37,768 nucleotides of DNA from an uncultured Clostridia bacterium. Lineage in GTDB: Bacteria; Bacillota; Clostridia; Oscillospirales; Acutalibacteraceae. Location of the stretch: positions 1 through 37,768 of the forward strand of contig CAMPCO010000002.1 of assembly GCA_946646305.1 (NCBI GenBank), read 5' to 3'. Positions 1-37,768 of the stretch are shown piece by piece. Both the position numbers and the translations under genes were made by a program. A model generated the notes under the pieces. That model worked only from the letters and a program-made list of their open reading frames with translations, was not told the DNA's origin and did not search any database. Each line of letters starts with the position of its first letter. Position 1 is the stretch's first letter.

Positions 1-364
1 CCTTGAGACCGTATTTCTTTCTTTCCTTCATTCTCGGGTCACGAGTGAGGAAGCCGGCCTTTTTAAGTTCGGGACGAAGCTCTTCATCAGCCTGCAAAAG
101 TGCGCGGGCTATACCATGGCGGATAGCGCCTGCCTGGCCTGTTACACCGCCGCCGGTAACACGGCATACAACATCAAACTTATCGGCTGTTTCGGTAAGA
201 GTGAGGGGTTGACGGGTGATAACTTTAAGAGTTTCAAGACCAAAATAATCGTCTATATCCCTTTCGTTAATTGTAACTTTTCCTGTTCCTTTATAAAGAC
301 GAACACGGGCGACAGAACTTTTTCTTCTGCCGGTGCCGTAAAAATAAGGCTTGCCTTCAAACAT
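1..364 (-). CDS. rpsI: 30S ribosomal protein S9 (C-terminus cut by window edge)
   Basis: Reverse-strand translation [42 protein letters not shown]...[23 protein letters not shown]...[16 protein letters not shown], typical S9. Absent from the ORF track because the stop is outside the window. Confidence 0.97.
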
Positions 365-381
365 TTTTTCTGTCCCCTTTC

Positions 382-810
382 TTAAAATTCATACTTTTCC
401 GGTTTTTGCGCAACCTGAGCGTAAGTTTCGCCCTTGTAGATGTGCAAACGGGTAAGTGCTTTTCTGCCTATCGTTGTGTCGGGAACCATACCCTTAACGG
501 CGAGTTCCATAGCGAGCTCAGGGCGGGTAGCCATAAGTCTTGCATACTGAACTTCTTTAAGACCGCCGATATAGCCTGTATGACGGCGATAGTATTTGTC
601 CTGTAATTTTTTGCCTGTTAAAACTGCCTTTTCAGCATTGATAACAACAACATGGTCGCCGCAATCAACATGCGGTGTAAAAGACGGCTTGCCCTTTCCG
701 CGAAGAAGGTCTGCTACCTTAACGGCGGTACGACCGAGCGGACGGTTAGCGGCGTCAACTATATACCATTTGCGCTGAACTTCAGCAGGTTTTGCCATAA
801 ATGTTGACAT
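382..810 (-). CDS. rplM: 50S ribosomal protein L13
   Basis: [65 protein letters not shown] upstream; rplM-rpsI gene order. Confidence 0.98.
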
Positions 811-843
811 AACTTTTCCTCCCTTAATTGAATGTGCTTGATA

Positions 844-873
844 ATATTATCACAGTCGTTTGCCCTTTGTCAA
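844..873 (-). promoter_or_regulatory. Sigma-A promoter for rplM-rpsI
   Basis: Minus strand TTGACA-N18-TAATAT (or N17-ATAATA). Confidence 0.7.
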
Positions 874-910
874 CTACTTTTTTCAAAAAAATTAACTTTT
901 AAATTATTAT

Positions 911-960
911 CTCTCGTTTTCTCTTGTTTTCTCTTTTTTTCTCCCGATTGCTCACTTATG
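911..960. repeat. 10-bp-periodic CTC/T-tract array (phased A-tracts on the minus strand)
   Basis: Five consecutive 10-mers starting with CTC at 911, 921, 931, 941 and 951: ctctcgtttt ctcttgtttt ctcttttttt ctcccgattg ctcacttatg. Confidence 0.65.
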
Positions 961-1044
961 ATTTTTAAAAATTTTTTATTGTTTGTGAGGCTTTTGCGGT
1001 TTTATTTTAAAAAAGGCTTTGGCGGGTCTTTTTTATTTTTATGA

Positions 1045-1073
1045 TTGAAATATATAATATAATATGATAAAAT
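1045..1073 (+). promoter_or_regulatory. Sigma-A promoter for ymdB
   Basis: TTGAAA-N17-TAAAAT with TGA just upstream of the -10. Confidence 0.65.
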
Positions 1074-1099
1074 TTATAAGTTAATGGGAGTTGATTTTT

Positions 1100-1879
1100 A
1101 TGCGCGCTTTATGTGTAGGTGATGTTTTCGCTTCGCCGGGTGTTGATATGCTTCTTAATACCCTGCCCGGTTTAAAAAAGGAATATAATATTGACCTTTG
1201 CATTGTAAACGGCGAAAACTCCGCAGATAATAACGGCATAGATAAAGCTTCCTGCGATAATATATTCGCCGCCGGAGCCGATATTATAACAGGCGGCAAC
1301 CATACGCTCAGAAACCCCGAAATTTACGAAAGGCTTGATACAAAAGAATATCTTTTGCGCCCCGATAATCTTAAAACCGATATAGGTAAGGGCTACTGCC
1401 TTTATGATATGGGTCGGTACAGCGCGGCGGTTATAAACCTTATGGGCCGCGTTTTTCTTGAAAAGAACGAATGCGAAAACCCGTTTTTATGCGCCGATAG
1501 TCTTATAGAAAAAGCAAATTCGGACGGCGCTAAATTTATTCTCGTTGATTTTCATGCCGAAGCCACAAGCGAAAAGCGGGCTTTGGGACTTTATCTTGAC
1601 GGGCGGGTTTCCGCCGTTTTCGGAACGCATACCCATGTTCAAACCTTTGACGCGCAGGTGCTTCCCGCAAAAACGGGGTATATCTCCGATCTTGGTATGA
1701 CCGGGGTTATCGACTCGGTTTTGGGTGTTAAAAAAGAGATAATCATTAACAGATTAAAGCAAAAAGATATGTCAAAATTTATGCCCGCAGAAGGAAAAGC
1801 CATGCTTTGCGGTTGTGTTTTCGAATTTGATGATAATTCGGGGCTTTGCCTCTCGGCAAAAGAGATTAAGATAATTTAA
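1100..1879 (+). CDS. ymdB: YmdB-family metallophosphoesterase (TIGR00282)
   Basis: MRALCVGDVFASPGVDMLLNTLP...VNGENSADNNGID...GGNHTLRNPEI...DFHAEATSEKRALG..GRVSAVFGTHTHVQTFDAQVLP. SD GGGAG supports the ATG at 1100 over the TTG at 1091. Confidence 0.93.
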   Translation: MRALCVGDVFASPGVDMLLNTLPGLKKEYNIDLCIVNGENSADNNGIDKASCDNIFAAGADIITGGNHTLRNPEIYERLDTKEYLLRPDNLKTDIGKGYCLYDMGRYSAAVINLMGRVFLEKNECENPFLCADSLIEKANSDGAKFILVDFHAEATSEKRALGLYLDGRVSAVFGTHTHVQTFDAQVLPAKTGYISDLGMTGVIDSVLGVKKEIIINRLKQKDMSKFMPAEGKAMLCGCVFEFDDNSGLCLSAKEIKII

Positions 1880-1900
1880 GTTTAAAGAGGGTGAGTGAAA

Positions 1901-3418
1901 ATGAAAAGGTGCTTTGCGGTAATGCTGGCGGCAGTTTGCATTTTTTGTATGGCTTCGTGCGGCAAAAAAGAAGCGGTCACCCCCGCCGCGCAAAAGCAGC
2001 AGGAAATAACCCTTTTGTTTTCGCAGACCGACTCTCTTGACCCCTATTCCGCAAAGACCGAGCAGAACAGACATCTTGCAACCCTTATTTTTGACTCACT
2101 TTACAAGGTTGATAAAAACTTCCGCGCAGTGCCCTGCCTTGCGGTAACCTGCGAACAGAAGGACACTGTTTTTACCGTTCATCTCGGCGCGTTTACCTTT
2201 ACTGACGGTACAGCCCTATCATCGGCTGATGTTGTTTATTCTTTTGAAAAGGCAAGACAAAGCGCCACCTCGGGCTTTGCCGCCGCGCTTTCGGAGGTTG
2301 AAAGCATTGCCGCTGTTGACCCGGCAACGGTAAGATTTTCGCTTAACCGTTTTGACCCTTATTTTTTAAATCTTTTAACCTTCCCGATACTTAAAACCGA
2401 CTCCGCCGGTCTTACCGATAGCGATGGCGTGGAAATTCCACCCATCGGTTGCGGCAGATATGTTCCCGACACCGCAAATCTTAAACTTATAAGAAATGAT
2501 AATTATCACGACACCCTGAGTGTTATAAAGCAGATAAACCTTATTTCCGCGCCCGACAGCGAGTCGGCTTCCCACTATGTTCAGATGGGGGCTTGCGACC
2601 TTTATTACACAAGCTCCGAGACAAATATTGTCCGTATGAGCGGCAAAAGAAGCGAGATTGATATAAACCACCTTGTTTTTCTCGGTGTAAATTCATCCTA
2701 CGGAGCTCTCGGCAACAAGGAAATGCGCTATGCTATTTCCTCCTTAATCGACAGGGCGGACATTGTTTCCTCCGCTTACTATAATGCCGCTGTGGTGGCA
2801 AACGGCTTTTTTAACCCCGCGCTTAGCGATGTTAAATCAACCTCCACCATAAAGCAAAACGCCGATACAGACATTAGTATTGAAAATTTGGCAAAGATAG
2901 GTTATACTAATAAAGATGAAGATGGGTATTATGTCTCATCCTCGGGAACGCGGGCAAGCTTTTCCCTGCTCGTTAACCAAAACAACCCGTCCCGTATGAT
3001 TGCGGCAAGGCATATAAGCACCGCGGCAAAATCGGCGGGCATTGAAATAACGGTTGAGCCGGTTTCCTTTGAAACATATTTAAGCCGTATCAAAGCGGGC
3101 CATTTCCAACTTTACCTCGGCGAAGTGGCAATAGGACTTAATATGGATATAAAAGGGCTTGTGGTACCGGGCGGCAGTGCCGCTTTCGGCGTTAGTGATA
3201 CAAGCGGCGGCTCCTCTATGTCTATTTCAGGCGCGGTTAAATCTTATGAGGAAGGCAGTTTAAATCTTTCTTCCCTCTCGGGTGTTTTGCTTACCGAAAT
3301 GCCCCAAATTCCGATATGCTACCGCAAAGGCTCTTTGTTTTACAGCGATAAAATAAAATCGGGTGTAAACGGCCTTTCGTGCGACATATATTACAATATG
3401 GCAGATTACAAATTCTAA
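1901..3418 (+). CDS. ABC transporter substrate-binding lipoprotein, family 5 (peptide/nickel type)
   Basis: Signal peptide and lipobox MKRCFAVMLAAVCIFCMASC; SBP_bac_5-like pattern (DPYSAKTEQNRHLATLIFDSLYKVD...FTFTDGTALSSADVVYSFEKAR). Confidence 0.85.
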   Translation: MKRCFAVMLAAVCIFCMASCGKKEAVTPAAQKQQEITLLFSQTDSLDPYSAKTEQNRHLATLIFDSLYKVDKNFRAVPCLAVTCEQKDTVFTVHLGAFTFTDGTALSSADVVYSFEKARQSATSGFAAALSEVESIAAVDPATVRFSLNRFDPYFLNLLTFPILKTDSAGLTDSDGVEIPPIGCGRYVPDTANLKLIRNDNYHDTLSVIKQINLISAPDSESASHYVQMGACDLYYTSSETNIVRMSGKRSEIDINHLVFLGVNSSYGALGNKEMRYAISSLIDRADIVSSAYYNAAVVANGFFNPALSDVKSTSTIKQNADTDISIENLAKIGYTNKDEDGYYVSSSGTRASFSLLVNQNNPSRMIAARHISTAAKSAGIEITVEPVSFETYLSRIKAGHFQLYLGEVAIGLNMDIKGLVVPGGSAAFGVSDTSGGSSMSISGAVKSYEEGSLNLSSLSGVLLTEMPQIPICYRKGSLFYSDKIKSGVNGLSCDIYYNMADYKF

Positions 3419-3427
3419 CAGGAGGAA

Positions 3428-3784
3428 ATGTCTATGATTTCTTATGAAACAAGGCTTGGAAACATTGACCTTACCGAAAACTTTTTAAGCAGACTTATCG
3501 GCAACGAAGTTGTTTCTTGTTTCGGTGTTGTAGGTATGGTACCCAGTAACAACAAGCAACGCCTTTCCCGCCTCTTTTTAAAGGACGGCGCTCTTGATAC
3601 GGGAATTAAGGTTTCAGGAAACGCCGAAAAAATAGATGTGGAAATACACATTGTTGTAACTTACGGTATGAACATTAACGCGATTGCGTCAAGCATAACC
3701 GAAAAGGTAAAATACAAGGTTGAAAAAATAACCGGAACGCCTGTTGACCGTGTTGTTATTAAGGTTGACGGAATAAAGGAATAG
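3428..3784 (+). CDS. Asp23/Gls24 family envelope stress response protein
   Basis: ETRLGNIDLTENFLSRLIGNEVVSCFGVVGM...VEIHIVVTYGMNINAIASSITEKVKYKVEKITGTPVDRVVIKVDGI; sits upstream of a YloV homologue. Confidence 0.92.
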   Translation: MSMISYETRLGNIDLTENFLSRLIGNEVVSCFGVVGMVPSNNKQRLSRLFLKDGALDTGIKVSGNAEKIDVEIHIVVTYGMNINAIASSITEKVKYKVEKITGTPVDRVVIKVDGIKE

Positions 3785-3812
3785 TTTTTCGGTTTTTAAA
3801 GGAGTGTTTTAT

Positions 3813-5510
3813 TTGTTTAACGGGGATACTTTGCGCGATGCGATAATCTCAGGCGCAAACAATCTGTTTAATCACAAAAAATCTGTAGATGATCTTAATG
3901 TTTTTCCGGTTCCCGATGGTGATACCGGCACAAATATGTCTCTCACTTTGCAAAATTCCACAAGCCAGCTTGCAGAGCTTGCGGGTGAACCCGCTTCCAA
4001 GGTGGCGCAGGTTAATGCTTCTGCTCTGCTTCGCGGTGCGCGCGGCAATTCGGGTGTTATAACCTCGCTTTTGTTCCGCGGTTTTGCAAAAGGCGTTACC
4101 GGCGATGAGCTTAATGAAGAAAGCCTTAAAAATGCATTTGCTTTCGGTGTTGAGGCGGCGTATAAAGCCGTTATGAAGCCGACAGAGGGCACCATTCTCA
4201 CCGTTGCCCGTGTTGCAAGCGAATGCGCCGACAAAACCTTTGCCGAGGGCGGCGATACTCTCGCCATATTCGAAGCGGCGTTTGAGGGCGCAAAGCAGGC
4301 TCTTGCCACAACCCCCGACCTTTTACCGACCCTTAAAAAAGCCGGTGTTGTCGATGCGGGCGGTCAGGGCTATGTTTACATACTTGAAGGTATGTTATCC
4401 GTTTTGAAAGACGGCAAAATTATTGAGGGCGATGCCCCTGTAGCCGCCGCCGAGCCTACAGATAGTGATGATTATGATGCATCGGTTAGCGCCGCGGGTG
4501 AATTTGAAACGGAAATCACCTTCACCTATTGCACGGAATTTATCGTTAACCGTGACAAGGAAGTTAAAACAGAACCCGCCGAGCTTCGCTCTTTCCTTGA
4601 GTCTATCGGCGATTGCGTTGTTGTTGTAGATGATGAAGAAATAATAAAGGTTCATGTTCATACCGACCACCCCGGCAATGCCATTGAAAGAGGTCTTACC
4701 TTTGGCCAGCTGGTTCATTTAAAGATTGAAAATATGCGCGATCAGCACGAAAAGGCTAAACACGATGCCGATTTAAAGCGCAAAAAAGAAAAAACCAAGA
4801 AAAAGGAAACCGCCAAGAAAACAAAAGCCGCCGAAATAACCAAACCTGTTGGTTTTGTTTCGGTTTGCGCGGGCGATGGCTTGGCTCAGTTGTTTACCGA
4901 TTTGGGCGTTGATACCATTGTGAGCGGCGGTCAAACCATGAACCCCAGCACCAATGATATTCTCGATGCCATTGAAAGAACCCCTGCCGGCACTGTTTTT
5001 GTTCTTCCGAACAACAAAAACATTATTATGGCGGCAGAGCAGGCTATTCCGATAAGCTCAAGAAATGTTTTCGTTCTTCACACCCGCACCGTTCCGCAGG
5101 GTGTTGCGGCTATGCTTAAAGCGCTTGACTTTGAGGGGCAGGATGATTTTGAAGCCCAGGCAATAGAGATGCAAAAAGCATCCGAAAAAATTGCCACCGG
5201 CACCATCACCTTTGCCGCAAGAGATTCTGATTTTGACGGTCATGATATCAAAAAGGGCGAAATTATGGCGCTGCTTGAAAACAAGCTTTCCTTCCTTGAA
5301 AGCGATATTTCCCGCGCCGCAACAAAACTTTTAAAGCAAATGCTTAAAAAGGACAGCCAATATGTAACCGTTTATTACGGTGATTCTGTTGATGAGGAAA
5401 CTGCCAACCGATTAGAAGAAGAAATGAATGCGAAATGGGGCGACAAGGTTGAAATAACCTTTGTAAACGGCGGCCAGCCCATTTATTACTTCGTAATTTC
5501 GGTTGAATAG
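3813..5510 (+). CDS. DAK2 domain / FakA-like (YloV) fatty acid kinase family protein
   Basis: FNGDTLRDAIISGANNLFNHKKSVDDLNVFPVPDGDTGTNMSLTL; DAK2 and C-terminal DegV-like regions. SD AAAGGAG then TTG at 3813. Confidence 0.93.
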   Translation: MFNGDTLRDAIISGANNLFNHKKSVDDLNVFPVPDGDTGTNMSLTLQNSTSQLAELAGEPASKVAQVNASALLRGARGNSGVITSLLFRGFAKGVTGDELNEESLKNAFAFGVEAAYKAVMKPTEGTILTVARVASECADKTFAEGGDTLAIFEAAFEGAKQALATTPDLLPTLKKAGVVDAGGQGYVYILEGMLSVLKDGKIIEGDAPVAAAEPTDSDDYDASVSAAGEFETEITFTYCTEFIVNRDKEVKTEPAELRSFLESIGDCVVVVDDEEIIKVHVHTDHPGNAIERGLTFGQLVHLKIENMRDQHEKAKHDADLKRKKEKTKKKETAKKTKAAEITKPVGFVSVCAGDGLAQLFTDLGVDTIVSGGQTMNPSTNDILDAIERTPAGTVFVLPNNKNIIMAAEQAIPISSRNVFVLHTRTVPQGVAAMLKALDFEGQDDFEAQAIEMQKASEKIATGTITFAARDSDFDGHDIKKGEIMALLENKLSFLESDISRAATKLLKQMLKKDSQYVTVYYGDSVDEETANRLEEEMNAKWGDKVEITFVNGGQPIYYFVISVE

Positions 5511-5517
5511 GTGTGAT

Positions 5518-7539
5518 ATGTTAAACCTTGATACCGATATAAGATATCTTAAAGGCGTGGGTGAAAAGCGTGCGTCTGTTCTCGGTCGTTTGGGCATCGA
5601 TACTGTCGGTGCCCTTTTGTATTATTTTCCCCGTTCTTATGCCGATTTTAGCCGTGTTACCGATATTTTTGACATAAACGGCGGCGAAAAAGCTTGCATA
5701 AAGGCTAAAATCGTGACAGATATAGCCGAGCACCGTATAAGAAAAAATATGACCCTTTACCGCTTTCGTGTAAGCGATGGGACAGGCTTTCTCACCATTG
5801 TTTTGTTTAATAATAAATATCTTGCAAGCTCTTTGCATTTTGGCTCAACCTATCTGTTTTCAGGCAAGGTGGAAACGGGCTCTTACGGTGCGGAAATGTC
5901 CTCTCCCGAGATAAGGGAGGAAAACGACACCAGCATTCATCCCGTTTACCCGCTTACCCAAAGTATAACCTCAAAGCAGATTGAAAAGCTTGTTAAAACG
6001 GCATTTGAGCTATGCGATTTATCGCACGATGTTTTGCCCGAAAGTATCCGGCGGCAAAACAAAATTGCCGATTTCAGGGAGTCGCTTTTAAATATACATT
6101 TCCCGAAATCCCGCGAGGCGCTTGAAAGGGCAAAAAGGCGCTTTGTTTTTGAAGAGTTGTTTGTGCTGAGAACCTCGCTTAGCCTTATGAAGAATAAGCG
6201 CAAGAGAAAAGCCCCGATAATAAATACCGATTATATCAAGGAATATGAGTCGCTTTTGCCATATTCTCTGACCTTGGCCCAAAAGAGGGTTATCTCGGAA
6301 TGCGGGGCGGATTTAAAGAGCGGCACGGCTATGAACAGACTTGTTGAGGGTGATGTCGGCAGCGGAAAAACCGCCGTTGCGGCGGCGCTTATGTATTCCT
6401 GCGCAAAATCGGGATACCAGTCCGCCATTATGGCGCCGACCGAGATTTTGGCGGAACAGCATTTCGCCTTTTTAAGCGGTCTGTTTGAAAAACGCGGCAT
6501 AAAGGTCGCCCTGCTTACAGGGGCTGTAAAGGCGGCGGAAAAGCGCAGAATAAAAGCGGCGATAGAAAGCGGCGAAATTCAGGTTATTGTGGGCACGCAC
6601 GCGCTTATCACCGATGATACAGTTTTCAAAAATTTATCCCTTGTTATAACCGATGAGCAACACCGCTTTGGTGTGGCGCAAAGGGGCGCTTTGGCGTCAA
6701 AGGGCAGCGGGGTTCACACCCTTGTTATGTCGGCAACACCGATACCGCGCACTATGGGGCTTATAATCTACGGCGACCTTGATATAAGCATTTTGGATGA
6801 ATATCCGAAAGGCAGAGGGGTTGTAAAAACTTATGTTATAAACTCCGATATTCGTTCCCGCGCGTTTGGGTTTATAAAAAAACTTATTGCCGAGGGGCGG
6901 CAGGGTTATATTGTTTGCCCTATGGTGGAAGAAAACGAAGAGCTTGCCCTGGCGGCGGCGGAAAAATACTATGAGGCTTTGTGCCGAAACGAATTTTCAA
7001 ATTACAGGGTGGGACTTTTGCACGGCAAGATGAAGCCCGCCGAAAAAGATAAAATTATGCTGGCGTTTAAAGACGGCGATATAGATTTGCTCGTTTGCAC
7101 AACGGTGATTGAGGTTGGTATCGATGTTCCGAATGCCGCGGTTATGCTTATAGAAAACGCCGAGCGGTTCGGTCTTTCGCAGTTGCACCAGCTTCGCGGC
7201 AGAATAGGCAGGGGCAAATATGAGTCCCACTGCATTCTGCTTTCCGATATGAAAGGTAATGCAAACGAGCGACTACAGGTTATAAAAAACACCACCGATG
7301 GCTTTAAAATCGCCGATGAGGATTTACGCCTGCGCGGCCCCGGTGATTATCTCGGCAACCGGCAACACGGTATGCCTAAACTTAAAATTGCCGACCTTTA
7401 TGCCGATGGCGATATTATGCGCTTAGCATCCATGGCGGCGGCAAATCTTTTGGAGCACGACCCGAAACTTGTTTCGCCCGAGTGTCTTGCTTTACGCGAA
7501 AAGATAAAACAAACATATAAAACCTTTATAGAAAACTAA
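5518..7539 (+). CDS. recG: ATP-dependent DNA helicase RecG
   Basis: Wedge/OB region followed by Walker A (EGDVGSGKTAVAAAL), DEQHRFGV, SATPIPRT, QLRGRIGRG. Confidence 0.97.
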   Translation: MLNLDTDIRYLKGVGEKRASVLGRLGIDTVGALLYYFPRSYADFSRVTDIFDINGGEKACIKAKIVTDIAEHRIRKNMTLYRFRVSDGTGFLTIVLFNNKYLASSLHFGSTYLFSGKVETGSYGAEMSSPEIREENDTSIHPVYPLTQSITSKQIEKLVKTAFELCDLSHDVLPESIRRQNKIADFRESLLNIHFPKSREALERAKRRFVFEELFVLRTSLSLMKNKRKRKAPIINTDYIKEYESLLPYSLTLAQKRVISECGADLKSGTAMNRLVEGDVGSGKTAVAAALMYSCAKSGYQSAIMAPTEILAEQHFAFLSGLFEKRGIKVALLTGAVKAAEKRRIKAAIESGEIQVIVGTHALITDDTVFKNLSLVITDEQHRFGVAQRGALASKGSGVHTLVMSATPIPRTMGLIIYGDLDISILDEYPKGRGVVKTYVINSDIRSRAFGFIKKLIAEGRQGYIVCPMVEENEELALAAAEKYYEALCRNEFSNYRVGLLHGKMKPAEKDKIMLAFKDGDIDLLVCTTVIEVGIDVPNAAVMLIENAERFGLSQLHQLRGRIGRGKYESHCILLSDMKGNANERLQVIKNTTDGFKIADEDLRLRGPGDYLGNRQHGMPKLKIADLYADGDIMRLASMAAANLLEHDPKLVSPECLALREKIKQTYKTFIEN

Positions 7540-7567
7540 AACGCTCGGTTTTTCCTTAATATTGCCC

Positions 7568-7596
7568 TTGTAATAGAAAAACAGTTATGTTAAAAT
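7568..7596 (+). promoter_or_regulatory. Sigma-A promoter for the 7629 membrane protein gene
   Basis: TTGTAA-N17-TAAAAT. Confidence 0.6.
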
Positions 7597-7628
7597 ATAA
7601 ATATAGTTAAGGTTTGGAGGAGAAGAGG

Positions 7629-8117
7629 TTGAAAGTAAGGAACTTGGGTCGAAGGCTGAATGAAACCTTCCTTCCTTTAATTACGACTTCTGTGCTTTTT
7701 GAACTTCTGGTTATCGGAGAATATATCAGCTTCGGTATGGCTTTTGCCGTTGTTAACGCCGCGGCGTTTTTGTGTTATATTGTTTGGAATGTTACCTGTC
7801 TCAGAAAAAGCCTTATAGACGGTATGCACAGAAAAACATACTATTTGACAAACGGCATTGCTATATTGTCTGTTGCCGCTATTTCGCTTGTAATGGCAAT
7901 AATTAATTTAGACCCGTATTATTACTTCCTGTTTAGCCCCCTCGCCTTCCTTAAAATTGCAGGCTTCACAAACCTTGTGACATCCACTTTGGTTTCGCTT
8001 TTTGTTATGATTGTGGTTTATTTGATTGTACCGAAAACCGTAAAGCGAAGAAGACACCACCGCCATCACCACGACAGCGGCCCTGTTGACACAACAAACT
8101 TTATAATGCGTTCTTAA
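7629..8117 (+). CDS. Small integral membrane protein of unknown function (about 4 TM, His/Arg-rich tail)
   Basis: TTG start after SD GGAGG; several hydrophobic stretches; C-terminal KRRRHHRHHHDSGPVD. Confidence 0.75.
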   Translation: MKVRNLGRRLNETFLPLITTSVLFELLVIGEYISFGMAFAVVNAAAFLCYIVWNVTCLRKSLIDGMHRKTYYLTNGIAILSVAAISLVMAIINLDPYYYFLFSPLAFLKIAGFTNLVTSTLVSLFVMIVVYLIVPKTVKRRRHHRHHHDSGPVDTTNFIMRS

Positions 8118-8122
8118 AATTT

Positions 8123-8152
8123 AAGACCCACGCCAAAGCGTGGGTCTTTTTT
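8123..8152 (+). terminator. Intrinsic terminator
   Basis: GACCCACGC-caaa-GCGTGGGTC followed by TTTTTT. Confidence 0.92.
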
Positions 8153-8171
8153 ATATCTTCTTTTTATTATG

Positions 8172-9056
8172 TTATATGCTGTCTGCAATATGCCTTGCAA
8201 CCTCTGCCGCAAAACGCAGCGCCGCCGGTTTTAATTCTTTTGGGAAAGCCTTGTCAAACCCGAGTATTTCAAGGGTCAGATCGCCGCTGTAATCAATCTC
8301 CCTTAGCGCCGATATAACCTCATCAAACGGTATCTTACCGAGGTATGGCAAGGTATGGTTATCATCAAGCAGGTTATTATCGTGAACATGCAAAGCGCCA
8401 AGCCTATCGTGGCCGAGCATTGTTATGGTTCTTGACAGGCTGTCGTGGGTTAAAACCACATGTCCTATATCAAGGCAGGCGGTAAAATGCTCTTTGGGAA
8501 AACTGTCAAGATATTCGCAAAACTCTTCCGGGTGGGAGCAAATGCTATCCACAATAACCGTTTTCTTATTGTCATAAGGGTCTCTGCCCCACATATTTTC
8601 AATGGCGACCTTTATCCCGAACTTTTTGGCATAAGGCACCAGGGAACTATAAAACTTTAAATTTATTTCTTTTAGTTTTTCTTTGTAGAGCACATAGGGA
8701 AGCGGCTTTTGCGGATGAACCACTATCTGCTTTGCCCCGCAAATGGCGGCAATCTCCATGGCGCGAACGGTCTTTTGAAACACCCATTCGGTTTTATCAT
8801 CTTCCTTATATCCGGTGGGGAAAGGACCGTGCGACTGGTTGCAGGTAATACCGATACTATCGGCATATTCCCGCAGTTTTTTTGCCTGCTCTAAATAATC
8901 GTCTTTATTAAAACGGCTGTTTTCATCTTTGGTTAAAACCTCTAAGGAAAGGTCGTAAGCATCAAAGCCCGCATCCTTTATCATTTTAACCGCCGCGCAA
9001 AAATCATCGTTTTCCAATAAGTTACAGGTGGTAGTTGAAATTATCATTTTTATCAT
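8172..9056 (-). CDS. Sugar phosphate isomerase/epimerase family TIM-barrel (AP endonuclease 2-like)
   Basis: DAGFDAYDLSLEV...NQSHGPFPTG...VVHPQKPLPY...VAIENMWGRD...ACLDIGHVVLTHDS..HVHDNNLLDDNHTLPYLGKIPFDEV..LEIL. Confidence 0.88.
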   Translation of the reverse strand: MIKMIISTTTCNLLENDDFCAAVKMIKDAGFDAYDLSLEVLTKDENSRFNKDDYLEQAKKLREYADSIGITCNQSHGPFPTGYKEDDKTEWVFQKTVRAMEIAAICGAKQIVVHPQKPLPYVLYKEKLKEINLKFYSSLVPYAKKFGIKVAIENMWGRDPYDNKKTVIVDSICSHPEEFCEYLDSFPKEHFTACLDIGHVVLTHDSLSRTITMLGHDRLGALHVHDNNLLDDNHTLPYLGKIPFDEVISALREIDYSGDLTLEILGFDKAFPKELKPAALRFAAEVARHIADSI

Positions 9057-9064
9057 TCCTCCGA

Positions 9065-9733
9065 TTATGAATCGCGCTTGCCGAATATTTCCACCAAACG
9101 GATAAAGATATTTATAAGGTCAAGATAAATATCAATGGCGGAATCTATTGCATTATCAAGGGTTTTGGGGTATCTTTGCGCTCTCGCCCAGTCAAAGCCC
9201 AAGTAAAGCGAAAAAAGAATTACAAAGCCCCAGTTAAACAGTCCGCCCGCATAGCCGAAAAGCGAAGCAATCAGCTGACCTATAAGGCCTACTATAAGGC
9301 TGATAAACAGTCCCCTGCCCATTCTGAGAAATATATTCGGAAAAAGGGTTGAAAGCAGTGTCATAACAGCCGCTATGCCGCCGGTTACCATTATTGCGGG
9401 CAAAATCGCGCTCATACTGTATGCCGGCAAAAACAGGCAAAGCAAAACGCCTATCGGCACAACGATAAGATTATAACCTATAAAACTTAAAATCGGTTTT
9501 CTCGACCGCGCAAGCAGAGAGCCTGCTATGCAGCAAACAAAATAAAGAATTAAGAACACCCAAGTATTTATCTGAGCCAGCTTATCGCCCAGAACATAAA
9601 CCATAAAGGCGTTGATTAAAAAGCCGTAAAAAACAAAACCGCCAAGAGCCAGATTATAGACAGAGGGCGAAAGGGTTTCCGCCACCGGCTCCATCCTGAG
9701 TTTTTGCCTTTCGGCATTGCTTAAAATACTCAT
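9065..9733 (-). CDS. Bax inhibitor-1/YccA family membrane protein
   Basis: Multi-TM protein LSPSVYNLALGGFVFYGFLINAFMVYVLGDKL...GFDWARAQRYPKTLDNAIDSAIDIYLDLINIFIRLVEIFGKRDS. Confidence 0.85.
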   Translation of the reverse strand: MSILSNAERQKLRMEPVAETLSPSVYNLALGGFVFYGFLINAFMVYVLGDKLAQINTWVFLILYFVCCIAGSLLARSRKPILSFIGYNLIVVPIGVLLCLFLPAYSMSAILPAIMVTGGIAAVMTLLSTLFPNIFLRMGRGLFISLIVGLIGQLIASLFGYAGGLFNWGFVILFSLYLGFDWARAQRYPKTLDNAIDSAIDIYLDLINIFIRLVEIFGKRDS

Positions 9734-9794
9734 AGTATCACTCCTTATGTTTTATTTTACTACCTTTGGGGTTTCTTTTCAATGTTATTTTATA

Positions 9795-9827
9795 AAAAAG
9801 AAAGCCCGTTATTCGGGCTTTCTTTTT
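9795..9827. terminator. Intrinsic terminator, symmetric A/T flanks
   Basis: AAAGAAAGCCCG-ttatt-CGGGCTTTCTTTTT just downstream of rubredoxin on the minus strand. Confidence 0.85.
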
Positions 9828-9835
9828 ATCTTTAA

Positions 9836-9967
9836 TTATTCAGCTTCAAACTGATCTTTACCAACACCGCAGAGCTCGCAAGTGAAATCTTCGGGGAGGT
9901 CTTCAAATTTTACGCCGGTTTCTTCTTCATCATAAACCCAGCCGCATACCTGACATACGTATTTCAT
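9836..9967 (-). CDS. Rubredoxin
   Basis: 43-aa translation [43 protein letters not shown] with both CxxCG motifs. Below the ORF-track length cutoff. Confidence 0.95.
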
Positions 9968-9987
9968 TGTTTTCTCTCCTTATATTA

Positions 9988-10596
9988 TTAAAGGCCTAAT
10001 TTCTTAGCGAGATCTTTCGCTTTGTCTTTAACGCCGTCTGCCAAAAGCTCTGCACCGAAATAACGGATAAGAAGGCCTTCAAAAGCCTTGCCGTGGCGTG
10101 CTTCATCGCGAGCCATTTCGTGAACGGTATCGTGAATAGCATCAAGGCCTAATTCCTTTGCAAGCTTTGCAAGTTCGGTTTTGCCTTTTGTAGCGCCGTT
10201 TTCCGCTTCAACGCGAACCTTGAGGTTCTCTTTTGTGGAGTCGCTTACAACTTCACCGAGCATTTCGGCAAATTTTGCGGCATGCTCTGCCTCTTCGTAA
10301 GCGGCCTTTTCCCAGTAAAGACCGATTTCGGGATAACCCTCTCTATGGGCTACGCGAGCCATTGCAAGATACATACCAACCTCGCTGCATTCGCCCTTGA
10401 AGTTATCGCGAAGGCCTTCAACTATTCTTTCATCAACGCCTTTTGCAATGCCTACAACATGTTCTGCCGCCCAGGTCATTTCTTCTTCATTCTGTTCGGC
10501 AAATTTTGATGCGGGAGCATGGCAAACGGGGCATTCTGCGGGCGGTTCGGTACCTTCATAGGTATAACCGCAAACTAAGCATACATATTTTTTCAT
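9988..10596 (-). CDS. Reverse rubrerythrin (N-terminal rubredoxin-like domain, C-terminal ferritin-like diiron domain)
   Basis: [32 protein letters not shown] at the N-terminus, then diiron motifs [41 protein letters not shown]. Confidence 0.93.
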
Positions 10597-10621
10597 AACA
10601 GTTCCCTCCATAAGTTTAGAA

Positions 10622-10649
10622 TATAATATAATTGCTTGTTTATATTATA
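10622..10649. promoter_or_regulatory. Perfect 10-bp inverted repeat at the rubrerythrin promoter (candidate operator)
   Basis: TATAATATAA-ttgcttgt-TTATATTATA; the right arm contains the minus-strand -10. Confidence 0.5.
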
Positions 10650-10672
10650 CTTGCTATCTATAAATTTATCAA
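10644..10672 (-). promoter_or_regulatory. Sigma-A promoter for rubrerythrin-rubredoxin
   Basis: Minus strand TTGATA-N17-TATAAT. Confidence 0.7.
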
Positions 10673-10680
10673 GACTTTCC

Positions 10681-10709
10681 TTGATTTTTAAAATAAAAAG
10701 TGTTATTAT
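10681..10709 (+). promoter_or_regulatory. Candidate promoter for rex
   Basis: TTGATT-N17-TATTAT. Confidence 0.5.
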
Positions 10710-10758
10710 ACTTTTTGTTAATAACCTAAATTGCGGCAATTTAAGGGAGGTGGCAACC

Positions 10759-11391
10759 ATGCCATATTCAGGTGTTTCAAATTCCGTTATTCAAAGACTG
10801 CCCCGCTATTATCGATTTTTGGGCGATTTAAAGGCGTCCGGTATTTCAAGGATATCATCAAAAGCGCTCAGCGAAAGGATGAACCTTACCGCAAGCCAGA
10901 TAAGGCAGGACCTTAACTGCTTCGGCGGCTTCGGTCAGCAGGGATACGGCTATAATATTGATGTTTTGCGCGAAGAAATCGGCCATATTTTAGGAATTGA
11001 CGCCCCCAAAAAAGCAATTATCGTAGGCATGGGAAACCTCGGAAAAGCCCTGGCTCAGCATTTAAAATTTGAAAACAAGGGCTTTATGCTTATCGGTCTT
11101 TTTGATATTAAAGAGTCACTTATCGGTCAGATGGTAAGAAATATTCCGATTAGAAGCACCTCAAACCTTGATGAATTTTGCCGCGATAACAAGCCGGAGG
11201 TTGCCATCATCACCACCCCGAAGGAGGCGGCGCAGTCGCTTTCCGACCAGCTTGTGAAACTCGGTGTTAAAGGCTTTTTGAACTTTTCACATTATGACCT
11301 TACGGTCAACCACCCCGAAATCACGGTTGAAAACATCCATCTTGGTGATAAACTTTTAACCCTTTCTTACCGATTAAAGGAAAATGATTAA
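10759..11391 (+). CDS. rex: Redox-sensing transcriptional repressor Rex
   Basis: SNSVIQRLPRYYRFLGDLKASGISRISSKALSERMNLTASQIRQDLNCFGGFGQQGYGYNI...VGMGNLGKAL. SD GGGAGG before the ATG at 10759. Confidence 0.97.
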   Translation: MPYSGVSNSVIQRLPRYYRFLGDLKASGISRISSKALSERMNLTASQIRQDLNCFGGFGQQGYGYNIDVLREEIGHILGIDAPKKAIIVGMGNLGKALAQHLKFENKGFMLIGLFDIKESLIGQMVRNIPIRSTSNLDEFCRDNKPEVAIITTPKEAAQSLSDQLVKLGVKGFLNFSHYDLTVNHPEITVENIHLGDKLLTLSYRLKEND

Positions 11392-11393
11392 AA

Positions 11394-11427
11394 TAAAAAA
11401 CTCTCGCTTAAAGCGAGAGCTTTTTTA
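11394..11427. terminator. Bidirectional intrinsic terminator between convergent rex and cpsB
   Basis: AAAAAACTCTCGCTTAAAGCGAGAGCTTTTTT. Confidence 0.88.
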
Positions 11428-12144
11428 TTTTAGTTCTTCTAAAAAACGACTTGAATTTTCTTTTAACCGATTTTCTGTTTCCTTGCCGTATTTTTCACCG
11501 ATAATGCGGTAGGCTTCTGCCATGTGCGGCGGACGCGTTTTTACCGAATGAGTGTCCGACCCGATAAAATGAACAAGGTTTTTCTTTAAAAGCTTATGCG
11601 CTGATTTTGAAAAAACGCCTTCTACCACCGAGTCTGCGTTTACCTGGGAAAGAATTTCCCCCGCTTCTACAAGGTGCAATAGTTTTTTATAGTTTTTAAA
11701 CTGTTTATATCTTTCAATGTGTGCAATAATCGGAATCAGCCCGAAATTATCGCGAATGTTTAAAATATCGCGGCAAACGTTATCATTAAAATCAATAACG
11801 GAGAATTCAAGCAGTATGTACTTTGCGCCTGTAATTCCGAGTTCTTTTACACGCTCAATTCCGCCCATTCCGGGGAAATATAAAATTTCACCGCCGATAT
11901 AAACAGCCGGCAAATCTCTATCCTTTATTTCGCTTAAAAGGGCTTTCTTTGCATTTTCCCTGCGCTCTAAAAAATCTTCAATGCTATCCTGCATACCGTA
12001 AAAATGCGGTGTTGCGAGAACTGCGGTAACCCCCTGCTCCTTTAACATTTCGAGTAGCTTTACCGATTCTTCCAAATCTTTTGCGCCATCATCAACGCCG
12101 GGTAAAATATGAGAATGTATATCGAGAATATCTATTTTGCACAC
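11425..12144 (-). CDS. CpsB/CapC/YwqE-type PHP tyrosine-protein phosphatase
   Basis: IDILDIHSHILPGVDDGAKDLEESVKLLEMLKEQGVTAVLATPHFY...IPIIAHIERY...GSDTHSVKTRPPHM. Confidence 0.93.
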   Translation of the reverse strand: MCKIDILDIHSHILPGVDDGAKDLEESVKLLEMLKEQGVTAVLATPHFYGMQDSIEDFLERRENAKKALLSEIKDRDLPAVYIGGEILYFPGMGGIERVKELGITGAKYILLEFSVIDFNDNVCRDILNIRDNFGLIPIIAHIERYKQFKNYKKLLHLVEAGEILSQVNADSVVEGVFSKSAHKLLKKNLVHFIGSDTHSVKTRPPHMAEAYRIIGEKYGKETENRLKENSSRFLEELK

Positions 12145-12163
12145 CTCGCTTTAACAAAAGACT

Positions 12164-12189
12164 AAGCCGCCGGAATTTTACGGCGGCTT
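12164..12189 (-). terminator. Hairpin between cpsD and cpsB (possible terminator/attenuator)
   Basis: AAGCCGCCG-gaatttta-CGGCGGCTT; only a weak U-rich stretch follows on the minus strand. Confidence 0.5.
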
Positions 12190-12197
12190 TTAAAAAT

Positions 12198-12992
12198 TTA
12201 TTTTTTTGTGTCTTTGCTTTCTTTTTGCGGTCCGTAACCGTAACCGTAGCCATAACCGTAACCGTAGCCGTAGCCATACTTATAGTTATATTTTCTGTAA
12301 CGGCCTATTCCGTATTTTTTAGATGTTGCGCTGACACCGTTCATAACCACGCCCAAAATATTGATTTCGGCAAATTTTGCGGCGGAAATCGCATGAGATA
12401 CGGCGTCTGTTGTGGAATAACCTTCCTTAACAACAAGCACAATACCGTTTGTTGCGGCGCCGACTATAAGCGCATCGGAAACAACGTTTATAGGCGGTGT
12501 ATCAACAACGATATGGTCATATTCCTTTTCCGCTTTTTCAAGCAGTTCCTTAAACTTGGGACTGCTGAGCAGTTCTGACGGGTTGGGGGGAACCTGTCCC
12601 GCGGTTAAAACATCAAGGGAAGCGGATGTGTGATTAACCGCATCTTCCAAAGAGCACATTTCAGCCAAAACATTTGAAAGGCCTCTGGAGTTTTCAAGCC
12701 TCAACTTTTTATGAACCGAACTGCGGCGCAGGTCGGCATCTATTAAAAGGGTTTTTTCGCCGAGCTGAGCAAAAGCAATGGCAATATTAACGCTGGTGGT
12801 CGATTTGCCGTCACTTACCTCAGGGCTTGTGAACGCTATAGATTTGGAATTGCTTGAGGACTGTAAAAACGAAAGATTTGTTCTTACCGTTTTATAGGCT
12901 TCAACCACGGAAAACGGAACGCGGCGGCCTTTGTTTTCGGTAACAACTTCCTGTTCTTCTGGCTTGACCTGAATGTTTTCTTCTGCCATATT
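12198..12992 (-). CDS. CpsD/CapB-family bacterial tyrosine kinase with a (YG)8 C-terminal tail
   Basis: VPFSVVEAYKTVRTNLSFLQ...SPEVSDGKSTTSVNIAIAFAQLGEKTLLIDADLRR...YDHIVVDTPPINVVSDA; tail KYNYKYGYGYGYGYGYGYGYGPQKESKDTKK. Confidence 0.93.
   Translation of the reverse strand, partial: NMAEENIQVKPEEQEVVTENKGRRVPFSVVEAYKTVRTNLSFLQSSSNSKSIAFTSPEVSDGKSTTSVNIAIAFAQLGEKTLLIDADLRRSSVHKKLRLENSRGLSNVLAEMCSLEDAVNHTSASLDVLTAGQVPPNPSELLSSPKFKELLEKAEKEYDHIVVDTPPINVVSDALIVGAATNGIVLVVKEGYSTTDAVSHAISAAKFAEINILGVVMNGVSATSKKYGIGRYRKYNYKYGYGYGYGYGYGYGYGPQKESKDTKK
12231..12278 (-). repeat. Hexameric coding repeat for (Tyr-Gly)8
   Basis: Minus strand TAT GGC TAC GGC TAC GGT TAC GGT TAT GGC TAC GGT TAC GGT TAC GGA. 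Confidence 0.9.
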
Positions 12993-12994
12993 CA

Positions 12995-13723
12995 TCACTT
13001 TCCTTTCCTGTATGCTGAATAGCCTTCATTATCCCCACTGTCAAAACTCGGAATTGAGCCGATTATCGGCAAATCAAAGTTTTTAACAAAATCATCTTCA
13101 TTTCTTATAACGCGGTTTGCTATTTCCGGAATAAGGAAGAGGATGTAAACTATCGCTACCGCAAATACACCGGCGGTTGCCATTGTTGAAAATGTTCTCG
13201 GGTAAACAAGCTTTGCGCTTACCGCTTTTGCAACAACCGTTGCGCTGGAGTTTGGAATAACATTTTTAATATAGTCACACGCAACCTCTGCAAAAACATT
13301 TGCCATATCTATTGCGGTTTCGCCCTCTGCGTTTTTAAACGAGATATCGATAAACAAGGTGTTCTCGCTTCTTCTTGCAACGCTGGCGGAGTTGCGCAAT
13401 GTTTCATAACTGTATTTACCATCGCTTGCCTTTGCCGCCGCACGATATGTCTCGGGGGTTTTAAGAATATCGGTTATAGTATCAACGAGTTCAAGCGAAG
13501 CGGAAATATCCGCCGATAATACGTTTCTTTTAATCTCGCTGGGGGTTTCTTCGGTGATAGCACCGTTAGTAACAAGGATAGATGCTGTTGCACTGTAAAT
13601 AGGCTTTACAATATATGTGCAGTATGAATATGCTACGGCAACCGCGACAACAAATGCCAGCACAATCACCCAAAGCCTTTTCATAAAAATGCGAAACAGC
13701 ATTGTAAAATTGATGTTCTCCAT
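12995..13723 (-). CDS. CpsC/YveK/Wzz-type chain-length determinant and kinase modulator
   Basis: Two TM segments flanking an extracytoplasmic region; INFTMLFRIFMKRLWVIVLAFVVAVAVAYSYCTYIVKPIYSATASILVTN...; adjacent to CpsD. Confidence 0.9.
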   Translation of the reverse strand: MENINFTMLFRIFMKRLWVIVLAFVVAVAVAYSYCTYIVKPIYSATASILVTNGAITEETPSEIKRNVLSADISASLELVDTITDILKTPETYRAAAKASDGKYSYETLRNSASVARRSENTLFIDISFKNAEGETAIDMANVFAEVACDYIKNVIPNSSATVVAKAVSAKLVYPRTFSTMATAGVFAVAIVYILFLIPEIANRVIRNEDDFVKNFDLPIIGSIPSFDSGDNEGYSAYRKGK

Positions 13724-13751
13724 TATTTGCCTCCCAAATCTTTATGTTTTT

Positions 13752-13780
13752 ATTATATCATTATAATTTTAACATTTCAA
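13752..13780 (-). promoter_or_regulatory. Sigma-A promoter for the cpsCDB-type operon
   Basis: Minus strand TTGAAA-N17-TATAAT with TGA before the -10. Confidence 0.75.
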
Positions 13781-13792
13781 TAGCGGTTTATT

Positions 13793-14959
13793 TCAAAGTC
13801 CTTCTACAAAGCTCTTTAACCGTTTTATACCCTCTGTTATATGCTCAATGTCATAGCAATAGCAGAAACGGATAAACCCTTCGCCGCCCTTGCCGAAAGA
13901 AGAGCCGGGTATTACCGCAACATGCTTTTCGATAAGCGCCTGCTCGCAGAATTCATCACTTGTAAGCCCTGTGGACTTTATGCTTGGGAACGCATAAAAG
14001 GCACCCTTTGGCATATTGCATTCAAGACCTATCTCGTTTAAAAGCTTTACGGTCAGCTTGCGCCTTTCATCGTAGCTTTTAACCATTTCATCAACCTGCT
14101 TATCGCATTCGCGCATTGCAACCACCGCCGCATACTGCGAAACGGTAGGCGCGCTCATTATCGCATACTGATGAATTTTGGTCATCTGCGCTATAATCTC
14201 TTTCGGGGCGCAGGCATATCCCATTCGCCAGCCGGTCATAGCAAAGGTTTTTGAAAAACCGTTTATAAGAATTGTGCGCTCTTTCATACCTTCAAGCTCC
14301 GCTATGGAAACATGCTTTAAGCCATCATAGGTAAGCTCGCCGTAAATCTCATCCGATAAAACGATTATATCGGTGCCGCGAAGAACCTCCGCCACCGCCT
14401 CAAGATCGGCGCGTTCCATTATGGCGCCTGTCGGGTTGCAGGGGTAAGGCAGAACCAGCATCTTGGTCCTTGGTGTGATTGCCGCTTTAAGTTCCTCGGC
14501 GGTGATTTTAAACTCATTTTCCGCGCGTGTTTCTATAATAACCGGAACACCGCCGGAAAAGATGGTAATCGGCTCATAACATACATAGCTCGGCTGCGGA
14601 ATGATAACCTCATCACCCGGGCCTACAAGAGAGCGAATGGCCATATCTATGCCCTCGCTTCCGCCGACCGTTACGAGAATTTCGCTTTCGGCATCATAGC
14701 TTACTTTATATCTTCTCTTAACATACGAGGCTATCTCTTCGCGAAGCTGTTCAAGACCCCTGTTTGATGTATATTTAGTTTTTCCGATTTTTAAAGACTC
14801 TATACCTGCGCGGCGAATAACCTCGGGGGTTACAAAATTCGGCTCGCCGACACTAAGCGATATAACATCATCCATCGTGGCGGCAATATCAAAATATTTC
14901 CTTATCCCCGATGCTTCCATATCCCTTACTGCAGGATTTAAGATTTTACCGTAGTCCAT
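13793..14959 (-). CDS. Pyridoxal-phosphate-dependent class I/II aminotransferase
   Basis: LSVGEPNFVTPEVIRRAG...YTSNRGLEQLREEIA...VGGSEGIDMAIRSLVGPGDEVIIPQPSYVCYEP...PCNPTGAIM...SDEIYGELTYDG...GFSKTFAMTGWRMGY. ATG at 14959 supported by SD. Confidence 0.93.
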   Translation of the reverse strand: MDYGKILNPAVRDMEASGIRKYFDIAATMDDVISLSVGEPNFVTPEVIRRAGIESLKIGKTKYTSNRGLEQLREEIASYVKRRYKVSYDAESEILVTVGGSEGIDMAIRSLVGPGDEVIIPQPSYVCYEPITIFSGGVPVIIETRAENEFKITAEELKAAITPRTKMLVLPYPCNPTGAIMERADLEAVAEVLRGTDIIVLSDEIYGELTYDGLKHVSIAELEGMKERTILINGFSKTFAMTGWRMGYACAPKEIIAQMTKIHQYAIMSAPTVSQYAAVVAMRECDKQVDEMVKSYDERRKLTVKLLNEIGLECNMPKGAFYAFPSIKSTGLTSDEFCEQALIEKHVAVIPGSSFGKGGEGFIRFCYCYDIEHITEGIKRLKSFVEGL

Positions 14960-15035
14960 TTTTTCCTTTCCGGTATAAATTGCCTTTGTGAAACAATCTG
15001 CCATTATATATTATAAAAATTTTCCTATACAGAAT

Positions 15036-15064
15036 ATAATACTAAAAAATCTTTCGTATGTCAA
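15036..15064 (-). promoter_or_regulatory. Sigma-A promoter for the aminotransferase
   Basis: Minus strand TTGACA-N17-TATTAT. Confidence 0.65.
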
Positions 15065-15093
15065 TCGAATTTAACTATAATTTCTTAATTATG

Positions 15094-15122
15094 TTGAAAA
15101 ATATAATACCTTGTGATAGAAT
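15094..15122 (+). promoter_or_regulatory. Sigma-A promoter for mnmE-mnmG-rsmG
   Basis: TTGAAA-N17-TAGAAT with TGA before the -10. Confidence 0.65.
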
Positions 15123-15157
15123 TATTTTTGTAAAATTTATTGAAAGAAGGGACTGCT

Positions 15158-16522
15158 TTGAGCGAGAATACCGTTGCCGCAATATCTTCTCCTATGGGGG
15201 AAGGCGGTATTGGAGTTATAAGAATATCGGGCGAGGATGCCATATCGGTTGCCGATAAATGCTTTAAAGCAGTATCCGGCAAACCGCTCTGTTCCCTTGG
15301 CGGCTACCGTGCCGCTTTCGGAAACATTGTTTTATCTGACGGGACAAGTCTTGATGAGGCGGTTGCCCTTGTCTTTCGCGCGCCGAAAAGCTATACCGGC
15401 GAGGATGTTGTGGAACTTTCGGTTCACGGCGGAACCGAAATATTGCGCCAGGCGCTTCGCAGGGTTTTGGAATGCGGCGCTATGCCTGCCGGCGCGGGCG
15501 AGTTTACAAAACGCGCCTTTTTAAACGGAAAAATGCCACTTTCCAAAGCGGAAAGCGTTATGAGCCTTATAAGCGCTCGCGGTAATGAAGCGCTTAAAAT
15601 CTCCCGCAAGGCGGCGGGCGGCAGTATCGACCGCGCGGTAAACGAAATAACCGACCTTTTAAAGCTTACCGCCGCAGGTATCGCCACCTATTCCGATTAC
15701 CCCGATGAAGAGCTTGAGGGCGCTAAGATTTCCGATTTTGAAAAGGGGCTTTTAAAAGCAGAGGAAAAGCTTAATACCCTTATTAAAAATTACGACACGG
15801 GTAAGCTTATAAGAGAGGGCATAAACTGCGTTATAGCAGGCAAGCCGAATGTGGGCAAATCAACCCTTATGAACCTGCTTTGCGGCAGTGACCGTTCTAT
15901 TGTAACGGCGGTGCCCGGTACTACAAGGGATATTATAGAAAATTCGGTTAATTTAGGGGATATAACCCTTAATTTATCCGATACGGCAGGCATTCATGCC
16001 ACCGATGATGTAGTGGAAGCCGAGGGGGTTTCCCGCGCAAAAGAACTGCTTGACACCGCGGCGGTTATTTTAGCGGTTTTTGACGGCTCTGCGCCGCTTG
16101 ACGCGGATGACCGATCCCTTTTGGAGGATATAAGAACTAAACGCGCCATTGTAATTATTAACAAGACCGACTTAGAGCAAAGGTTATCACCAAAAGATTT
16201 TTGCGGTTTTGAATGCGTTATGCTGTCGGCAAAAGAAGGAAAAGGCGCCGATAATCTTCAAAGCGCCATAAAGCGCGTTTGCCAAATGGACAGCCTTAGC
16301 GAAAACGATGCCGTTCTTATAAACGAGCGCCAGCTTTCCTGCGTTAAGGAAGCGCAAAAATATATCGAGGAAGCCCGCACGGCACTTTTTTCGGGTGTTA
16401 CGGTGGATGCGGTGGGCGTTTGCGTTGACGGGGCGCTTGAAAGCCTTTTAACCCTTACGGGTGAGAGGGTAACAAACGCCGTTTGCGATGAGATATTTAA
16501 ACATTTTTGTGTTGGAAAATAG
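15158..16522 (+). CDS. mnmE: tRNA uridine-5-carboxymethylaminomethyl(34) synthesis GTPase MnmE
   Basis: NTVAAISSPMGEGGIGVIRISG...GKPNVGKSTLMNLL...VPGTTRD...C-terminal FCVGK. TTG start after the AGAAGGG SD. Confidence 0.97.
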   Translation: MSENTVAAISSPMGEGGIGVIRISGEDAISVADKCFKAVSGKPLCSLGGYRAAFGNIVLSDGTSLDEAVALVFRAPKSYTGEDVVELSVHGGTEILRQALRRVLECGAMPAGAGEFTKRAFLNGKMPLSKAESVMSLISARGNEALKISRKAAGGSIDRAVNEITDLLKLTAAGIATYSDYPDEELEGAKISDFEKGLLKAEEKLNTLIKNYDTGKLIREGINCVIAGKPNVGKSTLMNLLCGSDRSIVTAVPGTTRDIIENSVNLGDITLNLSDTAGIHATDDVVEAEGVSRAKELLDTAAVILAVFDGSAPLDADDRSLLEDIRTKRAIVIINKTDLEQRLSPKDFCGFECVMLSAKEGKGADNLQSAIKRVCQMDSLSENDAVLINERQLSCVKEAQKYIEEARTALFSGVTVDAVGVCVDGALESLLTLTGERVTNAVCDEIFKHFCVGK

Positions 16523-16540
16523 AAACCGGGTGACTTTTTT

Positions 16541-18421
16541 ATGATACCTAAATATAAAGCCGAAAGTTATGATGTTGCCGTTATCGGCGGCGGACACGCG
16601 GGAATAGAGGCGGCGCTTAGCTCCGCCCGTCTCGGGTGCAGTACCGTTATGTTTTCAATTAGTCTTGATTTTATCGGCAATATGCCCTGCAACCCATCCA
16701 TAGGCGGAACGGCAAAGGGCCATCTTGTAAGAGAACTTGACGCTTTGGGCGGCGAGATGGGAAAAGCCGCCGACAAAACAAGCCTGCAAAGCAGAATGCT
16801 AAACCGCGGCAAAGGTCCTGCGGTTTATTCTCTGCGCGCGCAGATAGACCGCCGCGCATATAGCGGATATATGAAGCAAACGGTTGAAAAGCAATCGGGA
16901 CTTGATGTTAAGCAGGCAGAAATCACCGAACTTATAAAAGATGATACGGGGCTTTGGCACCTTACCACCCGCCTTGGCGCCGAATATACGGCAAAATGCG
17001 TTATTCTTGCAACCGGAACATTTTTGGCAGGCAAGGTTTATATAGGTGAAGTAAACTATGAAAGCGGACCGGACGGAATGTTCCCCGCAAAATATTTAAG
17101 CGACTCGCTGAAAAAACTCGGGCTTCCGCTTCGCCGCTTTAAAACGGGAACACCCGCCCGTGTTGCAAGGGACAGTATTGATTTTTCTGTTCTGGAGCTT
17201 CAAGAGGGCGACAAAATCACCGAGCCTTTCAGTTTTTCCACCACTACTCCGCCCGAAAACAAGGTTGTTTGCCATATTGCATATACAAATGATGAAACAA
17301 AAAAGATAATACTTGAAAATCTGCACCGTTCTCCCCTTTATTCGGGGGTTATAGAGGGTGTGGGACCGAGATACTGCCCGAGCATAGAAGATAAAATCGT
17401 CCGCTTTGCGGATAAGCGCCGCCATCAGCTTTTTATTGAGCCTTGCGGCGAGGAAACCGATGAGATGTATCTGCAAGGTATGTCTTCTTCCCTGCCGGAA
17501 GAGGTTCAGATAAAGTTTTACAGAACTATTAAAGGTCTTGAAAATGTTAAGGTTATGCGCAATGCCTATGCCATTGAATATGACTGCATAGACCCGATAA
17601 ATATGGACGCCTCGCTTGAAATTCATAATAACCCGGGGCTTTTCGGCGCGGGTCAGTTTAACGGCTCATCCGGCTATGAAGAAGCGGCGGCACAGGGGCT
17701 TGTTGCGGGTATAAATGCCGCAAGAAAGGTTAAAGGCCTTGCCCCGCTTATCCTCTCCCGCGCTTCATCATATATAGGAACGCTTATAGATGACCTTGTA
17801 ACAAAGGGATGTATGGACCCGTACAGAATGATGACCTCGCGCAGTGAATACCGCTTGGTGCTGAGGCAGGACAATGCCGATGAGCGCCTTATGCCCATAG
17901 GATATGAAATAGGCCTTGTCGACCACGATACATATTCTGCTTTCCTTTTAAGAAAAGAGCAAAAAGAAAAGGAAATTGCGCGCGTTACCGCCACCTATCT
18001 TTCCCCGACCGAAGAGCTTAACGCCTTTTTGGTTTCGCGCGGCACCGCCCCCGTTTCAACCGGAGCCTGCCTTGCCGACCTTATAAAGCGGCCTCAGCTT
18101 TCTTACGATGATCTTGCCCCCTTTGATAAGGCAAGACCCGAGCTTTCCTATCTTGTTCGCCAAAAGGTTGAAACCGAGATAAAATATGACGGGTATATAA
18201 AAAGGCAACTTATGCAGGTTGATAAAATGCTTCACCTTGAAAACCGCAAACTGCCCGAAAACATCGATTATGACAAAATTAAAGGTCTGCGGCTTGAGGC
18301 TATTGAGAAACTTAAACGCGTGCTACCTAAAAGTGTCGGTCAGGCTTCGCGCATTTCGGGTGTCAGCCCTGCCGATATATCGGTGCTGCTTATATATCTC
18401 TCAAAGGAGGGAAAGTCTTGA
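16541..18421 (+). CDS. mnmG: tRNA uridine-5-carboxymethylaminomethyl(34) synthesis enzyme MnmG
   Basis: YDVAVIGGGHAGIEAALSSARLGC...CNPSIGGTAKGHLVRELDALGGEMG...RFKTGTPARV...; follows mnmE. Confidence 0.98.
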   Translation: MIPKYKAESYDVAVIGGGHAGIEAALSSARLGCSTVMFSISLDFIGNMPCNPSIGGTAKGHLVRELDALGGEMGKAADKTSLQSRMLNRGKGPAVYSLRAQIDRRAYSGYMKQTVEKQSGLDVKQAEITELIKDDTGLWHLTTRLGAEYTAKCVILATGTFLAGKVYIGEVNYESGPDGMFPAKYLSDSLKKLGLPLRRFKTGTPARVARDSIDFSVLELQEGDKITEPFSFSTTTPPENKVVCHIAYTNDETKKIILENLHRSPLYSGVIEGVGPRYCPSIEDKIVRFADKRRHQLFIEPCGEETDEMYLQGMSSSLPEEVQIKFYRTIKGLENVKVMRNAYAIEYDCIDPINMDASLEIHNNPGLFGAGQFNGSSGYEEAAAQGLVAGINAARKVKGLAPLILSRASSYIGTLIDDLVTKGCMDPYRMMTSRSEYRLVLRQDNADERLMPIGYEIGLVDHDTYSAFLLRKEQKEKEIARVTATYLSPTEELNAFLVSRGTAPVSTGACLADLIKRPQLSYDDLAPFDKARPELSYLVRQKVETEIKYDGYIKRQLMQVDKMLHLENRKLPENIDYDKIKGLRLEAIEKLKRVLPKSVGQASRISGVSPADISVLLIYLSKEGKS

Positions 18422-19134
18422 CAGGTTTTGATTTCTCCCCCATTTCCCCCTTGTGTGAAGAATTTGGTGTGGTTCTTAGCGATGAAATAAAAGAGCGGCT
18501 TAGTATATACGGCGATATGCTGATTGAAACAAACAAATCGGTAAACCTTACCGCCATAACAGAGCCTGAGGAAATCGTTTTAAAGCATTTTTATGATTGC
18601 ATTTTGTTTTTTAAAAACATAACCCCAAACCCCGGGGATAAAATAATAGATATAGGAACGGGTGCGGGTTTTCCGGGGCTTGTGCTTAAAATCATCCGCC
18701 CCGATATTAAGCTCACCCTTATGGATGCGCTTGATAAAAGGCTTACATTTTTAAAAAATGTGCTTGAGAAAATAAATCTTTCGGCAGAGGTTTTACATCT
18801 TCGCGCCGAGGATGGCGGCAAAGACCCCGCTTTGCGCGAAAGCTTTGATTTTGCCGTTTCGCGCGCGGTGGCGGCTCTGCCCACCCTTTGTGAATTCTGT
18901 ATTCCTTATGTTAAGATAGGCGGCAGTTTTGTCGCTATGAAGGGGGAAGCCGCAGAGGAAGAGGTTGCCGCCGCAAAGAGGGCTTATTCCGTTTTAGGTT
19001 GCGAAAAACCGATAATTTTTAAAGAAACTTTAACGGGGCGGGAGTCGCGAGCCTTTGTAATTTCAAAAAAGATATCGCAAACTCCTACAAAATACCCCAG
19101 AAGCTTTGCCAAAATCAAAAAAAGCGCCTTATAA
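18418..19134 (+). CDS. rsmG: 16S rRNA (guanine(527)-N(7))-methyltransferase RsmG
   Basis: NKSVNLTAITEPEEIVLKHFYDCILFF...IDIGTGAGFPGLVLKI...SRAVAALPTLCEFCIPYVKIGGSFVAMKG; start overlaps the mnmG stop (TTGA). Confidence 0.97.
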   Translation: MTGFDFSPISPLCEEFGVVLSDEIKERLSIYGDMLIETNKSVNLTAITEPEEIVLKHFYDCILFFKNITPNPGDKIIDIGTGAGFPGLVLKIIRPDIKLTLMDALDKRLTFLKNVLEKINLSAEVLHLRAEDGGKDPALRESFDFAVSRAVAALPTLCEFCIPYVKIGGSFVAMKGEAAEEEVAAAKRAYSVLGCEKPIIFKETLTGRESRAFVISKKISQTPTKYPRSFAKIKKSAL

Positions 19135-19154
19135 AAAGGCGTTTTTTGTTTTTT
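19125..19154 (+). terminator. Intrinsic terminator overlapping the rsmG 3' end
   Basis: CGCCTT-ataaa-AAGGCG followed by TTTTTTGTTTTTTT; the rsmG stop TAA (19132-19134) is in the loop. Confidence 0.85.
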
Positions 19155-19243
19155 TATGCGCTTTTTTGTCGAGCGCTTTTTCTTTACTTTTTTCCGCTTG
19201 TCCGTCATAATTAAACCACGGCAGACGGAAAGGAGAATTCCGA

Positions 19244-20041
19244 TTGACTAAAAAAATAAAACTTGTTTTTAATAAGGACCCGGCAAAAATTCACCTGCCT
19301 GACGGCAGTGACCTTTACTCGGCAAGTGATTATTGCCTTGACCCGCTGGAGGAAAACATTTCAAAAAACGGAATTATAACACCTATAATTGTAAGAACCG
19401 ATGAAAAAGGGCAATATGAACTTGTTTGCGGCAAAAAAAGGCTTATCTGCGCAAGACTTTTGCGAATGAAATCGGTGCCTTGTATAAAGCTTAATTGCAC
19501 AAGCCGTCAAGCCGCGATTTTAAGGCTGAGCGAAAGCCTCAGTGTTAAAGGCGAAAACTGTTTTGAAACGGCGGACAGTATGCAAAATCTGATAAACGAG
19601 CACAACATGTCCACCGCAAAAATTGCCGAAAGTCTCGGCATTAGCGAAAATGCGGTTAAGGAAAAACTAAAGCTTCTTGATTTTCCTTTTGAGCTAAGGC
19701 AAAAGGCGGCAGATAATCTCAGTGTGTCGCAGATGCTTTCCTTAATGCTTTTGCCAAACAATAAAATCTCTGCCGCTATGGATGAGATAATACATAACGG
19801 CCTTAACGATAAACAAACAAAAGAATATATCGCTTCCTTTTTTTCGGCAGAAAAGAAAGCGCCCGTAAGAAAGGCGGCAATAAGCGATTTAAAACTATTC
19901 TCAAACAGCATTGAAAAACTGCTTTATACCATTCAAAACGCAGGTTATGAAACCGATTTTTCAATGACAGATGAGGAAAGATACATCGATTTCAGAATAA
20001 AAGTAAAAAAGCGGGGCGAAATGCTCGACCCCGTAAGCTAA
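19244..20041 (+). CDS. ParB/Noc-like protein (ParB N-domain plus HTH), divergent CTP-binding motifs
   Basis: LDPLEENISKNGIITPIIVR...YELVCGKKRLICARLLRMKSVPCI...; HTH MSTAKIAESLGISENAVKEKLKLLDFP; position after rsmG as for noc. TTG start with SD AAAGGAG. Confidence 0.82.
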   Translation: MTKKIKLVFNKDPAKIHLPDGSDLYSASDYCLDPLEENISKNGIITPIIVRTDEKGQYELVCGKKRLICARLLRMKSVPCIKLNCTSRQAAILRLSESLSVKGENCFETADSMQNLINEHNMSTAKIAESLGISENAVKEKLKLLDFPFELRQKAADNLSVSQMLSLMLLPNNKISAAMDEIIHNGLNDKQTKEYIASFFSAEKKAPVRKAAISDLKLFSNSIEKLLYTIQNAGYETDFSMTDEERYIDFRIKVKKRGEMLDPVS

Positions 20042-20055
20042 AAAAGGTTAATTCT

Positions 20056-20150
20056 GCAAAATGCCTTTTCGTCCCCTTAAAGGCGCTTTGCGGTTTTAAT
20101 AGGCAAGAGCGGGTGACTGCCACGCCGCTGCTTTCCACCATATTCATCCC
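20056..20150 (+). other. Intergenic segment with potential stem-loops (possible 3'UTR structure or ncRNA)
   Basis: GCAAA..GCCTTT-N10-AAAGGC..TTTGC (20056-20091) and GCGGGTG-actgc-CACgCCGC (20109-20128). Confidence 0.3.
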
Positions 20151-20153
20151 CAT

Positions 20154-20189
20154 ACACAACACCCCCGTAGAAATACGGGGGTGTTGTGT
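20154..20189. repeat. 16-bp perfect inverted repeat with GAAA loop
   Basis: ACACAACACCCCCGTA-GAAA-TACGGGGGTGTTGTGT; no T-tract on either side. Confidence 0.9.
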
Positions 20190-20231
20190 TAGATTTTAGA
20201 TTATAGATGATAGATTGTAGATAATAGATAA
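20190..20231. repeat. Six tandem heptamers TAGATNN
   Basis: TAGATTT TAGATTA TAGATGA TAGATTG TAGATAA TAGATAA. Confidence 0.92.
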
Positions 20232-20254
20232 CCGTTTGCCGAGGGCAAACGGTT
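20230..20254 (-). terminator. 11-bp hairpin downstream of plsC (probable weak terminator)
   Basis: AACCGTTTGCC-gag-GGCAAACGGTT; downstream T-tract poor on both strands. Confidence 0.5.
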
Positions 20255-20261
20255 TAATCAT

Positions 20262-21065
20262 TCATTTTAAGTTTTCTATCATAATGGCTCTTGCTTCGTT
20301 TTGCAGTTCTTCACTATCAGCCGCAGAAACCTCTTCCGCCGAATAAGTCTTTAAAATATCTATGGCAATAGGACTTGACCTTAGCGGAAAGTTTTTAAAA
20401 ACATTTGCCGCGCCCTTTATCGTGCAAACCGTAAGCGGAACCTTCGCCTTTGCCGCCGCCTTAACGGCACCCGGCTTAAAGGGCAAAATCTCTCCCGTTT
20501 TGCTTCTTGTTCCCTCGGGAAAAATGCCGACACTCGCTTTATCTTTTTTTAAAAGATTTATCACATCTATAAGCGCTTTTGCGCCGCTTCTTAAATTTTC
20601 CCTATCCACAAAAACACCGCCCTGCGATGTTATAAACTGCGGAACAACGGGCATTTTGGTGGTCTCTTTCTTTGCGATAAATGCAAATTCGCATTCGGGT
20701 AAAGCCGCCATAAGGATAACGGGGTCTAAAATGCTTGTGTGGTTTGCGATTATAATAAACCTCGCGTTTTCGGGTATCAGTTCCTCTCCGCTAAGAGTTA
20801 TCTTCATCCTGAGAATTTTTGAAATAAGCGGCAAAGTCAGTTTTGCAAGCAGTTTATAATAGCCCACGCATTTAGGTGTTTTCCCCGGTTTTACAAGCAT
20901 AAGCGACCCGACAAATATAATGGCGTGAAGCAAAATAAACGCCACAAAGGCGGCTATAAACAGCACCGGCACAAGCCACCAGGAGTAGCTGTATCTCAAT
21001 ATGGGAAAAAACTTATCGAGAATGGGAACCGCCGCCGCCGAAAGGCACAAATAAACGTAAAACAT
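20262..21065 (-). CDS. plsC: 1-acyl-sn-glycerol-3-phosphate acyltransferase (PlsC family)
   Basis: IIANHTSILDPVIL (HX4D), GGVFVDRENLRSG, GIFPEGTRSKTGEILPFKPGA. Confidence 0.93.
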   Translation of the reverse strand: MFYVYLCLSAAAVPILDKFFPILRYSYSWWLVPVLFIAAFVAFILLHAIIFVGSLMLVKPGKTPKCVGYYKLLAKLTLPLISKILRMKITLSGEELIPENARFIIIANHTSILDPVILMAALPECEFAFIAKKETTKMPVVPQFITSQGGVFVDRENLRSGAKALIDVINLLKKDKASVGIFPEGTRSKTGEILPFKPGAVKAAAKAKVPLTVCTIKGAANVFKNFPLRSSPIAIDILKTYSAEEVSAADSEELQNEARAIMIENLK

Positions 21066-21076
21066 CCGTTTCTCCT

Positions 21077-21256
21077 TTAATTCTGCTTTCTGACCGTTTT
21101 ATACTCATCATAAGGGTCGAAAAACGGGCAATTATCTATGTTTCCACTTAAAAACCGAGCCATTTCATCCTCATCAAGAGAAACATCGCAATAGTATTCT
21201 TCAGTGTCTTCATCAAAAGAATAATAGGCGCAGTTTTCGCATAATATACTGCTCAT
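21077..21256 (-). CDS. Small Cys/acidic protein (59 aa), DUF6472-like
   Basis: MSSILCENCAYYSFDEDTEEYYCDVSLDEDEMARFLSGNIDNCPFFDPYDEYKTVRKQN; 2-bp gap to LCP, 11 bp to plsC. Below the ORF-track cutoff. DUF name is from memory. Confidence 0.8.
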   Translation of the reverse strand: MSSILCENCAYYSFDEDTEEYYCDVSLDEDEMARFLSGNIDNCPFFDPYDEYKTVRKQN

Positions 21257-21258
21257 AC

Positions 21259-22737
21259 TCAGTTTGTTCCATCCTCTGTTGTTTCGGTGCCGCTCTCGGT
21301 ACCGGTTTCAGTATTGCCTGCGGGATCTTCGGTGCCGCCCTCGCCGCCTTGTTCGGTGCTCTCTGTCGGCTCTTCGGGTGTTTCCGGCGCGGCTTGCGAT
21401 GTGGTTTGACTGCTTGGTGTCTCCGGTTCTACCGTAATCGGGTCGGGAGTATAATCGGGCGGGCCGAAAATGGAAGCGAACCAGTCGTTTTTCTCAACGG
21501 GGTTTTGCTCGGTGAACTGTTCCATAGTCATATCTTCATAAATTATCGCGTGAACGGCGCGCTTTGCATAATCTCTATCAAAATATACGCAGGAACCGTA
21601 TTCCGAATAACCAAAAGGCATAAGCCACTCGGTCTGCGGAATGCGGTATTGTTCAAAGGTGGGGTTTTTAAGCAAAACATTTACCGCAAGGCTTAAAATA
21701 TCGGAATAGGTAAGTGATGTTTCACTGCAGGGCAAAAGCGCCTTGGCAAGTTTGGCATACTGCGATTTTTTCATAGTTGTTGCTTTTGAGAAAAGCTCAT
21801 GCATAACATGGCGCTGGCGGTCGGTTCTGCCAAAGTCATCGTTTGTACCAAAGGTGCTGAGACAATGTCTTATTCTCGCGTAAGCCACCGCCTGAACACC
21901 GTTAAGGTGCTGTGTTCCGGGGGATGATATCCAGTAATCATCTATATCAAGCCCTCTGGCTTCGCAGATTTCTTCCATACAGTTGTTAAGGTTCGGGTTG
22001 TCGTAGCCTTTCCATTCAAGCTCATCCTCGGTAATGGTGGCTTCAATACCGCCTACGGCATCTATAATATCGACCATACCGAAGAAATTGATGGTGGCAT
22101 ATCTTGAAATGTCAAGCTCATAGTTCTGGTTTAATGTCTTTATCGCAAGCTCGGGTCCGCCGTTTGCGTAGGCGTTGTTAAGTTTTGAGTAGTAAACCTC
22201 GCCGTTTTCTTCCATACGGGTTATGGTGTCGCGCATAAGGGATATAACCTTAACCTTTTTGGTCTCGGTGTTGATACTCAAAATCATAATACTGTCGCTT
22301 CGGCCGGTAAAGTCACCCTCTTCGCGGGTGTCAAGTCCGAAAAGGGCAATATTTACAACTCTTTTATCGATAATATCGCTAAACCCTAAATCGGCATCGC
22401 CTCTTAATTTGCGGTAGTTATAATTAAGGAACGGCCAGGCGAAATAAAGAAGAATACCAAAGATCAGCAAAATGCAGGTTAAGATAATAATTATCTTTTT
22501 CTTATTTTTCCTTTTTTTCTTCTTGCCTTTTTTTCCTGCCGCGCGCTTTTTTTGCGCCGGTCTGCGGGAAAAAGAGTTAATGTCTATATCTTCATCATAG
22601 GCTCTTCTTCTCGGCGCAGAGCGATCCTGCTTTTTTTGCTGTTCTTCAAGCATACGCTTGTACATCTTATAATAATCTTCGTCCGTCTCGTTTTCATCCG
22701 ATCCGCGAAAATCAAAACCATCATCGTATCTACTCAT
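21259..22737 (-). CDS. LytR-CpsA-Psr (LCP) family protein
   Basis: N-terminal basic region and single TM; NIALFGLDTREEGDFTGRSDSIMILSINTETKKVKVISLMRDT...YSKLNNAYANGGPELAIKTLNQNYELDISRYATINF...GVQAVAYARIRH; Thr/Glu/Gly-rich tail. Confidence 0.95.
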   Translation of the reverse strand: MSRYDDGFDFRGSDENETDEDYYKMYKRMLEEQQKKQDRSAPRRRAYDEDIDINSFSRRPAQKKRAAGKKGKKKKRKNKKKIIIILTCILLIFGILLYFAWPFLNYNYRKLRGDADLGFSDIIDKRVVNIALFGLDTREEGDFTGRSDSIMILSINTETKKVKVISLMRDTITRMEENGEVYYSKLNNAYANGGPELAIKTLNQNYELDISRYATINFFGMVDIIDAVGGIEATITEDELEWKGYDNPNLNNCMEEICEARGLDIDDYWISSPGTQHLNGVQAVAYARIRHCLSTFGTNDDFGRTDRQRHVMHELFSKATTMKKSQYAKLAKALLPCSETSLTYSDILSLAVNVLLKNPTFEQYRIPQTEWLMPFGYSEYGSCVYFDRDYAKRAVHAIIYEDMTMEQFTEQNPVEKNDWFASIFGPPDYTPDPITVEPETPSSQTTSQAAPETPEEPTESTEQGGEGGTEDPAGNTETGTESGTETTEDGTN

Positions 22738-22750
22738 TTTAAACCTTCTT

Positions 22751-23587
22751 TTACTCTTGTAAACGCTTCTTTATAACCTCGTTATAAATATCGCTTTTTT
22801 TAATGCCTGTTATTTGCGCCGCGCTTTTTGCGGCGTTGTTTATTGTGTCGCCGTTTGCAATCATTTCCATTGCCATTTCTACCGCGCGAGAAAGGGTAAA
22901 TTCCGTCTCATTTTTTTCGGCGCCGGAAACTATTATAACATATTCGCCTTTAATTTGCACATCTTTATAATAATTTACGGCTTCTTCCAGACTCATCTTC
23001 AAAACGGTTTCGTGCGCTTTGGTTATTTCTTTTATTAGACCTACATTCCTGTTACCAAAGTAACTGTAAAACTCATCGAGAGTTTTTAAAAGGCGGTGCG
23101 GCGCTTCATAAAAGACCATTGTCCGCTCTTCTCGGCCAAGCGCCAAAAGGCGTTCTTTTCGCTCCTTTTTGTCCTGCGGCAAAAAGCCTTCAAAGCAAAA
23201 TCTTCTGCTTTCCATACCGCTTATGGAAAGCGCCGCAGTAAGGGCGGATGGTCCCGGCACAGATTCTACCGGAATACCCTTTTCTATCGCTTCCCGCACA
23301 AGCTCTTCGCCGGGGTCGGATATCGCGGGCATTCCCGCATCGGTTACAATCGCCGCCGCCTGGCCCTGAAGCAGTTTTTCGATTATTATTTCGCCGCGGG
23401 TTATCTTATTATGCTCAAAATAAGAAATCATCGGTTTTTTTATATTAAAATGATTGAGCAGTTTGATTGTAACCCTGGTGTCCTCCGCGGCGATAAAGTC
23501 CACTTCGGATAGTATTCTAATCGCCCTTGCGGATATATCTTCAAGATTACCTATCGGTGTCCCGACAACATAAAGTTTTCCGGGCAT
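22751..23587 (-). CDS. rsmI: 16S rRNA (cytidine(1402)-2'-O)-methyltransferase
   Basis: GKLYVVGTPIGNLEDISARAIRILSEVDFIAAEDTRVT..LLNHF...VTDAGMPAISDPGEELVREA...VPGPSALTAALSISG. Confidence 0.97.
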   Translation of the reverse strand: MPGKLYVVGTPIGNLEDISARAIRILSEVDFIAAEDTRVTIKLLNHFNIKKPMISYFEHNKITRGEIIIEKLLQGQAAAIVTDAGMPAISDPGEELVREAIEKGIPVESVPGPSALTAALSISGMESRRFCFEGFLPQDKKERKERLLALGREERTMVFYEAPHRLLKTLDEFYSYFGNRNVGLIKEITKAHETVLKMSLEEAVNYYKDVQIKGEYVIIVSGAEKNETEFTLSRAVEMAMEMIANGDTINNAAKSAAQITGIKKSDIYNEVIKKRLQE

Positions 23588-23605
23588 TCTTTCACCATCC
23601 TTTTG

Positions 23606-24340
23606 TTACAGGTGCTCCGCCTTGTAACTGCCGTAAATATCTATCATTTCTTTTGTGTAATTGTTCTCTTTGTCATACACATAAAGGGTCGGTTCTATAA
23701 TAAGCCCCGTATTTGCACATCGCTTGCCTTCTATCAGCACAAGCCAGGGCTTTTCGCCGACACATTTTGCCACCAGCCGCATTCTCTTTGGCTCTACCCC
23801 GTAGCGCGACATAAGGGAAATAAGCTCCGCCGCGCGTTCAGGCCGCTGGCACATACAAAGTCTGCCGCCCGTTTGCAAAAGCCTTGCGGCAACCGAGATA
23901 TGGCTTTCCATATCGCCTGCCGTTTCGTGCCTTGCGGTGCGGATGGCGGGGTCTTTGCTTTCTATTCCCGCGCCCGCCGCCTTGTATGGCGGGTTAAAGG
24001 TTACAAGGGTATGGCAGCCAAAAGCGACCTTACCCTTTAAATCTGAAATATCACTGCAAACAGCGCAAAAATTCTTGTAGCCGTTTTCACGGGCGCCTAT
24101 GTTTGCAAGCTTTACGGCGCTTTCGGAAATATCCACCCCGACACAAGATTTTAAACTTTTGTCGCGCATAACAATAAACGGAATAATGCCGCACCCTGTT
24201 CCGAGGTCAATCATTTTGTCGCCTGCCTTAGCGCGGCAAAAGTTTGCAAGCAAAACGGCATCGGTGCCAAAAGTATGCTCTTTAGACACCGCCGCGACCT
24301 TTCCGTTTCCAAGCGGTTCAAACTTTATGCTCTCGTCCAT
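23606..24340 (-). CDS. tRNA1(Val) (adenine(37)-N6)-methyltransferase-like (TrmN6/YfiC family)
   Basis: HTFGTDAVLLANFC...IDLGTGCGIIPFI...FNPPYKAAGAG (NPPY) ..ARHE. Confidence 0.88.
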   Translation of the reverse strand: MDESIKFEPLGNGKVAAVSKEHTFGTDAVLLANFCRAKAGDKMIDLGTGCGIIPFIVMRDKSLKSCVGVDISESAVKLANIGARENGYKNFCAVCSDISDLKGKVAFGCHTLVTFNPPYKAAGAGIESKDPAIRTARHETAGDMESHISVAARLLQTGGRLCMCQRPERAAELISLMSRYGVEPKRMRLVAKCVGEKPWLVLIEGKRCANTGLIIEPTLYVYDKENNYTKEMIDIYGSYKAEHL

Positions 24341-25704
24341 TTTACACCCTGGGGAGTGTCTTCAAGAATAATGCCCATCTCTTTGAGCTTATCTCTTATT
24401 TCATCCGCGGTTTTAAAATCTTTGTTTTTGCGGGCGGCAGTGCGCTTTTCTATAAGTTCTTCTATTTCACTGTCAAGCGCTTCGGTCTTGCGGTTGTAAA
24501 CAAGGCCCAAAACACCTGTCAGTTGGTCGAATATATCGGCGCAGGCAAGAAGGGTTTCGCGCTTTGCCCCGTTTTGAATTTCGGTATTTATATCTCTTAC
24601 AAGATTAAATACCGCCGCCAGGGCATCCGCCGTATTAAGGTCATCATCCATAGCGGTGATAAACTCTTGTTTTCTCTGCTCGCAAAACGCAGGGGCTGTG
24701 CCGCCCTCTTCTGCCGATTTAAGAGCAAAATCAATATTATCGCGGCAGGTATAAAGCCTTTCAAGGGCATTTTTGCCCTGCTCGATTATCTCAACCGAAT
24801 AGTTTATAGGTCCTCTGTACTGAGAGGAAATCATAAGATAGCGAATGGGCTCATAGCCGTATTTTTCGGCAACATCGCGAACGGTAAAGAAATTGTTGAG
24901 CGATTTGGACATCTTATGATTATCAACATTGATAAAGCCGTTATGCATCCAATAATGAGCAAACTCTTTGCCGTTTGCCCCCTCAGACTGGGCAATCTCG
25001 TTTTCGTGATGGGGGAAAATAAGGTCAAGACCGCCGCAGTGGATATCTATTGTATCGCCGAGATATCTGCAAGCCATCGCCGAACATTCAATATGCCAGC
25101 CCGGTCTGCCCTTGCCCCAGGGAGAGTCCCAATACGGCTCGCCCGGCTTTGCGCCTTTCCAAAGGCAGAAGTCCATCGGGTTTTCTTTTATATCGCCCGT
25201 TTCTATTCTCGCGCCCGCTTCCAAATCTTCCAGCGGCTGATGAGAAAGCTTGCCGTAATCTTTAAATTTTTTCGCCCTGTAATAAACATCGCCGCCCGCT
25301 TCATAGGCATAGCCCTTTTCAAAAAGCTTCGAAATGATTTCGATTATTTTATCTATATTCTCGGTGGCTCTCGGGTTTACGGTCGCCTTGCGAACGTTAA
25401 GGCCGGTTGCATCCTTCCAAAACTCTTTTATATAGCGTTCCGCAATTTCGGGAACGGTGGTGTTTTCTTCATTTGCACGGCGGATAAGTTTATCATCGAT
25501 ATCGGTAAAGTTTGAAACATAGTTTACCTTATATCCGCGCCATTCAAAATACCTTCTAAGGCAATCGAAAACGCAAAGCGGGCGGGCATTGCCTATATGT
25601 ATAAAGTTATATACCGTAGGTCCGCAGGCATAAATGCTGACCTCGCCCGGTTTTATCGGCACAAACTCATCCTTTTGCCTTGTAAGGGTATTAAAAATCT
25701 TCAT
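24325..25704 (-). CDS. cysS: Cysteine--tRNA ligase
   Basis: YACGPTVYNFIHIGNARPLCVFDCLRRYFEWRGYKVNYVSNFTDIDDKLI...GWHIECSAMACRYLG..DIHCGGLDLIFPHHENEIAQSEG...KMSKSLNNF. Confidence 0.98.
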   Translation of the reverse strand: MKIFNTLTRQKDEFVPIKPGEVSIYACGPTVYNFIHIGNARPLCVFDCLRRYFEWRGYKVNYVSNFTDIDDKLIRRANEENTTVPEIAERYIKEFWKDATGLNVRKATVNPRATENIDKIIEIISKLFEKGYAYEAGGDVYYRAKKFKDYGKLSHQPLEDLEAGARIETGDIKENPMDFCLWKGAKPGEPYWDSPWGKGRPGWHIECSAMACRYLGDTIDIHCGGLDLIFPHHENEIAQSEGANGKEFAHYWMHNGFINVDNHKMSKSLNNFFTVRDVAEKYGYEPIRYLMISSQYRGPINYSVEIIEQGKNALERLYTCRDNIDFALKSAEEGGTAPAFCEQRKQEFITAMDDDLNTADALAAVFNLVRDINTEIQNGAKRETLLACADIFDQLTGVLGLVYNRKTEALDSEIEELIEKRTAARKNKDFKTADEIRDKLKEMGIILEDTPQGVKWTRA

Positions 25705-25705
25705 C

Positions 25706-26335
25706 TTATTTCTCCTTTAAAATGCCTTTAATCTCTTTAATTTGCTTTTTAAGTGACTCAATCTCAATGCTTACAGGGTCGGAAACATGAATTTGGTCAA
25801 GCGGGGCGGGTTCTACCTTTTTGCCCTTTTGTTTTACAACCTTTGCCGGAACACCTACAACGGTTGAGTCCTCGGGCACATCTTTAAGTACCACAGCGCC
25901 TGCCGCAATTCTTGCGCCATCGCCCACCTTTATAGGGCCTAAAACCTTGGCGCCGGCGCTTATCATAACATTGTTGCCGACAGTCGGGTGCCGCTTGCCC
26001 ACATCTTTACCCGTGCCGCCAAGCGTCACGCCCTGATAAATCAGAACATCATCGCCTATTTCCGCCGTTTCGCCTATTACTATGCCCATACCGTGGTCAA
26101 TAACAAAGCGGCGGCCGATGGTGGCGCCCGGGTGTATTTCAATGCCTGTTTTTCTTGCCGCGCGTTGCGAAATAAGTCGCGCGCGGAAGAAATGCCCCTT
26201 TAAATAATGCTTATGTGCCCGGCGGTACATTCTTATCGCCCTGAAACCCGGGTACAACATATATACTTCAAAGCCGCTTCTTGCCGCGGGGTCGCGTTCA
26301 AGAAAGGCTTTTATATCCTCTTTTAAAGTTCCCAC
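25706..26335 (-). CDS. cysE: Serine O-acetyltransferase
   Basis: IHPGATIGRRFVIDHGMGIVIGETAEIGDDVLIYQGVTLGGTGKDVGKRHPTVGNNVMISAGAKVLGPI. Confidence 0.96.
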   Translation of the reverse strand: MGTLKEDIKAFLERDPAARSGFEVYMLYPGFRAIRMYRRAHKHYLKGHFFRARLISQRAARKTGIEIHPGATIGRRFVIDHGMGIVIGETAEIGDDVLIYQGVTLGGTGKDVGKRHPTVGNNVMISAGAKVLGPIKVGDGARIAAGAVVLKDVPEDSTVVGVPAKVVKQKGKKVEPAPLDQIHVSDPVSIEIESLKKQIKEIKGILKEK

Positions 26336-26356
26336 TACAGTTCCCCTCCGAATAGG

Positions 26357-26950
26357 TTATTTTGACGGGTTGATATACTTATAGCTTCCGGCAAGATAAA
26401 TTATACCGGATATAATACACAATACGCCGGAAATACAGAAAAGTACCATAACAATTATATCAAGAACATTTTGTATGCCTTTTGTAAGGGGTAAAATCTC
26501 ACCTGCCGCTTTAAAGGTAAGGGCGGCGGAAAGACCGACCATCTGGGTTACGGTTTTAAGCTTGCCCCATATATTCGCGGCGATAACCCCGCCGCCTGAG
26601 GATACCGATACAAGCCTGATGGAAGAAACGGCGAATTCCCTGAAAAGCACAACAAAGGTTACAAGCGTTACTATAAGGCAACAGACAAAACTATCTCTGT
26701 ATGCATATATAAAACCTATATATGCCGCTGTGGTGAGCATCTTATCGGCAAGGGGATCTAAAAACTTGCCGAAATCGGTAACAAGATGGTTTTTTCTTGC
26801 AAGCTTGCCGTCTATCAAATCGGTAATCGATGCCGCAACAAAAATAACAAGCGATACCGCATAATGATAGGGAAACGCAACCAGCATTGTAACCATAAAA
26901 ACAGGTGTTAAAATAATTCTTGCAAGTGTCAGTTTGTTAGGTGTGTTCAT
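26357..26950 (-). CDS. pgsA: CDP-diacylglycerol--glycerol-3-phosphate 3-phosphatidyltransferase
   Basis: NTPNKLTLARIILTPVFM...SITDLIDGKLARKNHLVTDFGKFLDPLADKML (CDP-alcohol phosphotransferase motif). Confidence 0.96.
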   Translation of the reverse strand: MNTPNKLTLARIILTPVFMVTMLVAFPYHYAVSLVIFVAASITDLIDGKLARKNHLVTDFGKFLDPLADKMLTTAAYIGFIYAYRDSFVCCLIVTLVTFVVLFREFAVSSIRLVSVSSGGGVIAANIWGKLKTVTQMVGLSAALTFKAAGEILPLTKGIQNVLDIIVMVLFCISGVLCIISGIIYLAGSYKYINPSK

Positions 26951-28272
26951 ACAACCTCTCCCATCAAATCATAATCAAGTGTTTCGGTGATTTTAACATT
27001 TACATATTCGCCAAAGCTTAGCGCCCTGCCGCTTGTGAAAAAGACTTTGCCGTCTATTTCGGGCGCCATGGAAGCGCTTCTGCCAAAATAACACTTTATG
27101 TAATCATCATAGCCCTCAACCAAAACTTCCTCTGTTTTTCCCATTTCGGTTTTGTTCTTTTCTTCGGAAATGGTCATTTGGCTTTCCATAATAAGTTCCA
27201 TTCGGTCAACCTTTGTTTGCTCATCTATCTGACCGGGCATTTCGGCGGCGATTGTTCCCTCTTCGGCAGAATAGGTGAAGCAACCGAGCCTTTCAAACTT
27301 TTCCTGCTTTACAAATTCATGAAGGGAGCAAAACTGTTCTTCCGTTTCCCCGGGGAAACCGGTTATAAGGGTTGTTCGAAGCGTAATGCCGGGAACCTTT
27401 TCTCTTATTCTCTTTATAAGTTCCGCAAGTGATTTTCTATCGCCCTTGCGGTTCATTCTTTTTAAAATTTCGCCGTCTGCGTGTTGCAGGGGCATATCGA
27501 TATATTTTACTAACTTTTTCTCTGCTCTGATAAGGTCAAGCAGTTCATCGGTTATCCTTTCGGGATAGGTGTATAAGGTTCTTATCCAGTGAAGCTTTTC
27601 GATTTTGCAAAGTTCACGCAGCAGCTCGCATAACATCGGCTTGCCGTAAATATCGGTGCCGTAAGCGGTGGTGTCCTGCGCTACAACCGTTATTTCTGTA
27701 ACACCCATATCGGCAAGGCGGCGGGCCTCTTTTACACAATCTTCAATCGTTCTGCTTCTTTGTCTGCCGCGAATTTTGGGTATGGCGCAATAGGTGCAAC
27801 AGTTATCACAACCATCCCCTATTTTAAGATATGTTGAAAACGGATATCCGCCCAAAATTCTCTCGCCCGAAAGGGGAAGTTTTAAATTATCGGCAAAAAA
27901 GTTGCCGACCGCATTTTTTTCGATTGCGTCTTTTACGATGTTTGCTATATTGCCGTTTTCGCCAATGCTTACACAAACATCCGCTTCTTTAATCTCGGTT
28001 AAAATCTCTTCCCTGTATCGCTCGGCAAGACAACCCGTAACTATTACCGCACGGCATTTGCCCTCTTTTTTATACTGCGCCGCTTCAATAATGTTTTCAA
28101 TGGCTTCCCGCTTTGCGGTTTCTATAAAGCCGCAGGTGTTGACAATTATCGCATCGGCTTCCGATTCTTCTATGCTGATTTCAAAGCCTGCCTGTTTCAG
28201 CTTGCAGAGCATCATTTCGGCATCAACCTGGTTTTTGGGGCAACCAAGCGACACAACGCTAACCTTATACAT
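26947..28272 (-). CDS. rimO: Ribosomal protein S12 methylthiotransferase RimO
   Basis: VSLGCPKNQVDAEMML...NTCGFIETAKREAIENI...KIGDGCDNCCTYCAIPKIRGRQRSR (CxxxCxxC)...TRAM domain. Confidence 0.97.
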   Translation of the reverse strand: MYKVSVVSLGCPKNQVDAEMMLCKLKQAGFEISIEESEADAIIVNTCGFIETAKREAIENIIEAAQYKKEGKCRAVIVTGCLAERYREEILTEIKEADVCVSIGENGNIANIVKDAIEKNAVGNFFADNLKLPLSGERILGGYPFSTYLKIGDGCDNCCTYCAIPKIRGRQRSRTIEDCVKEARRLADMGVTEITVVAQDTTAYGTDIYGKPMLCELLRELCKIEKLHWIRTLYTYPERITDELLDLIRAEKKLVKYIDMPLQHADGEILKRMNRKGDRKSLAELIKRIREKVPGITLRTTLITGFPGETEEQFCSLHEFVKQEKFERLGCFTYSAEEGTIAAEMPGQIDEQTKVDRMELIMESQMTISEEKNKTEMGKTEEVLVEGYDDYIKCYFGRSASMAPEIDGKVFFTSGRALSFGEYVNVKITETLDYDLMGEVV

Positions 28273-28275
28273 AAA

Positions 28276-28899
28276 TCAGTAATCTTCCTCTTGGAGTTTA
28301 TTTTCGGTGTATTCATTCACCGCGTGGCGAACCGCGCTGTAAGAAAAGCCTTTTCTGATAAGGGCGGCGGCCACCTTTTGGGGACCATCCTCCGCTTCGA
28401 TTTTAAGTCGGTATTTTCTCTCTATCAGCGCTTTTATCTGCGCGTTTTCATCCGTTTCGTTTTCGTTTAAAACCTTTTTTATTATTTCGGGCGGAACGCC
28501 TTTTTCATACATCTTGGCATAAGCCGCCCGTTTTGAAACATTGGCTTCCGCTAAACGGGAATAAAGATTTTCGGCATACCGCAAATCATCCACAAGCCCG
28601 AGTTCTTTGAGCCTTTCTATGGCTTTTAGCGCCGCAGTCTTGCTGATTTTACCCGCAACTATTTTTTCGCATAAAACCTTTTCGCTTCTGTCGGCGCGGT
28701 CTAAAAACCAAAGCGCCCTTGATTTTGCGCGGCGGTATTCCGACTCGGCAACTATATTTTTAAGTCCCGCTTCATCAATTTCCATTCCCGGCTTTAAGCC
28801 GATTTCCGCGGCATAATCTCTTTCGATAAAAACGGTCGTTTCCGAAAGTTCAACCCGGTACAGATGTCCCTTTTGCGGAGTTACGGCGATGATTTTCAT
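28276..28899 (-). CDS. recX: Regulatory protein RecX
   Basis: SRALWFLDRADRSEKVLCEKI...ALKAIERLKELGLVDDLRYAENLYSRLAEANVSKRAAYAKMYEKGVP; stop/start overlap with recA. Confidence 0.93.
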   Translation of the reverse strand: MKIIAVTPQKGHLYRVELSETTVFIERDYAAEIGLKPGMEIDEAGLKNIVAESEYRRAKSRALWFLDRADRSEKVLCEKIVAGKISKTAALKAIERLKELGLVDDLRYAENLYSRLAEANVSKRAAYAKMYEKGVPPEIIKKVLNENETDENAQIKALIERKYRLKIEAEDGPQKVAAALIRKGFSYSAVRHAVNEYTENKLQEEDY

Positions 28900-30044
28900 C
28901 AGTCGTCAACCGCTATATCAATGTTTATCTTTTTATGCGGAATAGGCTCGGCTTCAACCGGCATTATAACCTCTTCTGGCTCTGCGGGGGCTTCGCCCTT
29001 ATTCTTGCCGTTTAAAAACTCGTTATATTTTTCCATAATCTTTTCGCGAATTTCGGCGGCGAATTCGGGGTTGTCAACAAAAAGCTGTTTTACGGCGTCT
29101 CTGCCCTGACCGAGGCGTGTTTCGCCATAATAGAACCATGCGCCCGAGCGTTTAAGAATTTCAAACTCAAGGCCCATATCAACAAGCTCGCCCTCTTTTG
29201 AAATACCCTTGCCGTACATAACATCGAATTCGGCTTCGCGGAATGGGGGAGCTACCTTGTTTTTAACAACCTTTGCTCTTGTTCTTGAGCCTATTATTTC
29301 ACTGCCGTTCTTTATGCTTTCGCCCTTGCGAACATCGATACGAACGCTGGCATAGAATTTAAGCGCTCTGCCGCCGGTGGTAGTTTCGGGGTTGCCGTAG
29401 ATAACACCGATTTTTTCGCGGAGCTGATTTATAAAGATGGCGCTGCAGTTCGATTTTGAAAGCGCGCCGGTAAGTTTGCGAAGCGCCTGTGACATAAGGC
29501 GGGCAAGCTGGCCCACATGGGAGTCGCCCATTTCGCCCTCGATTTCCGCGCGGGTTACAAGCGCCGCAACCGAGTCGATAACTATAATATCGATAGCGCC
29601 CGAGCGCACCAATGCTTCGGCTATTTCAAGCGCCTGTTCGCCCGAATCGGGTTGAGAAACGAGCAAAGCATCAATATCAACACCGAGGTTTCCGGCATAA
29701 ACGGGGTCGAGCGCATGCTCAACATCGATAAACGCCGCGGTGCCGCCCTGCTTTTGCGCTTCGGCAACACAGTGGAGCGCCAGGGTGGTTTTACCCGAAG
29801 ACTCGGGGCCGTATATTTCTACAATTCTGCCCTTTGGTATGCCGCCTATACCGAGCGCCATATCAAGAGCCAAAGAGCCTGTGCTTATATGGTCAACATT
29901 CATAGATGCGTTTTCGCCAAGGCGCATAATAGCGCCCTTGCCATACTGCCTCTCTATCTGTGCCATTGCCGTTGCAAGGGCTTTTTCCCTGCCTTCGGCT
30001 GATTTGTCTGTGCCAACGGTTTTTGTAACTTTTTCTTTTGCCAT
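28899..30044 (-). CDS. recA: Recombinase RecA
   Basis: [66 protein letters not shown]. Confidence 0.99.
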
Positions 30045-30056
30045 TGTTATTTCCCT

Positions 30057-30072
30057 CCAAAATATATTTTGG
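30057..30072 (-). promoter_or_regulatory. 16-bp perfect palindrome abutting the recA Shine-Dalgarno
   Basis: CCAAAATATATTTTGG; on the minus strand it runs into ...TTTTGGAGGG (SD). Confidence 0.5.
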
Positions 30073-30077
30073 GTAAA

Positions 30078-30935
30078 TTATATATTGTTATATGTCCCAA
30101 AGACCACTCTTTGCCTGTTTTCAATATCAAGGGCTGTATCGACATTCTTAAAGCCTGCTTCCCTTAACATTTCGGCAAGATTATCCTGGCTTTTAGTCGC
30201 GCCGATTTCAAACGCCATTATTCCGTTTTCCTTTAGCGCCGATTTATAGTTTTCGATTATGGCGCGGTAGAATTCAAGCCCATCCTCGCCGCCTAAAAGC
30301 GCGGTATCGGGTTCATAAGAAACCTCCGGTTGAAGGTTTTCCATTTCCGCCTTTGTAAGATAGGGCGGGTTTGAAACAATAAGGTCATATTTCTTATCGT
30401 TTTCAGCCCCTTTAAGAACATCGCCCTCTGAAAGGGTAACATTTTCCACCTTGTTTAGTTCAATATTCTTTTTGGCATAAGAAAGCGGAACATCATACTT
30501 ATCAAGCGCTGTAACCTCGGCATCCGGGCGGTTTTTGGCTATTGCAATCGCGATACATCCCGAACCCGTGCAAAGGTCAAGCACCTTTGGGCTTTTCCTA
30601 TCCTTTATCAAATCAAGCGCCTTTTCCACAAGGGTTTCGGTATCGGCGCGCGGGATAAGAACCCCCGGTCCCACCATAAAGGGCAGACCGTAAAAATCCC
30701 ATCTGCCGAGAATATACTGAAGCGGATAGCGCATTTTTCTTTGCTCTAATATGGCTATAAGTTTATTTTCCTGAACGGCGGTCAGGTTTTCTGTGTATCT
30801 TTCGAGAATTTCTCTGTTTGTATAGCCTGTTACATATTTAATTATTTGCTTTGCTTCAAAAACATAATCGCTTTCATCTATTTTTTCAAGATTATGTTTT
30901 AAATTGTTATATGCACTGAAAATTGTTTGACTCAT
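30078..30935 (-). CDS. prmC: Peptide chain release factor N(5)-glutamine methyltransferase
   Basis: YILGRWDFYGLPFMVGPGVLIPRADTETLVEKAL..LDLCTGSGCIAIAIA...DLIVSNPPYLTKAEM (NPPY). Internal start MSQTIF at 30935 fits gene order. Confidence 0.96.
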   Translation of the reverse strand: MSQTIFSAYNNLKHNLEKIDESDYVFEAKQIIKYVTGYTNREILERYTENLTAVQENKLIAILEQRKMRYPLQYILGRWDFYGLPFMVGPGVLIPRADTETLVEKALDLIKDRKSPKVLDLCTGSGCIAIAIAKNRPDAEVTALDKYDVPLSYAKKNIELNKVENVTLSEGDVLKGAENDKKYDLIVSNPPYLTKAEMENLQPEVSYEPDTALLGGEDGLEFYRAIIENYKSALKENGIMAFEIGATKSQDNLAEMLREAGFKNVDTALDIENRQRVVFGTYNNI

Positions 30936-30942
30936 AAATTGC

Positions 30943-31929
30943 TTACTCCTCGCCCGCGTCACTGTCTTCTTTGGGTCTTTCAACATCGGGCACTGCCGGT
31001 TCGCAGGCTTTAAGGGCGGCAATGGCAATTTCTATCATATCATCCTGCGGCTCTTTGGTGGTTATTCTTTGAAGCCAAAGACCGGGGGCGGCTATGATTT
31101 TTGTAAGCCAGTTGTCATACTTGCCGCAAAAACGCAAAAGTTCAAAACCTATGCCGCAAATTATCGGTATCATAAGGATTTTTACCGCGACCCAAACGGC
31201 GGCATTTTCATAAACACCCTTAAAAAGCAGTTGAACAACGGTGGAAACCACAAAGCTTACAAGTATCATCAAAATCATAAACGATGTGCCGCACCTTGGG
31301 TGGAAGCGGCGCTGTTTTCTGACATTTTCCACCGTAAGCGGCAAGCCGCTTTCATAGCAAAATATGGTTTTATGCTCTGCGCCGTGGTACATAAACACCC
31401 TTTTTATATCCTTCATAAGGGAAACAAGGTAAACATATAAAACAAGCACCACAAGTTTTATGCCCTGCTCTATCGCGGCGTGGGAAACGCTTGAAAGGCT
31501 TTTGCCCGCAATAAATTCAATGCCCGCAACAACAAGGCGGGGAATGAGCAAAAAGAGGACAATCGCTATTGCAAAACCCAGCACGCCCGCCAAAACCATA
31601 AGCGCGTTTATAAGAGCGCTTGTTTTCTTTTCCTCTTTCGGTTCTGTTTTTTTATCTTCATCCTCTATATCGGTATAGCCGGAAATCTCCGCCGAAAGCA
31701 TCATCGCCTTATATCCGCCGATAAGCGACTCGACAAATGAGACCGCGCCTCTGATAAGAGGAAGTCTTAAAATCTTATATTTTTCTCTCACCGATTTTTG
31801 GTCGAGATAGGTAATGCTTATCTCTTTATCGGGTTTTCTGACCGCAAGAGCGGACTTTTCGGGGCTTTTCATCAAAATGCCCTCTATAAGCGCCTGCCCG
31901 CCGATGCAGGTGTATTTAGACTTTGCCAC
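30943..31929 (-). CDS. DUF1385 domain-containing membrane protein (YqhQ-like)
   Basis: CIGGQALIEGILMKSPEKSALAVRKPD...MYHGAEHKTIFCYESGLPLTVENVRKQRRFHPRCGTSFM. GTG start after AAAGGA. Confidence 0.94.
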   Translation of the reverse strand: MAKSKYTCIGGQALIEGILMKSPEKSALAVRKPDKEISITYLDQKSVREKYKILRLPLIRGAVSFVESLIGGYKAMMLSAEISGYTDIEDEDKKTEPKEEKKTSALINALMVLAGVLGFAIAIVLFLLIPRLVVAGIEFIAGKSLSSVSHAAIEQGIKLVVLVLYVYLVSLMKDIKRVFMYHGAEHKTIFCYESGLPLTVENVRKQRRFHPRCGTSFMILMILVSFVVSTVVQLLFKGVYENAAVWVAVKILMIPIICGIGFELLRFCGKYDNWLTKIIAAPGLWLQRITTKEPQDDMIEIAIAALKACEPAVPDVERPKEDSDAGEE

Positions 31930-31953
31930 TTTTATATTTCCTTTCAAAAAAGT

Positions 31954-33447
31954 TTAAATCTGATTTTCGTTTTCGTTATTTCCTTCTGTGATTAAGGTAT
32001 CAGCCTGTGTATCTGCCGTAGGCTCTGCCTCCTCTTCGATTATCGGCAAAACCACCGTAACCGTTGTGCCCACACCCTCGGTGCTTTCAACCAGCAGAAG
32101 ACCATCATGCTGTTTTATAATTTCATCCGCAACGGCAAGGCCTATGCCACTGCCGCGAACGGTTTGATTTGCTTTATAGAATTTTTCCTTAACATGCTCA
32201 ACCGCCGCCGCGGGTATGCCGACACCCGTGTCCTTAAACTGAATTTGAACACAGCCCTCATCCTCGAGCTGGGTTATCAAAATCAGTCCGCCTTTTTCGG
32301 TGTATTTAACGGCGTTATCGAGAACATTTATAAACACCTGCTTTAACCTGTCGCGGTCGCCGAGCACCATTCTTGCCGCCGTTGGCGGGGTGAATGAGAT
32401 TTCTATGCCCTGCTTTTTGGCAAGCTCGCTATACATATCGGTTACATTTTCAAGCAGTTTTGTTATATCTATCGGGGCGGTGTTTACCTGCAAACGGCCC
32501 TGCTGCATTCTTGAAAAATCAAGCAGTTCTTCAACAAGGTTTGATAAACGGTCAGCCTCTGATAGCACAACATCAATTCCGCGGGCAACAAGCTCTTCAT
32601 CGGTTCCAACCGCCATTTTTGCCGTTTCGCCCCAACCGCGAATGGCGGTAAGCGGAGTGCGAAGCTCATGCGATACGCTTGAAATAAAGTCGTTTTTAAG
32701 GTTGTCTGCGTTTTCAAGCTCGCTCGCCATATAGTTTACCGTTTCGCAGAGGTCGCCTATCTCATCATTCCGCTTCTTTTCAAGCCGCGCTTTAAAATCG
32801 CCCATGGCAATTCTGCGGGCGGTGGAGCCAACCTCTCTTATAGGCGTGGCGATAGACTGCAAAAATCTTATGCCCATAACCGCATAAAGCGAAAAGATTA
32901 AAAGAAAGACCACCAAAATAACCGCATAAATAAAGTTAAGATGGCGCCTTGTAGCCCTTAGAGAAACCGACCAGACATAAGCGCCGAGCGTGCGGTTGTT
33001 TTTGTCTTTTATAACATTGGTGCCGGTCAGTATTCGTTCCCCATCGGATGTTTTTTCCCTTTGAATAAAAACACCCTTTTCTGCGGCAACAGCCTTTTTC
33101 AGGTTTTCTTCCTCATCCCTTTTATCGGGGTCGAAGCCTGTGGTTGAAACAAAAGCCCTGCCGTGGGAGTCGATTATATGAACCTCTATTTTATCCTTTT
33201 CATCAAAACTTTCGCAAAGGTCAATCGCGGTGGACTGAAAACTGTTAAAGTTCGCGGTGGATAAAACCTCAAAATCTTTGGCGGCGGTGGCGGCGGCTTT
33301 TTGAACATTGTTAAAATAAACAGTGTTGAATATAACCGCAAGCGATACACCTATAACCGCCAAAACAATGGTTGTAACGGCGAAAACGCTTTTAAACCAC
33401 GCGGCTATTATACTGTTGAAATTGATTGATTTTTTCTCCTTCGGCAA
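31954..33447 (-). CDS. Membrane sensor histidine kinase (PhoR/WalK-like architecture)
   Basis: Two TM, HAMP, HisKA FISSVSHELRTPLTAIRGWGET, HATPase NVLDNAVKYTEKGG..DTGVGIP..GSGIGLAV. TTG start. Confidence 0.95.
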   Translation of the reverse strand: MPKEKKSINFNSIIAAWFKSVFAVTTIVLAVIGVSLAVIFNTVYFNNVQKAAATAAKDFEVLSTANFNSFQSTAIDLCESFDEKDKIEVHIIDSHGRAFVSTTGFDPDKRDEEENLKKAVAAEKGVFIQREKTSDGERILTGTNVIKDKNNRTLGAYVWSVSLRATRRHLNFIYAVILVVFLLIFSLYAVMGIRFLQSIATPIREVGSTARRIAMGDFKARLEKKRNDEIGDLCETVNYMASELENADNLKNDFISSVSHELRTPLTAIRGWGETAKMAVGTDEELVARGIDVVLSEADRLSNLVEELLDFSRMQQGRLQVNTAPIDITKLLENVTDMYSELAKKQGIEISFTPPTAARMVLGDRDRLKQVFINVLDNAVKYTEKGGLILITQLEDEGCVQIQFKDTGVGIPAAAVEHVKEKFYKANQTVRGSGIGLAVADEIIKQHDGLLLVESTEGVGTTVTVVLPIIEEEAEPTADTQADTLITEGNNENENQI

Positions 33448-33498
33448 ACCGTTTTCGCCTCCCTTTTTTAAAAATTAAAATATGACCTCGTGTCGCAT

Positions 33499-34197
33499 TT
33501 AGTCAGACCATTTATAGCCCATACCCCAAACGGTTAAGATATGCTTTGGTGCAGAGGGGTCATCCTCCAGCTTCATACGAAGCCTGCGCATATTAACATC
33601 AACTATTTTTTCTTCCGCATAGGAAGCGCCGCCCCATATTTTTTCGAGTATCTGTGTGCGGCTGAGCGCGGTATCGGGGTTTGTAAAGAAATATTCCACT
33701 ATCTGGAATTCAACCTGAGTAAGTTCTATCTTTCTGCCCGCTTTTGTCAGTTCTCTGCGGCGGAAATCAAGCACGAATTCACCGCGGGTGATAACATTAG
33801 ACTCGGCGGCGCCGCGTTTCTTTTGAAGCTCTACCCTGCGGTAAAGACTGTCAACGCGGGCGATAAGCTCGGATGGACTAAAAGGCTTTGTTATATAATC
33901 ATCGGCGCCTATCATAAGTCCGCTGACCTTATCCATCTCCTGCGATTTTGCGGTGAGCATTATTATACCCATAATCTCGCTTTTGGCTCTCAGTTCCTTG
34001 CAGAGGGTAAAGCCATCCATTCCCGGCATCATAACATCAAGCAATGCCACATCAAACGGTATAACATCATTACCCACAATATCCAGCGCTTCTTCTGCGC
34101 TTGCCGCTTCGGTTACATCATAGCCCGCACGGCGCAGGTTTATGGCTTCAAATTCACGAATTGCCGCTTCATCTTCAACAACAAGTAATCTCTTCAT
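33499..34197 (-). CDS. OmpR/PhoB-family response regulator
   Basis: LLVVEDEAAIREFE..DVALLDVMMPGMDGF..LTAKSQEMDKVSGLMIGADDYITKPFSPSEL plus winged-helix C-terminus VDVNMRRLRMKLEDDP..LTVWGMGYKW. Confidence 0.97.
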   Translation of the reverse strand: MKRLLVVEDEAAIREFEAINLRRAGYDVTEAASAEEALDIVGNDVIPFDVALLDVMMPGMDGFTLCKELRAKSEIMGIIMLTAKSQEMDKVSGLMIGADDYITKPFSPSELIARVDSLYRRVELQKKRGAAESNVITRGEFVLDFRRRELTKAGRKIELTQVEFQIVEYFFTNPDTALSRTQILEKIWGGASYAEEKIVDVNMRRLRMKLEDDPSAPKHILTVWGMGYKWSD

Positions 34198-34209
34198 ACC
34201 GTCCTCCGT

Positions 34210-35520
34210 TTATGGTAATATATTAAACATTTCTTTTATATCATACATAGTAAGTTTTGCCCCGGCGGAGAATATTTCCGCCGCAAACACCGTTTGCTCA
34301 TCCTCATATACCACCTGCGCCGAACGGTGTTCTTTTGTATATTTATCGTATTTTGCCGGAGACACAGCGGTTATGGAAAACATTTTTCTGCCGACAGTTC
34401 CCGTTTCGGCATTGTATTCATAAATGGTGCGCGTTCTTGCCTCAATATCCCTTGAAATGGCGATTTTATCGGTTAGCGACATCGGGATAACAAGATAATA
34501 CCCATCGGTCTGATTTATTATGGTTATAAGTTTTACTTCCAGCGTTTCGCCGTCAAAGGAACACCAGTTTGTAAAATAAAACTTTTCATTTGTCTTATCG
34601 GCGCCGGGGGCTTCGGTGGATGTGGGAATTTCGATAAGACTGTCCTCATTTATATCGGTGCAGTAAGTATTTGTTCCGCGCTGAGTAACAATGTTTTCGC
34701 CAAGCTCTTTGTCAAGCAGTGGGTTTACAAGCTCGCCGTTCTTAATATACAAAACCTCGGTTATGCTTCCGGCGCCCTTTTCTTCATCAAAATAGACCGC
34801 CGTTTTGCCGTTTGAAAGTTTTGAAACGGTAGGCTCTGATACCGATTTAACCTTGCCATCCAAAACGCAGCCCGCCGCGCGGTTGATGCCCGTTGTATGC
34901 AGGGTGTAAACGCTGGCGGTGTTAGTTGCCTTTTCTGTGTTTAGATATTGCAAAACAAGAGCATCCTTGCCATCCTCTAAAATATCGCAGCAAACAAAGG
35001 TCGTATACTGCTCCATAAGGCGTTCATAAAGCTGACCGTCTAAAACGGAATAGATGCCGAGTTTTTTCTCGGTTGTTCCGTAAACCTCCCAGCCGACAAG
35101 AATTTCCTTCTGCCCATCGCCGCTTATATCACAGAAGACAATCTTTTCAATTCCGCCCGCCGTTATAACATTATCGGCAACACTGCGCCAGCCGTCTTTT
35201 GTTTTGCTGATATAATTTATATGCATATCGGTGCTTTCGCCGTTATCGGTGCTGTAAAAAGCAAAGGCTTCTTTAACCCCGTCGCCATCCACATCGCAAA
35301 GGGCTATTGGCGAACGAATATCGCCGATAGAGGGGTAAACAAGGTTATACTCCTGCGAAACACTTTTTGACAGCGCCTCGTTTATCGGGCGCATATCACC
35401 GGTGAGCGCCGGGGGAGATAAAAGGTTTTCGGGTGTTGTGATAAGGCTTTCACATCCGCAAAGAGATACTATTATACAAACCACTGCCAAAAGCGCAATG
35501 ATTTTAATAATTTTTTTCAT
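34210..35520 (-). CDS. Lipoprotein with FG-GAP/VCBS-like Asp-rich repeats
   Basis: Lipobox SLCGC; DVDGDGVKEAF, DISGDGQKEILVG, DILEDGKDALVL, DINEDSLIEIP; 12 bp upstream of the RR gene. Confidence 0.75.
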   Translation of the reverse strand: MKKIIKIIALLAVVCIIVSLCGCESLITTPENLLSPPALTGDMRPINEALSKSVSQEYNLVYPSIGDIRSPIALCDVDGDGVKEAFAFYSTDNGESTDMHINYISKTKDGWRSVADNVITAGGIEKIVFCDISGDGQKEILVGWEVYGTTEKKLGIYSVLDGQLYERLMEQYTTFVCCDILEDGKDALVLQYLNTEKATNTASVYTLHTTGINRAAGCVLDGKVKSVSEPTVSKLSNGKTAVYFDEEKGAGSITEVLYIKNGELVNPLLDKELGENIVTQRGTNTYCTDINEDSLIEIPTSTEAPGADKTNEKFYFTNWCSFDGETLEVKLITIINQTDGYYLVIPMSLTDKIAISRDIEARTRTIYEYNAETGTVGRKMFSITAVSPAKYDKYTKEHRSAQVVYEDEQTVFAAEIFSAGAKLTMYDIKEMFNILP

Positions 35521-35582
35521 AACAGGACAACACCCCTTTCACAAATTCGGATACCAATCCACAGTCCTCTCCATTCTAAAAC

Positions 35583-35588
35583 ATTATA
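35583..35588 (-). promoter_or_regulatory. Extended -10 (TGATATAAT) for the lipoprotein-RR-HK operon
   Basis: Minus strand GTGATATAAT; -35 poorly conserved. Confidence 0.5.
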
Positions 35589-35658
35589 TCACATAAGTTA
35601 CTATAAATAAAGATATTTTGTTAATAAATATTAAATAATATATTTATAATATATTTTC

Positions 35659-35687
35659 TTGAAAGAAACCCCAAAATATTGTATTAT
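35659..35687 (+). promoter_or_regulatory. Sigma-A promoter for the radical SAM pair
   Basis: TTGAAA-N17-TATTAT; expected TSS only about 10 nt before the ATG at 35703. Confidence 0.65.
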
Positions 35688-35702
35688 TGTTTTGGTGATT
35701 TG

Positions 35703-37550
35703 ATGGATAATAAAAAGCTTGAGCAGTTAATGCTCACCGTGCAAAAGCCGGGCAGATACTGCGGCGGCGAGATAAATTCCGTGGTTAAGGACCCGAAAGA
35801 CATCGCCGTTCGGTTTGCCTTTTGCTTTCCCGATACTTATGAAATAGGAATGTCACATCTCGGCATTAAAATTCTCTATTCCGCTTTTAACGAGCGGGAA
35901 GATATATGGTGCGAAAGGGCTTTTGCCCCCGGCACCGATTTTGAAGAGGTTATGCGAAAGCATAATATTCCTCTTTTTTCGCTCGAAAGCAGAACGCCCG
36001 TAAAGGACTTTGACTTTATCGGCTTTACCCTGCAATATGAGCTCTCCTACACAAATATTTTAAACATGCTCGACCTGGCGGGTGTGCCGCTTTATTCAAA
36101 GGACAGGCCCGGCCTTTCCCCCATTGTTTGTGCGGGCGGGCCTTGTGTTTGCAACCCCGAGCCCCTTGCCGATTTTTTTGATATTTTCTTTTTGGGCGAT
36201 GGCGAAAATGTTGACCTTGAGGTTATGGACCTCTATAAGGAATACAAGGCAAAAGGCGCTTCAAAAGAGGAGTTTTTGCGCGCCGCCGCTAAAATCGAGG
36301 GGGTTTATGTTCCTGCGCTTTATGATGCCAAATATAATGATGACGGCACTCTGAAATCTATTACCCCCCGCGGCAAGGATGTTCCGCCCACCATAAAAAA
36401 GCGGGTTGAAACCGACCTTGACACCACCTATTACCCCGAAAAGATACTGACCCCGCTTATCGAGGTTGTTCACGACCGCGCGGTGGAAGAGATTTTTCGC
36501 GGATGTATCCGCGGGTGCAGATTTTGTCAGGCGGGGTATATTTACCGCCCCGTAAGAGAAAAAAGCGTTGAAACCATCAACCGCCAGGCAAAGGCGATTT
36601 GTATGAATTCGGGCTATGATGAAATATCCCTTTCAAGCCTTTCAACCAGTGATTATACCGCCATTGAGCCCTTGCTTAATTCCATGCTTGACTGGACCGC
36701 GGCAGAGGATATAAACCTTTCTTTGCCCTCGCTTCGAATAGATAACTTTTCGGAAGAACTTTTAAGAAAAATAAATTCCGTGCGCAAAAGCGGGCTCACC
36801 TTTGCCCCCGAAGCGGGAACGCAGAGGCTAAGGGATGTTATAAACAAAAACATCACCGAAAAGGATATTCTTTCCTCCTGCGAAACGGCGTTTGCGGGCG
36901 GACACACGGCGGTAAAACTTTATTTTATGATGGGGCTTCCCACCGAAACGGATGAAGATATTATCGGCATTGCCACTCTGGCGCAAAAAATAGTTGACCT
37001 TTATTACAGCCTGCCCACAAAACCGAAGGGCAAGGCGGTTTCGGTTACTATCAGCGTTGCAAACTTTGTGCCAAAGCCGTTTACCCCGTTCGAATTTGAG
37101 CCGCAAATCACCCGCGAAGAGATGATACGCAGACAAAATCTTTTAAAAGAAAACATCAAAAGCCGAAAGATAACCTTTAATTATCATGAAAACCGCGCCA
37201 GCTCGCTTGAGGGGGTTTTTGCCCGTGGCGACAGGCGGCTTAGCGCCGTTATAGAGCGGGCTTTCAGGCTTGGCTGCAAATTTGACGCCTGGGACGAAAA
37301 CTTCCTTTTTGATAAATGGCAGCAGGCCTTTGAAGATTGCGGGCTGAGCCAGAGTTTTTATGCCAACAGAACCCGCGACTACACCGAACTTTTCCCCTGG
37401 GATCATCTTGATTACGGCATAACAAAAGAATTTTTAATAAGAGAAAACCGCCTGGCAAAGCAGGGGCTTACAACCCCTAATTGCCGCGAAAAATGCGCCG
37501 GTTGCGGCGCGGCGGTTTACGGTTGCGGGGTGTGCTATGAAAAGCGTTAG
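35703..37550 (+). CDS. TIGR03960 family B12-binding-type radical SAM protein
   Basis: CIRGCRFCQAGYIYRPVREKS (CxxxCxxC); RFAFCFPDTYEIGMSHLGIKILY; C-terminal Cys cluster NCREKCAGCGAAVYGCGVC. Confidence 0.93.
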   Translation: MDNKKLEQLMLTVQKPGRYCGGEINSVVKDPKDIAVRFAFCFPDTYEIGMSHLGIKILYSAFNEREDIWCERAFAPGTDFEEVMRKHNIPLFSLESRTPVKDFDFIGFTLQYELSYTNILNMLDLAGVPLYSKDRPGLSPIVCAGGPCVCNPEPLADFFDIFFLGDGENVDLEVMDLYKEYKAKGASKEEFLRAAAKIEGVYVPALYDAKYNDDGTLKSITPRGKDVPPTIKKRVETDLDTTYYPEKILTPLIEVVHDRAVEEIFRGCIRGCRFCQAGYIYRPVREKSVETINRQAKAICMNSGYDEISLSSLSTSDYTAIEPLLNSMLDWTAAEDINLSLPSLRIDNFSEELLRKINSVRKSGLTFAPEAGTQRLRDVINKNITEKDILSSCETAFAGGHTAVKLYFMMGLPTETDEDIIGIATLAQKIVDLYYSLPTKPKGKAVSVTISVANFVPKPFTPFEFEPQITREEMIRRQNLLKENIKSRKITFNYHENRASSLEGVFARGDRRLSAVIERAFRLGCKFDAWDENFLFDKWQQAFEDCGLSQSFYANRTRDYTELFPWDHLDYGITKEFLIRENRLAKQGLTTPNCREKCAGCGAAVYGCGVCYEKR

Positions 37551-37768
37551 ACTATTCTATAAAAAAGGCGGAGTTATGCGGTTTTGCTCCCACCTTGATA
37601 TAACAAGATATATGACAAGGCTAATGCGAAAAGCCGCCATTCCCCTTTGGCATACCGAAGGCTTTAACCCAAGGCCTTATATAACCTTTGCCCTGCCCTT
37701 GCCGCTCGGGTTTTTAAGCAGTTATGAGGTTATGGATATTCGCCTGACGGATGATGATTATGATATAA
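37537..37768 (+). CDS. TIGR03936/DUF2344 family radical SAM-associated protein (truncated by window end)
   Basis: MKSVRLFYKKGGVMRFCSHLDITRYMTRLMRKAAIPLWHTEGFNPRPYITFALPLPLGFLSSYEVMDIRLTDDDYDI; overlaps the TIGR03960 3' end by 14 nt. Confidence 0.92.
   Translation, partial: MKSVRLFYKKGGVMRFCSHLDITRYMTRLMRKAAIPLWHTEGFNPRPYITFALPLPLGFLSSYEVMDIRLTDDDYDI

Follow-up and report, generated by a model that had tools for sequence, protein, structure and literature searches.

A candidate RNA family at noc, next to a sporadic heptad repeat and a gene-end hairpin, in an uncultured Clostridia bacterium

When examining a 37,768-nucleotide stretch of DNA from an uncultured member of the Acutalibacteraceae (contig CAMPCO010000002.1; the whole stretch is called the window here), we asked what the repeats between a ParB-like gene and a convergent plsC-like gene represent. 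A first-pass annotation had described a 16-bp perfect inverted repeat with a GAAA loop, six TAGATNN heptads, and an 11-bp inverted repeat with a 3-nt loop, and had likened them to a centromere or iteron site. The three descriptions are exact: the arms of the first palindrome lie at 20154-20169 and 20174-20189, the heptads at 20190-20231 with a period of 7 (TRF), and the second palindrome at 20230-20254. The interpretation did not survive, as nothing supports a centromere. The noc-plsC stretch is most likely the junction of two convergent transcripts, where three independent things meet and no single element exists: an RNA at noc that is a candidate for a new family, a repeat of sporadic occurrence, and a hairpin at a gene end. 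The alternative of a convergent 3' end, which the annotation also offered, is right for both palindromes. What it overlooked is a conserved RNA ending in palindrome 1, and the locus illustrates how an eye-catching repeat can mask a conserved element next door. We consider it likely that the stretch consists of a structured RNA in the noc 3' UTR, a separate heptad repeat, and a palindrome 2 that serves as the plsC terminator. The features are as follows.

15140-16522, mnmE, first gene of the mnmE-mnmG-rsmG-noc order
19244-20041, plus strand, noc-like gene of the ParB/Noc family (Pfam ParB_N and HTH_ParB), 3' of mnmE-mnmG-rsmG
20045-20189, plus strand, conserved structured RNA, candidate new family (covariance model match at 20045-20188; 30-sequence alignment)
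20047-20100, plus strand, hairpin A from the fold, with apical loop UCGUCCCCUU (20069-20078); the loop is of the CCCCU type in 30/30 homologues
20102-20136, plus strand, hairpin B from the fold (helix 2; two-sided changes in 7/7 pairs)
20137-20155, plus strand, near-invariant single-stranded linker ACCATATTCATCCCCATAC, its last two bases inside the terminal hairpin
20154-20189, plus strand, terminal, terminator-type hairpin, identical to palindrome 1 (helix 3; two-sided changes in 13/13 pairs, 99.2% paired)
20190-20231, plus strand, six TAGATNN heptads, a species-specific array, absent after noc in the inspected relatives except one (G090)
20230-20254, minus strand, palindrome 2, located 7 nt past the stop of plsC and probably its terminator, with a poor U-tract
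20262-21065, minus strand, plsC-like acyltransferase gene (Pfam PF01553, E 2.5e-32), convergent with noc

The ParB-like gene and its neighborhood

The ParB-like gene had been called an orphan, which is wrong. It is noc-like rather than an orphan parB because its neighbor is rsmG, its top match is Noc, and a separate soj-parB pair is present on another contig (C87) of the same genome. The top NCBIfam match of its product is TIGR04285 nucleoid_noc (E 3.7e-36), and the window shares with the Noc nucleoid-occlusion locus the gene order mnmE-mnmG-rsmG-noc, although the protein scores 124.8 bits and does not reach the curated cutoff of 315 for that family. Inspection of neighborhoods showed the rsmG-noc order in relatives throughout the genus, and in none of the relatives examined did plsC adjoin noc. 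Many relatives (L025, L026, L214, and L257 among them) have a conserved Noc C-terminal end, QLKIC or QMKIC, which is missing from the protein of the window.

A conserved structured RNA behind noc

The sequence behind noc is conserved though the downstream gene is not, which identifies palindrome 1 as the hairpin that ends a conserved element. This element begins near the noc stop codon, and in many relatives its parts follow in the same order: a TCCCC stretch comes first, followed by a CGGTTTTATA-type segment, CACCATATTCATCCCCATAC, and the palindrome, the letters of which vary among species while the palindrome itself is always present. In the window, the region of the two palindromes and the heptads is exceptionally foldable, 8.5 standard deviations below dinucleotide shuffles. 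Individual folds of most homologues gave the same hairpins, namely, hairpin A with its CCCCU loop and a terminal hairpin of 15 to 20 bp, with an unpaired linker in front of the latter and, in most cases, hairpin B in between.

In a plain MAFFT alignment the stems were out of register, and RNAalifold detected no pairs; we therefore used an alignment made with a covariance model. Over 30 aligned sequences, 96.9% of cells were paired, compared with 71.0% in shuffles, and two-sided changes were seen at 25 of the 28 base pairs (mean of 15.5 in shuffles), counts which lean toward structure because the alignment was fitted to the model. The covariation score was 0.610 versus 0.147 in shuffles. When the partners were slid, it fell to 0.06 to 0.13 and pairing dropped to 43 to 49%.

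The linker CATATTCATCCCCATA, directly 5' of the terminal hairpin, is carried by 29 of the 30 homologues, and the copy in the window is the only exact one in this genome. All 30 sequences have CCCC both in the loop of hairpin A and in the linker. The terminal hairpin is stable and G+C rich, and its length is 15 to 20 bp in all homologues. The first-pass annotation had denied palindrome 1 a U-tract, which holds only in part: on the plus strand the palindrome is followed by TTAGATTTTAG, with 5 T in 10 positions, the tract in homologues is similarly modest (mean of 5/10), and a terminator scan accepts the palindrome. In one genome (G036, L261:1107-1230), two copies of the linker motif lie about 108 nt apart behind noc.

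We investigated the distribution of the element by searching 70 genomes of the same genus with a covariance model derived from 8 sequences. It matched 39 of the 70, including 24 of the 39 best-quality genomes; no match was found in the other 31, some of which are incomplete and some of which carry diverged remnants. There is normally one locus per genome, extra weak matches being mostly overlapping antisense, and noc was directly upstream in 30/30 inspected loci, the window included. The linker, with one of its bases changed in one genus, and the terminal hairpin recur directly behind rsmG-noc in four further genera of the family, and clear hairpins A and B were not found at noc there. We therefore regard the linker and hairpin as the core and hairpins A and B as an elaboration seen in this genus. 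Beyond the family, an order-wide model search gave nothing credible; with 8 candidates scored per genome, this absence is weak evidence. Two matches of this search fell in another family (G145 and G185), away from noc and with a different fold, and viral contigs with the linker gave weak scores only; both were taken as chance. No Rfam family matched the RNA, permissive thresholds giving chance hits only. By its position, conservation, and covariation, the RNA ending in palindrome 1 is a candidate for a new family. An RNA with such strong covariation and a linker that hardly varies, found beside a nucleoid-occlusion gene across related bacteria, offers a concrete, testable lead on regulation of or by noc.

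Possible roles of the RNA

The region upstream of the RNA showed no excess of promoter signal (mean best score of 7.16 versus 7.25 in shuffled sequence), so the RNA is most simply read as the 3' UTR of noc, which would most likely span 20045-20189. We infer that it would be transcribed together with noc and end at palindrome 1, with hairpin A and its UCCCC apical loop, hairpin B, the near-invariant linker CCAUAUUCAUCCCCAUA, and a 15- to 20-bp terminator in succession. The 3' UTR may then be retained, or it may be released as a 3'-UTR-derived small RNA. Its C-rich loop and linker could pair with G-rich mRNA sites, for example, Shine-Dalgarno regions. The TAGATNN array would have arisen or inserted right after the terminator, outside the RNA.

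RoxS/RsaE-type C-rich small RNAs of Firmicutes are like the noc RNA in size range and terminal hairpin. RoxS pairs with G-rich targets through CCCCU-type C-rich regions (PMC5419742). In RNAs of this type, as in the noc RNA, CCCC motifs occur both in loops and in stretches that are not paired. The noc RNA differs from them in its sequence, its noc-locked position, the lack of a promoter signal, and the lack of an Rfam match; the RsaE family of Rfam did not match it at E values of up to 10. The release of small RNAs from the 3' ends of mRNAs defines a recognized class (PMC9438474), of which the noc RNA, lying behind the stop codon of a single mRNA and ending at the terminator, would be a candidate member. 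In the literature searched, neither a noc-derived RNA nor an RNA downstream of noc is described. The noc 3' UTR RNA is possibly a C-rich base-pairing small RNA. We prefer such a regulatory role over a purely cis one, at roughly even odds, because of the RoxS-like CCCC motifs and the recognized class of RNAs released from 3' ends.

If the RNA acts only in cis, it would be a structured 3' UTR that stabilizes or limits the noc mRNA and whose linker is a site for a protein or RNase. Its constant position directly behind noc and the missing promoter signal agree with this, as does the outcome of our target search. Complements of the linker were sought in the genome, both exactly and with 2 mismatches. 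The best match, at the hom ribosome-binding site (L308, G000:C11:20838-20853), agrees with the linker complement at 14 of 16 bases; compared across the genus, the complementarity is not conserved and is private to this genome, and no conserved trans target emerged from these matches. However, the near-invariant, unpaired linker of 16 to 18 nt and the second CCCC in the loop look like base-pairing seeds, which plain stabilizing 3' ends would not need, and pairing of the linker with the 5' region of noc does not exceed that of shuffled linkers. Noc of Bacillus subtilis is reported to be regulated mainly post-transcriptionally (PMC7317962), which suits a cis-only role and makes either role plausible while proving neither. 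We rate the cis-only explanation as conceivable, though somewhat short of probable. Equally tentative is our proposal in its full extent, that a family-wide noc 3' UTR RNA with a 16- to 18-nt seed links chromosome-dependent division control to the post-transcriptional regulation of other genes.

The heptad array and palindrome 2

The array differs from the RNA in its distribution. In the nearest relative (G070), the RNA is present and the array is not; of the relatives inspected, only G090 carries an array immediately behind the hairpin of this noc RNA. A search for TAGATNN in runs of three units, allowing up to 2 mismatches, gave 4 overlapping matches, compared with 0.01 expected. This genome has two arrays in all. 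The other one starts at the stop codon of a gene that we take, from its sequence, to encode an M18-peptidase-like protein, and a terminator-like hairpin follows. Repeats that are not conserved beside the ParB-family gene were rejected as an iteron origin or partition site.

The adjacent ParB-family gene, and tandem repeats that with their palindrome look iteron-like by eye, had suggested a centromere bound by the ParB/Noc protein. We now hold this to be extremely improbable: the array is not conserved at noc, the only other array in the genome sits at the 3' end of the M18-peptidase gene, the window contains no parS-like sequence, and NBS-like matches are below the chance mean. Palindrome 1 also changes its sequence freely while keeping its pairing, as an RNA hairpin does. 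The suggestion of a dispersed repeat holds in part for the heptads at the genus level, with 2 loci here and up to 17 overlapping matches elsewhere. It fails for the block as a whole, which has a single complete copy in this genome, the only other resemblance being a short array plus hairpin on contig C4, and whose RNA part occurs at one locus in many species. Inverted TAGAY arrays do flank hairpin repeats in some relatives; a mobile MITE- or REP-like origin of the whole block is nonetheless very unlikely.

We regard the array as a sporadic heptanucleotide tandem repeat that is unusual in its core and position and does not belong to the RNA. A function of its own at transcript ends is possible, for example, as a three-frame stop-codon zone or an RNA-binding site. 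TAGAT is intact in all six units, and the last two positions vary. Arrays in the genus concentrate where genes and transcripts end: among 50 of them, 11 have the stop of a long open reading frame in the first three heptads, and a hairpin directly follows 11 and directly precedes 8, compared with 4.3% and 2.6% at random positions; across phyla, the very first TAG is the stop in 18 of 30 such stops (P = 0.003). However, stricter TAGAYRT arrays were found in only 8 of the 70 genus genomes (a reversed control pattern gave 0 matches), conservation of the core is a matter of hit choice because TAGAY was the search pattern, and neutral slippage limited to noncoding DNA would also accumulate at such ends. 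On balance we think a dedicated function unlikely.

Heptanucleotide tandem repeats are familiar from cyanobacteria as STRR. The TAGAY arrays share with these, with the TAACTGA repeats of Beggiatoaceae (PMC4679880), and with the heptanucleotide simple repeats of Mrazek et al. (2007), as cited in PMC4679880, the 7-bp unit, the short intergenic arrays, and a scattered phylogenetic occurrence. They differ in lying at 3' ends, whereas the known repeats lie just before start codons, and in having a TAGAY core with variable last positions, whereas units of the LSSR/STRR type are nearly identical.

Palindrome 2 is probably the terminator of plsC and may possibly act in both directions.

Five-unit arrays occur in many phyla, nearly always between genes. 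Among the matches listed, at least 5 TAGAYNN units were seen in Bacteroidota, Cyanobacteria, Clostridia, Gemmatimonadota, Nitrospirota, Vibrio, Paenibacillus, and others (L092-L209). TAGAY heptads at transcript ends in so many phyla pose a second question. In two species (L016 and L091), arrays with different unit sequences start at the stop of the same 6-phosphofructokinase-like gene and are followed by a terminator-like hairpin. In other genomes of the same genus (L067, L085, L078, L017, and L013), inverted TAGAY pairs enclose hairpin repeats of REP- or MITE-like appearance, often starting with GTAGGG. Within the window, a short tandem repeat with units of the CCGTAA type lies inside an open reading frame at 12232-12278.
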